Assembly (NCBI RefSeq): GCF_001641085.1
Contig: NZ_LXIE01000001.1
Span: 248,001 to 312,000, forward strand
Source of the DNA: Aequorivita soesokkakensis
Lineage (GTDB): Bacteria > Bacteroidota > Bacteroidia > Flavobacteriales > Flavobacteriaceae
Length of the DNA stretch: 64,000 nt
Reading direction: 5' to 3'
Part shown: positions 1 to 64,000 of the stretch, piece after piece
How positions within the stretch are numbered: position 1 is the stretch's first letter
How the letters are laid out: each line of letters starts with the position of its first letter
Notes under the pieces: model-generated
Told to the model about the DNA's origin: nothing
Database searches by the model: none
The model's input: only the letters and a program-made list of their open reading frames with translations
Made by a program: the position numbers and the translations under genes

Positions 1-452
1 TCAAAGCACTTCAAAACATCTATAAAAATCACGGGGGTTTGGAAGCTGTTTTTTCCAAATATGCTGAAAAGACCACATTGCAACCTGCAATCCATCATTT
101 CAAAAAAAGTTTTTTTGAACTGCCGCATCTTCCAAGGACCCAAAAACATATAAGCGATCCACTTAAAAATTCCGCAGCAAAAAGAATAAATATGTTTCTC
201 CGCTGGATGGTCCGCAATGATAAAGCGGGCGTTGATTTCGGGATTTGGAAAACCATTTCCCCTGCCCAACTTTCGTGTCCGTTGGATGTGCACAGCGGTA
301 ATGTAGCGAGAAAATTAAACCTTTTAAATCGCAAACAAAATGATGGAAAAGCATTGGCAGAGTTGGATTTTTCCCTTAGAAAACTTGATAGTGCTGACCC
401 TGTTAAATATGATTTTGCACTTTTCGGCTTAGGGGTATTTGAAAAATTTTAA
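1..452 (+). CDS. TIGR02757 family protein, C-terminal part
   Basis: The reading frame is open from base 3 and has no start inside the window, so this is the C-terminal part of a gene that begins upstream. The visible part (about 150 residues) has the features I associate with the TIGR02757 family, normally about 260 residues: a KRLNMFLRWMVR-like stretch, a GVDFGIWK segment, LSCPLDVHSGNVAR, and a terminal PVKYDFALFGLGVFE. The family is conserved in Bacteroidota. The helical, HhH-glycosylase-like pattern is suggestive, but no reaction is known to me. No intrinsic terminator is obvious before the histidine kinase 130 bp downstream. Confidence 0.8.
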   Translation, partial: KALQNIYKNHGGLEAVFSKYAEKTTLQPAIHHFKKSFFELPHLPRTQKHISDPLKNSAAKRINMFLRWMVRNDKAGVDFGIWKTISPAQLSCPLDVHSGNVARKLNLLNRKQNDGKALAELDFSLRKLDSADPVKYDFALFGLGVFEKF

Positions 453-568
453 ATTTATTTTTTTAATTTTTTATAATATTTTTTAAGATGAAACAAGTTT
501 TTATAAAATGTTGTACATTTACTTTCAATCCTTAAACAATTATGTTTTATAAAGGATTAAAAAAAATT

Positions 569-573
569 AGGAG
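569..573 (+). promoter_or_regulatory. Shine-Dalgarno AGGAG that fixes a TTG start
   Basis: AGGAG lies 8 nt before the TTG at 582. Clear Shine-Dalgarno sequences are rare in this window, so this one is notable. It supports TTG as the true start of the first histidine kinase, whose homology with its neighbour begins at exactly this point. Confidence 0.6.
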
Positions 574-581
574 ATTTTACA

Positions 582-1790
582 TTGAAAATACCACAAATTC
601 CTGCCTATGAACTGGAACGTCTCGCTGCAGTTCGGTCTTACAATTTGTTGGACACCTTGCCTGAAAAGGATTTTGACAACATAACTGCCCTCACGGCAAG
701 CATTTGTGATGTTCCTATTGCCTTGGTAACATTGCTTGACGCTGACAGAAATTTTTTAAAATCACACTACGGAATTAATTTCAGTGAATCCCCACGAAAC
801 ATTTCTTTCTGTGGGCATGCTATTTTGGATGAATCAAACATATTTATTGTTGAAGATGCCAGAAACGATCCACGTTTTCATGACAATCCGTTGGTAACCG
901 AAATGCACGCTATATTTTATGCCGGCGTAAGGCTTGTAAATAGCGATGGTTACCCACTGGGCACTCTTTGTGTTTTTGACAAAAAGCCCCGAACCCTATC
1001 AAAACAACAAAAAACAGCGCTAACTGCATTGGCATATCAAGTTGTAAATCTTTTTGAGGCCCGAAAGCGAAATAGAACATTAATGTCCGTACAACAAGAA
1101 TTGAAGGAAAAAAACGAAGAGCTCAAAAATTTTGCGGGAATTGTGTCTCACGATATGAAAATGCCGCTTGCCAATATGATTATCACCTCAGATATGCTCC
1201 GAAGTAAATACGGCTCATTGTTGGATGTTCAGGGCAAGCAATATTTAGATTATATAAAACAATCCTCCTTTACGTTAAGCGAATACATTACAGGCCTGTT
1301 GGAACATTATGAAAGCGATAAAACTGCTTCTTTAAATGGGGAGTCTTTTGACAGCCATGACCTGCTTGAAGATATAATTGAATTGTTAAACATCAATATT
1401 GATTGTGAAATAAACCTTCCGGAGGAAAATATAGAAATGCACGCAAACAAAGTAGCATTGGAGCAAATATTGCTCAATCTCATTGCAAATAGCTTAAAAT
1501 ATAACGATAAGAAAAAAATAAAAATTGATATTGCCTGTACTGAAGAAAATGGCTTTTATTATTTCAAAATTTCAGACAACGGAATTGGTATCCCAAAAGA
1601 TAAAATGGATCATATTTTTGACCTTTTTGCAACTACCGGAAAATTGGACAGAAACGGAAAAAAAGGAAATGGTATTGGTTTATCTACAGTAAAAAAACTT
1701 GTCAAAAAACTAAATGGCGAAATTACCGTTTCTTCTACTGTAGGGAAAGGCACCTCGTTTCAGTTTAATATTGAAAAGCTTAAGTGTTAA
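582..1790 (+). CDS. Soluble GAF-domain sensor histidine kinase
   Basis: A 402-residue protein without membrane segments, so a cytoplasmic sensor is expected. In order it has a GAF domain (about residues 20-165), a short coiled-coil linker, a HisKA domain with the phospho-acceptor His at about residue 190 in VSHDMKMPL, and a HATPase domain with N box (LIANSLKY), G1 box (DNGIGIP) and G2 box (GNGIGLSTVKK). It should autophosphorylate in response to a ligand or redox cue bound by the GAF domain. The start is TTG preceded by AGGAG. The next gene is a paralogue in the same order, with the His at the same residue number. No response regulator is nearby, so the partner is encoded elsewhere. Confidence 0.88.
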   Translation: MKIPQIPAYELERLAAVRSYNLLDTLPEKDFDNITALTASICDVPIALVTLLDADRNFLKSHYGINFSESPRNISFCGHAILDESNIFIVEDARNDPRFHDNPLVTEMHAIFYAGVRLVNSDGYPLGTLCVFDKKPRTLSKQQKTALTALAYQVVNLFEARKRNRTLMSVQQELKEKNEELKNFAGIVSHDMKMPLANMIITSDMLRSKYGSLLDVQGKQYLDYIKQSSFTLSEYITGLLEHYESDKTASLNGESFDSHDLLEDIIELLNINIDCEINLPEENIEMHANKVALEQILLNLIANSLKYNDKKKIKIDIACTEENGFYYFKISDNGIGIPKDKMDHIFDLFATTGKLDRNGKKGNGIGLSTVKKLVKKLNGEITVSSTVGKGTSFQFNIEKLKC

Positions 1791-1878
1791 TTTTCTTTAT
1801 TTCAATATTCCAAAAATAATTTCAATCCCCGCCCCTTTTCTATATGCACCTACGGTAAAAAATATTTGTACCCCTTTT

Positions 1879-3075
1879 ATGATTCCTCCAAAATTCCCTG
1901 ATAATGAAAAAGAAAGAATTGCTGAATTAAAAAAATATAATTTACTCGACACTCTTTCTGAAAATGATTTTGACAATATTACATCCCTAATAGCAGTAAT
2001 CTGTGAAGTGCCCGTTTCCTTAATTACACTTTTAGATACTGATAGAAACTTTTTTAAATCCCACTTTGGGCTCGATTTTAACCAATCGCCAAGAAATATT
2101 TCTTTTTGCGGCCATGCTATTTTGCAGGATGAGGAACTATTTATTGTGGAAGATGCCACAAAGGATGAGCGCTTTAAAAACAACCCATTGATATATGATA
2201 ACAATGCAATTTTTTATGCAGGCGTCCCTCTTATCAACCCAAAAGGCTTCAAACTGGGCACGCTCTGCATTTTTGACGAAAAACCCCGCCAGCTTACTGA
2301 AATTCAAATAGTAACCTTAAAAGCTTTGGCAAAACAGGTGATAAATCTTTTTGAACTTCGAAAGAAAAATAACCTGCTAACAGATTTTCAAAAAGAGCTC
2401 CAACAAAGAAATGAAAGACTTGTGAATTTTGCCCACGTAGTCTCCCATGATTTAAAATCGCCGTTGGCCAATATAACCTCTCTCACGCGCATGTTGCGGG
2501 AAGAAAATTTTGAAACGCTGTCTAAAGATTCAGAACTTTACCTCAATTACATTGAAGAATCATCTTTTACCTTGAAAAACTACATCAACGGTATTTTAAA
2601 ATTTTATAAAGCTGATGAATTGCTTGAAGCCCAAAAACAGGACGTTGAATTGAAAAAACTTTTTGAGGAAATTGACGAAATTTTAATTACGGAAGATATT
2701 ATTTTTGAATATCCCCAAAAAGGAGTTTTAACAAATGTAAACAAAGCTGCATTGACCCAAATTTTTCTGAATTTGATTGACAACAGCTTAAAATATAATT
2801 TAAACGAAAAAAGGCTGGTTTCTGTAAAATACATTGAAGATCCTGATTTTCACAAATTTTCCATCAAGGATAATGGAATGGGGATAGACCTTGGCGTACA
2901 AGAAGAAATTTTCAATCTTTTTAAAACAACTGGCATAAAAGATCGCGACGGTAAAGAAGGTACGGGCATTGGCTTGGCGACTGTAAAAAGTTTGGTTTCA
3001 AAACTTGGGGGTAGCATTTCTTTGGAATCTGAACCCGAAAAAGGAAGCACCTTTACGTTTACCGTTCAGAAATAG
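1879..3075 (+). CDS. Soluble GAF-domain sensor histidine kinase, tandem paralogue
   Basis: A 398-residue paralogue of the preceding kinase with the same architecture: GAF, coiled coil, HisKA with His at about residue 190 (VVSHDLKSPL), and HATPase with NLIDNSLKY, DNGMGIDL and GTGIGLATVKS. The open frame reaches back to 1771, inside the upstream gene. I prefer the ATG at 1879 because the following residues (EKERIAELKKYNLLDTL) align with the start of the first kinase. An AATATTTG element at 1861-1868 resembles a flavobacterial -7 box, so the gene may have its own promoter. The pair looks like a local duplication. No transmembrane segment is seen. Confidence 0.87.
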   Translation: MIPPKFPDNEKERIAELKKYNLLDTLSENDFDNITSLIAVICEVPVSLITLLDTDRNFFKSHFGLDFNQSPRNISFCGHAILQDEELFIVEDATKDERFKNNPLIYDNNAIFYAGVPLINPKGFKLGTLCIFDEKPRQLTEIQIVTLKALAKQVINLFELRKKNNLLTDFQKELQQRNERLVNFAHVVSHDLKSPLANITSLTRMLREENFETLSKDSELYLNYIEESSFTLKNYINGILKFYKADELLEAQKQDVELKKLFEEIDEILITEDIIFEYPQKGVLTNVNKAALTQIFLNLIDNSLKYNLNEKRLVSVKYIEDPDFHKFSIKDNGMGIDLGVQEEIFNLFKTTGIKDRDGKEGTGIGLATVKSLVSKLGGSISLESEPEKGSTFTFTVQK

Positions 3076-3096
3076 CTGAAATTACGTTCCATTTTT

Positions 3097-3104
3097 TATC
3101 TTTG
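3097..3104 (+). promoter_or_regulatory. Flavobacterial -7 box (TATCTTTG)
   Basis: TATCTTTG matches the Bacteroidota -7 consensus TAnnTTTG, 16 nt before the ATG of the BatA-type gene. I see no good -33 TTG at the right spacing. It probably starts the transcript of the 3121-6990 gene block. Confidence 0.45.
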
Positions 3105-3120
3105 GGCAATATTTATAGGA

Positions 3121-5043
3121 ATGCAGTTTAAAAACCCAGAAATTCTTTACGCCCTTTTCCTACTGCTCATCCCCATATTTATTCACCTTTTCCAACTTCG
3201 GCGTTTCCAAAAAGTAGATTTTACCAATGTCGCTTTTCTTAAAAAGGTGACCATCCAAACCCGAAAAAGTTCGCAGCTAAAAAAATGGCTTACTTTGCTG
3301 ATGCGTTTGCTCGCATTGGCCTGTATTATTGTAGCATTTGCACAACCCTTCACCGCTTCAAAAACTGCTTTGAACACCAAAAAAGAAACGGTTGTTTACA
3401 TTGACAATTCGTTCAGTCTGCAGGCAAAAGGAGACAAAGGCCCAATATTGGAGCGGGCTTTGCAGGATTTGTTTGATAAAACTTCAGGAGCCGAAAAATT
3501 AAGTTGGTTCACGAACAGTTCCGAACGCAAAAATACCTCACCCCAAGATTTCAAAAACGAAATACTTTCTGTTGAATATTCCCAAAACCAACTCACGCCG
3601 AACCAGGTTTTGTTGAAAGCAAACCAACTTTTTTCCAATGAAAAAGATGTTTTGAAAAGACTGGTTTACATTTCAGATTTTCAGCAAAAGGAAACTTTTC
3701 CAGAAATTCCAGAAAATTTAACCGTGGACGCTGTTCAGTTAAAGCCCGTAAAAGCATCAAATATCGCTATTGACAGTGTTTATATTGCTTCAAATAATAC
3801 TGCCGCAACCCAGTTGAAAGTGAAAGTTTCAAAACGTGGAAATGCTGTTTCGGAAACTCCAATTTCACTTTACAACAATGGAAAACTGATTGCAAAAACA
3901 GCTCCGGATTTTTCGGGCAACGCAGATGGCACGGTTACTTTTGACATCGATAATTCCGAAGGTTTTATTGGGAAACTGGAGCTTAACGAACCCAACCTTC
4001 CTTTTGACAATACCTTGTTTTTCAGCATCAATAAACCCGCAAAAATTAAAGTATTGGCAATAAATGAAGCCGATGGAAATTTTATGCGCCGACTTTTTGA
4101 GAAAGAGGAATTCAAGTTTACGCAGCAAACTTTCAAAACACTGAACTATAACGAAATTCCGGACCAAAACTTCATCGTTTTAAATGAGTTGAAAGAAATT
4201 CCCGCTTCCTTGGCAACCGCTCTGAAATCTTTTACGGATGAAGGTGGAAGTGTTTTGGTAATTCCAGCTTCTGAAGTGGAATTGGGCAGCTATAATAATT
4301 TTCTTTTAACGATGTCTTTGGGAACATTTTCAGAAGAAATACAGCAGGAAAAAAAGATTGCGAAAATATATTTTTCACATCCGTTATTTAAAAATGTTTT
4401 TGAAAAGGAAGTTGTAAATTTCCAATATCCGAAGGTAAATTCCTTTTATGCTATTTCAACCAACGCAACGCCGGCCATAGGTTTTGAGGATAATCAGCCA
4501 TTTTTGGTGCAAAAAAATAAAACTTATTTACTGACTGCTGCAATCAATAACGAGAATTCAAATTTTCAGAATTCACCTTTGATCGTTCCGGCGCTTTATA
4601 ATATGGCTTTGCAAAGCCTGCCTTTGCCGCGCTTGTATTACACTATCGGAAGCCAAAATTCCATCGCTATTCCAGTGAAATTGGGACCGGATGAAATTTT
4701 AACAATCAAAGACAGTACCGCCCAGTTTATCCCACTTCAGCAAACAAAAGCTAACTTTGTGTTGATGACTACAACTGATGAGCCCCATAAAGCTGGCAAT
4801 TTCCAGGTTGTGAAAGAAAATGAATTCTTGGAAAACATTAGTTACAATTATGCCCGCGACGAAAGTGAATTGCAATACTTAAATCCTGAGGATTGGAAAG
4901 GCGCAGAAGTCTATAAAACGGTGGATGATCTATTTGATTCGATTGCCGATGCAAATTCAATCAACAGTTTTTGGAAATGGTTTGCTATTTTTGCATTGCT
5001 CTTTTTACTTTTTGAAATGCTTATCTTAAAATTCTACAAATGA
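3121..5043 (+). CDS. BatA-type membrane protein with von Willebrand-like region
   Basis: A 640-residue protein. The N-terminal 85 residues form the BatA region (FKNPEILYALFLLLIPIFIH, then basic LRRF and VDFTNVAFLKKV segments and a second membrane helix). Next comes a large soluble region that begins like a von Willebrand A fold (VVYIDNSFSLQ), and the protein ends with one membrane helix at about 615-636. Such proteins lie in the inner membrane with the large domain in the periplasm. The family is related to the Bat (Bacteroides aerotolerance) proteins, but the function is unknown. Its TGA overlaps the ATG of the dihydroorotase-like gene, so the two are translationally coupled. Confidence 0.85.
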   Translation: MQFKNPEILYALFLLLIPIFIHLFQLRRFQKVDFTNVAFLKKVTIQTRKSSQLKKWLTLLMRLLALACIIVAFAQPFTASKTALNTKKETVVYIDNSFSLQAKGDKGPILERALQDLFDKTSGAEKLSWFTNSSERKNTSPQDFKNEILSVEYSQNQLTPNQVLLKANQLFSNEKDVLKRLVYISDFQQKETFPEIPENLTVDAVQLKPVKASNIAIDSVYIASNNTAATQLKVKVSKRGNAVSETPISLYNNGKLIAKTAPDFSGNADGTVTFDIDNSEGFIGKLELNEPNLPFDNTLFFSINKPAKIKVLAINEADGNFMRRLFEKEEFKFTQQTFKTLNYNEIPDQNFIVLNELKEIPASLATALKSFTDEGGSVLVIPASEVELGSYNNFLLTMSLGTFSEEIQQEKKIAKIYFSHPLFKNVFEKEVVNFQYPKVNSFYAISTNATPAIGFEDNQPFLVQKNKTYLLTAAINNENSNFQNSPLIVPALYNMALQSLPLPRLYYTIGSQNSIAIPVKLGPDEILTIKDSTAQFIPLQQTKANFVLMTTTDEPHKAGNFQVVKENEFLENISYNYARDESELQYLNPEDWKGAEVYKTVDDLFDSIADANSINSFWKWFAIFALLFLLFEMLILKFYK

Positions 5044-6296
5044 AGATATTACTGAAATCTGCCACCATTGTTGATGCTTCCAGCAAGCATCACATGAAAA
5101 AAAGGGATGTTTTGATTGAAAACGGTAAAATTTCAAAAATTGCCGCTACTATTTCTTCTTCCGAAAAAGTAAAGGAAATTTCACTGAAAAATCTTCATAT
5201 TTCGCAAGGTTGGTTTGATAGCAGTGTCTCTTTTGGAGAACCCGGCTTTGAAGAACGGGAAACTGTTGAAAACGGTTTAAAAACTGCTGCCCACAGCGGT
5301 TTTACAAGTGTTGCGGTAAATGCCAATAGTTTTCCCATAACCGACAGTAAAGGGCATATCAAGTTTTTGAAAAGCAAAGCCGAAGGAAATGCAGTTAGCC
5401 TCTACCCTATTGGCGCGCTCACTGTGGGCAGTAAAGGAATAGATTTGGCGGAACTATTTGATATGAAAAGTGAAGGTGCGGTTTCATTTTATGATTATAA
5501 AAGTCCAATCGCAAATGCAAACCTTTTAAAGATAGCGCTGCAATACACCCAAAATTTTGATGGACTGGTTCAATCATTTCCTTTTGAAAAATCTGTTGCT
5601 AGAAATGGAATGGTGAATGAAGAAGTAACCAGCACCCGCTTGGGATTGAAAGGAATTCCGGCGCTTTCTGAAGAACTGCAGATAATTAGGGATTTGTATA
5701 TTTTGGAATATACCGGCGGAAAGCTTCACATTCCCACTATTTCCACTAAAAAATCGGTAGAACTTATTAAGGACGCTAAGAAAAAAGGGCTGAATGTAAC
5801 CTGCAGTGTTTCAATTTTCAACCTTGTTTTAACGGACGAAGCTTTGGAAGATTTTGATACAAACTACAAATTGTTGCCTCCACTCCGCACAAAAGAAGAT
5901 ACAAAAGCCTTGTTAAAAGGCCTAAAAGATGGAACAATTGATGGCATTACCAGCGATCACAACCCGATTGATGTAGAACATAAAAAAACTGAATTTGATC
6001 ACGCTTTCTTCGGAAGCATTGGCTTGGAGGGATGTTTTGGAGCAATCAATACAACTTTGGGAATTGAAGAATCCGTCAAAGTATTAACTGGTTTGAAAAA
6101 AACTTTTAATATTCCTTCAGTAAAAATTGAAGAAGGAAATCTTGCGGAATTTACACTTTTTAATCCCGATGAAAGCTGGGAGTTTTCAGAAAAGGATATT
6201 CTTTCAACCTCCAAAAATGCTGCATTATTGGGGATGAAGCTAAAAGGAAACGCTTACGGGATTTTTGCGAACAATCAATTGGTGCTAAATAAATAA
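5040..6296 (+). CDS. Dihydroorotase-like amidohydrolase lacking metal ligands
   Basis: A 418-residue protein with the full length and fold pattern of type I dihydroorotases, the enzymes that cyclise carbamoyl aspartate in pyrimidine synthesis. The catalytic metal site is largely missing. The usual DxHxH motif is replaced by DSSVSFGEPG at about residue 60, so both His are gone. The central His positions are also replaced (QSFPFEK; LHIPTIST). Only the late Asp, in TSDHNPI, is kept. By analogy with inactive dihydroorotases that support aspartate transcarbamylase, a structural role is possible. It overlaps its upstream neighbour by 4 nt and the next gene by 1 nt. Automatic pipelines would call it pyrC. 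Confidence 0.85.
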   Translation: MKILLKSATIVDASSKHHMKKRDVLIENGKISKIAATISSSEKVKEISLKNLHISQGWFDSSVSFGEPGFEERETVENGLKTAAHSGFTSVAVNANSFPITDSKGHIKFLKSKAEGNAVSLYPIGALTVGSKGIDLAELFDMKSEGAVSFYDYKSPIANANLLKIALQYTQNFDGLVQSFPFEKSVARNGMVNEEVTSTRLGLKGIPALSEELQIIRDLYILEYTGGKLHIPTISTKKSVELIKDAKKKGLNVTCSVSIFNLVLTDEALEDFDTNYKLLPPLRTKEDTKALLKGLKDGTIDGITSDHNPIDVEHKKTEFDHAFFGSIGLEGCFGAINTTLGIEESVKVLTGLKKTFNIPSVKIEEGNLAEFTLFNPDESWEFSEKDILSTSKNAALLGMKLKGNAYGIFANNQLVLNK

Positions 6297-6616
6297 TGAA
6301 GACTTCTCCCGCAGGAAAATCTACCGCCCTTATTGCTTATGCGCCTTTCGTGGGTTTTTTGATCGCTTATTTCATCAACCGTGACGAAAACCACCAATTT
6401 GCAACCTGGCATATCAAAAATATGTTCGGATTGTCTATTTTGTTTGTGGTTTCGTTAATCGTGCAATCGCAAATTGACGTAACCACGGGCGACATTTTAT
6501 GGCTGGGTTGTTGTGCAATTTGGCTATTTTGCTGGGCAATGGCTTTTTTAAACAAGAAAACAGGGCTTCCAATTTTAAGTGAAAAATTTCAGGAATGGTT
6601 TACATTCTTGAATTAA
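6296..6616 (+). CDS. DUF4870-like small membrane protein (copy 1)
   Basis: A 106-residue protein with about three membrane helices. It begins with KSTALIAYAPFVGFLIAYFIN, has the HIKNMFGLSI segment, and ends in FQEWF, the pattern I know as DUF4870/DUF4870-like. The start overlaps the stop of the preceding gene by one base (TAATG), so it is in the same operon. A second family member follows after 50 bp. The function is unknown. Confidence 0.75.
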   Translation: MKTSPAGKSTALIAYAPFVGFLIAYFINRDENHQFATWHIKNMFGLSILFVVSLIVQSQIDVTTGDILWLGCCAIWLFCWAMAFLNKKTGLPILSEKFQEWFTFLN

Positions 6617-6666
6617 AGTATTGGCTATCTTTAGCTTATAAAAATCACTAACCTAATTTTAAAAAC

Positions 6667-6990
6667 ATGGAAACAACTACAGACAACGGAAAGACCGTGG
6701 CAATAATTGCCTATATTTTCTTAATTGGCTGGATTATAGCTTTAATAATGAACAACGGAAACAAAACAGCATTAGGCTCTTATCACATACGGCAATCGCT
6801 TGGTATTATGTGTGTGGGTGCTATTTTAAGTATAATTGCGGGAGTAGTTAGTATTTGGATTCTTTCAGTAATAATAAATCTCGCTTTAATTACTTTTTGG
6901 TTACTTGGATTCATCACTGCCCTACAGGGCGAAATGAAACCCGTTCCTGTATTGGGCGAGCAATTTCAGGAATGGTTTAAGGGAATTTAG
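6667..6990 (+). CDS. DUF4870-like small membrane protein (copy 2)
   Basis: A 107-residue paralogue of the previous gene. It has the same layout: KTVAIIAYIFLIGWIIALIM, then HIRQSLGI, two further helices, and the shared ending GEQFQEWF. The identity outside these motifs is low, so the duplication is old. A strong hairpin at 7007-7054 ends the unit. The function is unknown. Confidence 0.75.
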   Translation: METTTDNGKTVAIIAYIFLIGWIIALIMNNGNKTALGSYHIRQSLGIMCVGAILSIIAGVVSIWILSVIINLALITFWLLGFITALQGEMKPVPVLGEQFQEWFKGI

Positions 6991-7006
6991 ATTTTAAACA
7001 ATATTT

Positions 7007-7054
7007 AACGAGACCTTTTAAGCTGAAACAACTTCAGTTTAAAAGGTCTTGTTT
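7007..7054 (+). terminator. Long-stem terminator after the DUF4870 pair
   Basis: An imperfect long stem: the arm containing GACCTTTTAAGCTGAA pairs with TTCAGTTTAAAAGGTC around a short loop, followed by a T-rich stretch. The end of the hairpin abuts the -7 box of the next gene. Confidence 0.75.
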
Positions 7055-7067
7055 ATTTTTGCAACCT

Positions 7068-7724
7068 ATGAAAAAACAGACCTTACTTTTAGAACACAAT
7101 TACAGGCCAGCCAAAAATGCTTCTGAAAATCCGCCAGCAATCATTATGCTTCACGGTTTCGGGAGTGATGAAAACGATTTGTTTTCTTTCGCAAGTGAAC
7201 TTCCGGAGAAATATGCAATCATTTCCCTAAAAGCGCCAATCCGTTTGGAACCTTACGGAAATGCTTGGTATAATATATATTTTGATAATTCACAGGGAAA
7301 ATTCAGCGATGACGAACAAGCAATTGCCTCGCGCGAATTGGTTTCGAAATGCATTGACGAAGTGATTGAAAAATACAAAATTGACAAAAATAATATCACG
7401 CTGCTAGGTTTCAGCCAAGGTACCATTTTAAGCTTCGCGGTAGCGCTGAGCTATCCTGAAAAAGTAAAGAATGTAATTGGTTTGAGCGGTTATATAAACG
7501 AAGAAATTTTGAAAGATGGTTTTGAGAAAAATGACTTCAGCAAGCTTAAAGTCTATACTTCCCACGGAAGTGTAGATCAGGTGATTCCCGTGCAATGGGC
7601 CCGAAAAACCGAGCCATTTCTCAAAAATCTGAATATTGATTGCACATATTCAGAATTTCCGGTTGGGCACGGAGTAGCTCCCCAAAATTTTTACGAACTG
7701 AAAAATTGGTTGGAAAAACAGTAA
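7068..7724 (+). CDS. Alpha/beta hydrolase, phospholipase/carboxylesterase family
   Basis: A 218-residue alpha/beta hydrolase of the acyl-protein thioesterase/carboxylesterase family. The nucleophile Ser is in LGFSQGT (about residue 115). The catalytic Asp is expected in SHGSVDQVIP and the His in PVGHGVAP near the end. HGFGSDENDLF forms the oxyanion-hole region. The frame can start at a TTG at 7059, but I prefer the ATG at 7068. A TATTTTTG -7 box lies at 7054-7061, so transcription should begin almost at the start codon and the mRNA would be nearly leaderless. The substrate cannot be told from sequence. Confidence 0.85.
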   Translation: MKKQTLLLEHNYRPAKNASENPPAIIMLHGFGSDENDLFSFASELPEKYAIISLKAPIRLEPYGNAWYNIYFDNSQGKFSDDEQAIASRELVSKCIDEVIEKYKIDKNNITLLGFSQGTILSFAVALSYPEKVKNVIGLSGYINEEILKDGFEKNDFSKLKVYTSHGSVDQVIPVQWARKTEPFLKNLNIDCTYSEFPVGHGVAPQNFYELKNWLEKQ

Positions 7725-7778
7725 TCAGTCGTCAGTAGTCAGTAATTGTATAACTGAATAACTAAAGAATTCTCAAAT

Positions 7779-8273
7779 TCAATTTGGGTAAAGAAATGAA
7801 GCTATAGGGGTTAATTCAAGTTCTTTTTTATCGTTGAAATAATATTCCAAAATCATTTCGCCCCAAAATTTCCCATCGGTAAAATCTGCCTGAATCCATT
7901 TGTGATTGAGGAATTTTAGTTTGTTGATCTTCATATCCCCGTTCATTCCATCAAAAGGCACCAAAGGATTATTGCCCTTTTCAAAATTAAAATCATAGAT
8001 TTGGTCAGAAACCATAGATTCAACATCGGCTGCCTCAAAACCCAAATTTTCCAAATAGGTCATTGCGTTGTCATTTCCCTGAAGGGTAAAATAATTTAAA
8101 TCGCGGACAACATTCTGCAAACTATCAATCGAGGTATTTTCTTTTTGAACTTTTGCCTCCAGATTTTCTATTTTAGTTTCCTGTGATTCAAAAATGCTCT
8201 TTTCGTTCATATATTGATAAATTATGAACAGCAATGCGAAAAGAAACAGATACATAAATATTTTATTCTTCAT
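7779..8273 (-). CDS. Hypothetical membrane-anchored protein
   Basis: A 164-residue protein with an N-terminal membrane anchor (MYLFLFALLFIIYQY), then a coiled-coil stretch (ETKIENLEAKVQKENTSIDSLQ), then a soluble domain of about 100 residues ending FLYPN. I take the ATG at 8273 rather than the TTG two codons upstream. It starts 3 bp after the stop of the metallo-hydrolase gene and should be co-transcribed with it. I do not recognise a catalytic motif. Confidence 0.65.
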   Translation of the reverse strand: MKNKIFMYLFLFALLFIIYQYMNEKSIFESQETKIENLEAKVQKENTSIDSLQNVVRDLNYFTLQGNDNAMTYLENLGFEAADVESMVSDQIYDFNFEKGNNPLVPFDGMNGDMKINKLKFLNHKWIQADFTDGKFWGEMILEYYFNDKKELELTPIASFLYPN

Positions 8274-8275
8274 AA

Positions 8276-9052
8276 TCAAATGTTTATGGTGAGGGTGTCA
8301 AAAGCCAAATGTACTTTCTTCGGAAGTTTATTCTCTACTTCTTCGTGAAAGCCCATTAAATGGCTAATATGGGTTAAATATGTTTTCTCGGGTTTTACTT
8401 TTTCAACAAAATCTAGCGCTTCGGAAAGGTTAAAATGTGAATAATGCGGTTCTTCCCTAAGGGCATTTACAACCAAAACCTTGGTGCCTTTCACTTTTTC
8501 AATTTCTTCTTCCGAAATGGTTTTCACGTCTGTTAAATAGGTGAAATCTTCAACCCTGAAACCTAAAACAGGCAACGTATCGTGAAATGCTTCAATGGGA
8601 ATCACTTTTTTTCCGCCAATAATAAAGGGAACATCCTTGTCAATAACAATTTCTTCAATACTCGGCGCTCCGGGATATTTGTTTTCGGTTTCAAAAATAT
8701 AGGCAAACCGCTCGTGCAATGATTTAAAAACCCGCTTGTGGGCGTAAAATGGCAAGTTGCCCTGCATAAAATTAAAAGGACGAATATCATCCAAACCTGC
8801 CGTATGGTCGCTATGTTCGTGGGTCAATAAAACTCCATCCAGTTTTTCAACATTTTCGCGCAACATCTGCTGCCTAAAATCTGGGCCGCAGTCAATTACA
8901 TAAGTAAAATCTTGCCAACGCAATAAAACAGATACACGCAAACGTTTATCTTTTATATCGTTGCTTTTGCAAACAGGGTGATTGCTACCTATTACAGGGA
9001 TTCCCTGTGAAGTTCCAGTGCCAAGAAATGTAACGGTGAAGGTTGAATCCAT
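8276..9052 (-). CDS. MBL-fold metallo-hydrolase, PhnP-like
   Basis: A 258-residue metallo-beta-lactamase-fold protein. The metal-binding motif is HEHSDH (about residue 78), with further ligands expected in YLTDVK, HYSHFN and THISHLMG. The opening VTFLGTGTSQGIPVIG and the CKSND segment resemble PhnP and other cyclic-phosphodiesterase-like members. It probably hydrolyses a phosphodiester, but the substrate is unknown. It is transcribed away from 9132, and the 80 bp between the two starts hold promoters for both. Confidence 0.85.
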   Translation of the reverse strand: MDSTFTVTFLGTGTSQGIPVIGSNHPVCKSNDIKDKRLRVSVLLRWQDFTYVIDCGPDFRQQMLRENVEKLDGVLLTHEHSDHTAGLDDIRPFNFMQGNLPFYAHKRVFKSLHERFAYIFETENKYPGAPSIEEIVIDKDVPFIIGGKKVIPIEAFHDTLPVLGFRVEDFTYLTDVKTISEEEIEKVKGTKVLVVNALREEPHYSHFNLSEALDFVEKVKPEKTYLTHISHLMGFHEEVENKLPKKVHLAFDTLTINI

Positions 9053-9076
9053 TCTCGCAAAAATACTGGTATTTTT

Positions 9077-9106
9077 TTTGTTTACCTATTGTATTTGCTA
9101 CCTTTG
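9077..9106 (+). promoter_or_regulatory. Flavobacterial promoter TTTG-N18-TACCTTTG
   Basis: TTTG at 9077-9080 and TACCTTTG at 9099-9106 are separated by 18 bp, which fits the Bacteroidota primary sigma-factor consensus. Transcription should start near 9112, about 20 nt before the ATG at 9132. Confidence 0.7.
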
Positions 9107-9131
9107 TTATTAAGAAAAATAGAACGTTGCT

Positions 9132-10586
9132 ATGCCAGAAACCATATTAGGTGACAAGGAATTTGAAAACATTCCTTCCATAAAGAGTAAGGCTTTACGA
9201 ATCAATCTGAACGAAAACATTTACGGTACTTTTGCCGAAATTGGTGCCGGGCAAGAAACAGTGCGTAATTTTTTCAGGGCTGGCGGTGCTTCAGGGACTA
9301 TCGCGAAAACAATGTCTGCCTATGATAAGGATTTTAGCGATGCTATTTACGGAATTGAAGAAGATGGCAGATATGTTACCGAGGCGAGGCTCATTAAAAT
9401 GCTTTCCCACGAAATCAATTTGATTGAGGAACGCATCATTCGCCAAAAACATCCCAATAAACTTTTCTTCGCCTATGCAAATACCGTGGCGACCATTGAT
9501 TTTGCAAAACAATACAAAGGTCACGGCTGGTTGGGCATTCGTTATCAAGTGGATCCAAAAGAAGCATATAACGAAATAACGCTTCACGTTCGTTTTCACG
9601 AAAATGATGCACAATTACAGCAAATTACTTTAGGAATATTGGGCGTAAACCTAATTTATGGCGCTTATTACAAATATGACCAGCCTAAAAAATTGTTGCG
9701 CTATTTGTATGATCATATTGATAAAGATAAAATTGAAATAGACACGATCAACTTTTCCGGGCCACGTTTCCAAGATGTGGACAATCGTTTAATGAGTCTA
9801 CAGCTTATTAAGAATGGAATGACAGATGCGGTTATGTTTGGCCCAGATGGTCATAATATTTTACCTGCAAGAATACTTTACAAGAAAAACATTTTAGCGC
9901 TTCGCGGAAGTTTTAGGCCTGTAACCAAGGTGAACATTGACATGTTTGAGCGTTCCTATGAAATGTTTCTCGAAGAAAATAGAGTAGAAAAAGAACGCAC
10001 CGAGGTTATTTTTGAAATCACCCTTTCCAATCTTCGTGCAGAAGGAGAAATTGATGAAGAGGATTTTATGGACCGGGCGAAACTCTTATGTTCCCTTGGG
10101 CATACCGTAATGATCTCGAATTTCCAGGAGTATTATAAATTGGTTGAATATTTTTCCCGTTATACCAAAATGAGAATGGGCCTCGCCATGGGCGTTAACA
10201 ATTTGGTGGACATTTTTGACGAAAAATATTATCGCCATTTGAGTGGCGGAATATTGGAGGCTTTCGGAAAACTTTTTTTTAAAGACTTGAAAGTATATTT
10301 ATACCCAATGAAAGACCCAGAAACTGGAGAATATACCAACAGTGAAAATCTTAAAGTTCACCCGCGAATGAAAGAACTGTACAAATTCTTCAAATACAAC
10401 GGAAAAGTGGTGGACATTACCAATTACAATCCTGACATTCTCGACATCTTCTCTCGCGAAGTACTTTCAAAAATAGAAAGCGGCGAGGAGGGCTGGGAAG
10501 AAATGTTACCTGCTGGAGTTTCAGAAATCATTAAGAAAAAACATCTTTTCAATTACAAAGGAACCACTGAAAAAGTTGATAACTAA
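9132..10586 (+). CDS. Conserved 484-residue protein of unknown function
   Basis: A 484-residue soluble protein with no signal peptide or membrane segment. It contains LRINLNENIYGTFAEIGAGQE near the start, an RQKHPNKLFFAYANTVA region, and a conserved FGPDGHNILPAR segment. I recognise it as a protein widespread in Bacteroidota. Databases attach inconsistent names to it (nicotinate-nucleotide adenylyltransferase, TonB-dependent receptor). Neither is supported here: I see no nucleotidyl-transferase HxGH motif and no outer-membrane barrel. It has its own strong promoter, and its stop overlaps the stop of the convergent bcp gene. The function is unknown. Confidence 0.7.
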   Translation: MPETILGDKEFENIPSIKSKALRINLNENIYGTFAEIGAGQETVRNFFRAGGASGTIAKTMSAYDKDFSDAIYGIEEDGRYVTEARLIKMLSHEINLIEERIIRQKHPNKLFFAYANTVATIDFAKQYKGHGWLGIRYQVDPKEAYNEITLHVRFHENDAQLQQITLGILGVNLIYGAYYKYDQPKKLLRYLYDHIDKDKIEIDTINFSGPRFQDVDNRLMSLQLIKNGMTDAVMFGPDGHNILPARILYKKNILALRGSFRPVTKVNIDMFERSYEMFLEENRVEKERTEVIFEITLSNLRAEGEIDEEDFMDRAKLLCSLGHTVMISNFQEYYKLVEYFSRYTKMRMGLAMGVNNLVDIFDEKYYRHLSGGILEAFGKLFFKDLKVYLYPMKDPETGEYTNSENLKVHPRMKELYKFFKYNGKVVDITNYNPDILDIFSREVLSKIESGEEGWEEMLPAGVSEIIKKKHLFNYKGTTEKVDN

Positions 10587-11035
10587 TCTAAAATCTGTGC
10601 AGCGTGATCCTTGGTTTTTACCTTGTCTATCACCTGTTCAATAATTCCTTTTTCATCAATAATAAATGTTTTTCGATGGATTCCATCAAATTCCCTTCCC
10701 ATAAACTTTTTTGGTCCCCATACACCGAAAGCATTTATTACTTCCTTGTTTTCATCAGCTAAAAGCGGAAAAGGCAAATTATATTTTTCTTTGAATTTCT
10801 TTTGACGCTTTTCATTATCTGCGCTAACCCCAAGCAATTCAAAACCTTGGTTTTCAAATTCTTTATAATTATCGCGAAGATTACAAGCTTCAGCAGTACA
10901 GCCTGGAGTATCGGCTTTTGGATAGAAAAAAACGATCCATTTTTTTCCTTTAAAATCTGCAGAAGAAATACTGTTCCCATCTTGATCATTTACCTTGAAA
11001 TTTGGAGCCTTATCTCCTGCCTGTAATGTTTTCAT
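10583..11035 (-). CDS. bcp: Thioredoxin-dependent peroxiredoxin (BCP/PrxQ type)
   Basis: A 150-residue peroxiredoxin that reduces hydrogen and organic peroxides. The active site is FYPKADTPGCTAEACNLRD, with the peroxidatic Cys in TPGC and a resolving Cys five residues later (CTAEAC), the PrxQ pattern. The open frame extends upstream to 11077. I choose the ATG at 11035 (MKTLQAGDKAPNF) because that is where the family normally begins. The divergent nth gene starts 30 bp away, so their promoters overlap. The stop overlaps the stop of the gene on the other strand. Confidence 0.93.
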   Translation of the reverse strand: MKTLQAGDKAPNFKVNDQDGNSISSADFKGKKWIVFFYPKADTPGCTAEACNLRDNYKEFENQGFELLGVSADNEKRQKKFKEKYNLPFPLLADENKEVINAFGVWGPKKFMGREFDGIHRKTFIIDEKGIIEQVIDKVKTKDHAAQILD

Positions 11036-11041
11036 TATCTT

Positions 11042-11049
11042 TATTTTTG
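11042..11049 (+). promoter_or_regulatory. Flavobacterial -7 box for nth (TATTTTTG)
   Basis: TATTTTTG matches TAnnTTTG and lies 16 nt before the nth ATG, giving a leader of roughly 10 nt. It sits inside the 30-bp gap between the divergent bcp and nth starts. Confidence 0.45.
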
Positions 11050-11065
11050 TATAAAAATACTTATA

Positions 11066-11725
11066 ATGACCAAGCAAGAAAAGGTAACATTCGTTATTAA
11101 TACGTTAAATAAATTATACCCCCAAGTTCCCATTCCTTTAGACCATAAAGACCCCTATACCTTATTGATTGCAGTTCTGCTTTCTGCACAGAGCACAGAC
11201 GTTAGGGTGAACAAGATTACACCCTTTTTATTTGAAATAGCCGACAATCCCTACGACATGGTAAAACTAACCGTAGAAGAAATCAGGGAAATCATCAAAC
11301 CCGTTGGTCTTTCACCGATGAAATCGAAAGGAATTCATGGGCTTTCTGAAATTTTAATTGAAAAATATAACGGCCAAGTTCCAGCAGATTTTGAAGCATT
11401 GGAATCTTTACCGGCCGTGGGCCATAAAACTGCAAGTGTGGTGATGAGCCAAGCCTTTAACATTCCCGCTTTTCCGGTAGACACACATATTCATAGGTTA
11501 ATGTATCGCTGGGGTTTTACTAATGGGAAAAATGTAGTTCAGACCGAAAAGGATGCTAAGCGCTTATTTCCAGAAGACCTGTGGAACATACTTCACCTTC
11601 AAATTATATGGTACGGGAGACAATATTCCCCTGCTAGAGGATGGAATTTAGAAAAAGATGTAATTACCAAAACTATTGGCAGAAAAACAGTAATCAATGA
11701 TTATTTGAATAAAAAAAGTCGATGA
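11066..11725 (+). CDS. nth: Endonuclease III-like DNA glycosylase without Fe-S cysteines
   Basis: A 219-residue HhH-GPD protein. The helix-hairpin-helix with the catalytic Lys is in LPAVGHKTASVV (about residue 120), and the catalytic Asp is in FPVDTHIHR (about residue 140). This combination marks a bifunctional glycosylase/AP lyase that removes oxidised pyrimidines. E. coli Nth ends in four cysteines that hold a 4Fe-4S cluster. Here that region reads IIWYGRQYSPARGWNLEKDV and has no cysteine, so the cluster is absent. The protein is otherwise full length. Confidence 0.9.
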   Translation: MTKQEKVTFVINTLNKLYPQVPIPLDHKDPYTLLIAVLLSAQSTDVRVNKITPFLFEIADNPYDMVKLTVEEIREIIKPVGLSPMKSKGIHGLSEILIEKYNGQVPADFEALESLPAVGHKTASVVMSQAFNIPAFPVDTHIHRLMYRWGFTNGKNVVQTEKDAKRLFPEDLWNILHLQIIWYGRQYSPARGWNLEKDVITKTIGRKTVINDYLNKKSR

Positions 11726-11808
11726 GTTGAGGAGTTTAAAAGTTGAGTGTCTTAAACCAACATTTTTAAAACTTATAAACTTCTAAACCCTTAAAATTAA
11801 TTAAAAAA

Positions 11809-11836
11809 AAACCCTGAAAAGCTAATTCCAGGGTTT
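11809..11836 (-). terminator. Intrinsic terminator, sigma-factor side
   Basis: AAACCCTG and CAGGGTTT form a perfect 8-bp stem around a 12-nt loop. On the minus strand a run of T follows, so it ends the sigma factor and small-ORF transcript. It may also stop nth from the other side. Confidence 0.8.
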
Positions 11837-11845
11837 CTCCAAAGT

Positions 11846-11998
11846 TTAGTTTAGAAGTGCTTCAAACTTCAATTTATTATAATCTATAACACTTAAAGCC
11901 ATCGAATAATCCAGAAGAAATTTAATGGTTTCTTCTTTTGGAACAAGTTTTTTATTCACGTCGTCCAACCGTGATGATTCAGTGTAAAATTTTTGCAT
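11846..11998 (-). CDS. 50-residue ORF downstream of the sigma factor
   Basis: An ATG-initiated ORF of 50 residues, with no membrane segment, rich in charged and hydrophobic residues (KFYTESSRLDDVNKK; TIKFLLDYSMALSVIDY). It starts 57 bp after the sigma-factor stop on the same strand and is followed at once by an intrinsic terminator, so the two are probably one transcript. This context supports a real gene. A role linked to the sigma factor is possible but unproven. Pipelines would often skip it because it is short. Confidence 0.55.
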   Translation of the reverse strand: MQKFYTESSRLDDVNKKLVPKEETIKFLLDYSMALSVIDYNKLKFEALLN

Positions 11999-12055
11999 AG
12001 AATGTTATTTTGAGGTTTTATTTCCAAATAACGCAGCAAAAACCAGTTTATTGTA

Positions 12056-12640
12056 TCAATTGGTTAATATAATATTATGTTTATCAATTACTTTGCGCAA
12101 ATTGATCAATGCATAACGCATCCGTCCCAGTGCCGTATTAATACTGACGCCTGTTTGCTCGCTTATTTCCTTAAAACTCATGTCTTTATAAATTCGCATG
12201 ATCAGGACTTCTTTTTGATCGTCCGGAAGCTCCTGTATTAATCTACGAACGTCATCTTCAACCTGCCCTTTTATTATTTGCTTTTCAATATTTAAAGCGT
12301 TGTCGCTTAGTACTGAAAAAATATTGAAATCGTCATTGTTTTCAAATTTCGGCATGCGGTTGTTTTTTCTGAAATGGTCAATCACCAAATTATGCGAGAT
12401 ACGCATAACCCAAGGAAGAAACTTGCCTTCTTCATTATAGGCACCTCTTTTTAAGGTTCTAATAACCTTAATAAAGGTATCCTGAAAAATGTCTTCGGCG
12501 ACATCCCGGTCAAATACTTTCGAATAAATAAAACTGTAGATTCTTTGCTTGTGGCGAGTAATTAACTCACTGAGTGCAGATTCGTTACCGTTCATATAAG
12601 CGTTTACCAAAAACGCATCAGAGTTTGTGCTTTGCTTCAT
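12056..12640 (-). CDS. ECF-type RNA polymerase sigma factor
   Basis: A 194-residue sigma-70-family protein. Region 2 (about 25-95) includes DVAEDIFQDTFIKVIR and FLPWVMRISHNLVIDHFRK. Region 4 (about 130-185) includes LPDDQKEVLIMRIYKDMSFKEIS and a helix-turn-helix (ISEQTGVSINTALGRMRYA). There is no sigma-1.1 or region 3, as expected for ECF factors. No anti-sigma factor is adjacent. The only companion is the 50-residue ORF downstream. The target promoters cannot be told from sequence. Confidence 0.92.
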   Translation of the reverse strand: MKQSTNSDAFLVNAYMNGNESALSELITRHKQRIYSFIYSKVFDRDVAEDIFQDTFIKVIRTLKRGAYNEEGKFLPWVMRISHNLVIDHFRKNNRMPKFENNDDFNIFSVLSDNALNIEKQIIKGQVEDDVRRLIQELPDDQKEVLIMRIYKDMSFKEISEQTGVSINTALGRMRYALINLRKVIDKHNIILTN

Positions 12641-12858
12641 ATCAATACTTTTTTAAAAAATAAACAACTATGGATTTGGTTGCTTAGTTACAATGTTTAT
12701 TTGTTAAAAGTAATGATCAGCTATAGGCAATAATTTTTTTATATGACGTTAAGAGCTGTAAATATAACAACAAAGAATTCATAAATGCAAAAAAAAGGTT
12801 AAAATTTTCATTAAAAAATAATAATAAGATCAAATGTGCATTGCTGAAACCGATATAG

Positions 12859-12866
12859 TATCTTTG
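12859..12866 (+). promoter_or_regulatory. -7 box for uvrA (TATCTTTG)
   Basis: A perfect TAnnTTTG element 29 nt before the TTG start of uvrA. The nearest TTG upstream (12841) is too close to be an ideal -33 element. Confidence 0.5.
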
Positions 12867-12895
12867 CGAAAAGCTATAAAAAAGGAAAAATAAAA

Positions 12896-15673
12896 TTGAG
12901 TACGGAAACAGTAGATATAAAAAAAAACATCCTTATCCAGGGTGCAAAACTTCACAATCTTAAAGATATTTCGGTAGCAATACCGCGCAATAAATTAGTA
13001 GTTGTAACGGGACTTTCCGGTAGCGGAAAATCAAGTTTGGCGTTTGACACACTTTATGCCGAAGGCCAACGCCGCTATGTTGAAAGCCTTTCCAGCTATG
13101 CTCGCCAATTTTTGGGAAGACTGGATAAACCTAAAGTAGATTCCATAAAAGGAATTGCTCCCGCTATTGCAATCGAGCAAAAAGTAAATTCAACAAACCC
13201 ACGTTCCACTGTTGGAACTTCCACTGAAATTTATGATTATCTGAAATTGCTTTATACTCGAATAGGGAAAACAATTTCTCCTATTTCCCAAAAAGAAGTT
13301 AAAAAAGACACTACCACAGATGTTATAAATTTCATAAAAAATTTTGGTGAAAATGAAAAATTGCTGCTCCTCGCCCCAATTTTTTTAGAGGAAGGACGCA
13401 CGATGGAAAATAAAATCCAAGCGTTGGCACAACAAGGTTATTCCAGAATTAAGGTGAAAGGTGAAGTTATTCGTATTGATGAGCTGGACGAAAAAACGTT
13501 TCCTAAAAAAGTAGATTTGGTCATTGACCGAATCATTACTAAAAACGATGAAGATTTTTACAATCGTTTGGCAGATGCAATTGAAATAGCATTTTTTGAG
13601 GGCAAAGGTGAGTTATATATTGAGGAAATTTCATCAAATAAAGTTACGGAATTCAACAATCGTTTTGAAGCCGATGGAATGGTCTTTATGGAACCAAACG
13701 TCCATCTTTTCAGTTTTAACAACCCATACGGCGCTTGTCCCACTTGTGAAGGCTACGGTGACGTTATTGGCATTGACGAAGATTTGGTTATTCCAAATAC
13801 TTCGCTTTCAATCTTTGAAAATGCAATATTTCCATGGCGAGGGGAAAGCATGAGTTGGTATCGCGATCAATTGGTGAACAATGCTTATAAATTTGACTTT
13901 CCCATCCACAAACCTTGGTTTCAGCTTACAGATCAGCAAAAACAATTGGTCTGGGATGGCAATAAATATTTTGAAGGATTAAACTCGTTCTTTTCATTTT
14001 TGGAATCTAAAAGCTATAAAATCCAAAATAGAGTGATGCTTTCGCGCTACAGAGGAAAAACAAAATGCACAACCTGTAAGGGAAAAAGATTACGCCCCGA
14101 AGCTGGATATGTAAAAATAAACAGTACCGCAATTCAGGAATTGGTGGAACTTCCTTTAGATAAAACCGCGATATTCTTTAAAAATTTAGAATTGTCTGAA
14201 TTTGAAGAAAAAGTTGCAAAACGATTACTACTAGAAATAAACAATCGTCTTCGCTTTTTGCAGGATGTTGGTTTAGGTTATCTAACATTGAATCGAAAGT
14301 CAAATACACTTTCGGGTGGAGAATCACAGCGTATCAATCTTGCTACCTCTTTGGGAAGCAGTCTTGTTGGTTCAATGTATATTTTGGACGAACCCAGTAT
14401 TGGGCTTCATCCAAAAGACACGGAAAGGCTTATCGTTGTTCTAAAATCCCTTCGTGATTTGGGCAATACCGTGATTGTTGTGGAACACGATGAGGATATT
14501 ATGAAAGCTGCCGATGAAATTATAGACATCGGCCCCGAAGCCGGAACCTTTGGCGGTGAAGTGGTTGCGCAAGGAAACTATGCTGAAATTTTAAAATCAG
14601 ATTCGTTGACTGCGAAATATTTAAATGGAGAAATGGAAATTGAAGTTCCAAAAAAACGACGTACTTCAAAAAACAAAATCACAATTAGTGGTGCGCGCCA
14701 AAACAATCTGAAAAATATAGACGTTACATTTCCTTTGAATATTTTCACAGCTGTTACTGGCGTTTCCGGTAGCGGGAAAAGTACCTTAGTGAAGAAAATT
14801 CTTTATCCAGCTTTGCTTCGTGAAATTGGCGGTTATGGTGAAAAACCTGGTCAGTTTTCAGAAATAAAAGGTGATTTTGGTACAATAAAAAGTATCGAAT
14901 TTATTGACCAAAACCCAATTGGCCGCTCCAGCCGAAGCAATCCCGTAACCTATATTAAGGCTTATGATGATATTCGCAATCTGTATGCCTCGCAGAAACT
15001 TTCGGACATCCGTGGGTACAAAGCAAAACATTTCAGTTTCAACGTTGATGGCGGCCGTTGCGAAACCTGCAAAGGCGAAGGCGAAGTAACTATCGAGATG
15101 CAATTTATGGCAGATGTACATTTGCTCTGCGACACCTGTAATGGCAAACGTTTCAAAAAAGAGGTGTTGGAAGTAACTTTTCAAGGTAAAAATATTGATG
15201 ACATTCTTACGATGACCGTTGATGACGCTGTTACTTTTTTTGGAGAGAACAAACAAGATAAAATTTCAGCAAAACTCCAGCCTTTACAAGATGTGGGGCT
15301 TGGCTATGTACAGCTGGGCCAAAGCTCCTCTACCCTTTCTGGTGGTGAGGCGCAGCGAATTAAGCTCGCTTCGTTTTTGGTTAAAGGAACTTCAAAAGAA
15401 AAAACTGTTTTCATTTTTGACGAACCCACCACGGGACTTCATTTTCACGATATAAAAAAACTGTTGGCTTCCTTTTATGCTTTGTTAGATAGAGGGCATA
15501 CGGTGATTGTAGTGGAGCATAATATTGATTTAATTAAATGCGCAGACCACATAATAGATTTAGGACCTGAAGGTGGTGAAAACGGTGGAAAAATTGTTGC
15601 TGAGGGAACTCCGGAAGAAGTCGCAAAGAACAAGAAATCCTTTACTGCGGAATATTTGAAAGAGAAAATTTAG
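12896..15673 (+). CDS. uvrA: Excinuclease ABC subunit UvrA
   Basis: A 925-residue damage-recognition ATPase of nucleotide excision repair. It has two ABC modules: Walker [10 protein letters not shown] at about residue 40 and GVSGSGKST at about 625; signature [12 protein letters not shown] and [12 protein letters not shown]; Walker [13 protein letters not shown] and [12 protein letters not shown]. Zinc modules are visible as [16 protein letters not shown] and CETCKGEG with CDTCNGKR. The start is TTG with a purine-rich AAGGAAA upstream; no ATG alternative gives a full N terminus. Length is normal for the family. Confidence 0.97.
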
Positions 15674-15705
15674 TATATTCATAAGCCTTTCTAACCAATC
15701 TGAAT

Positions 15706-16575
15706 ATGAAAACATTTCTACTCATACTTTGCATTTTATATTCCATTACTTCTTTTTCACAGCCCTATCTTCCTATGTTGGAAGAAGGAAATGTTTGGAA
15801 TGTTGAATATCATTCAATAGATGGCGATATAATTGCGCATCCAGTTGAAATTATAGGAGAAATAGAAATAAATGGAAAAATATATAAAGAAGTAAACTTT
15901 GAATATAGTGGAGGAGTTTGTAATTGGAGAGAAGAAAATGGAATAATATATGGATTAAACACCTCCAATGAGGAAGTTATTCAATATAATTTCAATCTAG
16001 AATTGGGAGATATATTTGAGTTTGGGTATGAGTCTTGTGGTTATTCCACACAATGCGGTGATGCGGGTATTGAATTTCAGGTAACATCGGTTGAAACTCA
16101 ATTTATTGCAGGAGAAAACAGAAAAGTTATAGAATTAAAAGATGACGTAAATTTTCCAAACTATATAAAATATTGGATTGAAGGAATAGGTTCGTTAAAT
16201 GGTGTTGACCCACACGAGGAATTTATAGATGTAGGAACCACATTATTGGTATGTTTTACAAAAGATAACATAACTACTTTTTTTAATGGAGCTACAACTT
16301 GTGATAGAGTAATACTTGGAACAAATGATTTTGATTACAAGAATGTAATTTTATATCCCAATCCCGTAACAACAACATCAAAATTATATCTAACTGAAAA
16401 TGCGAGGATAGACAAAATTATCATTTACGATGTTTCAGGAAGAATTCTAAAAAATGAAACTATAGTAAATAATGATTATTCAATAAATAATGCAGAATTT
16501 AAATCTGGAATTTACTTATACCAATTATTTTCAAAAGAAAAAATGGTGAAAACCGATAAGTTTTTAGTGAATTGA
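15706..16575 (+). CDS. Secreted protein with type IX sorting domain
   Basis: A 289-residue protein with a signal peptide (FLLILCILYSITSFSQ) for export by Sec. The middle is beta-rich and contains several cysteines. The C-terminal 75 residues form a type A T9SS sorting domain (VILYPNPV, then KIIIYDVSGRIL, FKSGIYLYQLF and a terminal KFLVN). It should be carried across the outer membrane and released or attached at the surface. Base composition is more AT-rich than uvrA. No enzymatic motif is seen. Confidence 0.85.
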   Translation: MKTFLLILCILYSITSFSQPYLPMLEEGNVWNVEYHSIDGDIIAHPVEIIGEIEINGKIYKEVNFEYSGGVCNWREENGIIYGLNTSNEEVIQYNFNLELGDIFEFGYESCGYSTQCGDAGIEFQVTSVETQFIAGENRKVIELKDDVNFPNYIKYWIEGIGSLNGVDPHEEFIDVGTTLLVCFTKDNITTFFNGATTCDRVILGTNDFDYKNVILYPNPVTTTSKLYLTENARIDKIIIYDVSGRILKNETIVNNDYSINNAEFKSGIYLYQLFSKEKMVKTDKFLVN

Positions 16576-16596
16576 TTTTCGTTAAATAGAATATTT

Positions 16597-16612
16597 TTGG
16601 CACACTAATTGA
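16597..16612 (+). promoter_or_regulatory. Candidate sigma-54 promoter (TTGGCACA-N4-TTGA)
   Basis: TTGGCACA at 16597 and TTGA at 16609, with a 4-bp spacer, match the -24/-12 geometry of sigma-54 promoters (consensus TTGGCACG-N4-TTGC), although the -12 element is weak. No ORF follows. The transcript would run about 85 nt into the hairpin at 16668-16705. Confidence 0.5.
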
Positions 16613-16621
16613 AATCAAAAT

Positions 16622-16706
16622 AACAGAAAATAAGACTTTTAGTTTTTTTGGTTGGTTAGTTTTTTAAAATCCGTTGAAATGATAAAACACTTCAGCGGAT
16701 TTTTTA
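16622..16706 (+). ncRNA. Candidate small RNA ending in an intrinsic terminator
   Basis: The stretch between the candidate sigma-54 promoter and the terminator holds no ORF. It contains TAGTTTTTTTGGTTGGTTAG at 16640-16659 and a stem (AATCCGTTGAA with TTCAGCGGATT, one G-U pair) followed by six T. The same TAGTTTTTTGGTTGGTT tail recurs at 18129 just before another hairpin. Promoter, tail motif and terminator together suggest a short non-coding RNA. The 5' end is inferred. Comparison with the Rfam flavobacterial RNA families would be decisive. Confidence 0.45.
16668..16705 (+). terminator. Intrinsic terminator of the candidate small RNA
   Basis: An 11-bp stem (AATCCGTTGAA/TTCAGCGGATT) followed by a T run. 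Confidence 0.75.
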
Positions 16707-16779
16707 TTTAAATGCTTCAAAATATCTTTTCTTTTTTTCAAACTTCAAAAACATTACTGAAAATCAATGATTTAAAATT

Positions 16780-16797
16780 TTGGCACGGTCGTTGGTT
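16780..16797 (+). promoter_or_regulatory. Candidate sigma-54 promoter (TTGGCACG-N4-TTGGTT)
   Basis: TTGGCACG is an exact -24 element. Four bases later TTGGT stands in for the -12 TTGCT. The predicted start site is near 16808, about 55 nt before the ATG at 16863. It is the second such element within 200 bp and on the same strand as the first. Confidence 0.55.
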
Positions 16798-16862
16798 ATT
16801 TGTAAGCGTACTCAGCAAACCAAAAGACCAAAGCAAGTACAAACCTTAAATTTTTGAAACTT

Positions 16863-18125
16863 ATGAAAAATCTAGCGCTAATATTCAGTATCATTTTGAT
16901 GGGATTTTCAGCAAATGCAACTTCCACCGAAAATGAAAACAATTACCGAAGAGGTTATGACGGAAACGCATACATCTTTGTAGAAGGAGATATTGAATTC
17001 TCCGTTTTCCCCGATGGGCAGTTTGACTTTGTATATGTTGGGCCACAAAAAGGCTCAAGTGTTACTATCAATACTCCCAATGTCAATATAAGTTTCAATT
17101 CTGGTTATGATTATGAAGCATACGTACAGTATGATGATTACGGCGCGGTTATTCAAGTTGAAAATGTTCCTATTTATTATGACGAATATGGTCGTATTGC
17201 TCAAGCGGGAAATGTTGACATTCAATATAATGACAGAAGAATTGTTCGCGTTGGTGGCCTTCACGTAGTTTATAATAACTACGGTTATTTTTCGCATGTT
17301 ACTGGTGTAATAAATATTTATAACCCTTATTACGTTTATCGCCCTTGGCACGTTTATTATGTTAGACCAATATACAGTCACTGTGTAGTTTATGATATGC
17401 CTTACAGAAGATATTACAGCCCTGTTAGATATAGCTATCACGATCACGTAGTGTATTACAAAAACAGAAAACATGTAGCCTATCATAATAGTAGAAGAGA
17501 TTTTTATCGTCCAGGAAGCCGTGTTTATGACAAAAAAGGAAGGTCTTCATTGAATAAAGATTATAATCCAAATAGAAGAAATACAATGGTTGCTTCAAAT
17601 AACAGTCGCAACAATAGCTCAATCCGAAGTAATAAAACACAAGCTAATAACTCAAGAAGTAATACTGTTTCAAGAAACAGCAGCACTGATAGTAAAGGAG
17701 CCGGAAATGTTGTTAGAAGTACAAAAACTACTAGAAATAACTCAGGAAATGTTAGCCGAAACAACACAGTTACCTCGCGAAGCAATACTGCTACAAGAGT
17801 AAATAGCAATAACACGAAAAGGAATGTTGAAAGGAGCAATTCTCAAAATACCGTAAAAAATACAAGAAATGCGAATACAACTCGGTCAACAAATACTCGA
17901 AATGTATCAGCTGACAGAACTGTTCAAAAACAACAAACGAGAACTGCTTCATCGAACAACAGAAGTAGTTCAGTAACAAGAAGCAAAACACAAACTCCCA
18001 AAAGAGAAACTGCGAGCCGTAGTACAGTAAATAAATCCAGCGCTCCTTCACGAAGCAGTTCAAAAGCGAACACTTCTTCAAGAGGCACTTCTTCTAGAGA
18101 AGTTAGCAAAAGAGGAAGAGGATAA
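16863..18125 (+). CDS. Secreted protein with basic Asn/Ser/Arg/Thr-rich low-complexity tail
   Basis: A 420-residue protein. I choose the ATG at 16863 over the upstream TTG because a signal peptide (NLALIFSIILMGFSANA) follows directly. Residues about 25-150 are Tyr/Val/Asp/Asn-rich short beta repeats (VQYDDYGAVIQV, IYYDEYGRI, IQYNDRRIV, VVYNNYGYF). Residues 150-200 are rich in Tyr and His. Residues 210-420 are low-complexity and strongly basic, made of Asn, Ser, Arg and Thr with few hydrophobics, hence disordered. Export to the envelope is likely; the function is unknown. The sigma-54-like promoter suggests conditional expression. Confidence 0.75.
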   Translation: MKNLALIFSIILMGFSANATSTENENNYRRGYDGNAYIFVEGDIEFSVFPDGQFDFVYVGPQKGSSVTINTPNVNISFNSGYDYEAYVQYDDYGAVIQVENVPIYYDEYGRIAQAGNVDIQYNDRRIVRVGGLHVVYNNYGYFSHVTGVINIYNPYYVYRPWHVYYVRPIYSHCVVYDMPYRRYYSPVRYSYHDHVVYYKNRKHVAYHNSRRDFYRPGSRVYDKKGRSSLNKDYNPNRRNTMVASNNSRNNSSIRSNKTQANNSRSNTVSRNSSTDSKGAGNVVRSTKTTRNNSGNVSRNNTVTSRSNTATRVNSNNTKRNVERSNSQNTVKNTRNANTTRSTNTRNVSADRTVQKQQTRTASSNNRSSSVTRSKTQTPKRETASRSTVNKSSAPSRSSSKANTSSRGTSSREVSKRGRG

Positions 18126-18128
18126 AGA

Positions 18129-18188
18129 TAGTTTTTTGGTTGGTTGGTTAAACCTCCGTGATTCGCCACTGGCGGAGATCGGGGGTTT
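18129..18188 (+). terminator. Tail motif plus bidirectional hairpin
   Basis: TAGTTTTTTGGTTGGTTGG (18129-18147) repeats the tail of the candidate small RNA at 16640. It is followed by a large stem whose outer arms are AAACCTCCG and a GGGGGTTT-type arm (18150-18188). It ends the low-complexity protein gene. The hairpin touches the stop of the convergent glycosyltransferase gene and probably serves both. Confidence 0.6.
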
Positions 18189-19473
18189 ACTTTTTTAAAT
18201 TCAGAATTAAAGAAGCCATTTGTTTCGTCAGTTCCCTCCTGCTATATTTTTCAATTCCTTCGGAAGCAATCCCTAAATTTCCACTTTTGAATGCTGCATA
18301 CAATTGCAAAATTTCAGCTTTCAATTCATCATCATCCCAATAACTAAAGAATTTTCCAGATTTGGTTTCAGTAATAATTCCTTCAATATCGCTTTCTTTT
18401 GGACCCATCGCAATTATAGGCCGTTTGGAAGCCAAATATTCAAATAATTTTCCCGGAATTATCGCACGGGTTTCAGCACTGTTTATCTCAACCAAAAGCA
18501 GTACTTGACTTTGATGTTGCATTTTTAAAGCTTCGGAATGCGAAACATAACCCAAAAATTCACAATTTTCCAATAGCTTAAAACTTTCAAGGCTTTGCTT
18601 CACTTCTACGCTTAAGGCTCCAGCAAATTTCAATTGTAAATCCTTTTTGAAAGAAGAATTTTCTTTGCAAATCTCTGCAAGCATTTTCCATAAAACTTCT
18701 GGATTGCGTTCGCTTAAAAGTGAGCCAATATGTGAAATTGAAAAAGTTGAATCCATTTCAAATTCAATTTTTTCCGAAATATCAAAACCATTTGTAATAA
18801 CTTCAATTGGAGTTTCGGTAATCATCTCGAACTCCTTTTTCGTTGTTGGGCTGGTAACGGTAATAATATCTGCTGATTTCAAAACCAAAGCCTCCAATTC
18901 TTTATGTTTCCGTTCCGAGGTTTTATTCAATCGAAGGGATTTGTGGTAGTGAATCGTCGTCCACGGATCGCGAAAATCTGCAATCCATTTTACTTTCAAC
19001 TCTTTTTTAAGTTGCATACCTATAAGGTGAAGGCTGTGCGGCGGACCGGTTGTTATTATAACATCTACATTATTTTCAGCAATATATTTTGAAAGAAATT
19101 CAACCGAAGGTTTCACCCAACCAACGCGCGCATCGGGTATAAAAAAGTTTCCACGAACGTAAAGCATCAACTTTTCCATTGCGGAAATTTCCTTCTTTGA
19201 AATAATACCGCTGCTAATCTGCTTCGTTTTCTTTTTTGAAAAAAGCTTCGCGAATCGATACGGCTCGTTGATTGGCTGTTTTATAATTTCAATGTCCGAA
19301 GGAATTTCAGAAGAAAAATTGGCATCCACCAAAGGATAATTTGGGTTTTCGGGCGCATAAACAATTGGCTCTACGCCAAATTCCCGAAAATACTTTACAA
19401 ACTTTAACCATCGCTGTACGCCCGGGCCGCCTGCTGGAGTCCAATAGTATGTGATGATTAGGGCGCGTTTCAT
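18187..19473 (-). CDS. Glycosyltransferase (GT4-like)
   Basis: A 428-residue GT-B-fold glycosyltransferase. The N-terminal domain opens ALIITYYWTPAGGPGVQRWLKF. The sugar-nucleotide-binding half contains FSISHIGSLLSERNPEVLWKML and the EVKQSLE-to-ILLLVEI region, with ETRAIIPGKLFEYLASKRPIIA as the conserved Glu-containing motif. It probably acts at the cytoplasmic face in polysaccharide or lipid glycan assembly. It lies 118 bp downstream of yfhO on the same strand. Donor and acceptor are unknown. Confidence 0.85.
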   Translation of the reverse strand: MKRALIITYYWTPAGGPGVQRWLKFVKYFREFGVEPIVYAPENPNYPLVDANFSSEIPSDIEIIKQPINEPYRFAKLFSKKKTKQISSGIISKKEISAMEKLMLYVRGNFFIPDARVGWVKPSVEFLSKYIAENNVDVIITTGPPHSLHLIGMQLKKELKVKWIADFRDPWTTIHYHKSLRLNKTSERKHKELEALVLKSADIITVTSPTTKKEFEMITETPIEVITNGFDISEKIEFEMDSTFSISHIGSLLSERNPEVLWKMLAEICKENSSFKKDLQLKFAGALSVEVKQSLESFKLLENCEFLGYVSHSEALKMQHQSQVLLLVEINSAETRAIIPGKLFEYLASKRPIIAMGPKESDIEGIITETKSGKFFSYWDDDELKAEILQLYAAFKSGNLGIASEGIEKYSRRELTKQMASLILNLKK

Positions 19474-19591
19474 ATTTAGTTATACGTTATTGAGTTATTA
19501 TATGAATGGTTTATGATAAATTCTTAATAAAGCGAACAGCCTAAATAACTTTATAACTCAGTAACAAAGTAACATTTAATAAAATATTGGC

Positions 19592-22033
19592 CTAAGCTGA
19601 TTCTCCCCCATCTTTCTTTCTAAAGGCAAAATACAAGCCGCTCAATAATATTAAAAGAAAAACTATGCTACTCGCCAGTGAAATGGTGCTTCCCGTTTGA
19701 ATAACTTTCGGTTCAAATATGAATTCAATTTTATTGTTTCCGGGAGGAATTACCATCGCTCTCAACAAGTAATCTGCCCTAAAATATTCAACAGGTTTAC
19801 CATTTATGTATGCGTTCCACCCTTTTGGGTAATACACTTCAGAAAAAATTGCCAACTGTGGCGATTTTGTGGAGGTTTCATAAACCAATTTATTCGGTTG
19901 ATGACTAAAAAGTTCAATAGTCGCAGTGCTATCCCTTTCAATTTTTTGACTCGGGATTTTTGAAAGAAATTCTTTATTTACAACCGCAGTCTTTTTGGTG
20001 TCTAAACTATCCAAAAGTTGAATTTCCTCATTTGCATTTTCTGCTGGAAGTACATTCTCAACAAACCAAGCGTCGCCATTTGCATACGGATTGCGTTGTG
20101 CTACGGGTCCGCCATTTTTAGTTTGGGTTATGATGTAACGAACATTCATCATATTCAAAATTCCAATATTTCCTTTTGAAATATAGAATTCAAATAAATC
20201 CTGCATTCTGCCCGGTTTCGCGGCGTGATAACCGCCCAAAGCATTGTGATAATAACTTGCGCGACCACTGTTAAAAGCATTTGTAGTGGCGTCATAAACA
20301 CGGTAATGGCCATCATCTTTCAAAATTTGTTCGTCTGCACCATTCTTTTGAAATGGTTCATCAACCAATTTTGCTTGTACAAAATCATCTTCGTTTACAT
20401 ATCTTCTGTCAACGTCCACCAAATCTATAATCATCAAAACGGAAAGGCCTGCAATGGCAAAGCCTTTTTTCAGTTTTCCTTTCATAAAAAACCAAAGAAC
20501 AGCCGCTGTCAAAATCACAAAAATCAAAGAGCGAATTGCATCGGAAGTGAAAAGTGAAATTCTATCCTCGCGAATTGCTTCCAAAAACGGAAGTCCCATT
20601 TCATCTCTAAAATAGCTATCATACGGACTTGCAAAATCAAACAATACTGTTTTAAAAAGAATAAAGATCAAAGTAATTCCGCCAACAATTCCAGTTGACC
20701 AAAGCAATGCTTTTTTCTTTTTTTCTTCCTTTTCAAAATGGCTGAAAAACTGATGTAGCCCAACTATAGCGAGAATTGGCAGAATCAATTCAATGATAAC
20801 TTGGATTGAAGAAACTGCCCGGAATTTGTTGTACATCGGCACATAATCGATAAAAAATTCAGTAAGACCTCCGAAGTTTTTTCCCCACGACAAAAGCAAT
20901 GTCAAAACAAAGGCCGAAACCGCCCACCATTTTAATCTTCCGCGAAGTAAAAACAGAGCTAAAACTGCAAGAAATATAATGATTGCGCCAATATAAGCAG
21001 GTGCCCCCACAAAAGATTGGTCTCCCCAATACAACGGTATTTGGTTTAAAACCTGATTTGCTTCCTGTGAAGAAGCGCCCATTCGCATTAAACTTTCAAC
21101 GGTTTTTGAATCTTTTGGAAACGCTTCGGTGGAGCTACCGCCCATAAAACGCGGAATAAATAGGTTGAAGCTTTCCAGCTTTCCGTAGCTATATTCGGTG
21201 ATGTAATCAAAATCAAGCCCTGTTTTGTTGTCCTTTGGCGTACCGTCTGCATTGATGGTCAATTCGGTTTTTCCGCGGGTTGAAGTGTCTGCATATTCCT
21301 TGGTTGCCAAAATATTCGTAGCATTTAAACCTATGGAAATAATTACCGCACCTATCATTATACACACCGCTTTGAAATAGTGGGGCAACATTTTTTTCTT
21401 AAAAGCATCAATTAAATAAACGATGCCGATGATTATCACCAAAAGCATCAAATAATACGTCATTTGAAAGTGGTTTGCGACCAATTCCAAAGCCATGGAA
21501 ACTGTGAGCAATAAAAATCCCCAAAGATATTTTCCTTGGAAGGTGAGAAATATTCCACTTAAAACAAAGGGCATATAAGCTATGGCGTGGGCTTTTGCGT
21601 TGTGGCCAACGCCCAAAATAATGATTAAATACGTCGAAAACCCAAATGCCAAAGCACCGAGAAAAGCGAGTTTATAATCAACTTTCAGCACCAAAAAAAG
21701 TATGTACATTCCTATAAAATATAGGAAAAGATAATCTGCTGGACGCGGCAAAAAACGAATGGCGAGATCGAGTTGTTTTATGTAATTGTTTGGATATTTT
21801 GCACCCAGCTGATAGGTTGGCATTCCGCCGAAAGCCCCATCAGTCCAATAGGTTTCCTCTCCCGTAGTTTTTCTGAAATCGTTTTGCTGTTTTGCCATTC
21901 CGGAATATTGTACAATATCACTTTGGAATATTTTTTTCCCTTGCAAAACCGGGTTGAAATAAGCCAAGGAGGCAACGATAAACAAAACGAAAACAACTAA
22001 ATGGGGAAGGAATTTTTTATAGTTGGGCTGCAT
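19592..22033 (-). CDS. YfhO-family multi-pass membrane protein
   Basis: An 813-residue protein with many membrane helices (the first at about 10-30, a dense set at 100-225, more at 340-550, the last near 785-805) and large extracytoplasmic loops. The first loop contains FQSDIVQYSGMAKQQNDFR, the type of acidic motif expected in GT-C-like lipid-linked sugar transferases. The C-terminal domain contains EVYYPKGWNAYINGKPVE, typical of the YfhO family. It is likely to glycosylate a cell-envelope polymer or lipid and sits upstream of a glycosyltransferase. The exact reaction is not known. Confidence 0.85.
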   Translation of the reverse strand: MQPNYKKFLPHLVVFVLFIVASLAYFNPVLQGKKIFQSDIVQYSGMAKQQNDFRKTTGEETYWTDGAFGGMPTYQLGAKYPNNYIKQLDLAIRFLPRPADYLFLYFIGMYILFLVLKVDYKLAFLGALAFGFSTYLIIILGVGHNAKAHAIAYMPFVLSGIFLTFQGKYLWGFLLLTVSMALELVANHFQMTYYLMLLVIIIGIVYLIDAFKKKMLPHYFKAVCIMIGAVIISIGLNATNILATKEYADTSTRGKTELTINADGTPKDNKTGLDFDYITEYSYGKLESFNLFIPRFMGGSSTEAFPKDSKTVESLMRMGASSQEANQVLNQIPLYWGDQSFVGAPAYIGAIIIFLAVLALFLLRGRLKWWAVSAFVLTLLLSWGKNFGGLTEFFIDYVPMYNKFRAVSSIQVIIELILPILAIVGLHQFFSHFEKEEKKKKALLWSTGIVGGITLIFILFKTVLFDFASPYDSYFRDEMGLPFLEAIREDRISLFTSDAIRSLIFVILTAAVLWFFMKGKLKKGFAIAGLSVLMIIDLVDVDRRYVNEDDFVQAKLVDEPFQKNGADEQILKDDGHYRVYDATTNAFNSGRASYYHNALGGYHAAKPGRMQDLFEFYISKGNIGILNMMNVRYIITQTKNGGPVAQRNPYANGDAWFVENVLPAENANEEIQLLDSLDTKKTAVVNKEFLSKIPSQKIERDSTATIELFSHQPNKLVYETSTKSPQLAIFSEVYYPKGWNAYINGKPVEYFRADYLLRAMVIPPGNNKIEFIFEPKVIQTGSTISLASSIVFLLILLSGLYFAFRKKDGGESA

Positions 22034-22176
22034 AATTTGGCTTGTAAATATGAAGTGGGGAAATTAGCAAAAATATGGTAGAAAAAAAGGATTGAAAGTT
22101 GGAAGTTGGTGGAAATGGAAGGTGTAAAATATATTATTGAGAAATTTTTTTAATTTCCCGCTTCACACTTCAAGCG

Positions 22177-22440
22177 TTATTCAACCTCTTCAAAATCCAC
22201 ATATTCCCCAACTTTTTTACTGTTTCGGGAATTTGGGGAAGGATTTTTATCAATGGTTATACTTCCCTCTTTTTCGCGTTGGGTATTTATATTTGCATTG
22301 TTTCCGAAGAACTGTTCAAACTGCTGCCCAGCTTTTTTCGAAATATAGCGCATTAAATAAGGGGTTGCGAGTCTAAAGAGAAACTTTACCCCAAAATATA
22401 CCAGAAGAACAATTAATATCGTTTTTAGGAATGTCATCAT
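22177..22440 (-). CDS. DUF4834-family small membrane protein
   Basis: An 87-residue protein with one N-terminal membrane helix (FLKTILIVLLVYFGVKFLFR), a KKAGQQFEQFF segment, and an acidic C terminus (VGEYVDFEEVE). It fits the DUF4834 family of Bacteroidota. It lies 143 bp upstream of yfhO on the same strand, which may place it in one transcription unit. The function is unknown. Confidence 0.75.
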   Translation of the reverse strand: MMTFLKTILIVLLVYFGVKFLFRLATPYLMRYISKKAGQQFEQFFGNNANINTQREKEGSITIDKNPSPNSRNSKKVGEYVDFEEVE

Positions 22441-22546
22441 AACTGTAAAATTCTTTTCAAAAATAAGGATTGATGCAGAAAAAGACGAATATTGACTATT
22501 AAATAAATGGTAAAATCTTATATCTTTGAACTAAACCCAACTTTCC

Positions 22547-23527
22547 ATGAATATCAAACTTCCCTTTCTATTTCTGCTGAGTTTCATAACTTTTTCAAAT
22601 GTTTCGGCACAATATACCGAAATGATAAACACCAACCGTCCGGGCGGTTCGCAGGGCGCATTTTCCGTAGGAACAAACGTGCTTCAATTTGAATCCGGAA
22701 TAAGCTACGGAAAGGAAAAACACGAACTTTTAAAAACCGAAACCAACGGACTTGCAATAGATTATTCTGTTCGCTATGGTTTTTGGAAAGAACGACTGGA
22801 GGTAAGCCTTATGGGCGAATACCAATCAAACAAGGTTACTGATAATCGCTCTGCCGTTTCACGCGAATACAGTCTTTCAAATTTTAAAAGCAATACGCTA
22901 GGCGCAAAATACTTGATTTATGACCCCTACAGAAAACGTGATTTGGAGGGCCCAAATCTTTACAGTTGGAAGGCGAATAACAAAACACAATGGGCAGATT
23001 TAATTCCGGCAATTTCAATATACGCAGGGGCTAATTTTGATTTTGCAGACAATCCGTTTACACCCGAAGCTGAGAGTAAAATAAGCCCGAAATTGGTGCT
23101 TTCCACCCAAAATAATTTTATTGGCGGCTGGGTTTTTGTAACAAATATTATTGTTGACCGCGTCACAACGGATTTCCCAACATATGGCTATATTTTAACG
23201 CTAACCCATGCAACCAATCGTTATTTCTCAGTTTTTCTAGAAAATCAAGGCTTGAAAAGTGATTTCTATTCAGATCAGTTAATTCGTGGCGGGGCTGCTG
23301 CATTGGTCAATGGAAACTTACAAGTTGATCTTTCACTTACCTATAGTTTTAAGGACACTCCATCAAAATTTTATGGTCGGGCCGGAGTCGCTTACCGTTT
23401 TGACATGCACGACAAAGATGAATATTTGGAAGACAAGGCAAATAAAGAAGAAAAATTAAAAGAAGAAAAAAACAAAAAGCAAGAGCGTCAAGACGAATTG
23501 AATTTAGATGAAGACGACGGCGAATAA
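22547..23527 (+). CDS. Outer-membrane beta-barrel protein, transporter-like
   Basis: A 326-residue protein with a signal peptide (FLFLLSFITFSNVSAQ). It then shows alternating beta strands with the opening INTNRPGGSQGAFSVGTNVLQFESG, which resembles the MetA/phenol-degradation transporter-like outer-membrane family. The last 45 residues are charged (Lys/Glu/Asp), a short helical tail outside the barrel. The acetyltransferase gene starts 16 bp downstream, so the two are probably co-transcribed. The substrate is unknown. Confidence 0.75.
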   Translation: MNIKLPFLFLLSFITFSNVSAQYTEMINTNRPGGSQGAFSVGTNVLQFESGISYGKEKHELLKTETNGLAIDYSVRYGFWKERLEVSLMGEYQSNKVTDNRSAVSREYSLSNFKSNTLGAKYLIYDPYRKRDLEGPNLYSWKANNKTQWADLIPAISIYAGANFDFADNPFTPEAESKISPKLVLSTQNNFIGGWVFVTNIIVDRVTTDFPTYGYILTLTHATNRYFSVFLENQGLKSDFYSDQLIRGGAAALVNGNLQVDLSLTYSFKDTPSKFYGRAGVAYRFDMHDKDEYLEDKANKEEKLKEEKNKKQERQDELNLDEDDGE

Positions 23528-23542
23528 AAAGATTTTTTTGAT

Positions 23543-24661
23543 ATGATTGAAGTAAAACAACTAACCTCCAAAAGTGATCTTAAAAAATTCGTCACTTTTC
23601 CCTTTAAGCTCTACAAAGACAGTAAATACTGGGTTCCATCTTTGATAAAGGATGAAATGGAAACTTTGGATACTGCAAAAAATCCGGTTTTCAAAAATGC
23701 CGAAGCTTGGTATTATTTGGCTTATAAAAATAATGAAGTAGTTGGCCGGATTGCCGTTATTCTGAACCATTTGGAAGTAAACGAACAGGGAAAGAAAAAA
23801 ATCCGTTTCGGGTGGCTGGATATGGTGGATGATATTGAAATTACCAAAGCCCTGCTTGAAAAAGCTTATGAAAAAGGCCGAGAACACAACCTAGAATATG
23901 CCGAAGGCCCCGTTGGCTTCAGCAATATGGAAAAAGCGGGAATCCTCACCATGGGTTTTGAGGAAATGAATACCATGATTACTTGGTACCACTATCCGTA
24001 TTACGCTGAACATTTGGAAAAACTTGGTTATGAAAAACAGGCAACTTGGGTTGAATACACGCTAAAAATTCCCGAAGCTATCTTTGAGAAAGTTGCAAAG
24101 TTTTCAAAAATTGTTCGGGAGCGGTATAAACTTTCCGTGATTCGTTTTAAGGATAAAAAGGAGATTTTACCCTATGTTGATGATATGTTTGGCCTGCTGA
24201 ACAAAACATACAATACGCTACAAACTTTCGTGCCCATCCAGCAATATCAAATAGATTATTACAAAAAGAAATATTTCAGCTTTATTCACCCAGATTACAT
24301 TTGCTGCATAAAGGACGAAACAGGAAAATTGATTGCTTTTTCAATCGTGATGCCTTCCTTTTCAAAAGCATTGAAAAAAGCGAACGGAAAATTGTTTCCA
24401 TTTGGCTGGAATTACATTCTTCAAGCCCAGAAAAAGAACGACACTGCCGCTTTCTATTTAATAGGAATTGACCCAGAATATCAAGGAAAAGGGGTTACCG
24501 CGATTATTTTTGAAGAAATGCAACACCTCTTCAATTCCAAAGGAATCCAGACGGTTGAAACAAATCCTGAATTAAAAGAAAATACTGCCGTGCAATTGCT
24601 TTGGAAGGATTATAATCCTGTGCAACATAAGGAGCGGAGTACTTTTAGGAAGACTTTGTAA
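23543..24661 (+). CDS. GNAT-like N-acetyltransferase
   Basis: A 372-residue protein. The C-terminal half has the GNAT acetyl-CoA site: FYLIGIDPEYQGKGVTAIIFEEM (about residues 305-327), then ETNPELKENTAVQLLWKDY, typical of the last strands. The N-terminal half begins with KFVTFPFKLYKDSKYWVPSLIKDE, a segment I know from a family of flavobacterial proteins with a duplicated GNAT fold. It should transfer an acyl group to an amine or amino acid; the substrate is unknown. It is 16 bp from the preceding gene. Confidence 0.78.
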   Translation: MIEVKQLTSKSDLKKFVTFPFKLYKDSKYWVPSLIKDEMETLDTAKNPVFKNAEAWYYLAYKNNEVVGRIAVILNHLEVNEQGKKKIRFGWLDMVDDIEITKALLEKAYEKGREHNLEYAEGPVGFSNMEKAGILTMGFEEMNTMITWYHYPYYAEHLEKLGYEKQATWVEYTLKIPEAIFEKVAKFSKIVRERYKLSVIRFKDKKEILPYVDDMFGLLNKTYNTLQTFVPIQQYQIDYYKKKYFSFIHPDYICCIKDETGKLIAFSIVMPSFSKALKKANGKLFPFGWNYILQAQKKNDTAAFYLIGIDPEYQGKGVTAIIFEEMQHLFNSKGIQTVETNPELKENTAVQLLWKDYNPVQHKERSTFRKTL

Positions 24662-24701
24662 TAATTTTTTTAGAAGTAGGGTTTTTGTAAGAATTTATAT
24701 G

Positions 24702-24722
24702 TTATATAAGGATGTGACCTGC
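24702..24722 (+). repeat. Left inverted repeat of the cassette
   Basis: TTATATAAGG core followed by a CCTGC end, 5 bp before the stop codon of the enclosed gene. It pairs with 25308-25328. Confidence 0.55.
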
Positions 24723-24727
24723 TGGCT

Positions 24728-25294
24728 TTATTCCGTTCGTTCAATTTTTGTCCCAATTGCTTTGTCAATTCCGCTTAAAGAACTGTTTTCTGCTAAATTC
24801 AATTCCGAAAGTATTTTATCCAAAGTTGGTCGGCAGTAATCAATTCCATTGTCATATCTGATACAATTCAAGCAAACACTTTTGTTAACCAGTACATAAT
24901 TTTGAATTATAATTAAATCTCCACCAACATTGGGCTTGACGCAACTTGAACGAACTTTAGTTAAATATGAAGATTCTTTGCAAAATTCTAAATCATTTAT
25001 ATTGTAAATCTCAAAATCAATTGAAGGTGTCCAAGGTTTTCCGTATATTTTTTGACTTTTTTTATCATTAATTGATTCAGTTCTCCAAAATTTAATTTTA
25101 GCAACTGGTTTTATAGAGTCATTTGGTTTCTCAAATTCATAATCAATTGAGTAAGTCCAAAATTTCAGGCTATCTGTTTGAATTGAGTTTTTTATCGGAT
25201 AATATTCTTTTTCATAATCAAATTTTTTTTCGATTTGTTGGCTAAAAATCAAAAAACTTAAGAATAAAATAATTATTGTAAATATGTACTTCAT
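24728..25294 (-). CDS. Hypothetical secreted protein in a repeat-bounded cassette
   Basis: A 188-residue protein with a signal peptide (YIFTIIILFLSFLIFSQQ) and a soluble region. That region has five cysteines, including CLNCIRYDNGIDYC, which could form a disulfide or bind metal. I do not recognise the family. The gene is more AT-rich than the genes on either side. It stands alone between an acetyltransferase and a terminator, inside inverted repeats, so it is probably acquired. Confidence 0.7.
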   Translation of the reverse strand: MKYIFTIIILFLSFLIFSQQIEKKFDYEKEYYPIKNSIQTDSLKFWTYSIDYEFEKPNDSIKPVAKIKFWRTESINDKKSQKIYGKPWTPSIDFEIYNINDLEFCKESSYLTKVRSSCVKPNVGGDLIIIQNYVLVNKSVCLNCIRYDNGIDYCRPTLDKILSELNLAENSSLSGIDKAIGTKIERTE

Positions 25295-25307
25295 TTTTTT
25301 CAGCTTG

Positions 25308-25328
25308 CAGGTAACGCCTTATATAATA
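25308..25328 (-). repeat. Right inverted repeat of the cassette
   Basis: GCAGGTAACGCCTTATATAA, the inverted partner of 24702-24722. It is followed to about 25395 by two related hairpin-forming units that share ATAATAACTTT and GTTAT. Confidence 0.55.
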
Positions 25329-25443
25329 ACTTTTATTGGTGTTATGCCGCATATAAGTCAGGATATAATAACTTTCTTATTACTGTTATCCCGTAAAGTT
25401 AATCAAAAACACCAAATGGTTATTCCAAAAAAATAAGGCACAA

Positions 25444-25475
25444 AAAAATCCACCCAAAAAAAGGTGGATTTTTTA
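25444..25475 (-). terminator. Intrinsic terminator after the acyltransferase gene
   Basis: AAAAAATCCACC and GGTGGATTTTTT form a perfect 12-bp stem around an 8-nt loop. On the minus strand it ends the acyltransferase gene. Confidence 0.85.
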
Positions 25476-25486
25476 ATATCATAAGA

Positions 25487-25505
25487 TTCCGCCTGCGCGG
25501 GAATT
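25487..25505. repeat. Short REP-like palindrome (ATTCCGCCTGCGCGGGAAT)
   Basis: An imperfect GC-rich palindrome in AT-rich DNA, of the ATTCCCGC...GCGGGAAT kind dispersed in many flavobacterial genomes. It lies 3 bp from the stop of the acyltransferase gene. Confidence 0.5.
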
Positions 25506-25508
25506 TGT

Positions 25509-26774
25509 TTAAATCTTCTCTCCCATCGCCTCAGCAACAGCCGCAGAAAGACGTTTGTAGGTTCCATTCTCCAAGCGCTCGCGGATAGATGAAAATGCCT
25601 CCAAAGTCTCTTCAATATCTTCCATTGTGTGTGAAGCCGTTGGAATCATTCTTAAAAGAATCAATCCTTTCGGGATTACTGGATACACAACGATTGAACA
25701 GAAAATTCCATGGTTTTCACGAAGGTCTTTTACAAGCGCCATCGCTTCTGGAATGCTTCCTTTTAAATATACTGGCGTAACGCAGCTTTGGGTAGTTCCT
25801 ATATCAAAACCTCTCTTTTTCAATCCACCTTGTAGTGCATTTACGTTTTCCCAAAGTTTTTCTTTTAGCTCGGGCATTGTGCGAAGCATATCCAAGCGCT
25901 TCAAAGCACCTTCTACCAAAACCATTTGTAAGGATTTCGCAAACATTTGTGAGCGCAAATTGTATTTAAGGTAATTCATTATTTCCTCATCACCTGCAAT
26001 AAAAGCTCCGGTACTTGCCATAGATTTTGCGAAAGTTGCAAAATAAACGTCAATTCCATCCTGAACTCCTTGCTCCTCGCCTGCTCCAGCACCAGTTTTA
26101 CCTAGTGTTCCAAAACCGTGGGCATCATCAACAAAAAAGCGGAAATTGTATTTTTTCTTAAGTGCTATAATTTCTTTTAGTTTCCCTTGTTCACCGCGCA
26201 TTCCAAAAACACCTTCAGAAATAAGAAGAATTCCGCCGCCAGTTTTTTCCGCAACTTTAGTAGCACGTTGTAGGTTTTTTTCGATACTCTCCATATCGTT
26301 GTGCTTATACGTAAAACGTTGCCCTAAATGAAGGCGAACGCCGTCAATAATACAAGCGTGGGCATCAACATCATAAACAATCACATCATCTTTTGAAACG
26401 AGTGCGTCAATGGTTGAAACCATTCCTTGATACCCGAAATTCAACAAATAAGCTGCTTCTTTATTTACAAATGCTGCAAGTTCGCGTTGAAGTTGTTCGT
26501 GAAGATCTGTGTGGCCACTCATCATTCTCGCACCCATTGGATAGGCTGAGCCCCATTTTACAGCGGCTTCACCATCTACTTTTCTAACTTCCGGGTGGTT
26601 GGCAAGACCTAAATAATCATTAATACTCCAAGTAATTACTTCCTTGCCCTTGAATTTCATTCTATTGGAAATTGGACCTTCCAATTTTGGGAAAACAAAG
26701 TAGCCTTCCGCTTGTTCAGCCCATTTTCCCAACGGACCTTTATCTTTATAGATTTTATCGAATAAATCTTTCAT
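25509..26774 (-). CDS. Alpha-oxoamine synthase family, likely cysteate/serine fatty acyltransferase
   Basis: A 421-residue PLP enzyme of the serine palmitoyltransferase/KBL family, which condenses an amino acid with an acyl-CoA or acyl-ACP. FFVDDAHGFGTLG holds the PLP-contacting Asp and His (about residue 215), and the PLP Lys is in YFATFAKSMASTGAF (about residue 250). GARMMSGHTDLHEQL is typical of the bacteroidal branch. In Bacteroidota this branch makes either sphinganine precursors or, with cysteate, capnine for sulfonolipids. The next upstream gene is a cysteine-synthase-like enzyme, which favours the sulfonolipid reading. The genes are separated by a terminator, so they are not one operon. 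Confidence 0.85.
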   Translation of the reverse strand: MKDLFDKIYKDKGPLGKWAEQAEGYFVFPKLEGPISNRMKFKGKEVITWSINDYLGLANHPEVRKVDGEAAVKWGSAYPMGARMMSGHTDLHEQLQRELAAFVNKEAAYLLNFGYQGMVSTIDALVSKDDVIVYDVDAHACIIDGVRLHLGQRFTYKHNDMESIEKNLQRATKVAEKTGGGILLISEGVFGMRGEQGKLKEIIALKKKYNFRFFVDDAHGFGTLGKTGAGAGEEQGVQDGIDVYFATFAKSMASTGAFIAGDEEIMNYLKYNLRSQMFAKSLQMVLVEGALKRLDMLRTMPELKEKLWENVNALQGGLKKRGFDIGTTQSCVTPVYLKGSIPEAMALVKDLRENHGIFCSIVVYPVIPKGLILLRMIPTASHTMEDIEETLEAFSSIRERLENGTYKRLSAAVAEAMGEKI

Positions 26775-26820
26775 TAAATCTTTAGTTAAAAATTTGGGAC
26801 AAAATTAATTAAATTAAAAT

Positions 26821-26857
26821 TAGATTTTAGATTTTAGACGTTAGATTTTAGATTACA
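26821..26857. repeat. Simple repeat of TTAGATTTTAGA units
   Basis: Short tandem repetition of TAGATTTTAGA-like units in the gap between the two lipid genes. Similar filler occurs near 48100. No function is evident. Confidence 0.5.
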
Positions 26858-26871
26858 TCTTTTCTAAATGA

Positions 26872-26907
26872 AAAAATCCCGAGAGAACAAAGTCAGTCGG
26901 GATTTTT
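26872..26907 (-). terminator. Intrinsic terminator between synthase and acyltransferase
   Basis: AAAAATCCCGA and TCGGGATTTTT form a perfect 11-bp stem. On the minus strand it follows the cysteine-synthase-like gene, so transcription of the acyltransferase needs its own promoter or readthrough. Confidence 0.85.
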
Positions 26908-26957
26908 AATATTTCTATTTTTTTATATTTAGTAACTCGTATTTCTTACTTCGTACT

Positions 26958-27995
26958 TTATTTCACATATTCAATCTTGTGAATTTCAGCAGTTTCAGAA
27001 TCAAAGAAACCTTGCTGGTTCATCCATTCATCATTATAAATTTTACTCATATAACGCGAACCGTGGTCTGGGAAGATAACAACAATGTTGCTGTTTTCAT
27101 CAAACTCACCTTCTTCTTCAAGTTGTTTTAAACCCTGCATTGCCGCACCACTTGTGTACCCCACGAAAAGACCTTCGGTTTTTGCAAGTTCGCGCGCTGT
27201 GTGTGCACTAGATTCGTCAGTTACTTTTTCAAATTTGTCAATAATATTGAAATCTGTAGCAGTTGGAATTAAATTTTTACCCAAACCTTCAATGCGGTAA
27301 GGATAGATTTCATTGGCGTCAAATTCCTTTGTTTGGTGGTATTTCTGAAGAACCGAGCCATAAGCATCAATCCCGATAACTTTTATATTTGGGTTTTGTT
27401 CCTTTAAAAAACGGGCCGTTCCAGAAATTGTTCCTCCGGTTCCACTACACGCTACTAAATGTGTAATTTTTCCAGCAGTCTGTTCCCAGATTTCAGGACC
27501 AGTTGTTTGGTAATGTGCATCAATGTTCAATTCATTAAAATATTGATTGATGTAAACCGAGCCTTTAATTTCGCTGTGAAGTTTTTTTGCAACTTCGTAA
27601 TAGGAACGCGGATCGTCAGCGCTAACGTGGGCCGGACACACATAAACTTTGGCGCCCATTGTTTTCAGCATATCAATCTTATCTGCCGAAGATTTTGAGC
27701 TTACCGCCAAAATACATTCATAACCCTTAATGATGCTCACCATTGCAATACTGAAACCTGTATTTCCACTTGTGGTTTCAATAATGGTATCACCTGGTTT
27801 AAGAATGCCTTTTCTTTCGGCTTCTTCAATAATATAAAGTGCAATTCGATCCTTGGTAGAATGTCCCGGGTTGAATGCTTCAACCTTTGCGAAATAATTA
27901 CCCTTCATCTTTTGGGTAATTTTGTTAAGCTTTATTAACGGTGTGTTGCCTATTAGTTCCAACACATTATTATAGGCTTTTATTTCTTCTTTCAT
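26958..27995 (-). CDS. Cysteine-synthase-like PLP enzyme, candidate cysteate synthase
   Basis: A 345-residue fold-type II PLP enzyme. The PLP Lys is in [13 protein letters not shown] (about residue 47), the substrate loop is [10 protein letters not shown], and the phosphate-binding glycine loop is [13 protein letters not shown]. It lacks the regulatory CBS domains of mammalian cystathionine beta-synthase. Such enzymes replace a beta substituent of serine, O-acetylserine or phosphoserine. In sulfonolipid producers of this phylum a member of this fold makes cysteate, the substrate of the neighbouring acyltransferase type. Ordinary cysteine or cystathionine synthesis remains possible. Confidence 0.85.
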
Positions 27996-28074
27996 AAAGA
28001 GGGAGTTCGTTATAAAAAATACTCAGTGCGAAAACTGAAATTTTAAACCGTACAAAGGTAAGGAAATATTTTTA

Positions 28075-30210
28075 TTACTCATTAATTCCTTCCAAATCCA
28101 ATAAAAAGGCATAATCCATCGCAACTTCCTTCAACGCTTCAAAACGCCCGGAAGCCCCGCCGTGGCCTGCATCCATATTGGTTTGCAACAATAAAATATT
28201 ATTGTCGGTTTTTAAATCCCGAAGTTTGGCAACCCATTTTGCTGGTTCCCAATATTGCACTTGGCTATCGTGCAATCCCGTTGTTACAAGCATATTTGGG
28301 TATGTTTTTGCCTCCACATTATCATATGGTGAATAACTTTTAATATAATTATAATATTCGGCTTCGTTTGGATTTCCCCATTCGTCATATTCTCCAGTTG
28401 TAAGTGGAATAGAATCGTCCAGCATTGTGGTAACAACATCCACAAATGGTACCGAAGCAATTACACCATGGTATAATTCCGGAGCCATATTGGTAATCGC
28501 GCCCATTAAAAGTCCGCCTGCGGAACCACCCGAAGCGTAAAGATGTTCTTTTGAAGTATAGCCTTCGGAAATCAAATATTTTGAAGCATCAATAAAATCT
28601 GTAAAAGTGTTTTTCTTTTTCAGCAGTTTTCCGTCTTCATACCACTGCCGCCCCATATATTCCCCACCGCGGATGTGTGCAATTACATAAATAAATCCGC
28701 GATCCAAAAGACTTAAGCGTACCGTTGAAAAATAGGGATCCATCGTGGCTCCGTACGAACCGTAACCATAAATAAGCAACGGATTCTTCCCATCTTTTTT
28801 AATGCCTTTTCTGTAGATAACCGACATTGGGATTTTTGTTCCGTCTTCCGCAGTTGCCCATAAACGCTCAGTTTCATAATTGTCTTTATCAAACTTTCCG
28901 CCCAAAACTTCAGTTTCCTTCAAAACCGTTTTTGCTTTGGTTTCCATGTTGAAATCGATAACGGAAGCTGGTGTATTCAAAGAGTTGTAGCCGTAACGAA
29001 GTATTTTCGTGTCAAACTCCGGGTTTTGGGTAGTGAAAGCCGTATAGGTTTCATTATCAAAAGGAAGGTAATAATCCTCCTTGCCATCCCACTTTTTTAT
29101 ACGGATTTTGGTGAGTCCATTATTTCGTTCGCTCACTACCAAATAATCCTTAAAAATATCAATATCCTCCACCAAAACATCATTTCTGTGCGGGATCATA
29201 TCAACCCAATTTTCTTTGGAAGTTTTGTCTTCCGAAGTTTTCATCAGTTTAAAATTGAGCGCTTTGTCCTTATTGGTCAACACATACCAATTGTTGCCAT
29301 AATGCGAAATGCTGTACTCCAACCCTCTTTCGCGCGGTTGAAATATTTTAAATTCGCCCATCGGGTTATCCGCATCCAAAACCCTGTATTCTGAAGTAAG
29401 TGTGCTGTAACAACCGATCACTATATATTTTTTCGATTTCGTTTTATAAACATAAGTTCCAAAAGTTTCATCCTCTTCAGTAAAAACGAGTTCGTCCGTA
29501 ATTGGGTCGGTGCCCATAGTATGCCTGTAAATTCTATCGGCACGCAATGTTTTTTCATCTTTACGTGTGTAAAAAAGGGTTTTGTTGTCGCTGCCCCAAG
29601 TTGCACTTCCCGTTGTCAGCGGAATTCTTTCGGGATAGATTTCGCCAGTTTTTAGGTTTTTTATGAAAATATCATACTTTCTTCTGCTTAACGTATCTAC
29701 GCCAAAAGAAACGAGATTGTTATCCTCAGAAACATTTAAGCCGTTAAGATTGTAATAGGAATGGCCTTTCGCCATTTCGTTTACATCAAAAAGAATTTCT
29801 TCCGAAGCCTCCAAAGAACCTTTTTTTCGTGTGTAGATTGGATAATCCTTGCCAGTTTCAAAGCGGGTTATGTAATAATATCCGTTCAATTTGTACGGAA
29901 CAGATTCATCATCCTCCTTTATGCGAGCCTTCATTTCCTCAAAAAGATCTTCTTTGAACTTTTTGGTATGCTCAGTCATTGCTTCGTAATATTTGTTTTC
30001 GTCCTTCAAATAATCAATGACCTTTTCATCTTCGGGATTGTTTAACCAGTAATAATTATCTACACGAACATCGCCATGGGCTTTTAATTCCTTGGCAATT
30101 TTTTCGGCTTTGGGGGGAGTAATTTTCATAATTTCCGTTGAAGTTTCCTGCGCATTTATTGAAGCGGCAAAAGTAAGGCTTGCAAATGAAACAAATACAA
30201 ATTTTTTCAT
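28075..30210 (-). CDS. S9 family peptidase, oligopeptidase B-like, exported
   Basis: A 711-residue prolyl-oligopeptidase-family serine peptidase. It carries a signal peptide (FVFVSFASLTFAASINAQ), so it is probably periplasmic, unlike the cytosolic E. coli enzyme. An N-terminal beta-propeller (about 80-430) precedes the catalytic domain: Ser in YASGGSAGGLLMG (about residue 555), Asp and His in LHDSQVQYWEPA and MDAGHGGASGRF. The sequence IAHIRGGEYMGRQWYEDGK is typical of oligopeptidase B, which cleaves short peptides after basic residues. Confidence 0.9.
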   Translation of the reverse strand: MKKFVFVSFASLTFAASINAQETSTEIMKITPPKAEKIAKELKAHGDVRVDNYYWLNNPEDEKVIDYLKDENKYYEAMTEHTKKFKEDLFEEMKARIKEDDESVPYKLNGYYYITRFETGKDYPIYTRKKGSLEASEEILFDVNEMAKGHSYYNLNGLNVSEDNNLVSFGVDTLSRRKYDIFIKNLKTGEIYPERIPLTTGSATWGSDNKTLFYTRKDEKTLRADRIYRHTMGTDPITDELVFTEEDETFGTYVYKTKSKKYIVIGCYSTLTSEYRVLDADNPMGEFKIFQPRERGLEYSISHYGNNWYVLTNKDKALNFKLMKTSEDKTSKENWVDMIPHRNDVLVEDIDIFKDYLVVSERNNGLTKIRIKKWDGKEDYYLPFDNETYTAFTTQNPEFDTKILRYGYNSLNTPASVIDFNMETKAKTVLKETEVLGGKFDKDNYETERLWATAEDGTKIPMSVIYRKGIKKDGKNPLLIYGYGSYGATMDPYFSTVRLSLLDRGFIYVIAHIRGGEYMGRQWYEDGKLLKKKNTFTDFIDASKYLISEGYTSKEHLYASGGSAGGLLMGAITNMAPELYHGVIASVPFVDVVTTMLDDSIPLTTGEYDEWGNPNEAEYYNYIKSYSPYDNVEAKTYPNMLVTTGLHDSQVQYWEPAKWVAKLRDLKTDNNILLLQTNMDAGHGGASGRFEALKEVAMDYAFLLDLEGINE

Positions 30211-30218
30211 AATTGAAA

Positions 30219-30251
30219 TTGGTTAAAAAGTTATACAAAGTAGTAAATTTG
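30219..30251 (+). promoter_or_regulatory. Flavobacterial promoter for ybaB (TTG-N22-TAAATTTG)
   Basis: TAAATTTG at 30244-30251 is a perfect -7 element. A TTG at 30219 lies 22 bp upstream. It stands between the divergent peptidase and ybaB genes and reads toward ybaB. Confidence 0.5.
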
Positions 30252-30273
30252 TAGCAAACTAAAACGAAAAAAC

Positions 30274-30597
30274 ATGTTTGGAGATTTAATGGGAATGATG
30301 GGCAAACTGAAAGAAACCCAAGAAAAAGTTGAAGCCACCAAAAAGCGCTTAGACACCGTATTAATTGACGAAAGCAGCAGCGATGGACTTTTAAAAATAA
30401 CACTTACCGCAAATAGAAAAATAAAATCTATTGAAATAGACGAGCGTCTGCTGGAGGACAAAGAGCAATTGGAAGATTATTTAATACTTACTTTGAATAA
30501 AGCAATCGAAAAAGCCACAAACGTAAACGAAACTGAAATTGCTGCCGTTGCCAAAGAAGGAATGCCGAACATTCCGGGGATGGATATGTTTAAGTAA
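30274..30597 (+). CDS. YbaB/EbfC family nucleoid-associated protein
   Basis: A 107-residue DNA-binding protein, a dimer in the family. The opening [29 protein letters not shown] is a helix. The central strands include [21 protein letters not shown], and the protein ends [10 protein letters not shown]. In many bacteria the gene sits next to dnaX and recR; here it stands alone. Confidence 0.9.
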
Positions 30598-30700
30598 ACG
30601 AATGCTAAAATTTTTATAAAAGCTTTGGCTAGCTTTTAAAACTTGTTGTTTTTCACGATATTGGGCGTTCAAGTATTCATTAATTCTTAAACACCTAATT

Positions 30701-31021
30701 ATGTTTGAACTTAAAAAAAGCGGTGATAAATTTCACTTTACCTTAAAAGCGGCCAACGGACAAGTAATTCTTTCTAGCCAGATGTATGCCTCAAAAGCTT
30801 CCGCAATGAACGGGATTGAATCTGTTCAAAAAAACTGTGGAAAAGACGAAAGCTTTGAAATGAAAACTGCAAAAAACGGTAAAATTCATTTTAACATTAA
30901 GGCCAGCAATGGGCAAATTATTGGCAGTAGCCAAATGTATGCTGCCGAGAGCGGTGCCAAAAACGGAATTGAATCCGTGAGAAAAAATGCTCCTGGAGCA
31001 TCCGTAAAAGAAGTTGAGTAA
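30701..31021 (+). CDS. YegP-family protein with two DUF1508 repeats
   Basis: A 106-residue protein made of two similar halves: FHFTLKAANGQVILSSQMYASKASAMNGIESVQKN and IHFNIKASNGQIIGSSQMYA..KNGIESVRKN. This duplicated DUF1508 unit is the YegP fold. It is cytoplasmic with no signal peptide. The function is unknown. A hairpin at 31032-31078 follows. Confidence 0.9.
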   Translation: MFELKKSGDKFHFTLKAANGQVILSSQMYASKASAMNGIESVQKNCGKDESFEMKTAKNGKIHFNIKASNGQIIGSSQMYAAESGAKNGIESVRKNAPGASVKEVE

Positions 31022-31031
31022 ATTATATTTT

Positions 31032-31078
31032 GCCGCGAATCCACGAAAATTTTAAGTAAACATTCGTGAATTCGCGGC
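31032..31078. terminator. Hairpin terminator between convergent genes
   Basis: GCCGCGAATCCACGAA pairs with TTCGTGAATTCGCGGC (one mismatch) around a 15-nt loop, followed by a T run on the plus strand. The arms resemble those of the hairpin at 48129-48174, so this may be a dispersed element used as a terminator. Confidence 0.75.
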
Positions 31079-31092
31079 TATTTTTTTCACAG

Positions 31093-32115
31093 CTATTTAT
31101 AGTTTTTCAGAATCTCCAAAAACTTTTCGTGCATTTCATCGGTATAATCCAGATGTGTAACAATCCGAAGTTTTCCCTGCCCCATTCCACTTATTTTTAT
31201 ATTCTTCTGAAGCAGATCCTGCATAAATTTTTCTTCAGAAATTCCTTCCGATAGGTAGAAAATAACAATGTTTGTTTCTGTAGGTTCCACCTTTTTCACA
31301 AAAGGTTGTTTTGAAAGTATTTCTGCAATTTCAGAAGCTTTTTTATGATCTTCCGCCAAACGTTGCACGTGGTTGTCCAACGCATAAATACCCGCAGCGG
31401 CCATAAAACCGATCTGTCGCATCCCGCCGCCCAAAACTTTACGTACGCGCATGGCCTTTTGCATAATTTCTTTTTTTCCAATCAAAACACTCCCCATTGG
31501 CGTTCCCAAACCTTTGCTCAAACAAACGGAAATAGTGTCGAAAATCTTTCCATAATTTTTCGGGTCTTCTTTTTTTGCAACGAGTGCGTTCCAAATTCGC
31601 GCGCCGTCAAGATGAAGCCCTAATCCGTGTTTATCACATATCTTTCGAATATTTTCAATTTCAGAAAAATCATAACACGCTCCGCCGCCTTTGTTGGTAG
31701 TGTTTTCAAGGCAAACCAAACTAGTTAAAGGACTGTGGTAAAAATCCGGTGGATTGATGTTTTCCTCAACCTGCGCAACGGTAATCATTCCCCTATTTCC
31801 ATCCAAAAGTTTGCACGAAACCCCACTATTGAACGAAACACCGCCACCTTCATAATTATAAACATGGGCCCATTTATCGGCAATCAACTGTTCACCAGGC
31901 TGGGTGTGCATTTTTATGGCTGCTTGGTTTGCCATACTTCCCGTGGGAAAAAACAGTGCTGTATCCATTCCGAACATATCTGCTAATTTCTGTTCCAGCC
32001 TGTTGGTCGTGGGATCCTCTTTATAAACATCGTCGCCCACTTCAGCAGTTATGATTGCTTGCATCATTGCCTGGGTAGGCTTAGTTACCGTATCACTTCT
32101 TAAATCTATAATCAT
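31093..32115 (-). CDS. Threonine aldolase family PLP enzyme
   Basis: A 340-residue fold-type I PLP enzyme that cleaves threonine or allo-threonine to glycine and acetaldehyde. The opening IDLRSDTVTKPTQAMMQAI and EDPTTNRLEQKLA are diagnostic. LHLDGARIWNALVA holds the PLP-contacting Asp, and the PLP Lys is in VCLSKGLGTPMGSVL (about residue 195). Length is normal. A hypothetical gene ends 10 bp upstream on the same strand, so the two may share a transcript. Confidence 0.9.
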   Translation of the reverse strand: MIIDLRSDTVTKPTQAMMQAIITAEVGDDVYKEDPTTNRLEQKLADMFGMDTALFFPTGSMANQAAIKMHTQPGEQLIADKWAHVYNYEGGGVSFNSGVSCKLLDGNRGMITVAQVEENINPPDFYHSPLTSLVCLENTTNKGGGACYDFSEIENIRKICDKHGLGLHLDGARIWNALVAKKEDPKNYGKIFDTISVCLSKGLGTPMGSVLIGKKEIMQKAMRVRKVLGGGMRQIGFMAAAGIYALDNHVQRLAEDHKKASEIAEILSKQPFVKKVEPTETNIVIFYLSEGISEEKFMQDLLQKNIKISGMGQGKLRIVTHLDYTDEMHEKFLEILKNYK

Positions 32116-32124
32116 TTTATATTT

Positions 32125-32754
32125 TTAATCTTCGCGAAAAAACTTTCCGCTTTCCTCAAAATTCTTTACTAGCTCTGAAATTTCCTTGTCCAACGAAACC
32201 AATTCAAGTGAATTATTGTGTTCCGCATTCACATTTTTATATTTTGAATCATTGCTCAAATCAAACTCCTTAAAACTTTTTTCAAACGCATCTCTTCCAA
32301 AGACAAATTTGTACTCTTTGTGGCAAGAACTTACAAACATATTTCCGAAGGCATTGTTATCCACTTTTTCACCTTCATAGGGCTTAACTTCCTCGGTTTT
32401 TAAAGCTTCTTTATTTTTTAATATTTTTGACATTTCCTTGCTGATTCCCACAGATATAGGCTTAAAACTTCCACAATTGTCAAATTTTTGAAGTTTCATG
32501 ATTTTATCGTCTTCTTTCCAAAAAACATACACCGAATAATAAGTGGAAGTTGACGTACAAAGTTTTCCGTCGGGCAGGGTAAACATTTGTATATTTCCTT
32601 CGCAATAGTCCTTTCGGTAAAACCGCTCGGGATTTGCCTGCAATTCCAGCTCTGCCATTTTTTGGGAAACCAGGTTGTCAACAAAAGCTTCATCGTTTTG
32701 GGCGAACCCAATACTTGCTATCATTAAAATGAAAAGAAAAAATATATTTTTCAT
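32125..32754 (-). CDS. Hypothetical secreted protein
   Basis: A 209-residue protein with a signal peptide (NIFFLFILMIASIGFAQ) and a soluble, charged mature part with several cysteines (DYCEG; DNCGSF; SSCHKEY). I recognise no family. It lies 9 bp upstream of the threonine aldolase start on the same strand, which suggests co-transcription but not a shared function. Confidence 0.7.
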   Translation of the reverse strand: MKNIFFLFILMIASIGFAQNDEAFVDNLVSQKMAELELQANPERFYRKDYCEGNIQMFTLPDGKLCTSTSTYYSVYVFWKEDDKIMKLQKFDNCGSFKPISVGISKEMSKILKNKEALKTEEVKPYEGEKVDNNAFGNMFVSSCHKEYKFVFGRDAFEKSFKEFDLSNDSKYKNVNAEHNNSLELVSLDKEISELVKNFEESGKFFRED

Positions 32755-32920
32755 AGGAAGTTATTTTATTGCAAATTTAAAATTTGGAAAGCTTGTTTTC
32801 AAAAAGTATAAAATTAGCCGAAAAATACTTTCCGCTCACGAAGTTAATAGTATTTTTGAAACATAAAATTTTGAAGCACTGTATTCAAAATTAGAAAAAT
32901 GAACTTTTATTAAAGAGATA

Positions 32921-32934
32921 CCCGCTTTCGCGGG
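32921..32934. repeat. REP-like hairpin CCCGCTTTCGCGGG before prfB
   Basis: A GC-rich 5-bp stem in AT-rich DNA ending 8 bp before the prfB ATG. GAGATACCCGC...GCGGG elements are dispersed in flavobacterial genomes. Here it occupies the position of the leader and ribosome-binding region. Confidence 0.45.
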
Positions 32935-32941
32935 CACGAGT

Positions 32942-34049
32942 ATGACTACAACAGACCAAATCAAAGACCTTAAGTCGCGGCTGGACGCCTTGAGGCGCTA
33001 TCTTTGACATTGCTGGCAAAAATATAGAGATTACCAACGACGAAGAAAAAACCTTTGATCCCAACTTTTGGAACAACCCGCGCGAAGCTGAAGCTTTTAT
33101 GAAGGTTTTGCGTACCAAAAAAAAATGGGTAACAGATTTTGAAGCAGCTTTAAATTTTACCGAAGAAACCGAAATTCTGCTCGATTTTTATAAAGAAGGC
33201 GAAGGCACTGCTGAACAGGTTGATGCCGCATTTGAAAAAGCCGAAAATGCTATTGAGGCATTGGAATTCCGTAATATGCTTGGCGAAGAAGGCGATGATA
33301 TGAGTGCCGTACTTCAAATTACGGCCGGCGCTGGCGGAACCGAAAGCTGTGATTGGGCACAAATGCTTATGCGCATGTACCTAATGTGGGCGCAAAAAAA
33401 CGGTTATAAAGTAAAGGAACTCAACTTTCAGGCGGGCGATGTTGCTGGCGTAAAAACTGTAACCTTGGAAATTGAGGGCGAATACGCCTTTGGTTGGTTA
33501 AAAAGTGAAAATGGAGTCCACCGATTAGTGCGTATTTCCCCTTTTGATAGTAATGCAAAACGGCACACAAGTTTTGCGAGTGTTTATGTTTATCCGTTGG
33601 TGGATGATACCATTGAGATTGAAATAAACCCGGCCGATATTTCCTGGGATTTTGCCCGAAGCAGCGGTGCCGGTGGACAAAACGTAAATAAGGTTGAAAC
33701 AAAAGCCATTCTTACCCACCACCCTACCGGAATTGTAATTCACAATAGTGAAACGCGCAGTCAATTGGATAATCGCGAAAAAGCGATGCAGATGCTTAAG
33801 TCGCAATTGTATGAAATTGAACTGCGGAAACAACTTGCCCAACGTGCCGAAATAGAAGATAGCAAATTGGCTATAGAATGGGGCTCGCAGATCCGGAATT
33901 ATGTTTTGCACCCTTATAAATTGGTTAAAGACGTTCGTACTGCGCACGAAACCGGAAACACCGACGCTATGCTTGATGGTGAGATTGACGAATTTTTAAA
34001 GGCGTATTTGATGATGACTGGACAGAAAGAGAAAAAAGATGAGATTTAA
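32942..34049 (+). CDS. prfB: Peptide chain release factor 2, programmed +1 frameshift
   Basis: RF2 of 368 residues, translated in two frames. The first 21 codons from the ATG at 32942 end at an in-frame TGA (33005-33007) within CTT TGA C. A +1 slip continues in the frame that runs to 34049. RF2 features: SPF-type tripeptide in RISPFDSNAKRHTSFAS, and the catalytic GGQ in SSGAGGQNVNKVETKA. It releases peptides at UGA and UAA, and the frameshift lets RF2 regulate its own level. A naive ORF caller starts only at 33099 and loses the N-terminal helices. Confidence 0.95.
32999..33008 (+). promoter_or_regulatory. prfB +1 frameshift site (TAT CTT TGA C)
   Basis: TATCTTTGAC is identical to the classical RF2 recoding site. 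A GAGG at 32992-32995 lies where the stimulatory Shine-Dalgarno-like AGGGGG lies in E. coli; it is weaker here. Reading CTT, skipping one T and continuing at GAC joins the two frames exactly. Confidence 0.95.
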
Positions 34050-34053
34050 AAAA

Positions 34054-34092
34054 CAAAGGGAACAAGATTTGAAAAAATCTTCGTTCCCTTTG
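34054..34092 (-). terminator. Hairpin terminator behind the TPP-like aptamer
   Basis: CAAAGGGAAC...AAGATTT pairs with AAATCTT...GTTCCCTTTG. The run of six T needed for intrinsic termination is on the minus strand, directly after the aptamer at 34096-34181. It can also stop prfB from the plus strand, but with a poorer T run. Confidence 0.8.
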
Positions 34093-34095
34093 CAA

Positions 34096-34181
34096 ATCAT
34101 ATTTCTTCTGTTGGCATTATCCTTCGAAGTTCGACGGGTATAATCTCAGCTGTTATGAAAACTTAAGCACCCCGATATGAT
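34096..34181 (-). ncRNA. TPP-riboswitch-like aptamer without a thiamine gene
   Basis: On the minus strand the conserved thi-box blocks occur in the right order: GGGGTGC, GCTGAGA, ACCC, GAAC and GGATAATGCC. They are enclosed by a P1 stem of ATCATAT and ATATGAT. The usual GAACCTG segment is shortened to GAACTTCG, so the element is divergent. A terminator follows at once, the normal expression platform. Beyond it lies only prfB on the opposite strand, so no thiamine gene is under its control. Confidence 0.75.
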
Positions 34182-34248
34182 AGTCTTATAAAAGTACGAT
34201 ATTAAAATTTATAAGCACGTTGCTTTTTCAAAACTTTAACATTGAAAA

Positions 34249-34419
34249 TTAACTGCGCTTTCTGCCCACAAAATCTGTAGTCCAAAATACAAGTAATAGA
34301 ATTACAAAAATACCGCTTATGTATTTTGCAGGCTCTAATCCCCCATCTCCAAGGCCTATAAACCCAATAACGCCAAACACAATGGCCAAAATAATATAGA
34401 TTGCTTTCCAGTGAAGCAT
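34249..34419 (-). CDS. Small DUF1328-like membrane protein
   Basis: A 56-residue protein starting at the ATG at 34419. It has two hydrophobic helices (YIILAIVFGVIGFIGLG and YISGIFVILLLVFW), an MLHWKAI opening and a basic end (GRKRS). The pattern resembles the DUF1328/YtjA small membrane proteins. It is preceded by AT-rich DNA and followed 67 bp later by the TPP-like aptamer on the same strand. The function is unknown. Confidence 0.65.
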   Translation of the reverse strand: MLHWKAIYIILAIVFGVIGFIGLGDGGLEPAKYISGIFVILLLVFWTTDFVGRKRS

Positions 34420-34515
34420 GAGGAGGTTGGTTTTGGTTGTTTAAAACTTTGAACTAAAGTTAAAACAATTCACGGATTTTTTTTAGAAAAAACCAAATAA
34501 TTTTAACACAATATT

Positions 34516-36246
34516 CTAATTTTCTACACCTTCGAAATAACTTTTTGAAGATAAATACGAGCCTTCTTCAGAATATCCTTCCAATGAAATTTCAAAAGTT
34601 CCTGCTACGTCTGATGTGTAGAATGTAACAACGCCACCATTTTCGGCAGGATTAAAATCGGCCTTCCAAAGCAATTGTACCCTATAATCAGGAATTCTTG
34701 CATTTTCAGACTTTTGGGAATAATCTGGGCGGAAATACTTTTTGTCTTTCACTGCAGGTGGAAGATTTAATTCTTCAATATATCCTTCTTTTTTTGTGGG
34801 TACAAAATCACCTTTTTTGGTTTCTACTGCTATTACCCCACTGAATAGTTTTGGGCCAAACCTATAGGGCTGGTTAATAACACGTATGCTTTTTATCTCT
34901 CTGGCATTATAGTTAATCAAATCTTCATTGTTCAAAATTTGCATGCCATCCATTAGCACCAACGGCGGTATAGCATTAAAGTTTGCGGTTCCATTTGGGT
35001 CATATTCATTGTTTACAACAAATCTACTATCACTTCCACTTCCTCGAATGGCTGCAAGCGTCACAACTTCAACAAAAGTTTCTTTTACGGTAGAAAAACG
35101 GGTATAATCATCCAATAAGAACACTGTGCCTAAATTATTATAAAACGGTAAGTTCATTTCATTTTTAAGAATACTATCCTTTTTTGCATCATAATATGCA
35201 TTTTCAATTTGCATTTGCACACTTCGTTCCTGCAGCCAGTTTTTCAATTCAGTACCCAATTTTAAAAATGATGCTCTTTTTTTGCCCAAATCAAAATCTT
35301 TTTTATCTAAAACAAGATTAAAGTTTGTAGCTTCAGAAGGGGTTTCATTTAATTGCACAATACTTTTTTCAGCATTATATCCTTCGGGCACAGAAAAGAA
35401 AAACCTTCCATTACTATTGGTTTTTGCAATTTTAAAAACATAATCCTTTCCCGGAATTGTAAGCGAGACTTCCTTGTTCGGCATAGGTTGATTAGAAGTT
35501 TTGGAAAACACTACACCTGAAATAATTTCGCCACGAAGCTCAGGTATATAAAAGGTTTCTGAAAGTTTGCCTTTTGTACTATTCGTAGATTTATCCGAAA
35601 TCTCAATTGGATCCATTTTCCGAACAGAAAGCACGTAATTTCCACGGTTGTTAACCGGTAGATTTTCAATATTTACAGTAACTTTTTCGCGATACCCATA
35701 AATAGTTTTGTCTGTCGTGATTTGATTTCCCAATTGCGATTTTAAGTTTTCTTGCGGCGTAAATTCTGGTGTCTTTTTTAGAAATACAGTATCCATTGAC
35801 TTTCCAATAATTTTCTCTGTCTTTACAAAAGAGTTTAAAACATAAATATACCTCTCCACAAAAGCGTCTTGACTGTTGTTCCTTGAAAAATTGGTATAGC
35901 CAATGAGTCTATAAATACCTGTTTTCAGAGAAGAAGGAATGAAAAAGTCACCATTTGCAGTTCCATTTTCCACTTTCAATTTATGGCTAAAAACTACGGA
36001 ATCATTTTCGTTGCGCATAGAAACGTATAGCACCTTGCTAAGGCTGCTTTTTTTATTGGCAGCGCTGAGATTATAGGCTTTATATTGGAGTAATTCGCCA
36101 GCCAAAAGCAGGTTTGAATTGATTGAAAGTTGCACATTTTCTTTTGGGAAAACTTTTGTGTCAGCTGCAACTTCCGATTTGGGAATTTGCGCAGTTGCAA
36201 AAATTCCGAAAAGTAAAAATGCTATGAATATCGATTTTTTTATCAT
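34516..36246 (-). CDS. Exported macroglobulin-like/TonB-plug-like protein
   Basis: A 576-residue protein. I choose the ATG at 36246, which precedes a signal peptide (FIAFLLFGIFATAQ). The longer frame overlaps the upstream gene. An N-terminal MG2-like beta domain (LSINSNLLLAGELLQYKAY; GIYRLIGYTNF) is followed by a carboxypeptidase-regulatory-like domain (GVVFSKTSNQPMPNKEVSLT) and a plug-like segment (PLVLMDGMQILNNEDLINY; FSGVIAVETKKG). There is no barrel. It is the last gene of the TonB receptor/DUF4249 operon, 2 bp from its neighbour, and may work with the receptor at the outer membrane. Confidence 0.75.
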   Translation of the reverse strand: MIKKSIFIAFLLFGIFATAQIPKSEVAADTKVFPKENVQLSINSNLLLAGELLQYKAYNLSAANKKSSLSKVLYVSMRNENDSVVFSHKLKVENGTANGDFFIPSSLKTGIYRLIGYTNFSRNNSQDAFVERYIYVLNSFVKTEKIIGKSMDTVFLKKTPEFTPQENLKSQLGNQITTDKTIYGYREKVTVNIENLPVNNRGNYVLSVRKMDPIEISDKSTNSTKGKLSETFYIPELRGEIISGVVFSKTSNQPMPNKEVSLTIPGKDYVFKIAKTNSNGRFFFSVPEGYNAEKSIVQLNETPSEATNFNLVLDKKDFDLGKKRASFLKLGTELKNWLQERSVQMQIENAYYDAKKDSILKNEMNLPFYNNLGTVFLLDDYTRFSTVKETFVEVVTLAAIRGSGSDSRFVVNNEYDPNGTANFNAIPPLVLMDGMQILNNEDLINYNAREIKSIRVINQPYRFGPKLFSGVIAVETKKGDFVPTKKEGYIEELNLPPAVKDKKYFRPDYSQKSENARIPDYRVQLLWKADFNPAENGGVVTFYTSDVAGTFEISLEGYSEEGSYLSSKSYFEGVEN

Positions 36247-36248
36247 AA

Positions 36249-37460
36249 TTAATCTTCCCAAAAATCGGGTCTTATATTTGATGAAAATGAAGTGCATACA
36301 CTGCATTCTGCTTGAACAATTCTATAAATGGTATTTTGTGCCAAACTCAGCACTTGATAGTCAAAATAACTTAAATAAGTAAATATGTTTTCCCGTTCAT
36401 TGGGATCATTATCAAATGTAGTATTGTCAAGATAATCCAACACCAGCACCTCACACTCCACAAAATATGGTGGTTTCTCTAAGCCAAAATCTTCATAATT
36501 GAAATAAATCCGTTTCGAAGTCATAGATGAAGCTTCAAAGAAACCCAGAACCTTTTCATCTGGATTTGCAACCGAAACCATATTGCCCGCCACATATCCA
36601 GGTTGTCCTTGGGAGAGCAGACTTTCCACACTCCCTAATTCTTTTACTATTTTATAGAATGTATATGCTTCTATGCTTTGCACATATTGTTTTACTAAAA
36701 TGCTGTACCGGGTTTGCATTTTTGCATCAAGCTTTGAAAGGTATTTTACAGGAAATCGAAATACTCTGTTCTCATTAAATTCGGTAGTACTAGTTTGGTT
36801 TATTCCTGTTGAATTTTCTGTGGAGTAACAGATTTCCTCTGGTTCCCTTGGTGTTAAAACAACATCATATGTATAGTTATCTGGATTGAAATTGATTATT
36901 TCAGCTATGTAAGGCGAAGGAAATGGAGCTACAACTTTATAAGTTTCTTCATATTCATATCTAAAATATTTTGCATTTCCTGTTGGATCTTCCGTGTTTA
37001 CCAACACCTGTACCCCATCTTTATTTGCGCTTAAATCATCAATTCGCTCAGCATAAACCTCATCCATTTCTACTGTTGGCGGTAATGTTACGGCTGCCGA
37101 ACTGTAGCTTTTACCATCCTGTGTTTCTATGTTTAATGTATAGGAAACGTTTGGTTGGGCGCTAAATGGTTGGTTTGAATTGTAAAATCCAGTTTCATTG
37201 TTTTGAGAGAAATTATATATTTCGCCATTGCTATCTGAAACAGTTACTGTGGCGTTGTTTTCAAGCAAAATTCCAGGATTTTCAAGAGTTGATGTACGGC
37301 TAAGTTTTACTAGCTGTGGTTTTAGTTCGTTTGTGATTGTACTTTCCACAACCAAAACGCTTTCATAATCAACTGTTTCTATTTCATAAGACTCCGTGCA
37401 ACTGTATTGAAATACAATCACTAAAAACAAAGCCAATATTTGTTTAATTTTTCTTTGCAT
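36249..37460 (-). CDS. DUF4249 lipoprotein (tandem copy B)
   Basis: A 403-residue lipoprotein. The start is the ATG at 37460, giving a signal peptide with lipobox ending YSC. The mature part begins TESYEIETVDYESVLVVESTITNEL, the DUF4249 opening, followed by a beta-rich domain, and ends VCTSFSSNIRPDFWED. It is nearly the same as the next upstream gene through most of its length, so it is a recent tandem duplicate. DUF4249 proteins accompany TonB receptors in Bacteroidota and are probably surface substrate-binding partners. It sits 2 bp from both neighbours. Confidence 0.85.
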   Translation of the reverse strand: MQRKIKQILALFLVIVFQYSCTESYEIETVDYESVLVVESTITNELKPQLVKLSRTSTLENPGILLENNATVTVSDSNGEIYNFSQNNETGFYNSNQPFSAQPNVSYTLNIETQDGKSYSSAAVTLPPTVEMDEVYAERIDDLSANKDGVQVLVNTEDPTGNAKYFRYEYEETYKVVAPFPSPYIAEIINFNPDNYTYDVVLTPREPEEICYSTENSTGINQTSTTEFNENRVFRFPVKYLSKLDAKMQTRYSILVKQYVQSIEAYTFYKIVKELGSVESLLSQGQPGYVAGNMVSVANPDEKVLGFFEASSMTSKRIYFNYEDFGLEKPPYFVECEVLVLDYLDNTTFDNDPNERENIFTYLSYFDYQVLSLAQNTIYRIVQAECSVCTSFSSNIRPDFWED

Positions 37461-37462
37461 AA

Positions 37463-38674
37463 TTAATCTTCCCAAAAATTGGGTCTTACATTTGATGAAA
37501 ATGAAGTGCATACAGTACATTCTGCTTTCGCAATTATATAGACAAAAGGAGGTTGAAAATCAACTACCTGATAATCAAAGTAGCTTAGATAAGTGAAAAT
37601 AATTTCCCTATCATTGGGGTCATTGTCAAGTGTAGAATTATCGCGATAATCTAGGATTAAATAATCACAATCCACGAAATATGGGGGTTTTTCAAGTCCA
37701 AAGTCATCGTAATTAAAGTAAATTCTCTTTGATGTCATTGATGAAGCCTCAAAAAAACCGAGAACTTTTTCATCAGAATTTGTATCTGAAACCATATTTC
37801 CGGCCACATACCCTGGCTGGCCTTGAGATAACAGACTTTCAACGTTTCCAAGTTCTTTCACAATTTTATAAAAGGTGTAAGCTTCCAAGCTTTGCACATA
37901 TTGTTTTACCAAAATACTGTAACGGGTCTGCATTTTAGCATCAAACTTTGAAAGATATTTCACAGGAAAACGAAACACCCTATTTTCATTAAACTCAGTT
38001 GTTGCCGTTTGATTTATGCCCGTAGAGTTTTCAGTTGTATAACATATTATCTCTGGTTCCCTTGGAGATAAAATAACTTCATAAGTATACCATTCATCAT
38101 CAAAGTTTATTATTTCGGCAATATATGGCGAAGGATAAGGCGCAACGATTTTATACGTTTCTTCATACTCATAACGAAAATATTTCGCATTTCCTGTTGG
38201 GTCTTCGGTATTCACTAAAACCTGCACTCCATCTTTATTATCTTCATTGTTTACAATTCGTTCTCCATATACCTCATCTATTTCAACGGCTGGTGGCAAA
38301 ATTACCGGGGAGGAACTGTAGGTTTTGCCATCCTGTGTTTTTATATTTAAACTATACGAAACATTTGGCTGTGCGCTAAAAGCTTGGTTTGAAACGTAAA
38401 AACCTGTTTCGCTATCTTGTGAAAAACTAAAATTTTCTCCATTGTCCCCCCTAACTGTTACCGTAGCATAATTCTCCAGTAAAATTTGAGGATTTTCCAA
38501 GGTGGAAGTTCTGCTAAGTTTTACTATTTGGGGCTTTAGTTCATTTGTAATCGTGCTTTCAACAACCAAGACATTTTCATAATCCACAGTTTCTATTTCA
38601 TAAGGCTCGGTGCAGCCTACCAGAAAAAGGAATGCTGAACAAATTATTATATAGAATGTCTTAGTTTTTATCAT
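37463..38674 (-). CDS. DUF4249 lipoprotein (tandem copy A)
   Basis: A 403-residue lipoprotein with lipobox LVGC (signal peptide FYIIICSAFLFLVGC). The mature sequence (TEPYEIETVDYENVLVVEST) and the ending (VCTSFSSNVRPNFWED) match copy B closely. It lies 2 bp downstream of the TonB-dependent receptor stop and is clearly in its operon. Most differences from copy B are in the signal peptide and in the last 60 residues (around YLILDYRDNST; VVDFQPPFVYII), where substrate preference could differ. Confidence 0.87.
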   Translation of the reverse strand: MIKTKTFYIIICSAFLFLVGCTEPYEIETVDYENVLVVESTITNELKPQIVKLSRTSTLENPQILLENYATVTVRGDNGENFSFSQDSETGFYVSNQAFSAQPNVSYSLNIKTQDGKTYSSSPVILPPAVEIDEVYGERIVNNEDNKDGVQVLVNTEDPTGNAKYFRYEYEETYKIVAPYPSPYIAEIINFDDEWYTYEVILSPREPEIICYTTENSTGINQTATTEFNENRVFRFPVKYLSKFDAKMQTRYSILVKQYVQSLEAYTFYKIVKELGNVESLLSQGQPGYVAGNMVSDTNSDEKVLGFFEASSMTSKRIYFNYDDFGLEKPPYFVDCDYLILDYRDNSTLDNDPNDREIIFTYLSYFDYQVVDFQPPFVYIIAKAECTVCTSFSSNVRPNFWED

Positions 38675-38676
38675 TC

Positions 38677-41436
38677 CTAAAACTTAAAGTTATATGTTAT
38701 TGTTGGCACCGGCACAGAAAATATGGAAGTTTTGTAAGCCTTTATTTCTCCTGCATCATTCACAAAAAATACGGAATACGGATTATTTCTCCCCAACACA
38801 TTATACACAGAAATATTGATAAAACTGTGTGCCAATTTATTAAGTTTGTGGTTTCCTTCAATGTTTACGCCCAAGTCTAAACGGTAGTAATCAGGTATTC
38901 TGAATTGATTACGGTCACTGTAAAGCACCTGCTCCTCGCCTGCAAAAATATATCGGCCAATTGGGTAGGTAATCGGTCTTCCCGTTTGATAGGTAAAATT
39001 GCCCGAAAAGCTAAAACGCTTGGTCAATTTATAATTAGCAACTACTGAAAAATCGTGGGGCTTATCATAGTTTGCAGGAAAAAATTCGCCATTGTTTACG
39101 CGCTCCTGCATAATTTGACTATCCAATTTCACTTCTGAACGCGAATAGCTATAACCCAAATAACCGTTGAATCTTCCTGCATTTTTTTTCACAAGAAATT
39201 CTACGCCATAAGCCCTTCCCTCACCTTGCAATAGTTCGGTTTCAAGATCATCGTTCAAAATTAATTGGGCGCCAATTTTATAATCCAGTAAATCGTCCAT
39301 TGTTTTGTAATATCCTTCAATGCTGAATTCCACGTCTTTTCCGGGAAGGTTTTTAAAGAATCCCAATGAATATTGGTTGGCGCGCTGTGGCTGGATATTT
39401 AAATCTGAAAGCTTCCAAATATCTGTGGGCGATTGTGTTGTATTAGTTGAAAGAAGGTGCAAATACTGAATAGTACGGTTGAAGCCAGCCTTAACAGAAA
39501 AATCATTCCCCAATAAATAACGGGCAGAAATTCTGTATTCTGGACCACCGTAGGTCTTTATCACTTCGTTTTTACCGTAAGTTCTAACTTCAATCACAGA
39601 ACTTTCACTTCGCGGAACGCCTTCCGCATAAACATTTTGGGTTGCTTCACCCAAAGCCGCATAAAACGAATATCTTAAACCAACATCGAGTAAAAACTTA
39701 TCGTTTATTTCAAACAAATCTGCAAGATAAATGGCAGACTCCAAGCCTTTTTCACGGTCAACGGTCTTTGGATTAACATCTGAATTTGGGCCAATAGGAG
39801 CTATTTCTCCGGGATCTACGGAATAAAGTTTGCTACTAAGCCCATAACTTAATTTGTGTTTTTCACTCAGTTTATAATTGAAATTCAGTTTTGCTTGATA
39901 TTCGTTCAATTCATAGCCAAAGTCAAAATCCTCGTTTGCATCTGCTTCGTAATTGATTCCGTATTTGTATTGACTGCTCACCAAAATGAGCTCTGCTCTG
40001 CTCTTTTCACTAAAATTATGGCCGTATTTCAACGAAATCAAACGGTTGTTATAATCAAAAATAGAGTCGGAAGTTATACTGAAACGGTCTTTGCTAAAAT
40101 AAAAAGTACCCTGAACAGAATTGTTGTTATCGATGTTATGCTTGTATTTCACAATACCATCATAAAAGGAAGCTTCGCTATTTTTGAGTTCTTCTTCATC
40201 AAGGCTTCTTAAAATCCAGTCGGAATAAGTAGCGCGGAAACCTGCAATCAATGAAGCTTTTTCCTTCACTACCGGAACTTCTACCGCAAGGTTTGCGGTA
40301 ATTGGTCCCACAGAACCTTCCCCTGCAAATTTTTCCATATTGCCCGATTTGGTTTCGATATCAAAAACCGAGGACAATCTTCCGCCGTATTCGGCAGGAA
40401 TACTTGCTTTATAAATTTCCAAACTTCCCGTGGTAAAAGGGTTTACTGCCGAAAAGAAACCTAAAAAGTGAGACGGATTGTAAAGCACGGCGTCATCCAG
40501 CAAAATAAGGTTTTGATCAGAACGGCCACCGCGAACGTTGAAACCGCTGGAACCCTCACCTGTTGTTTTAATTCCGGGCATTGTGGTTGCAACTTTCAAA
40601 ATGTCGCGTTCGCCCAAAACAAGTGGAATTGTTTTAATGGATTCTATGTCAATATTGGTCACGCCCACTACCGCATCACGAACATTGGCATCTTTATTTG
40701 ACTTTACAACTACTTCGTCCAATGATTCGGTATTCTCCTGTAAGGTTATATTCAACGTGCCATCGCCATACATAATTACATCCTGTCTGATTTTTTCATA
40801 CCCCAAAAGATTGGTTTCCAGTTTATTCAACCCGTAAGGCAAGCGAATGCTGAAACGCCCGTCAGAATCTGTTACTGCATATCTGGAACGGTCTGTAGTA
40901 GAAATGGAAAGGTTTTGAAGTGGTTCGCCGGTTTTGGTATTTTTAAAAATCCCCGTAAGTGTATATGTTTTATTTGCTGAATTTGGCCGTTGCTTGCCAA
41001 TGGTTACCAATTTTCTATTTTGAACTGTTTGCGCCGCAGCATATTCCTCTTGAAAAATTGGGGTATTATTGTTTTCCTCTATAACATTTTCATCAGGTTT
41101 TGCCTCATTGAAATAGTCTGAAGGCAACTCAGTATATACATAGGTATTGTTCAGCAGAATTACGTTTCCGTCTTTTAAAACGTAATTTATATTTGTGTTT
41201 TCAAACAAACCATCCAAAACTTTTCGGAGTGGCTCATTTTCAAAATTTTTGGTTACAAAATGGCCTTTTAACCAGGTTTTGTCAAAATAAAAAGTTTTGT
41301 TTGAGAGCGTTTCCACTTTTAAAACCGCTTCCTCTAAAGGGGTGTTATTGAAACTGGCCGTGATTGTTTGGTTTTGCCCAAAAATTCCACAGGTGACAAA
41401 TAACAATGTTATAAGAATTAAATATTTTTTTTCCAT
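38677..41436 (-). CDS. TonB-dependent receptor with STN domain
   Basis: A 919-residue outer-membrane receptor. In order it has a signal peptide (ILITLLFVTCGIFGQ), an STN/secretin-like domain (about 25-95, ending NYVLKDGNVILLNN), a carboxypeptidase-regulatory-like domain (about 155-235), a plug (about 245-350, with SGFNVRGGRSDQNLILLDDA), and a 22-strand-type barrel ending in a C-terminal aromatic strand (TITYNFKF). An STN domain often means signalling to an anti-sigma factor, but none is nearby. It forms an operon with two DUF4249 lipoproteins and the MG2/plug protein. The substrate is unknown. Confidence 0.92.
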   Translation of the reverse strand: MEKKYLILITLLFVTCGIFGQNQTITASFNNTPLEEAVLKVETLSNKTFYFDKTWLKGHFVTKNFENEPLRKVLDGLFENTNINYVLKDGNVILLNNTYVYTELPSDYFNEAKPDENVIEENNNTPIFQEEYAAAQTVQNRKLVTIGKQRPNSANKTYTLTGIFKNTKTGEPLQNLSISTTDRSRYAVTDSDGRFSIRLPYGLNKLETNLLGYEKIRQDVIMYGDGTLNITLQENTESLDEVVVKSNKDANVRDAVVGVTNIDIESIKTIPLVLGERDILKVATTMPGIKTTGEGSSGFNVRGGRSDQNLILLDDAVLYNPSHFLGFFSAVNPFTTGSLEIYKASIPAEYGGRLSSVFDIETKSGNMEKFAGEGSVGPITANLAVEVPVVKEKASLIAGFRATYSDWILRSLDEEELKNSEASFYDGIVKYKHNIDNNNSVQGTFYFSKDRFSITSDSIFDYNNRLISLKYGHNFSEKSRAELILVSSQYKYGINYEADANEDFDFGYELNEYQAKLNFNYKLSEKHKLSYGLSSKLYSVDPGEIAPIGPNSDVNPKTVDREKGLESAIYLADLFEINDKFLLDVGLRYSFYAALGEATQNVYAEGVPRSESSVIEVRTYGKNEVIKTYGGPEYRISARYLLGNDFSVKAGFNRTIQYLHLLSTNTTQSPTDIWKLSDLNIQPQRANQYSLGFFKNLPGKDVEFSIEGYYKTMDDLLDYKIGAQLILNDDLETELLQGEGRAYGVEFLVKKNAGRFNGYLGYSYSRSEVKLDSQIMQERVNNGEFFPANYDKPHDFSVVANYKLTKRFSFSGNFTYQTGRPITYPIGRYIFAGEEQVLYSDRNQFRIPDYYRLDLGVNIEGNHKLNKLAHSFINISVYNVLGRNNPYSVFFVNDAGEIKAYKTSIFSVPVPTITYNFKF

Positions 41437-41461
41437 CTAATAAATTTCCTGCAGATTACTT

Positions 41462-42190
41462 TTATTTTGTGTTTTCGGTTGCGCCATCCAGATATTTCAA
41501 CAGTTTAGTCATATAACTATCCGGATTGGATTTATAGAGTGCTTTGTAGCTTTTTGAGAAATTGCGGATGAGCTCTTTTTTCTCTGGCAAAATCTTTTCA
41601 ATGTCTTTTGAAGAACTGACCGAGTAATATTTTCCGTTGTTTTTCAGTACATAAAAATTATTCTCGGTAAATCGATATTGAATTCCGCTATTGAGTGCTT
41701 TGTCTTTTTTCTTTTTTGTGTGTTTTATATAAAGGCTTAAATCGTTTCCAATATAAGCGGTTTCAAAAAAACCATTTCCCGAAAGGCTTAAGCCGGTTTC
41801 GGGCAATCTAACAAAATGGTGATTGTATAGTGTGAATTCAGTTACAAATTCAGGAATCATTTTAACATTGAAAACACTCAGGTTATCATCAGAGCGCACC
41901 AAAAGATTATCCTCTAAAAGATCATACTTCAAAGAAACGTTTACATAATATTGTCCATTGTATGCAACAGATCCTTTGGTATAATCAAAACCATTGAAAT
42001 ACCTATAACTGCCATCAGTATTCAGAAATGGGTCGGTAAATTCAGTTCCGTTGTAAAGACCCGTATTGTCCAAACCAACAATGGCGTCGTAGGTTTCGTA
42101 AATATTATTTTGTGATTTTGTCTGGGAAAAGGCTCCTAAACCAATAAAAGTGAGGAGCGTAAATGTGAGATTTATTCTTTTTAAAGGCAT
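41462..42190 (-). CDS. Hypothetical exported protein, first gene of receptor operon
   Basis: A 242-residue protein with a signal peptide (LTFTLLTFIGLGAFSQ). It then has a beta-rich region and a helical, Lys-rich C terminus (ILPEKKELIRNFSKSYKALYKSNPDSYMTKLLKYL). It is 25 bp upstream of the TonB receptor and probably leads the operon. I do not recognise a named family; the context suggests a periplasmic or outer-membrane partner of the receptor. Confidence 0.7.
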   Translation of the reverse strand: MPLKRINLTFTLLTFIGLGAFSQTKSQNNIYETYDAIVGLDNTGLYNGTEFTDPFLNTDGSYRYFNGFDYTKGSVAYNGQYYVNVSLKYDLLEDNLLVRSDDNLSVFNVKMIPEFVTEFTLYNHHFVRLPETGLSLSGNGFFETAYIGNDLSLYIKHTKKKKDKALNSGIQYRFTENNFYVLKNNGKYYSVSSSKDIEKILPEKKELIRNFSKSYKALYKSNPDSYMTKLLKYLDGATENTK

Positions 42191-42338
42191 ATATTTTTTT
42201 TGCGATTTTAAAAGTACATAAAAATAGTTTTCATTTGAAATTTGGCTTGTTAAATGACTTCTTTTATTAAATTTTAAATCTTTTTATCAATTAAAATTCT
42301 TCCACAACTAAAAATCGAACGTATTTTTACTTCAAAAA

Positions 42339-42815
42339 ATGAAGGCCGCTACTTTAAAGGAAATAAAAACTGAGCTCAACCACAGATCTACGCAGGAATT
42401 GCTGGAGCTTTGCCTTCGTCTTTCAAAATTTAAAAAGGAAAACAAAGAGCTACTCACCTATTTACTTTTTGAATCTGCCGATGAAGAAAGTTTTATCCAA
42501 AGCATAAAAAATAAAGTGGACGAGGATTTTGAAACTATAAACACTAAAACCTTTTTCTACATAAAAAAGAGTGTCCGGAAAATTTTGCGCGAGCTGAAAA
42601 AATTTATCCGTTATTCGCAAAACAAAGAAACCGAAGTAGAACTTTTGCTCTATTTTTGTGAGAAGTTGAAAGATTTTAAACCTTCCATAAAACGAAATAT
42701 TACACTTTCCAATTTATATTATAGACAACTGGATTACATTTCAAAAAAAGTGGGAGCATTGCACGAAGATTTGCAATATGATTATGAGCTAGAACTTGAA
42801 AATCTTAAATCTTAA
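42339..42815 (+). CDS. Conserved hypothetical helical protein
   Basis: A 158-residue, largely helical, charged cytoplasmic protein (ELLELCLRLSKFKKENKELLTYLLFESADEE near the start; SVRKILRELKKFIRYS in the middle). There is no signal peptide or membrane segment. I know similar sequences only from Bacteroidota, without a function. It is divergent from the receptor operon, and the 148 bp between them should hold both promoters. Confidence 0.7.
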   Translation: MKAATLKEIKTELNHRSTQELLELCLRLSKFKKENKELLTYLLFESADEESFIQSIKNKVDEDFETINTKTFFYIKKSVRKILRELKKFIRYSQNKETEVELLLYFCEKLKDFKPSIKRNITLSNLYYRQLDYISKKVGALHEDLQYDYELELENLKS

Positions 42816-42853
42816 AACTTTAAACTTATAACTTTCAACTTATAACTAAAAAA

Positions 42854-43195
42854 ATGACAACATTATACCACAACCCACGCTGCAGTAAATCACGTGAAGC
42901 ACTTCACCTTTTGGAAGAGGAAGGAGAAACCATTGAAATAATAAAATATCTTGAAAAGCCCCCATCACACCAAGAGTTGAAACAAATAATTGAACTTTTG
43001 GGAATAGGGCCAATAGAACTTGTGCGAACCCAAGAAACCGATTGGAAAGAAAACTACAAAGGCAAAAACTTAACAGACGAGGAAATTATTGACGCAATGA
43101 TTGAAAATCCAAAGCTCATTGAACGCCCCATCGCAATAAAAGGAACGCATGCCGTGATTGGAAGACCACCAAAAAAAGTACTCGATATTTTATAG
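42854..43195 (+). CDS. arsC: ArsC-family arsenate reductase (glutaredoxin type)
   Basis: A 113-residue thioredoxin-fold protein. The redox-active Cys is in YHNPRCSKSREAL (residue about 11), the ArsC signature, and the conserved Arg is in ERPIAIKGTHAVIGRPP. It would reduce arsenate with glutaredoxin or glutathione. No arsB, acr3 or arsR is nearby, so a general thiol role (the YfgD/Spx-like side of the family) is equally possible. Confidence 0.85.
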   Translation: MTTLYHNPRCSKSREALHLLEEEGETIEIIKYLEKPPSHQELKQIIELLGIGPIELVRTQETDWKENYKGKNLTDEEIIDAMIENPKLIERPIAIKGTHAVIGRPPKKVLDIL

Positions 43196-43280
43196 TTTAG
43201 TTGTTTTTATTTAACAGAAAATTGGCAAATCATCGTTAAACCACGGCTATTTTCGTGAGTCAAATTTGCTAAAGAATTCT

Positions 43281-45773
43281 ATGAAGTTTTTATTATCTGT
43301 TCTACTCTTATGCGCAACAACAACCCTGTTCGCACAACAACCTGAAAAAAAACAAGTTACCATTAAAGGAACCATCTTTGAAGAAGGAACCAATTATCCG
43401 TTGGAATATGCCACGGTTTCTTTCATCAATCCCCAGGGAAAAACCGTCACCGGTGGGATAACAGATACTGAAGGCCACTACAGCATTGAAGTTCCCGAAG
43501 GAAAATACACCGTTCAGTTTGAATTTATTTCATACAAAACAAAACAGCTTACCAACCAAAACCTCACAAAAAACACAACATTACCAAATGTTTCTTTAGC
43601 TTTGGATGCCGCCAGTCTGGATGAGGTAGTTGTACGTGCCGAAACAACCGAAGTTCAAGTTAGATTAGACAAAAAAATATACAATATAGGTAAAGACCTC
43701 ACTGCTGGTGGCGCCACCGTTAGCGACGCCTTAAACAATGTTCCTTCAGTAACTGTGGATGTTGATGGCGCAATTGCACTTCGGGGAAATGAAAACGTTA
43801 AGATTCTTATTAACGGGAAACCTTCTGCTATTGCTGGTTTTGGCTCTACTGATGCCCTTCGCCAACTTCCTGCGGAAGCTATTGAACGAGTAGAAGTAAT
43901 CACTTCTCCATCAGCTCGCTATGACGCAGAAGGAACTGCTGGAATCTTGAATATCATCCTTAAAAAGGAAAAAACACTTGGGCTTAATGGTTCGCTTAGC
44001 ACAAGTATTGGCGTTCCGCTGAACAGCAACGCTTCCGGAAATATAAATCTTCGCACAGATAAATTCAATATTTTCAATACCACAGGGGTTTATTATAGAA
44101 ATAGCCCTGGAAAAGCAAATTTCAACAATAAATATTTTCCCCGTACTACTTTAGATGATAATGGAAACCCAATTACCGTTGTTCCGGAATTTGACCAAGT
44201 CATTGAAAATAGAAAAATGGACCGGATGGGGAAAGGCTTCAACACAAATTTAGGTATTGAATATTTTTTGACAGACAAATCCTCAATCACTGCCAGCGGT
44301 TTTTACCGTAAAGGAGATGGCAATGATGAAACTACAAACAATACTGCAAACTATAACAACAACATTCTTGAGGAGCAAAGCAAGAGAATTGAGAACGAAA
44401 GTGAAGATGATTCAAACTATCAGTTTTCATTAAATTATGTAAATAATTTCAACGACAAAGGCCATAAATTAACCGCAGACCTTCAGTACGATCGTGGAAA
44501 AGAAACCGAACGATCACTAATTACCGAACAAAGAACACTGCCAGATTTTGAAATCCTTCCTTCTGAAGATATTATTAATAAAGAGAACCAAAAAGAATAT
44601 TTGGCGCAGGTTGATTATGTTTTACCAATTGGTGAAAATGCACAGTTTGAAGCTGGCTATCGCGGTAATTTTGAACAAACGATTACGGATTATACTTTGC
44701 TTGAAGAAGCGGGAACGTCTGGAAATTTCATCAGAAACGACAGTCTTTCAAACGTTTTCACCTATGATGAAAACGTAAATGCCTTCTACACGCAATACGG
44801 AAATAAATTCGGTAAGTTTTCTTTCCTGCTTGGGCTTCGTGTTGAAAACACACAGTTAAAAGGAAAGGTTTCTGCTGAAAATGTTTCAAACATTCCTTTC
44901 GATTTAAATTTCGATAAAAATTACACAGGTCTTTTCCCAACTGTAAACCTTACTTATGAAATAAAGGATAACGAAAACATCACACTTGGGTATAACAGGC
45001 GTATAAACAGACCTCGAAATTGGTTTATAAATCCTTTCCCATCGCGTTCCAGCGAAGCGAATATTTTCCAGGGAAACCCAGATTTGGATCCGGCTTACGC
45101 AAGCGCTTTTGATTTAGGTTACCTAAAACGTTGGAAAAAACTCACCTTGACCACTTCCGTTTATTATCAATATGAAACAGATGCTTTTGAAAGAGTACAG
45201 GAAGAAACTGGTGAGGTAACAAGCAATGGAATTCCCGTAATTCGCACTTTGCCAATTAACCTTTCCACAAATGAGCGCTACGGTTTTGAAGCCGGACTTC
45301 TTTACAATCCCACAAAATGGTTAAACCTAAACGGAAGTTTTAATTATTTTCTCTTTAAAACAGAAGGATTTTATAATAACATAGATTACGGCGCAGAAAA
45401 CACTAGCTACTTCGGAAGGTTTAGCAGTAAAGTGAAATTGCCTGCAAAAATTGAATGGCAAACCAACGCTTTTTATAGAGGGCCTTCCAATAATTCACAA
45501 ACGGAATCAGACGGAATTCTTTCGGTAGATATGGCGATGAGCAAAGACATAATTGATGACAATGCAACACTATCCCTTAACGTGAGCGACCTTTTTAATA
45601 CACGAAAAAGAAATAGCCTTACAACAACAAATTCCTTTACTAGTGAAAGTGAGTTTCAGTGGAGACAGCGCCAAGTAACGATGACTTTTACTTATCGTTT
45701 CAACCAAAAGAAGCAGCGTCAGCGTCCAGAAAGAAATGGCGGCGGTGATGATGAAGGTGGTTTTGAAGGATAA
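43281..45773 (+). CDS. TonB-dependent receptor-like outer-membrane beta-barrel protein
   Basis: An 830-residue protein. I take the ATG at 43281, which precedes a signal peptide (FLLSVLLLCATTTLFAQ). A carboxypeptidase-regulatory-like domain (about 30-115; IKGTIFEEGTNYPLEYATV) is followed by a plug (about 125-225; VDGAIALRGNENVKILINGKPSAI) and an OMP_b-brl_3-type barrel. The C terminus is a hydrophilic tail rich in Gln, Arg, Gly, Asp and Glu after the last strand, which is unusual for a receptor. The substrate is unknown. A duplicated terminator follows. Confidence 0.88.
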   Translation: MKFLLSVLLLCATTTLFAQQPEKKQVTIKGTIFEEGTNYPLEYATVSFINPQGKTVTGGITDTEGHYSIEVPEGKYTVQFEFISYKTKQLTNQNLTKNTTLPNVSLALDAASLDEVVVRAETTEVQVRLDKKIYNIGKDLTAGGATVSDALNNVPSVTVDVDGAIALRGNENVKILINGKPSAIAGFGSTDALRQLPAEAIERVEVITSPSARYDAEGTAGILNIILKKEKTLGLNGSLSTSIGVPLNSNASGNINLRTDKFNIFNTTGVYYRNSPGKANFNNKYFPRTTLDDNGNPITVVPEFDQVIENRKMDRMGKGFNTNLGIEYFLTDKSSITASGFYRKGDGNDETTNNTANYNNNILEEQSKRIENESEDDSNYQFSLNYVNNFNDKGHKLTADLQYDRGKETERSLITEQRTLPDFEILPSEDIINKENQKEYLAQVDYVLPIGENAQFEAGYRGNFEQTITDYTLLEEAGTSGNFIRNDSLSNVFTYDENVNAFYTQYGNKFGKFSFLLGLRVENTQLKGKVSAENVSNIPFDLNFDKNYTGLFPTVNLTYEIKDNENITLGYNRRINRPRNWFINPFPSRSSEANIFQGNPDLDPAYASAFDLGYLKRWKKLTLTTSVYYQYETDAFERVQEETGEVTSNGIPVIRTLPINLSTNERYGFEAGLLYNPTKWLNLNGSFNYFLFKTEGFYNNIDYGAENTSYFGRFSSKVKLPAKIEWQTNAFYRGPSNNSQTESDGILSVDMAMSKDIIDDNATLSLNVSDLFNTRKRNSLTTTNSFTSESEFQWRQRQVTMTFTYRFNQKKQRQRPERNGGGDDEGGFEG

Positions 45774-45781
45774 ATACATTA

Positions 45782-45833
45782 AATAAAAAAAGGGAACCAA
45801 ATTGGTTCCCTTTTTAAATATATTATAGTTTGA
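45782..45833 (+). repeat. 52-bp direct repeat containing a terminator (copy 1)
   Basis: AGGGAACCAA-ATT-GGTTCCCT hairpin followed by TTTTTAAATATATTATAG. The copy at 46259-46310 is identical over about 52 bp. This copy ends the receptor gene. Confidence 0.9.
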
Positions 45834-45885
45834 TTTATGATTTAAAAATAAATAAATTACAAATTAATTATATATTTAGAAAATA

Positions 45886-46230
45886 ATGAATTTATCAAAA
45901 TATATATTGCCTTATATTGGACTGTGCGTGACTTTTTTTATGGGATTATTTCCATTAATAAGGTGGTTATTGCCCTATGTATTAACTATTTCAACAGCTA
46001 TTTTTATATTATTTCTAATAACTGATTTTTATAAAAAGAGACTTAAATACAAGCCACCTTCAATTTTACATTTTCTAAATGAAGGTCTTTTTATAATAAT
46101 TATAGTGTGGACAAGTTATTTTTTGCTTAATTTATATGAAAATATTATTGTTTATATTTTTCTTTGTTGCCATATAATAATAAAACTTTATAAGGATGTA
46201 ACATATGTAAGTTTGAAAAAAAACATTTAA
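45886..46230 (+). CDS. Orphan membrane protein between duplicated terminators
   Basis: A 114-residue protein with about four hydrophobic segments (YILPYIGLCVTFFMGLFPLI; LLPYVLTISTAIFILFLI; LFIIIIVWTSYFLLNLY; IIVYIFLCCHIIIKLY). The codons are extremely AT-rich compared with the neighbours. I recognise no family. It and its upstream region lie exactly between two identical 52-bp terminator copies. This suggests that the 477-bp unit was inserted next to an existing terminator and duplicated it. Confidence 0.6.
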   Translation: MNLSKYILPYIGLCVTFFMGLFPLIRWLLPYVLTISTAIFILFLITDFYKKRLKYKPPSILHFLNEGLFIIIIVWTSYFLLNLYENIIVYIFLCCHIIIKLYKDVTYVSLKKNI

Positions 46231-46258
46231 ATAAAATATGTATTTAGTAATTACCATC

Positions 46259-46310
46259 AATAAAAAAAGGGAACCAAATTGGTTCCCTTTTTAAATATAT
46301 TATAGTTTGA
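46259..46310. repeat. 52-bp direct repeat containing a terminator (copy 2)
   Basis: Identical to 45782-45833. This copy lies 3 bp from the stop of the small gene on the minus strand and provides a perfect T run in that direction. Confidence 0.9.
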
Positions 46311-46313
46311 AAT

Positions 46314-46487
46314 TTACGATTTCAATTCGTTCTTTTTCTTTGCCTCACGCTTCATTTTCCAGCTTTCATATAGCGAACCGCCAATCCAATAAGGAAGAAT
46401 GCTTACCAAGAAAATCATTAACCAAAATCCTAAAGTAAGAATCATTAAAAATGCAAGAAATCCTAAATATTGTTCAAAAGTAAACAT
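46314..46487 (-). CDS. 57-residue single-pass membrane protein
   Basis: An ATG-initiated ORF of 57 residues with a long hydrophobic segment (YLGFLAFLMILTLGFWLMIFLVSILPYWI) and a basic C terminus (WKMKREAKKKNELKS). A terminator follows directly on its strand, and a flavobacterial promoter for fumC lies on the other side. The amphipathic ending and normal base composition support a real gene. The function is unknown. Confidence 0.6.
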   Translation of the reverse strand: MFTFEQYLGFLAFLMILTLGFWLMIFLVSILPYWIGGSLYESWKMKREAKKKNELKS

Positions 46488-46589
46488 GATGTGGCGTTTT
46501 TAAATTGATGGTTCAAAGATAAAAGGTTTTTTTGAGAAACGACAACAAAACTTTTTGATTTATTCACAACAAATAAACAGCCGCGCGGG

Positions 46590-46620
46590 TTGAACAACTT
46601 TTCACTTTTCGCTACCTTTG
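46590..46620 (+). promoter_or_regulatory. Flavobacterial promoter TTG-N20-TACCTTTG for fumC
   Basis: TTG at 46590 and TACCTTTG at 46613-46620 with a 20-bp spacer. Transcription should start near 46626, leaving an approximately 88-nt leader before the fumC ATG. Confidence 0.65.
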
Positions 46621-46713
46621 CCTTCGCGCTCCGAAGCTTCAGCGAAGGAGTACTAAAAAAGTTCCGAAGCCATGGCTAAGGAATGTAATTAATTCAAAAT
46701 AAACCATTTCACA
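46621..46713 (+). promoter_or_regulatory. Structured fumC leader with hairpins and a 6-codon uORF
   Basis: CCTTCGC (46621) pairs with GCGAAGG (46642-46648), and TTCCGAAGCCATGGCTAAGGAA (46662-46683, 22 nt) is a near-palindrome. The second hairpin contains an ATG that opens a 6-codon reading frame ending in TAA at 46690-46692. Whether either affects translation is unknown. Confidence 0.35.
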
Positions 46714-48099
46714 ATGCAATATAGAATAGAAAAAGACACCATGGGCGAGGTAAAAGTACCTGCCGACAAACTGTGGGGCGCCCAAACGGAGCGTTCTTTT
46801 GAAAATTTTAAAATCGGTCCAAAAGCTTCCATGCCGTTGGAAATAATTCATGGCTTTGCTTATTTGAAGAAAGCTGCAGCATACACAAACTGTGAACTTG
46901 GCGTTCTTTCCGAAGAGAAAAGAGATTTGATAGCCAAGGTTTGTGATGAAATTTTAGATGGAAAACACGACGACCAATTTCCACTTGTGATTTGGCAAAC
47001 TGGAAGCGGTACCCAAAGCAATATGAACGTAAATGAAGTAATTGCAAATCGTGCGCACCAAATTGCAGGAAAAACGATTGGTGAAGGCGAAAAAACATTG
47101 CAACCAAATGATGATGTTAACAAAAGTCAATCCTCAAACGATACTTTCCCAACAGGAATGCATATTGCAGCCTATAAAAAATTGATTGAAACTACGCTTC
47201 CCGGCGTTGAACAACTTCAGAAAACGCTTTCAAAAAAAGCGGAGGATTTTAAAAGTGTTGTAAAAATAGGCCGTACCCATTTTATGGACGCCACTCCCCT
47301 AACCCTCGGGCAGGAATTTAGCGGTTATGCCGCTCAACTTGAGTACGGAATTAAAGCTTTAAAAAACACACTTCCACATTTGGCGGAGCTCGCTTTGGGC
47401 GGAACTGCCGTTGGAACGGGTTTAAATACCCCAAAAGGATACGACGTAAAAGTTGCCGAATACATTGCAAAATTCACAGAATTGCCTTTTGTAACTGCAA
47501 AAAATAAGTTTGAAGCCCTGGCGGCACACGATGCATTGGTTGAAAGTCACGGCGCTTTGAAGCAGTTGTCGGTTTCATTGAACAAAATTGCAAACGATGT
47601 GCGCATGCTTTCCAGCGGTCCACGCAGTGGAATTGGAGAAATCAATATTCCAGCAAACGAACCTGGATCATCAATTATGCCCGGAAAAGTAAATCCAACG
47701 CAATGTGAGGCGTTGACGATGGTTTGTGCCCAAGTAATAGGAAACGATATGGCGATTGCGGTTGGCGGAATGCAGGGGCAATTTGAATTAAACGTTTTTA
47801 AGCCAGTAATGGCTGCCAATTTCCTTCAATCCGCACAATTGATTGGTGATGCCTGTGTTTCGTTTGATGTGCATTGTGCACAGGGAATTGAACCTAATTA
47901 TGAAGTAATCAAAAAGCAATTGAACAACAGTTTGATGCTCGTTACGGCCTTGAATCCAAAAATAGGTTATTACAAAGCTGCGGAAATTGCAAACACAGCC
48001 CATAAAAATGGAACTACTCTAAAAGAGGAAGCAGTAAACCTTGGTTATTTAACTGCGGAAGAGTTTGATGAATGGGTTAAACCGGAAGATATGATCTAA
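46714..48099 (+). CDS. fumC: Class II fumarate hydratase
   Basis: A 461-residue fumarase of the TCA cycle (fumarate to malate, Fe-independent, cytoplasmic tetramer). Signatures are [34 protein letters not shown], the substrate-binding [13 protein letters not shown] and the [15 protein letters not shown] loop of the fumarase/aspartase superfamily. Length is normal. The leader is unusually long and structured. Confidence 0.97.
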
Positions 48100-48128
48100 G
48101 GATTTTAGATTGAAGATTCAATTTTAGA

Positions 48129-48174
48129 CCACGAATTCACGAATATTTTTAAATAATAATTCGTGAATTCGTGG
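48129..48174. terminator. Perfect hairpin between convergent fumC and ccsA genes
   Basis: CCACGAATTCACGAAT and ATTCGTGAATTCGTGG form a perfect 16-bp stem around a 14-nt loop, flanked by A and T runs. It is related in sequence to the hairpin at 31032-31078. Confidence 0.8.
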
Positions 48175-48183
48175 TTTTAAATT

Positions 48184-51100
48184 TTATGCTTTTGATTTCT
48201 TTTTCTTCCCGTAAAACTTTTTATACCTAAAATAGGCCACGGTACTCAACAGAACAGCAAAGGCCGTGATATACCAAACAAAAGTTGGTGTTGCCGGCGC
48301 ATCGCCACTGGCATAGGAATGCAATCCACTTAAATAGAAATTCACTCCAAAATAAGTCATCATAATTGAAGCGTAAGCAAACAGAGCAAAAACATTAAAA
48401 GTCCAACGCCCGCGAAGTCCGGGAACCAATCTTGCGTGTATTACAAAGGCGTAAATCATAATACTAATCAAAGCCCAAGTTTCCTTTGGATCCCAGCCCC
48501 AATAACGGCCCCAACTCTCGTTGGCCCATTGTCCACCCAAAAAGTTTCCAATAGTAAGCATTACCAAACCAACCGTCAGCGCCATTTCGGTTACAACTGC
48601 AAGTTCACTGATATTGATTTCCATGTTTTTGTAGTTTCCTTTGGTGGTAAAAATCATCAAAAACAAAGAGGTTGCGGCTAAAATCATTCCTAAAGTGAAA
48701 GGTCCATAACTGCCCACAATTACGGCAACGTGTATCATCAACCAATAACTATCCAAAACAGGCTGCAGGTTTGCAATTGAAGGGTCCAACCAGTTTTCGT
48801 GAGCAACCCAAAGGATGATTGCGCCCACAAAAGCGGTGGAAGCAACGGTTAAATCGCTTCGTCTTCCAAAAGCCAATCCGAAAAAGACTGTTGCCCAAGC
48901 TACATATACAACAGATTCATAAGCATCACTCCACGGCGCGTGGCCGCTTACGTACCAACGTAAAGCCAAACCAAGAGTCATTACCGCAAAGAAAACCCAC
49001 ATAATGATTTTTGATGTTTTTATAAGGGTGCGAAGTATTTTTCGATCCTTGAAAAGTTGTGCGATAATAAAGATGAACATCAAAACCCCAAACACAGCAA
49101 AATATTTGTACAATCTGTTGAAAATATCGGCTCTGTTGTAAATTGTTTCTGCGCGCAGTTTGCTTTCGGAAGGCATTACTTCAGCACCATATTTTTTTTG
49201 AAAATTCGTGATGCTTTCCAAAAATTCATCTGCTTGGGTATAATCGCCACTTTCTCGTGCTTTTTTCAAACTGTCAAAATATAACGGAAGAATATTTTTG
49301 GCATACAGTGAATCCATTCCCTTCAAATTCGCTTCATTCAATTCAGGATACGAAACCCATTTGTTGCCCTCATCATCTGGAATTGGAAATATTTTCAGAA
49401 TACTTCCGCTTAATGCGGCATTCAGCAATGAAAAGTTTTCGTGTGCCTTAATAAAATCTTTTTGAAATTGGTTCGGATTTGTAGTTCGTGTGGCTGCTTC
49501 CAGATAAGGCTCCAATTTATAGTTTCCTCTTTCATCAAAAAGATCCAATAGTGCAATGTCTTTCTGTCCCTCGGGAACTCCAGCAACGTGGCGGATACTG
49601 TCATTTCCTCGTTTTAGGGCAATTAACGGTACTTCCACCCAAAGTCTTGGAAATTCAGTCATCGAAATAAAAACCTGATTAGCATCCAAGCCTTCGTAAT
49701 TATCGCTACGGCTTATTTTTCGTAAAAGCTCGCTAGCGAAAGTGTTGATAGGCTTCATCCGCCCATTGTCCTGTATTATTAAATGTCCAAACTTGGCCGC
49801 GTGTTCTTTGCTCACGGCATTCACTTTTATCAGCGAATCTATTTGTTGTTTCGGAACAGAAGTATGCGCTGATGGTTGTGGTTGTTGTGCAATTCCCGAA
49901 AGGGAGAAAAGCAATACCAAAATAGTAATCATACTTTTTTTCTTGCGCTTTATACGGTTAAGGATTTCTTCAAGTTTTCCAAAACGGCTGTGTTTGCTGA
50001 AAAGAATTGCCATTAACCCTAAATAAAGAAGAAAATAACCTATATAAGTAATCCAAGTGCCCCACCAATCGTGGTTTACGGAAAGAATAGTTCCTCCTTC
50101 ATCGGGATCAAATCCAGCCTGAAAAAAACGATAGCCTTTGTGGTCCAAAACATTGTTCATAAAAATGTCGGCATCAAAATGGGTTTTATCGGTATCTATA
50201 ACCGTTACTTTACTTTTAAAGGAAGAATAGCCTTTTTCGGTGCCGGGATATTTTGTAGCTATAAAATCATTGAGCGTTAAGCTGAAGGGAATATCAATTT
50301 TTTCGGAACCATAGCTCAAGTAAACTTTCAGTCCAGCAATTTCAACTTTTTCAGGATCTGGGGCTGTTCCTTTTCCGCCGAGCAACTCAACGGTTTTGGT
50401 TTCATCTTTCGAGGAAACTTCCAAAATCAAAGCATCTTGATTGGCTGGTTCGCCTGCTCCCGCTTTAACTACGCCATATTTTCCTTTTGTAACGGTTTCT
50501 GGAATAACAAAAGAAATGCCGCCCATTCTGTATAAAGAGCGTAAGTTAAAAGGTTGAATGCTATCTGCAACCACTTCGCCCTGCTTTTGGTCTGCCATAC
50601 GCATGTAGTTTCCTTCAAAGGGACTTGAAATGGTATAGACTCCATCTTCGGAAAAGCCAATGTTTATGGCACCTTGAGTGGGATTATTTATTGCAAAGAT
50701 TATATTGTGAATTTCGGAAACTTCCCCCACTTTTACCCAATGATCGTGACGTTCGCCATCACCAGCTTCCACTATTTTTAAATATTCCTCACCATCTTCA
50801 CTTGGTATTAAACCTTCCTTTGCCCCATTAATAAAATCCTTGTATTTAATGGTAACGGGCTGCTCGTTATAATCTGTTTCAATGCTGAAATCATTGTTCA
50901 ACTTTTCGGAAAGCCTAAGTTTTTTAGGTTTTAATGGTCGTCTTTGCTGTACGCCATCAATCATATAATCGCCATCTATAAAAACATCGAGATAGGTTTG
51001 ATCTGAAAGGATGGAATTTTCTGTCTGTCCCTCGCGGATGTGCATTACGCCTTCAAACCCAATATAGCGGGTTACAAAAGCGCCAACAATAATTAAAATG

Positions 51101-51366
51101 AAAGCCAAGTGCAGCGTCAATGAAGCCCACATTTTGCGTTTGTGAAGATTGTATCGGAAAATATTTCCCGCAAAATTGATCACAAAAAGCAACATTATTG
51201 CCTCAAACCACCAAGCGTTATAGATCAGCTCTCTAGTGTAAGGTGTTGGCGGACTTTGTGAATCTGCGTCCAAAAAGGTTCCGGCAGCCATAGCGACTGC
51301 AAAAACGATGAATAAAACGGCGGTTAAACGGGTGGAGAAAAGAACGGAAGCAATCTTTTTTTGCAT
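48184..51366 (-). CDS. ccsA: Cytochrome c biogenesis ResB-CcsA fusion
   Basis: A 1060-residue inner-membrane protein of system II cytochrome c maturation, which exports haem and attaches it to apocytochromes. The N-terminal half is ResB/CcsB-like: helices near 15-35, 50-70 and 80-100, a large periplasmic domain, and a helix at about 445. The C-terminal half is CcsA-like with the tryptophan-rich haem-handling motif WANESWGRYWGWDPKETWAL (about residues 950-970) and many helices. The Bacteroidota fusion of both parts in one chain is normal for the phylum. It follows the haemoglobin gene after 74 bp. Confidence 0.93.
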   Translation of the reverse strand: MQKKIASVLFSTRLTAVLFIVFAVAMAAGTFLDADSQSPPTPYTRELIYNAWWFEAIMLLFVINFAGNIFRYNLHKRKMWASLTLHLAFILIIVGAFVTRYIGFEGVMHIREGQTENSILSDQTYLDVFIDGDYMIDGVQQRRPLKPKKLRLSEKLNNDFSIETDYNEQPVTIKYKDFINGAKEGLIPSEDGEEYLKIVEAGDGERHDHWVKVGEVSEIHNIIFAINNPTQGAINIGFSEDGVYTISSPFEGNYMRMADQKQGEVVADSIQPFNLRSLYRMGGISFVIPETVTKGKYGVVKAGAGEPANQDALILEVSSKDETKTVELLGGKGTAPDPEKVEIAGLKVYLSYGSEKIDIPFSLTLNDFIATKYPGTEKGYSSFKSKVTVIDTDKTHFDADIFMNNVLDHKGYRFFQAGFDPDEGGTILSVNHDWWGTWITYIGYFLLYLGLMAILFSKHSRFGKLEEILNRIKRKKKSMITILVLLFSLSGIAQQPQPSAHTSVPKQQIDSLIKVNAVSKEHAAKFGHLIIQDNGRMKPINTFASELLRKISRSDNYEGLDANQVFISMTEFPRLWVEVPLIALKRGNDSIRHVAGVPEGQKDIALLDLFDERGNYKLEPYLEAATRTTNPNQFQKDFIKAHENFSLLNAALSGSILKIFPIPDDEGNKWVSYPELNEANLKGMDSLYAKNILPLYFDSLKKARESGDYTQADEFLESITNFQKKYGAEVMPSESKLRAETIYNRADIFNRLYKYFAVFGVLMFIFIIAQLFKDRKILRTLIKTSKIIMWVFFAVMTLGLALRWYVSGHAPWSDAYESVVYVAWATVFFGLAFGRRSDLTVASTAFVGAIILWVAHENWLDPSIANLQPVLDSYWLMIHVAVIVGSYGPFTLGMILAATSLFLMIFTTKGNYKNMEINISELAVVTEMALTVGLVMLTIGNFLGGQWANESWGRYWGWDPKETWALISIMIYAFVIHARLVPGLRGRWTFNVFALFAYASIMMTYFGVNFYLSGLHSYASGDAPATPTFVWYITAFAVLLSTVAYFRYKKFYGKKKKSKA

Positions 51367-51440
51367 TACAGGAAATTTTGGCGCAAAAATAAGGAATCGC
51401 GCCCATTTAAGCTACTGAAATCTGTTAACTATTACTTCTT

Positions 51441-51836
51441 TTACGTTCTTTCATTTCGGGCATTGTGAATATTCAAATGCATAAAAGTCGCCATATTTCT
51501 GGCTCGGTTTATCGCAATCTGTGCTGTTTCACCTTCAAAAAGTTCGTTTATGGTCTCCAACCAAAGATTTATCCAAGTGCCAAAGTGAAGTTCGTTGATG
51601 GTATTTCCACATTTTTTATCCACTTCAACGTGTGTGTGCAGCGGATTTCCGAAGTATTTGCGCTCAAAGAAAAGATTGGTTTCCCAAAAATCCGTAAGTA
51701 ACTCAAGGTGGGTTTCCCAATCGGTAATTATTCCATTGAAAATAGGCCCGAGAAGTGCGTCTTTCCTTATTTTTGAATAGAACGTATTTACAAGCAAAGA
51801 CACATCTTCACGGGATTCTATTTTCTTTTTGGACAT
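51441..51836 (-). CDS. Group III truncated haemoglobin
   Basis: A 131-residue truncated globin. The proximal His is expected in HLELLTDFWETNLF or in the downstream HTHVEV segment. The group III pattern includes YFGNPLHTHVEV and FGTWINLWLETINELFEGE. Such globins bind O2, NO or CO in the cytoplasm; group III members are linked to NO or microaerobic metabolism. The start is 5 bp from the stop of the upstream membrane protein, so both are in one operon that faces a Crp/Fnr regulator. Confidence 0.87.
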   Translation of the reverse strand: MSKKKIESREDVSLLVNTFYSKIRKDALLGPIFNGIITDWETHLELLTDFWETNLFFERKYFGNPLHTHVEVDKKCGNTINELHFGTWINLWLETINELFEGETAQIAINRARNMATFMHLNIHNARNERT

Positions 51837-51840
51837 TTTT

Positions 51841-52128
51841 TTATAGCAAAGTTATTAAAATCAACAATAGGTTTGCAACCAAACTAACCGCAAGCAACCA
51901 AAAAGCAATTTTTTTGTTGGAACCTGCAAGTAAAGCGGCATTGTAGCCCATACATAGGGAAACACAGAGGGTCAATTCAATTCCTGAAATAATGCCCGTA
52001 CCCTGCGCCAAAATAGTCATTGCAGCTATGGAACCGATGCAACTGTTCAAAATAATTGTAAGCGGAATGTACATATAATAATCGTTCACAAATTCTTCTT
52101 GCAATGATTTTATTGATAGTGATTTCAT
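51841..52128 (-). CDS. Small membrane protein in globin operon
   Basis: A 95-residue protein starting at the ATG at 52128. The longer frame would run into the divergent regulator. It has about three membrane helices (YIPLTIILNSCIGSIAAMTILA; LTLCVSLCMGYNAALLAG; IAFWLLAVSLVANLLLILI). It is the first gene of the unit with the truncated haemoglobin. A role in NO, oxygen or redox response is inferred from context only. Confidence 0.7.
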   Translation of the reverse strand: MKSLSIKSLQEEFVNDYYMYIPLTIILNSCIGSIAAMTILAQGTGIISGIELTLCVSLCMGYNAALLAGSNKKIAFWLLAVSLVANLLLILITLL

Positions 52129-52185
52129 AATATAATAGTGTTTTGTTTTTAATGGTGTAAATTTACAACCCCTAACAGGCCCTAT

Positions 52186-52205
52186 TTTATGAGGCAAATC
52201 ATAAA
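52186..52205. promoter_or_regulatory. Crp/Fnr-type palindrome TTTATGA-N6-TCATAAA
   Basis: A perfect 7-bp inverted repeat with a 6-bp spacer, the spacing of Crp (TGTGA-N6-TCACA) and Fnr (TTGA-N6-TCAA) sites. It ends 4 bp before the ATG of the Crp/Fnr regulator and lies about 60 bp upstream of the divergent membrane-protein gene. This fits auto-repression plus control of the globin unit. Confidence 0.65.
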
Positions 52206-52208
52206 CCC

Positions 52209-52796
52209 ATGATTCCTGAAAATTTATTGTTGGAGTACGGCGCAACCCTTGAAAATATAGATGTTTCCGAAGTTATTATTTCTGAAAAAAAACGTGCCGA
52301 TTTCTATTTTCAGATAAAAACAGGGGAAGTGAAAATGTTCAACCTGAATGAAAACGGAAAGGAATTTGTGCAGGGAATTTTTTACGATGGCGAAAGTTTT
52401 GGCGAGCCGCCGCTTTTTGCAGATTTTAAATATCCAGCTTCCGCTTCGGCCGTAAAAGCTACTGAACTTTTCAAATTGTCAAAATCAAAATTATTTGAAC
52501 TGCTCACCAACAACCCAGAGATAAATTTAAAATTCACAAAAGCATTTGCAAAAAGGCTTTATTACAAAGCCACGATTTTAAAGGAAATCTCCGTACATCC
52601 GCCGGAACATCGCATTCTTGCCCTGATAGATTTTTTAAAAAACAGATACGGTTCCGAAGAACTTTTCCAGGTAGAACTCACCCGGCAACAGATTGCAGAT
52701 TTAACCGGACAGCGGGTAGAAACCGTAATCCGTGCCATAAAACAATTGGAACAGGACGGCGAAATAAAACTTATAAAACATAAAGTGTTTCGCTAA
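52209..52796 (+). CDS. Crp/Fnr-family transcription regulator
   Basis: A 195-residue regulator. The cyclic-nucleotide-binding fold (about 20-120) contains DGESFGEPPLFADFKYPASA, and the C-terminal winged helix has the helix-turn-helix LTRQQIADLTGQRVETVIRAIKQL. No Fnr-type Cys cluster is visible at the N terminus, so it does not carry an Fnr iron-sulfur site. It probably responds to another signal, possibly NO through a different mechanism. The divergent globin/membrane-protein operon is the likely target. Confidence 0.9.
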   Translation: MIPENLLLEYGATLENIDVSEVIISEKKRADFYFQIKTGEVKMFNLNENGKEFVQGIFYDGESFGEPPLFADFKYPASASAVKATELFKLSKSKLFELLTNNPEINLKFTKAFAKRLYYKATILKEISVHPPEHRILALIDFLKNRYGSEELFQVELTRQQIADLTGQRVETVIRAIKQLEQDGEIKLIKHKVFR

Positions 52797-52825
52797 CAAT
52801 TTTCAAAAAACGTTAACTTCGCACT

Positions 52826-53590
52826 ATGATAAATGTGGTTTTTTTAGGGTTTGGAAATGTGAACAGTAATTTGTTCAAAACTTTAAATAATCGTAACGAA
52901 ATAACTGTAAAACAGATTTTTAACAGAAATTATATAAAAATGATTTCGCCTTTTGAAAATGTACCTTTTACAGATGATGTTTCAAAAATTAAAGAAGCGG
53001 ATATTTACATTATAGGAATCCCCGACGATGCAATTTCCACGTTTTCAGAAAGCCTACCTTTTCAAAATAAGTTGGTTGTCCACACCTCCGGTGGCGTTTC
53101 AATGGGTGCGCTTTCAAACAACAATAGACGCGGAATTTTTTATCCGTTGCAAACCTTTTCAAAGGAACGTTCATTGGATTTCAAAAAAATTCCAATTTGC
53201 ATTGAGGCCGAAAACAAAAAGGATTTGGAAATGTTGCGGAAATTGGGAGAAACCATTTCGGAAAACGTAGTGGAAATTTCTTCCGAAAAAAGAGCAAAAC
53301 TACATTTGGCAGCGGTTTTTGTGAATAATTTTACCAATTATTTATATCAAATTAGCAGTGAAATTTTGGAAGAAGAAGATTTGCCGTTCGATTTGCTAAA
53401 ACCCCTTATTTTAGAAACTGCTTCCAAAATTGAAAATCTTTCACCAGAAAAAGCACAGACTGGACCGGCAATACGTAACGATGCAAAAACCATTGAAAAA
53501 CATTTACATTTGCTGGAAAATAGTCGCTACAGAAAGCTATACGAATTGTTTACAGAAGAGTTAAAGCAGAGTTATGGAAAAAAGCTATAA
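52826..53590 (+). CDS. Rossmann-fold and DUF2520 protein
   Basis: A 254-residue protein. The N-terminal Rossmann fold (INVVFLGFGNVNSNLF, a GxGxxN-type loop at about residue 9) is followed by VHTSGGVSMGAL, and the C-terminal DUF2520 domain is helical (KLHLAAVFVNNFTNYLY; LSPEKAQTGPAIRNDAKTIEKHL). The arrangement resembles NADP-dependent reductases such as pyrroline-5-carboxylate reductase and ketopantoate reductase. The substrate is unknown. It overlaps the next gene by 17 bp. Confidence 0.85.
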   Translation: MINVVFLGFGNVNSNLFKTLNNRNEITVKQIFNRNYIKMISPFENVPFTDDVSKIKEADIYIIGIPDDAISTFSESLPFQNKLVVHTSGGVSMGALSNNNRRGIFYPLQTFSKERSLDFKKIPICIEAENKKDLEMLRKLGETISENVVEISSEKRAKLHLAAVFVNNFTNYLYQISSEILEEEDLPFDLLKPLILETASKIENLSPEKAQTGPAIRNDAKTIEKHLHLLENSRYRKLYELFTEELKQSYGKKL

Positions 53591-54107
53591 AGAATACCTA
53601 AAACACATCAGTGCATTTATTTTTGACATTGACGGTGTTTTAACTAACGGCACGATACAAGTGAACACCCAAGGCGAAATGTTCCGAACAATGAATATTA
53701 GGGATGGCTACGGAATTAAAACCGCGGTGGAACAGGGTTTTAAAGTGTGTGTGATTTCTGGCGGAACTAACGAGGGCGTACGTGTTCGTTTGCAAAATTT
53801 AGGGATAAAGGACGTTTTTTTGGGCGCCCACCACAAAACCAAAATCTTGGAAGATTATTTGAAAGAGAATAATCTTAAAAGAGAAAACATTCTCTATATG
53901 GGTGATGACCTTCCCGATTATGAGGTTATGCAGAAAGTTGGTCTTCCCGCCTGCCCTCAGGATGCCGTGCAGGAAATTAAAGCTATTTCAAAATACGTTT
54001 CGCACAAAAAAGGCGGAAAAGGCTGCGTTCGCGACGTGATTGAACAAGTGCTGAAAGTACAGGGAAAGTGGATGGCAACAAACGCTGTGAGCGCTAAATT
54101 CGATTAA
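53574..54107 (+). CDS. KdsC-like HAD phosphatase
   Basis: A 177-residue HAD-family phosphatase of the KDO-8-phosphate phosphatase type. The nucleophile motif is FIFDIDGVLTNG (about residue 18), followed by MNIRDGYGIKTAVEQG, the Lys of motif III in GAHHKTKIL, and MGDDLPDYEVM as motif IV. It is small and capless, which fits a tetrameric KdsC that makes KDO for lipopolysaccharide. Its start overlaps the end of the DUF2520 gene, so they are co-translated. Confidence 0.85.
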   Translation: MEKSYKEYLKHISAFIFDIDGVLTNGTIQVNTQGEMFRTMNIRDGYGIKTAVEQGFKVCVISGGTNEGVRVRLQNLGIKDVFLGAHHKTKILEDYLKENNLKRENILYMGDDLPDYEVMQKVGLPACPQDAVQEIKAISKYVSHKKGGKGCVRDVIEQVLKVQGKWMATNAVSAKFD

Positions 54108-54140
54108 GTTTCAAAGTAGCTAAAACGAAAACCAAAAACC

Positions 54141-55049
54141 TTGAACTATTTAAACCTTTTTCGCTACCAAAATTTACTCTTCATTGCCCTTGTGCAGATT
54201 TTCATCAAGTATGGCCTTTTCCGTCCTCTTGGTATTGATACAACTTTAAACGCCTTTAACTTCACATTGCTCGTTGTTGCTACGCTTTGCATCGCCGCAG
54301 CGGGAAACATCATCAACGATATTTATGATGTGGAAATTGACAAAATAAACAAACCCAACAAAGTATTGATCGGCAAAAAAGTTTCTGAAAGAACTGCAAA
54401 TCGGCTTTTCATTATTTTAAATATCCTTGGGGTTGCAATAGGGTTTTATCTTTCAAATAGCATCGGAAAACCAGGATTTGCGGCACTTTTCATCGTGTTT
54501 TCCGCATTGCTTTATTTATACGCTTCCTATTTAAAAGGAATGTTGCTGATAGGCAACGTCTTAATCTCGGTATTGGTGGCTATGAGCCTTGTTATTGTAG
54601 CACTTTTTGATCTCCTTCCGGCAATTACTCCCGAAAACCAAGCTTCACAATCGGCGGTTTTCAAAATTGTTTTGCATTATTCCCTGTTTGCGTTTTTTAT
54701 TAATCTAATCCGTGAAATTGTAAAAGATTTACAAGATATAAACGGCGATAAAAAAGGCGGAATGAACACATTGGCAATTGCCCTGGGCAGAAAAAGAACG
54801 ATAACAATAGTTTTCCTTTTGGCAGTTTTTATGGTTGTAGCCGTTGTTTTTTATATGTATGAGCATATTTACAACCAACAATATTTACTGCTTTATTTTC
54901 TATTTGCCATTGTGGCGCCACTGCTTTATTTTTGTTTAAAATCTTGGTCTGCAGAGACAGCGAAAGAATTTGCCTTTCTTTCAAGATTATTGAAAGTCAT
55001 AATGTTTTTGGGCATTTGCTCAATCCCTCTTTTTCATTATCTTTTTTGA
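54141..55049 (+). CDS. UbiA-type prenyltransferase (geranylgeranylglycerol-phosphate type)
   Basis: A 302-residue membrane prenyltransferase with about eight helices. The first Asp-rich motif is NDIYDVEIDKINKPNK (about residue 62) and the second is EIVKDLQDINGDKKGG (about residue 190). The start is TTG and no ATG is available at the right place. It belongs to the UbiA superfamily. In Bacteroidota this branch is usually called geranylgeranylglycerol-phosphate geranylgeranyltransferase, but it could act on a quinone or another isoprenoid acceptor. Confidence 0.85.
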   Translation: MNYLNLFRYQNLLFIALVQIFIKYGLFRPLGIDTTLNAFNFTLLVVATLCIAAAGNIINDIYDVEIDKINKPNKVLIGKKVSERTANRLFIILNILGVAIGFYLSNSIGKPGFAALFIVFSALLYLYASYLKGMLLIGNVLISVLVAMSLVIVALFDLLPAITPENQASQSAVFKIVLHYSLFAFFINLIREIVKDLQDINGDKKGGMNTLAIALGRKRTITIVFLLAVFMVVAVVFYMYEHIYNQQYLLLYFLFAIVAPLLYFCLKSWSAETAKEFAFLSRLLKVIMFLGICSIPLFHYLF

Positions 55050-55096
55050 ACTAAATACAGAAAAGTAAACTTGCAACCTGAAACCTAAACAAAAAA

Positions 55097-55684
55097 ATGC
55101 TTCGCGAAAAACTTAAGAATTATAATATCATTCTCGCTTCCGGCTCGCCGCGAAGGCAAGCGTTTTTTAAGGAACTGGATTTAGATTTTACAATTCAAGT
55201 AAAAGAAGTGAAGGAAGTGTATTCTGAAAAATTAAAACATTCAAAAATAACAGATTACCTTTCACAACTTAAAGCATCAGTTTTTACAAATTTATCAGAA
55301 AATGATATTTTGATTACAAGCGATACCATTGTTTGGAAAGATGAAAAAGCAATGGGAAAACCAAAAGATTTTGAAGAGGCGACAGAAATGCTTCTCGATT
55401 TAAGCGGACAAATGCACGAAGTAATCACTTCGGTTTGTTTCACTTCAAAAGAATTTCAAAAAACGGTGAACGACGTTACCAAAGTTTGGTTCAAAACAAT
55501 TTCCGAAGCAGAGATAGATTATTATCTAAAAACCTACAAACCCTTTGATAAGGCTGGAAGTTACGGCATTCAGGAATGGATTGGCTACATTGGCATCGAG
55601 AAGATTGAGGGCTGTTATTTTAACGTTATGGGACTTCCAACGAGACTTGTTTATAAAACGTTAACCCAGATTGCCGACCGTTAA
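55097..55684 (+). CDS. maf: Maf-family nucleotide pyrophosphatase
   Basis: A 195-residue Maf/YhdE-type pyrophosphatase that hydrolyses non-canonical or dTTP/UTP nucleotides. It has the opening LASGSPRRQAFF (residues about 14-25), SDTIVWKDEKAMGKPKDFEEA and the conserved FDKAGSYGIQEWIGYI. It follows the prenyltransferase after 47 bp and shares its 3' end with the promoter of the next gene. Confidence 0.93.
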   Translation: MLREKLKNYNIILASGSPRRQAFFKELDLDFTIQVKEVKEVYSEKLKHSKITDYLSQLKASVFTNLSENDILITSDTIVWKDEKAMGKPKDFEEATEMLLDLSGQMHEVITSVCFTSKEFQKTVNDVTKVWFKTISEAEIDYYLKTYKPFDKAGSYGIQEWIGYIGIEKIEGCYFNVMGLPTRLVYKTLTQIADR

Positions 55685-55700
55685 AATTTTGGTATTTTTG
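55671..55700 (+). promoter_or_regulatory. Flavobacterial promoter TTG-N19-TATTTTTG inside the maf 3' end
   Basis: TTG at 55671 and TATTTTTG at 55693-55700 with a 19-bp spacer. The start site should lie about 13 nt before the ATG at 55719. Confidence 0.6.
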
Positions 55701-55718
55701 GGCAAATTCGCCACAGTA

Positions 55719-56654
55719 ATGAAGTTTCCAAAAATACTTTCCATTTTTTTTATTTTTAGCTTATTTCTGGCTTGTAATTCTTCCGAAGAAAAAAAGATTT
55801 CTAAAAATTTACTTCCTAAAAAAGAAGATACAAAAACTATAACGCCACGGACTGTTTCAAATGAATTTAGAGAATACTGGTATAGCGGCAAGGCAGAGAT
55901 TACTTCCTATGCATTAATGCAGGAACGCTATGGTGAAATTCGCGAAGGCATTGCCGTAAACATTTTTGTGACCGAGGATTTTTTGCCAAATGAACAGGTT
56001 AAAGCGAATAATACTTCCACAGAAAACATTTCGGTTTTAAAGCTGAACCAGATGAAGAATTTCAATACTGGCATTTATCCCTATTCAATAATGACAAGCG
56101 CTTTCAGCCCAATTTCCACCACAGACCACGCGCTGAAAGTGAATAATAGTGTGCAGGAATGGTGCGGGCAGGTTTATATGCAACTCAACAATCGCAATAA
56201 TTTTGAAATAGAAAGTCATTCCTATTTTCAAGGGGAAGCAGATCAAAACCTAACGTTGCCAAAAACGTGGTTGGAGAACGAGCTTTGGAACCTCGTCCGA
56301 ATCAATCCCGAGGAGTTGCCAACGGGCGATATAATGATTATTCCCTCGTTTGAATATTTACGTCTTCGGCATAAGGAAATAAAGGAACACAACGCTTTCG
56401 CGAGTTTAAAACAAGGGGATTCAATAACGATTTACACCTTGAATTATCCTGATCTGCAACGCCAATTAATGCTTTTTTTCCACAGCACATTTCCGTATGA
56501 AATTGAAAAATGGGAGGAAGTAAATGCCGCGGACCAAAATGATACCTTACGGCTTAAAACCACTGCAATAAAAATGAAGCGAATGCGAAGCGCTTACTGG
56601 AAAGAAAACGGAAACGATTCCGCTCATCTTCGGGATTCATTGGGCTTAAGATAA
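55719..56654 (+). CDS. Lipoprotein of unknown function
   Basis: A 311-residue protein with a lipoprotein signal (ILSIFFIFSLFLACNSSEE, lipobox LAC). The ATG at 55719 is chosen because the signal begins there. The mature part contains YWYSGKAEITSYALMQERYGEIREG and RLKTTAIKMKRMRSAYW. I recognise it as a conserved flavobacterial lipoprotein. Databases sometimes label it septum formation inhibitor Maf, apparently through the adjacent gene. The MscS-like gene follows after 10 bp. Confidence 0.8.
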   Translation: MKFPKILSIFFIFSLFLACNSSEEKKISKNLLPKKEDTKTITPRTVSNEFREYWYSGKAEITSYALMQERYGEIREGIAVNIFVTEDFLPNEQVKANNTSTENISVLKLNQMKNFNTGIYPYSIMTSAFSPISTTDHALKVNNSVQEWCGQVYMQLNNRNNFEIESHSYFQGEADQNLTLPKTWLENELWNLVRINPEELPTGDIMIIPSFEYLRLRHKEIKEHNAFASLKQGDSITIYTLNYPDLQRQLMLFFHSTFPYEIEKWEEVNAADQNDTLRLKTTAIKMKRMRSAYWKENGNDSAHLRDSLGLR

Positions 56655-56664
56655 ATTCAAAATT

Positions 56665-57237
56665 ATGATATACTTAGATTTAAAAGAATACTCGCTGCAA
56701 TTGATTGAGTCCGCAATATTGATTGTGGGTTTGTTTTTTTTGAGATTTATCCTGAAAAGAACCGTTCGCAACTTCGCCAAAAAAATTGAACGTCTTGAAC
56801 ACCGCACCGGGCTTATTATGAAGCACGTTGATTTTGCCGTTTTCTTTTTGATCGTGTTAGGGTTGATATTAATTTGGGGCGTGGATTTCCGCAATTTGGG
56901 CCTTGTAATGTCTTCAGTATTTGCCGTAATTGGAATCGCTTTTTTTGCGCAATGGTCCATTTTGAGCAATGTTACGAGCGGCGTGATTATGTTCTTTACT
57001 TTCCCATATAAAATAGGCGATTATATAAAAATCCACGATAAGGAAATGCCCTGTGAAGGAATTATTGAAGACATTAAAACTTTTCATATAATTCTTCATA
57101 CCACAAACAACGAAATTATAACCTACCCAAACAGTATGATGCTCCAAAAAGGCGTGAGCATAATTAAGGCAGATGAGTTTTATGAGCAACAAATGAACGA
57201 AACTGACAAAAATAAGGAAGAACTGCCGCACGATTAA
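56665..57237 (+). CDS. MscS-family mechanosensitive channel, short form
   Basis: A 190-residue membrane protein with three helices (about 10-30, 58-80, 85-108) followed by the MscS beta domain (WSILSNVTSGVIMFFTFPYKIGDYIKI). It lacks the large C-terminal cytoplasmic vestibule of full MscS (286 residues). It is likely a small-conductance osmotic channel or a related transporter of the inner membrane. Confidence 0.82.
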   Translation: MIYLDLKEYSLQLIESAILIVGLFFLRFILKRTVRNFAKKIERLEHRTGLIMKHVDFAVFFLIVLGLILIWGVDFRNLGLVMSSVFAVIGIAFFAQWSILSNVTSGVIMFFTFPYKIGDYIKIHDKEMPCEGIIEDIKTFHIILHTTNNEIITYPNSMMLQKGVSIIKADEFYEQQMNETDKNKEELPHD

Positions 57238-57290
57238 TTTTCGCAAATAAGTATCTTTGAAGGGTTTTCGAATAAATCAGCAACAATTTT

Positions 57291-59783
57291 ATGCAAAAAA
57301 CATTTTTTTTCAGACTTCTATTTTTATTTTTAACAATAGCAGCCACCGCCCAAAACCCTAAAAAACCTGCCGCTTCCGAAATATTTCAATCCCTTCAAAA
57401 ACTCAATTTTGTTGGTTCAGCGCTTTACATTGCCGCCCATCCCGATGACGAAAATACACGCCTGATTTCCTATTTGGTGAATGATGTACACGCAAATACT
57501 GCATATCTTTCAATAACCCGTGGCGATGGCGGGCAAAATTTAGTGGGTCCGGAACTGCGCGAGCTTTTGGGCGTTATCCGTACGCAGGAGCTTTTGGCCG
57601 CACGAAGAACAGATGGCGGGCAACAATTTTTTACACGTGCGAATGATTTCGGGTACAGTAAAAATCCCGATGAAACCTTTGAATTTTGGACCCGAAATGA
57701 TGTTTTGAGCGATGTTGTAATGACCATTCGCAAGTTTAAACCAGACGTTATCGTAAATCGGTTCGACCACCGCAGTCCCGGAAGCACGCACGGCCATCAC
57801 ACAGCTTCAGCCATGTTGAGCGTTGAGGCTTTTGATTTAGTTGGTGACGCTGCAAAATTTCCAGAATCTGCTAAAGAATTTGGCGTTTGGAAACCACAAC
57901 GGCTCTTTTTCAACACTTCGTGGTGGTTCTATGGAAGCAAGGAAAAATTTGATAAAGCAGACAAATCGAAACTCGTTTCGGTGGAAACTGGAAACTATTT
58001 CCCATCGCTCGGCCTTTCCAATGGAGAAATTGCTTCATTGAGCCGTAGCATGCACAAATCGCAAGGTTTTGGCAGCACCGGTTCGCGTGGTACTGAAACG
58101 GAATATCTGGAATTATTGGAAGGCACAAAACCTGCAGAAAACAATCTTTTTGAAGGAATAAACACAACTTGGTCAAGGCTTGATGGCGGAAATGAAATTG
58201 GAGCGATTTTAAATCCCCTGGAAGAAAATTTCAATTTTAAAAATCCTTCGGAAATGCTTCCACAGTTGCTTAAAGCATATCCTTTGGTTTCAAATTTAAA
58301 GGATGAACATTGGAGAAACATCAAGCTTGAGCAACTGAAACAACTTATTTTAAACTGCGGTGGAATTTTTATTGAAGCCGCTTCCGAAGTAAATTCTGTA
58401 AACCCGAACCAAAATTTTAAAGTAACTGTTGAAGCCATCAATCGCGGAAAAAGTGATGTTTCTTTGAAATCCATAAAAAATTCCGAAGGAAAAATTCTTT
58501 GGAATGAATCGCAAACACTTCCCTTTAACGACGATAAAAAGATTGAAGTCACAGTTAATTCCGGAAATCACAATCCTCAATATTCCTCTCCATATTGGTT
58601 AAATGAAAAGGGAACTGTTGGCATGTATGTTGCGCCCGAAAAATTGATAGGGTTACCCGAAACACCAGCTTTAGAGCAATTGATTTTTGAGCTTCAATGG
58701 GGAAATATTACCATTCCCTTCACAAAAAATATTATTTACAAATTCAACGATCCCGTTAAAGGAGAGGTTTACAGGCCCTTGGAAGTACTTCCAAAAGTTA
58801 CAGCGTCTATCCCCGAAAAGGTTTTGATTTTTGCAAGTGAAGCATCTGAAACTGTTTCGGTTATTGTTCGTGCTGGGAAAGATAGTATTTCAGGAAATGT
58901 GAGTTTACAACATCCCGATGGGTGGAAAATTGAACCTGCGCAGCAATCATTTCTTCTTAACAGAAATGGCGAAACACAAACTTTTAATTTTACGGTAATT
59001 CCGCCGAACGGTCAAAGCGAAGGCTTTTTAAAACCTATTGTAAATGCTGAAGGCCAAACTTTTGACAAGGAATTGGTTATTATTGATTACGAACACATTC
59101 CGTATCAAAGCGTGCTTTTGCCTTCGGAAGCGAAAATTGCAAAGATTGCCATTCAAAAAAAAGGGCGAAATATTGGGTACATAAATGGCGCTGGCGATGC
59201 CATTCCCGAAAGTTTGAAGCAGATTGGGTATTCAGTTACAACGATTGATCCTTCATCAATTTCAGAAAATACTTTAAAGGGTTTTGATGCAATTGTAGTT
59301 GGAATACGTGCCTATAATACCGTTCCCGAGCTTGCTTTCGCACAACCCATTCTCAATAAATATGTTGAAAATGGTGGGACTATGATCGTTCAGTATAACA
59401 CGAGCCACGCTTTAGTATCTGAAAATCTTGCACCCTATTCCCTAAAACTTTCCCGCGATCGCGTAACCGATGAATTTTCTGAAGTAAAAATTCTCGCCCC
59501 CGAAAATCCACTTTTAAACACACCCAATAAAATCACCCAAAAAGATTTTGAAGGCTGGGTACAGGAACGCGGGCTCTATTTTCCGAATGAATGGGATAAA
59601 GAATTCACGCCAATATTGGGAATGAAAGACAAAGGCGAGGTCGAAACAAAAGGTGCTTTGCTCGTGGCGAAATACGGAAAAGGGTATTATATTTATACGG
59701 GACTGAGTTTTTTCCGCGAACTTCCCGCTGGTGTTCCCGGAGCTTACAGATTGTTTGCAAATATGATTTCAATCGGAAAATAA
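57291..59783 (+). CDS. PIG-L family deacetylase with C-terminal extension
   Basis: An 830-residue exported protein. The signal peptide is FFFRLLFLFLTIAATAQ. The LmbE/PIG-L domain (about 30-300) has the zinc motif AAHPDDENTRL and the later STHGHHTASAML His ligands, so it should deacetylate an N-acetyl sugar in the periplasm or outside. The remaining 500 residues are beta-sandwich-like (EKVLIFASEASETVSVIVRAG) and end in a glutamine-amidotransferase-like domain (GFDAIVVGIRAYNT). It precedes a sodium/solute symporter, which suggests use of the released sugar. Confidence 0.87.
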   Translation: MQKTFFFRLLFLFLTIAATAQNPKKPAASEIFQSLQKLNFVGSALYIAAHPDDENTRLISYLVNDVHANTAYLSITRGDGGQNLVGPELRELLGVIRTQELLAARRTDGGQQFFTRANDFGYSKNPDETFEFWTRNDVLSDVVMTIRKFKPDVIVNRFDHRSPGSTHGHHTASAMLSVEAFDLVGDAAKFPESAKEFGVWKPQRLFFNTSWWFYGSKEKFDKADKSKLVSVETGNYFPSLGLSNGEIASLSRSMHKSQGFGSTGSRGTETEYLELLEGTKPAENNLFEGINTTWSRLDGGNEIGAILNPLEENFNFKNPSEMLPQLLKAYPLVSNLKDEHWRNIKLEQLKQLILNCGGIFIEAASEVNSVNPNQNFKVTVEAINRGKSDVSLKSIKNSEGKILWNESQTLPFNDDKKIEVTVNSGNHNPQYSSPYWLNEKGTVGMYVAPEKLIGLPETPALEQLIFELQWGNITIPFTKNIIYKFNDPVKGEVYRPLEVLPKVTASIPEKVLIFASEASETVSVIVRAGKDSISGNVSLQHPDGWKIEPAQQSFLLNRNGETQTFNFTVIPPNGQSEGFLKPIVNAEGQTFDKELVIIDYEHIPYQSVLLPSEAKIAKIAIQKKGRNIGYINGAGDAIPESLKQIGYSVTTIDPSSISENTLKGFDAIVVGIRAYNTVPELAFAQPILNKYVENGGTMIVQYNTSHALVSENLAPYSLKLSRDRVTDEFSEVKILAPENPLLNTPNKITQKDFEGWVQERGLYFPNEWDKEFTPILGMKDKGEVETKGALLVAKYGKGYYIYTGLSFFRELPAGVPGAYRLFANMISIGK

Positions 59784-59794
59784 TTTTTGAAAAC

Positions 59795-59905
59795 GTGACC
59801 GAAGAAAAACAAAAATTCGTTTGGAAATGGAGCTATACTTTGGTGCTCCTGCTCAATGCCGTTTATATCTATCTGTTTTATCTACTAATGCAAAACTTCA
59901 CTTAG
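59795..59905 (+). CDS. 36-residue membrane peptide before the symporter
   Basis: A GTG-initiated ORF of 36 residues between the deacetylase and symporter genes. It has one hydrophobic helix (YTLVLLLNAVYIYLFYLLM) after a charged start (TEEKQKFVWKWS). Its stop abuts the ATG of the symporter at 59906 with no gap, so the two are translationally coupled. Small subunits upstream of Na+/solute symporters are known in other families (DUF4212, YjcH); this may be an analogue. Confidence 0.6.
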   Translation: MTEEKQKFVWKWSYTLVLLLNAVYIYLFYLLMQNFT

Positions 59906-61627
59906 ATGCAGCAGATTGATTGGATAGTTTTAATAGGAACCCTCGTTTTCATCGTTCTTTATGGCACTTGGAAATCGCGACAGCACAAAGATGTTGGCGA
60001 TTATCTAAAAGGAGGCAGCAACGCACATTGGTGGACAATCGGCTTGAGCGTTATGGCCACACAGGCAAGCGCCATTACCTTTCTTTCCACGCCCGGCCAA
60101 GCTTTTCACGATGGAATGGGGTTTGTACAGTTTTATTTTGGGCTTCCCATTGCAATGGTGATTATTTGTTTGGTTTTCATACCAATTTATCACAAGCTCA
60201 ATGTTTACACGGCTTACGAATATTTAGAAAGCCGTTTTGACAAAAAAACACGAACACTTACCGCAATTCTCTTTTTAATCCAACGCGGACTTGCTTGCGG
60301 AATAACCATTTTCGCGCCTTCCATAATTCTTTCCGCGGTCCTTGGCTGGAATTTGGTTTATCTGAATATTATCATCGGTGTGCTTGTAATAATTTATACA
60401 GTTAGCGGCGGAACAAAAGCCGTGAGCGTTACCCAAAAGCAACAAATGGCAGTAATTTTCTTCGGAATGTTGATTGCTTTTTTATTGATTTTGAATTATC
60501 TGCCGCTAGATATTTCATTCACCAAAGCGCTTGAAATTGCTGGCGCGAACGGAAAAATGGACATACTCGATTTTTCTTTCGATCTTAATAACCGATATAC
60601 TTTTTGGAGCGGAATTATTGGCGGAACATTTTTGGCCCTCTCCTATTTTGGAACCGATCAAAGTCAAGTGCAACGCTATCTTTCGGGAAGAAGTGTAAAA
60701 CAAAGCCAGATGGGTTTAATTATGAACGGCTTGCTGAAAGTACCGATGCAGTTCTTTATTTTGTTGGTGGGAATTATGGTTTTCGTTTTTTATCAGTTCA
60801 ACGCTTCGCCACTTCACTTTAATCCTGCGGCAGTTAAGGATGTGAAAAAATCTGAATACGCTGGGGAATATAAAGCTTTGGAAGTGAAAAAAGAAGCGAT
60901 TGATAAAGAACTAGCCGCAACCCAAATAAGTTATTCAAAGGCTGAAAGTGATTTGGAAAAGCAAAATTTCGCTAAAGAAATCAAAACGCTAAACACATCT
61001 GAAAATCAATTGCGAAAGCAATCTGTGGCGATTATCAAAAAAGCCAATCCAAATGCTGAAACGAATGATAAGGATTATGTTTTTATACACTTTATTCTTA
61101 ACAATCTTCCGCGCGGCTTGATCGGTTTGCTTTTGGCTGTAATTTTAAGCGCTGCAATGTCCTCAACTGCTTCCGAACTCAATGCTTTGGGAAGCACAAC
61201 CGCCATCGATCTTTACAAACGAAACGTACCTGGAAAACGCGAGAAACACTACGTTACCGCTTCGAGAGGATTTACACTTTTATGGGGAATCATCGCGATA
61301 ATAGTTGCTTGTTCGGCACATTTATTCGACAATCTTATTCAATTGGTAAACATTATCGGCTCCATTTTCTATGGAAACGTTTTGGGGATTTTTCTGCTTG
61401 CATTCTTTATAAAATTCGTGCGAAGCAAAGCCGTTTTTATAGCTGCTTTTATCACACAGTTTTTGATATTCATATTATTTTATTGGGCAATCCAATATTA
61501 TGGAGGTATGGATAAAGTTCCATATTTATGGTTGAATTTAATAGGTTGTGTTTTGGTAATGGGAATTGCCGTTTTACTTCAGGTTTTATTGCCTAGTCAA
61601 AATAACAGTGATGATACTTTAAAATAA
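59906..61627 (+). CDS. Sodium/solute symporter (SSS family)
   Basis: A 573-residue inner-membrane symporter with about 13 helices. Family signatures are GGSNAHWWTIGLSVMATQASAITFL (residues about 35-60), YFGTDQSQVQRYLSGRS, and the SSTASELNALGSTTAIDLYK sodium-site region. A hydrophilic, Lys/Glu-rich insertion (about 310-390) separates two helix groups. It follows the exported deacetylase, so it may take up its product. The substrate cannot be told from sequence. Confidence 0.92.
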   Translation: MQQIDWIVLIGTLVFIVLYGTWKSRQHKDVGDYLKGGSNAHWWTIGLSVMATQASAITFLSTPGQAFHDGMGFVQFYFGLPIAMVIICLVFIPIYHKLNVYTAYEYLESRFDKKTRTLTAILFLIQRGLACGITIFAPSIILSAVLGWNLVYLNIIIGVLVIIYTVSGGTKAVSVTQKQQMAVIFFGMLIAFLLILNYLPLDISFTKALEIAGANGKMDILDFSFDLNNRYTFWSGIIGGTFLALSYFGTDQSQVQRYLSGRSVKQSQMGLIMNGLLKVPMQFFILLVGIMVFVFYQFNASPLHFNPAAVKDVKKSEYAGEYKALEVKKEAIDKELAATQISYSKAESDLEKQNFAKEIKTLNTSENQLRKQSVAIIKKANPNAETNDKDYVFIHFILNNLPRGLIGLLLAVILSAAMSSTASELNALGSTTAIDLYKRNVPGKREKHYVTASRGFTLLWGIIAIIVACSAHLFDNLIQLVNIIGSIFYGNVLGIFLLAFFIKFVRSKAVFIAAFITQFLIFILFYWAIQYYGGMDKVPYLWLNLIGCVLVMGIAVLLQVLLPSQNNSDDTLK

Positions 61628-61631
61628 AAAA

Positions 61632-62660
61632 ATGAAAATATATTTAATATTATTTTGCTTAATATTTACTTCTTTTACAGTTTTTGGACAAAACAAGGAA
61701 AAATGCAGCGAACTGCTGAACAGAACGATTACAGCAACAGATCTTGATGAAAATATTGATGAATTCTTACTTAATTTAAAAACTCTTATACTTTGTGAAT
61801 TTGATGAAATAGATTATCAAATTTTTATGGGGCCAGAAGGCAATATGCCTATAATTGGTAGTTTTCTCTTTACGTTTATAGACGAAATCCAAAATAATAA
61901 AAGCTATACTTTCGAAAATTTAAAAGAGACACTTTTAGATATTAAAAATAAACCTGAATATTCCCAAATAAAAAATATTGTAGAAGCACAAAATGCTATT
62001 ATACAAAAGGAAGCTTCAGTTATAAATTGGGAATCTGACAAGCAACTGCTTACAAAAATGGGTTTAATAGACGAGCAACTAAATGAAATCTATACAATCG
62101 TTAAAGACAATGAAAATAAACCCTATACCGAAATATTTTTGATCTATTCCGATACTTTAAACGCGCAAAAGGAAAAGCAATTAATTCAGCAACAAAAGAA
62201 GAACGATGAATTTAAAGATAAAAATCCTGAAAGTATTGAGTGGGTAAAAGGACTATATGCATATGATTCGTATTCAAAAGGGTTAAAAAAATCAAAAGAA
62301 ACTAATAAGCCAATTTTACTTTATTTCACGGGATATGCTTGCGTTAATGCAAGAAAAATGGAAGATAATATTTTATCTGAATATGAAATTCAGGATTATA
62401 TAAATTCAAATTTGGTTTTCGTGAGTTTACTTGTTGATAATAAACAGCCGCTAAAAGAGAATGAAATATTTTATTCAGATTTTTTTAAAAAGGAAGTAAA
62501 AACTGTAGGACTAAAAAATCTTGAAATTCAAATAACAAAATTCAACTCAAACGCCCAACCACTTTTTGTTTTACTTGATATGGGCGGAAATGAAATTGCA
62601 CGCATAGGTTATATTACAGACATTAAAATATTTAGTGATTTTCTTCAAACTAAAAAATAA
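61632..62660 (+). CDS. Exported protein with monothiol thioredoxin-like domain
   Basis: A 342-residue protein with a signal peptide (YLILFCLIFTSFTVFGQ). Residues about 30-200 are helical and unrecognised. The last 130 residues resemble the DsbD/thiol-interchange thioredoxin domain: KPILLYFTGYACVNARKMEDNI, where the usual CVNCRKME motif has lost its second Cys (Ala instead). It could bind or protect thiols but could not form a normal CXXC disulfide. It is AT-rich, unlike the symporter 4 bp upstream, so it may have joined the locus later. Confidence 0.72.
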   Translation: MKIYLILFCLIFTSFTVFGQNKEKCSELLNRTITATDLDENIDEFLLNLKTLILCEFDEIDYQIFMGPEGNMPIIGSFLFTFIDEIQNNKSYTFENLKETLLDIKNKPEYSQIKNIVEAQNAIIQKEASVINWESDKQLLTKMGLIDEQLNEIYTIVKDNENKPYTEIFLIYSDTLNAQKEKQLIQQQKKNDEFKDKNPESIEWVKGLYAYDSYSKGLKKSKETNKPILLYFTGYACVNARKMEDNILSEYEIQDYINSNLVFVSLLVDNKQPLKENEIFYSDFFKKEVKTVGLKNLEIQITKFNSNAQPLFVLLDMGGNEIARIGYITDIKIFSDFLQTKK

Positions 62661-62722
62661 CAAACTTGCTATTAATCACTTTAGCTCGATTCTGAAACTC
62701 CTACCCATTCCCACAATATAGA

Positions 62723-62812
62723 TTACCTGAAAATCAATTTAGAAATCCTATTATTTCCCGAAGCAAAAGCAACGCTATAATTCACAAACTCAATAAAAAC
62801 AAAAGTTTCCAT
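62723..62812 (-). pseudogene. Displaced 3' end of the BNR-repeat gene
   Basis: The minus-strand sequence encodes ...IEFVNYSVAFASGNNRISKLIFR followed by a stop. The intact gene at 63588-64000 ends IEFVNDSVAFASGNNRISKLVFKE. About 85-90 bp of gene end are therefore repeated in direct orientation on the other side of the toxin-antitoxin pair, with several base changes. The remnant has no upstream coding part. Confidence 0.8.
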
Positions 62813-62829
62813 ATAATTCAACTTTTTAT

Positions 62830-62844
62830 TACTTTTGCTAAAGT
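62830..62844 (+). promoter_or_regulatory. -7 box and palindrome upstream of the toxin gene
   Basis: TACTTTTG (62830-62837) fits TAnnTTTG. ACTTT-TGCT-AAAGT (62831-62844) is a palindrome that overlaps it and could be the operator of the antitoxin. Confidence 0.45.
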
Positions 62845-62863
62845 AAATCGGCAAACATTTTGA

Positions 62864-63199
62864 ATGAAACCAAAGTTTGAAATAGTTTTTCTTGAACAAG
62901 CTATTGACTTTATGTCCAAATTGGATGCTAAAGCAAAAAGGAAACTCTATTACAATTTAGATAAAGCGAAATTCGAAAACGATCCAAAACTATTTAAGAA
63001 ATTAACGGAGGAGATTTGGGAATTTAGAACGCTTTACCAAGGAATTCAATACAGACTTTTTGCATTTTGGGACAAAACCAACAAAATCGAAACGCTTGTT
63101 TTATCAACACACGGGATTATTAAAAAAGTGAGTAAAGTACCCAAAGGAGAAATTGAAAAAGCAATGAAAATTAGATCTGAATATTTCGATTTAAATTAA
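62864..63199 (+). CDS. RelE/HigB-like type II toxin
   Basis: A 111-residue protein of the phage Gp49/HigB RelE-like family, ribosome-dependent mRNA interferases. The motif DPKLFKKLTEEIWEFRTLYQGIQYRLFAFW and LVLSTHGIIKKVSKVPKGEIEKA are typical. It precedes its HTH antitoxin by 31 bp, the toxin-first order of higBA. Base composition is AT-rich. The pair is bounded by a duplicated gene end, so it is horizontally acquired or moved. Confidence 0.85.
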   Translation: MKPKFEIVFLEQAIDFMSKLDAKAKRKLYYNLDKAKFENDPKLFKKLTEEIWEFRTLYQGIQYRLFAFWDKTNKIETLVLSTHGIIKKVSKVPKGEIEKAMKIRSEYFDLN

Positions 63200-63230
63200 C
63201 TCAGTTACTTCGACAAATAAACTTAAAGTT

Positions 63231-63563
63231 ATGGCAACAAAAAATAAAAAAATGAAAATGATGACGCTGGACCAAATGAAGGATAATGACATTGGAAAAG
63301 TTGGAACAGCCGAAAGAGACAAATACGAATTTGATTTACGAATGGAAGTGCTTGGCGATATGATAAAGTCTGTCCGAAAAGAACGCAATCTAACTCAAGA
63401 ACAACTCGGAGAATTAATCGGGGTTCAAAAATCACAAATCTCGAAATTGGAAAGAAATACTAAAAACGTAACGATAGAAACGATTTTAAAAGTTTTTCAA
63501 GCATTAAAAGCAAATGTCCGGTTTAGTGTTGAAATCGACGAATCGGAATTTAAAGTTGCATAA
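63231..63563 (+). CDS. HigA-like XRE-family antitoxin
   Basis: A 110-residue protein with a helix-turn-helix (LTQEQLGELIGVQKSQISKLERNTKNVTIETILKVFQAL, residues about 60-98) and an N-terminal Lys/Met-rich extension (KKMKMMTLDQMKDNDIGKVGTAERD) that would contact the toxin. It should bind the toxin and repress the pair. It is downstream of the toxin, as in higBA loci. Confidence 0.87.
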   Translation: MATKNKKMKMMTLDQMKDNDIGKVGTAERDKYEFDLRMEVLGDMIKSVRKERNLTQEQLGELIGVQKSQISKLERNTKNVTIETILKVFQALKANVRFSVEIDESEFKVA

Positions 63564-63587
63564 ATCGTTATAGCTATTTGGCAATAA

Positions 63588-64000
63588 TTACTCCTTAAAA
63601 ACCAACTTCGAAATCCTATTATTTCCCGAAGCAAAAGCAACGCTATCATTCACAAATTCAATAGCAAAAAAACCTTCTTTTGAGAGTTCTTTCCAGTTTT
63701 TTCCGCCATCGCCACTAAACGAAATTCCGGGCGAGCCCACGGCCACAATCCTCTGCCCTTCCGTTCCCGGAACAAATTTCACTGAGGAACGATAACCGGG
63801 CTCTTTGCCATTTGCAATGAGTTTCCAAGTTTTTCCACCATCTTTCGTTATTGCTTTGTTGCCTTCGTTAAAAGGCTTGTCTTCCCAATTTCCACCGAAG
63901 ATAATCCCATTGTTTTCATCCAGAAAATCTATACTGTAAATTCCCGTCATTGCCTTTCCTTGAACAATTGGAGTATCGAAAATTTCCCAAGTTTTTCCTT
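63588..64000 (-). CDS. BNR/Ycf48-like repeat protein, C-terminal part
   Basis: The frame is open to the end of the window, so the start is beyond it. The visible 137 residues contain beta-propeller repeats of the BNR/sortilin type: GKTWEIFDTP, DGGKTWKLIANG and GDGGKNWKELSKEGFF. Photosystem-assembly Ycf48-like and exo-alpha-sialidase-like proteins share this motif; an exported protein is likely. Its last 30 residues are repeated at 62723-62812 beyond the toxin-antitoxin pair. Confidence 0.8.
   Translation of the reverse strand, partial: GKTWEIFDTPIVQGKAMTGIYSIDFLDENNGIIFGGNWEDKPFNEGNKAITKDGGKTWKLIANGKEPGYRSSVKFVPGTEGQRIVAVGSPGISFSGDGGKNWKELSKEGFFAIEFVNDSVAFASGNNRISKLVFKE

Follow-up and report, generated by a model that had tools for sequence, protein, structure and literature searches.

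In the 64-kb window, by which we mean the whole stretch of Aequorivita soesokkakensis DNA analyzed here, the minus strand carries a TPP-type (THI-box) aptamer and, directly after it, an intrinsic terminator; together they face prfB, the gene for release factor RF2 (Table 1). The aptamer boxes GGGGTGC, GCTGAGA, ACCC, and GGATAATGCC (GGGGUGC, CUGAGA, ACCC, and UAAU in the core of the RNA) are present in the correct order on that strand and are all enclosed by P1. An earlier note on this sequence had pointed out this box order, and the coordinates it gave, 34096 to 34181, run exactly from P1 to P1. Its description of a same-strand terminator and of an orphan element facing prfB also held: the terminator consists of GCAAAGGGAACGAAGATTTTTTCAAATCTTGTTCCCTTTG and then TTTTTT (34093 to 34048, minus strand), the plus strand has no T run at the hairpin, the terminator ends where it meets the prfB stop codon, and no thiamine gene lies behind it in the window.

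Table 1 Features of the RNA locus and its convergent neighbor
Feature	Coordinates	Strand	Basis or remark
prfB (RF2), convergent neighbor, outside the RNA	32943..34049	+	Start at 32943; adjacent ortholog in most Aequorivita and some other genera
Candidate stand-alone RNA gene (aptamer plus terminator), ~139 nt	34046..34184	-	Covariance model R1, 162.6 bits
Predicted -7 promoter box TACTTTTA (TAnnTTTA)	34189..34196	-	Sequence; upstream enrichment of the box
TPP-type (THI-box) aptamer domain	34086..34184	-	RF00059 match; covariation
P1 5' strand AUCAUAU	34175..34181	-	Pairs with 34102-34096; 7/7 pairs changed on both sides (77 sequences)
P1 3' strand AUAUGAU	34096..34102	-	Pairs with 34181-34175; 7/7 pairs changed on both sides (77 sequences)
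Intrinsic terminator hairpin; lower stem CAAAGGGAA/UUCCCUUUG fixed in sequence	34053..34093	-	Fold; covariation in both stem halves
Terminator U run (TTTTTT)	34048..34053	-	Sequence

prfB itself has the classical in-frame stop and a programmed +1 frameshift site, CTTTGAC, near 33003 (32943 to 33009, plus strand); the 316-aa ORF at 33099 is only the post-frameshift part of the gene. On the other side of the RNA, positions 34256 to 34419 (minus strand) hold a 54-aa membrane-type ORF (MLHWKAIYIILAIVFG...) with no Pfam match, which immediately precedes the RNA in most Aequorivita and is absent from two loci (L032/L033). Elsewhere in the window, a ~50-bp direct repeat, AAAAAAAGGGAACCAAATTGGTTCCCTTTTTAAATATATTATAGTTTGA (45787 to 45835 and 46264 to 46312), forms a bidirectional terminator-like hairpin that flanks a small ORF; this repeat is a duplicated 3' end.

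The aptamer matches the TPP riboswitch family

In a search of all 4227 families, positions 34184 to 34086 (minus strand) matched RF00059, the TPP riboswitch, over its full length (model positions 1 to 105; 50.6 bits; E = 8.5e-9), with a score just under the gathering score of 54.3 bits. Given this E value, the match is not due to chance. The only other significant match at these positions was to one unrelated eukaryotic snoRNA model. At gathering thresholds, Rfam gives no match across the 64-kb window, and a plasmid BLAST search with the element likewise gave none. The window aptamer has GAACTTC, with CUUC/GAAG as P4 and a short P5. The earlier note had taken this segment to be a shortened GAACCTG and a sign of decay; the GAACTTC form is common to conserved relatives and does not indicate decay.

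The unit has its own promoter box and terminator

The predicted transcription start is 34184, at the foot of P1. We placed it there because TACTTTTA sits at the distance of a flavobacterial -7 box, which for sigma-A is TAnnTTTG at -12 to -5 (PMC9723704). TAnnTTTA/G was found within 25 nt upstream of 67 of the 77 copies compared, versus 5.4% of control windows. The eighth base of the boxes found upstream of orphan RNAs is always A (TAnnTTTA), and the TPP leaders of TonB receptors use TAnnTTTG; the A form possibly represents a weaker or differently regulated promoter.

The terminator starts 2 to 5 nt past the aptamer, so that the unit (~135 nt) carries no attached mRNA. Sequence comparison indicates that the -7 box and the terminator belong to the unit and are kept regardless of its neighbors, as in a stand-alone small RNA gene.

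The element is conserved in sequence and in structure

Within Aequorivita, the mean identity of the element was 87%, compared to 79% for prfB DNA, 55% for prfB third codon positions, and 42% for the upstream flank (20 to 90 nt upstream of the element). In an alignment of 77 distinct sequences, 96.5% of pair cells were paired, and 30 of the 39 pairs showed double changes. These double changes occurred in P1, P2, P3, P4, P5, and both halves of the terminator, and they filled 355 cells; shuffling gave 85 such cells, and sliding the partners gave no more than 58. By these comparisons, the element is under strong purifying selection.

Conservation of nothing but a prfB terminator hairpin, an outcome that the earlier note had allowed for, applies solely to three Aequorivita species (G014, G019, and G027) in which the aptamer is lost or degraded and the hairpin is retained; it does not apply elsewhere. 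Approximately four Aequorivita genomes have no convincing copy of the RNA. Because it is absent from these and decayed in the other three, the RNA is dispensable.

Distribution across Flavobacteriaceae

The alignment of 20 Aequorivita copies and one copy from another genus showed the same unit of box, aptamer, and terminator throughout. Using a covariance model built from Aequorivita (R1) and a family threshold of at least 60 bits, we found the aptamer-plus-terminator unit in 25 of 28 Aequorivita genomes and in 24 of 237 sampled Flavobacteriaceae genera. R1 scores leave a gap between the orphan copies (60 to 173 bits) and ordinary TPP leaders (below ~55 bits). A pattern scan of named genomes returned 71 matching stretches, mostly from Flavobacteriaceae, in Aequorivita, Altibacter, Gelidibacter, Winogradskyella, Arenibacter, Formosa, Hanstruepera, Robertkochia, Marinirhabdus, Christiangramia, and other genera. 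Two copies lie inside a single 8-kb stretch in Winogradskyella bathintestinalis and in another Flavobacteriaceae genome.

RF00059 had at least one match in 99 of 118 relatives. Nearly all Aequorivita have such matches beside prfB, on the opposite strand; outside the genus, the weak matches mostly represent ordinary leaders that precede a TonB receptor of ~730 aa. Spread to other families of the order was considered and rejected: the candidate R2 matches (53 to 60 bits; f11 and f15) proved to be ordinary TPP elements that precede a TonB receptor. At a further locus (L187/L319, G057:C1:627236-627353), long hairpins and a T run come after a TPP aptamer, and the adjoining 1.2 kb contain no obvious thiamine gene; this is perhaps a separate kind of orphan.

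The neighboring genes vary

prfB adjoins the RNA also in Altibacter and a few other genera; most other genera have the RNA elsewhere. Because the arrangement is shared with these genera, the location beside prfB is, as judged from the genomes compared, old in that lineage, and it is not a functional link. In four Aequorivita species (L034, L036, L045, and L051), other genes separate the element from prfB. One of these loci (L045, genome G017, ~4310 to 6100) has a second, weak model match beside prfB (G017:C1:2967981-2968052), where an inserted 503-aa surface-type gene, with paralogues in L036 and L051, may have duplicated the terminator end. The adjacent genes in other genera, which we named by eye from their sequences, are unrelated and include those for a quinone reductase, HisIE, RecG, glutamate racemase, a chloride channel, a TonB receptor, and a sterol desaturase-like protein.

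A convergent neighbor is the commonest orientation, and 10 of 33 loci have a same-strand gene 160 to 635 nt downstream. No thiamine gene was found behind the unit in the window, in Aequorivita, or in other genera, including these 10 loci. The RNA is therefore not in the same-strand position upstream of a thiamine gene that characterizes a cis TPP riboswitch, and the flanks of relatives did not reveal the thiamine operon that the earlier note had envisaged there.

The lower terminator stem is specific to this RNA

The lower terminator stem CAAAGGGAA/UUCCCUUUGU was found solely at this RNA (26 genomes). The closed motif CAAAGGGAA..TTCCCTTTGT likewise occurred only at this RNA in the 26 genomes that carry it and was absent from all 14 genomes that lack the RNA. 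The lower stem (CAAAGGGAA/UUCCCUUUG) is fixed in sequence, with CAAAGAGAA/UUCUCUUUG and CAAAGGAAA/UUUCCUUUG as covarying variants, in contrast to P1 and the upper stem, which drift. We considered whether it is a generic terminator; shorter AAAGGGAA..TTCCCTTT hairpins exist at four other places in the genome, but the closed form is unique to the RNA. The fixed sequence of this stem, set against the drift elsewhere, and the restriction of the closed motif to this RNA suggest that a protein or RNA partner makes contact with the lower stem. The RNA has no unstructured, sequence-conserved seed region.

An ordinary TPP leader is present elsewhere in the genome

ThiC is absent from the A. soesokkakensis genome and from 37 of the 40 genomes tested, and an ortholog of the TonB receptor is present in all 40. 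The thiamine TonB receptor of A. soesokkakensis (contig C34) is preceded by an ordinary TPP leader, which has a terminator of its own. An RF00059 scan of the 3.19-Mb genome gave no other passing TPP match beyond the orphan; the Rfam model overlooks the C34 leader because its P3 is long. P3 is strongly elongated and variable in the TonB-receptor leaders of Aequorivita (L294, on C34 at ~13900 to 15400 in this genome, and L295 to L304), and because these leaders fall below Rfam detection, Rfam counts of TPP elements in Aequorivita are too low. Since the receptor and its leader are both present, the regulated thiamine gene has not been lost, and the orphan is an additional element. Duplex energies of the RNA with the TonB leader were no better than those with shuffled leaders in 14 of 15 genomes, although this test is crude because long global duplexes dominate it.

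Interpretation and alternatives

Riboswitches are defined by their action on the mRNA that carries them, and only a handful of trans-acting cases are known. The unit described here, its structure, and its independence from any one neighbor are conserved across the copies aligned. We consider it fairly likely that positions 34184 to 34046 (minus strand) are the gene of a free-standing small RNA that contains a TPP-type aptamer and probably works in trans. The RNA would be transcribed from its own -7 box, with the aptamer at the 5' terminus from about +1 and the intrinsic terminator after it. Most likely, binding of TPP or a close thiamine derivative would then alter the folding, stability, or partner binding of the RNA. 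The sequence-fixed terminator stem (CAAAGRGAA/UUCYCUUUG) would serve as the contact site, by analogy with the ligand-regulated sRNAs Rli55 and SreA of Listeria. Such an RNA would act in trans and would probably supply a thiamine input in addition to the ordinary cis riboswitch that precedes the thiamine TonB receptor. More tentatively, and with somewhat less than even confidence, we propose that these RNAs form a Flavobacteriaceae-wide class of free-standing TPP-sensing sRNAs that would act in trans on thiamine metabolism or through a protein partner that binds the stem; each would be a riboregulator gene, not a riboswitch.

J4/5, on the pyrophosphate side, has diverged in the orphan RNAs (C77/G78 in thiM numbering are not conserved), while the pyrimidine pocket CUGAGA and the L5 UAAU are kept. 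This pattern could mean that a TPP-derived fold no longer binds TPP, and that the RNA is a constitutive structured sRNA or has changed its specificity to thiamine, TMP, or HMP derivatives. We regard this as unlikely: J4/5 also varies in the ordinary TPP elements of Flavobacteriaceae that precede the TonB receptor, and the RF00059 scores of the orphans fall inside the range of ordinary elements. Ligand binding is plausible, given the retained pyrimidine pocket and L5 boxes and the RF00059 match of every one of the 20 orphan copies tested from other genera (E ≤ 7e-5; 7 of the 20 above the 54.3-bit gathering score), and the orphan aptamer would bind TPP or a close thiamine derivative.

Similarly improbable is a cis attenuator, in which TPP would choose between termination at 34053 and read-through into the antisense of the convergent gene, here prfB. 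The terminator is directly 3' of the aptamer, the next gene is convergent in Aequorivita and at most other loci, and one SAM-I riboswitch works by antisense from such a position (PMC2258182). However, the convergent gene changes between genera, and the four Aequorivita loci listed above have genes between the element and prfB. In addition, a search for an antiterminator in the 77-sequence alignment yielded only the consensus helices and weak U-tract or P4/3'-arm pairings. With no conserved antiterminator helix, no overlap of P1 with the terminator, and a terminator that is both long and strong, a read-through switch is unlikely. Since genes intervene in four Aequorivita species and most other genera place the RNA elsewhere, we also do not consider it a regulator of prfB, and the suggestion of the earlier note that the element controls a prfB antisense RNA finds no support in the comparison.

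The RNA could also belong to the 3' UTR of the same-strand operon upstream (TonB receptor, DUF4249 protein, 596-aa protein, and 54-aa ORF), as its terminator or as an element through which TPP controls the formation or stability of the mRNA 3' end. In Aequorivita and in one other genus (g82; L165/L166), the RNA does lie directly downstream of that operon. Most copies nevertheless have their own -7 box, the upstream gene is on the other strand in many genera (L150 to L153, L156, L159, and L169), and the upstream genes are not thiamine related, so we give this explanation little credence. Finally, a relic of a thiamine operon lost beside prfB, as the earlier note favored, would accommodate the missing ThiC, the lack of a nearby thiamine gene, and the three visibly decayed Aequorivita copies. 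It is contradicted, however, by several findings: the element exceeds prfB DNA in conservation, 30 pairs carry compensatory changes, the unit has no thiamine gene behind it in 24 genera, and a thiamine receptor with its riboswitch is present elsewhere in the genome. We consider it highly improbable.

Relation to known systems

If the preferred reading of a stand-alone RNA is right, this compact and conserved RNA gene, built around a TPP aptamer and present in many culturable marine bacteria, would offer a clean system for studying how a metabolite-binding RNA works without an attached gene. It is also a warning that isolated TPP matches lacking a gene, of which some exceed the Rfam cutoff, should not be dismissed as relics or misassigned to their neighbors. 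Orphan high-scoring aptamers were noted in 2007 and read as "trans-acting or recently orphaned" (PMC2258182), and trans-acting riboswitches have been described as rare (PMC7266159). In a literature search that left most subscription journals outside its scope, we found no paper linking TPP riboswitches to prfB, to Aequorivita, or to small RNAs and Flavobacteriaceae together, and the relevant passages of the Flavobacterium psychrophilum transcriptome study (PMC9723704) do not mention the RNA. The aptamer type is known; for a conserved stand-alone TPP-aptamer RNA in Flavobacteriaceae, no description was found in the literature searched.

The RNA shares with the RF00059 TPP riboswitch the P1-to-P5 architecture, the four core boxes, and a full-length covariance model match. 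It differs in having no downstream gene, a short P3, a diverged J4/5, and a conserved 3' hairpin of its own, a terminator attached without switchable overlap. The HMP-PP riboswitch (thiS motif; PMC6478431) also couples a thiamine-pathway aptamer to a terminator, but there the aptamer is inside the terminator and precedes thiS genes, whereas here a separate hairpin follows a TPP-type aptamer. The antisense SAM-I riboswitch (PMC2258182) similarly combines an aptamer and a terminator facing a convergent gene; its convergent operon is ligand related and an antiterminator is present, and neither is the case here. SreA (SAM-I) and Rli55 (cobalamin) of Listeria and EutX, cited as rare cases in PMC7266159, likewise carry a ligand aptamer on a short terminated RNA and are proposed to act on mRNA or protein in trans. 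Compared with these, the RNA reported here is distinguished by its lack of a neighboring target operon, its TPP-type aptamer, and its family-wide occurrence.
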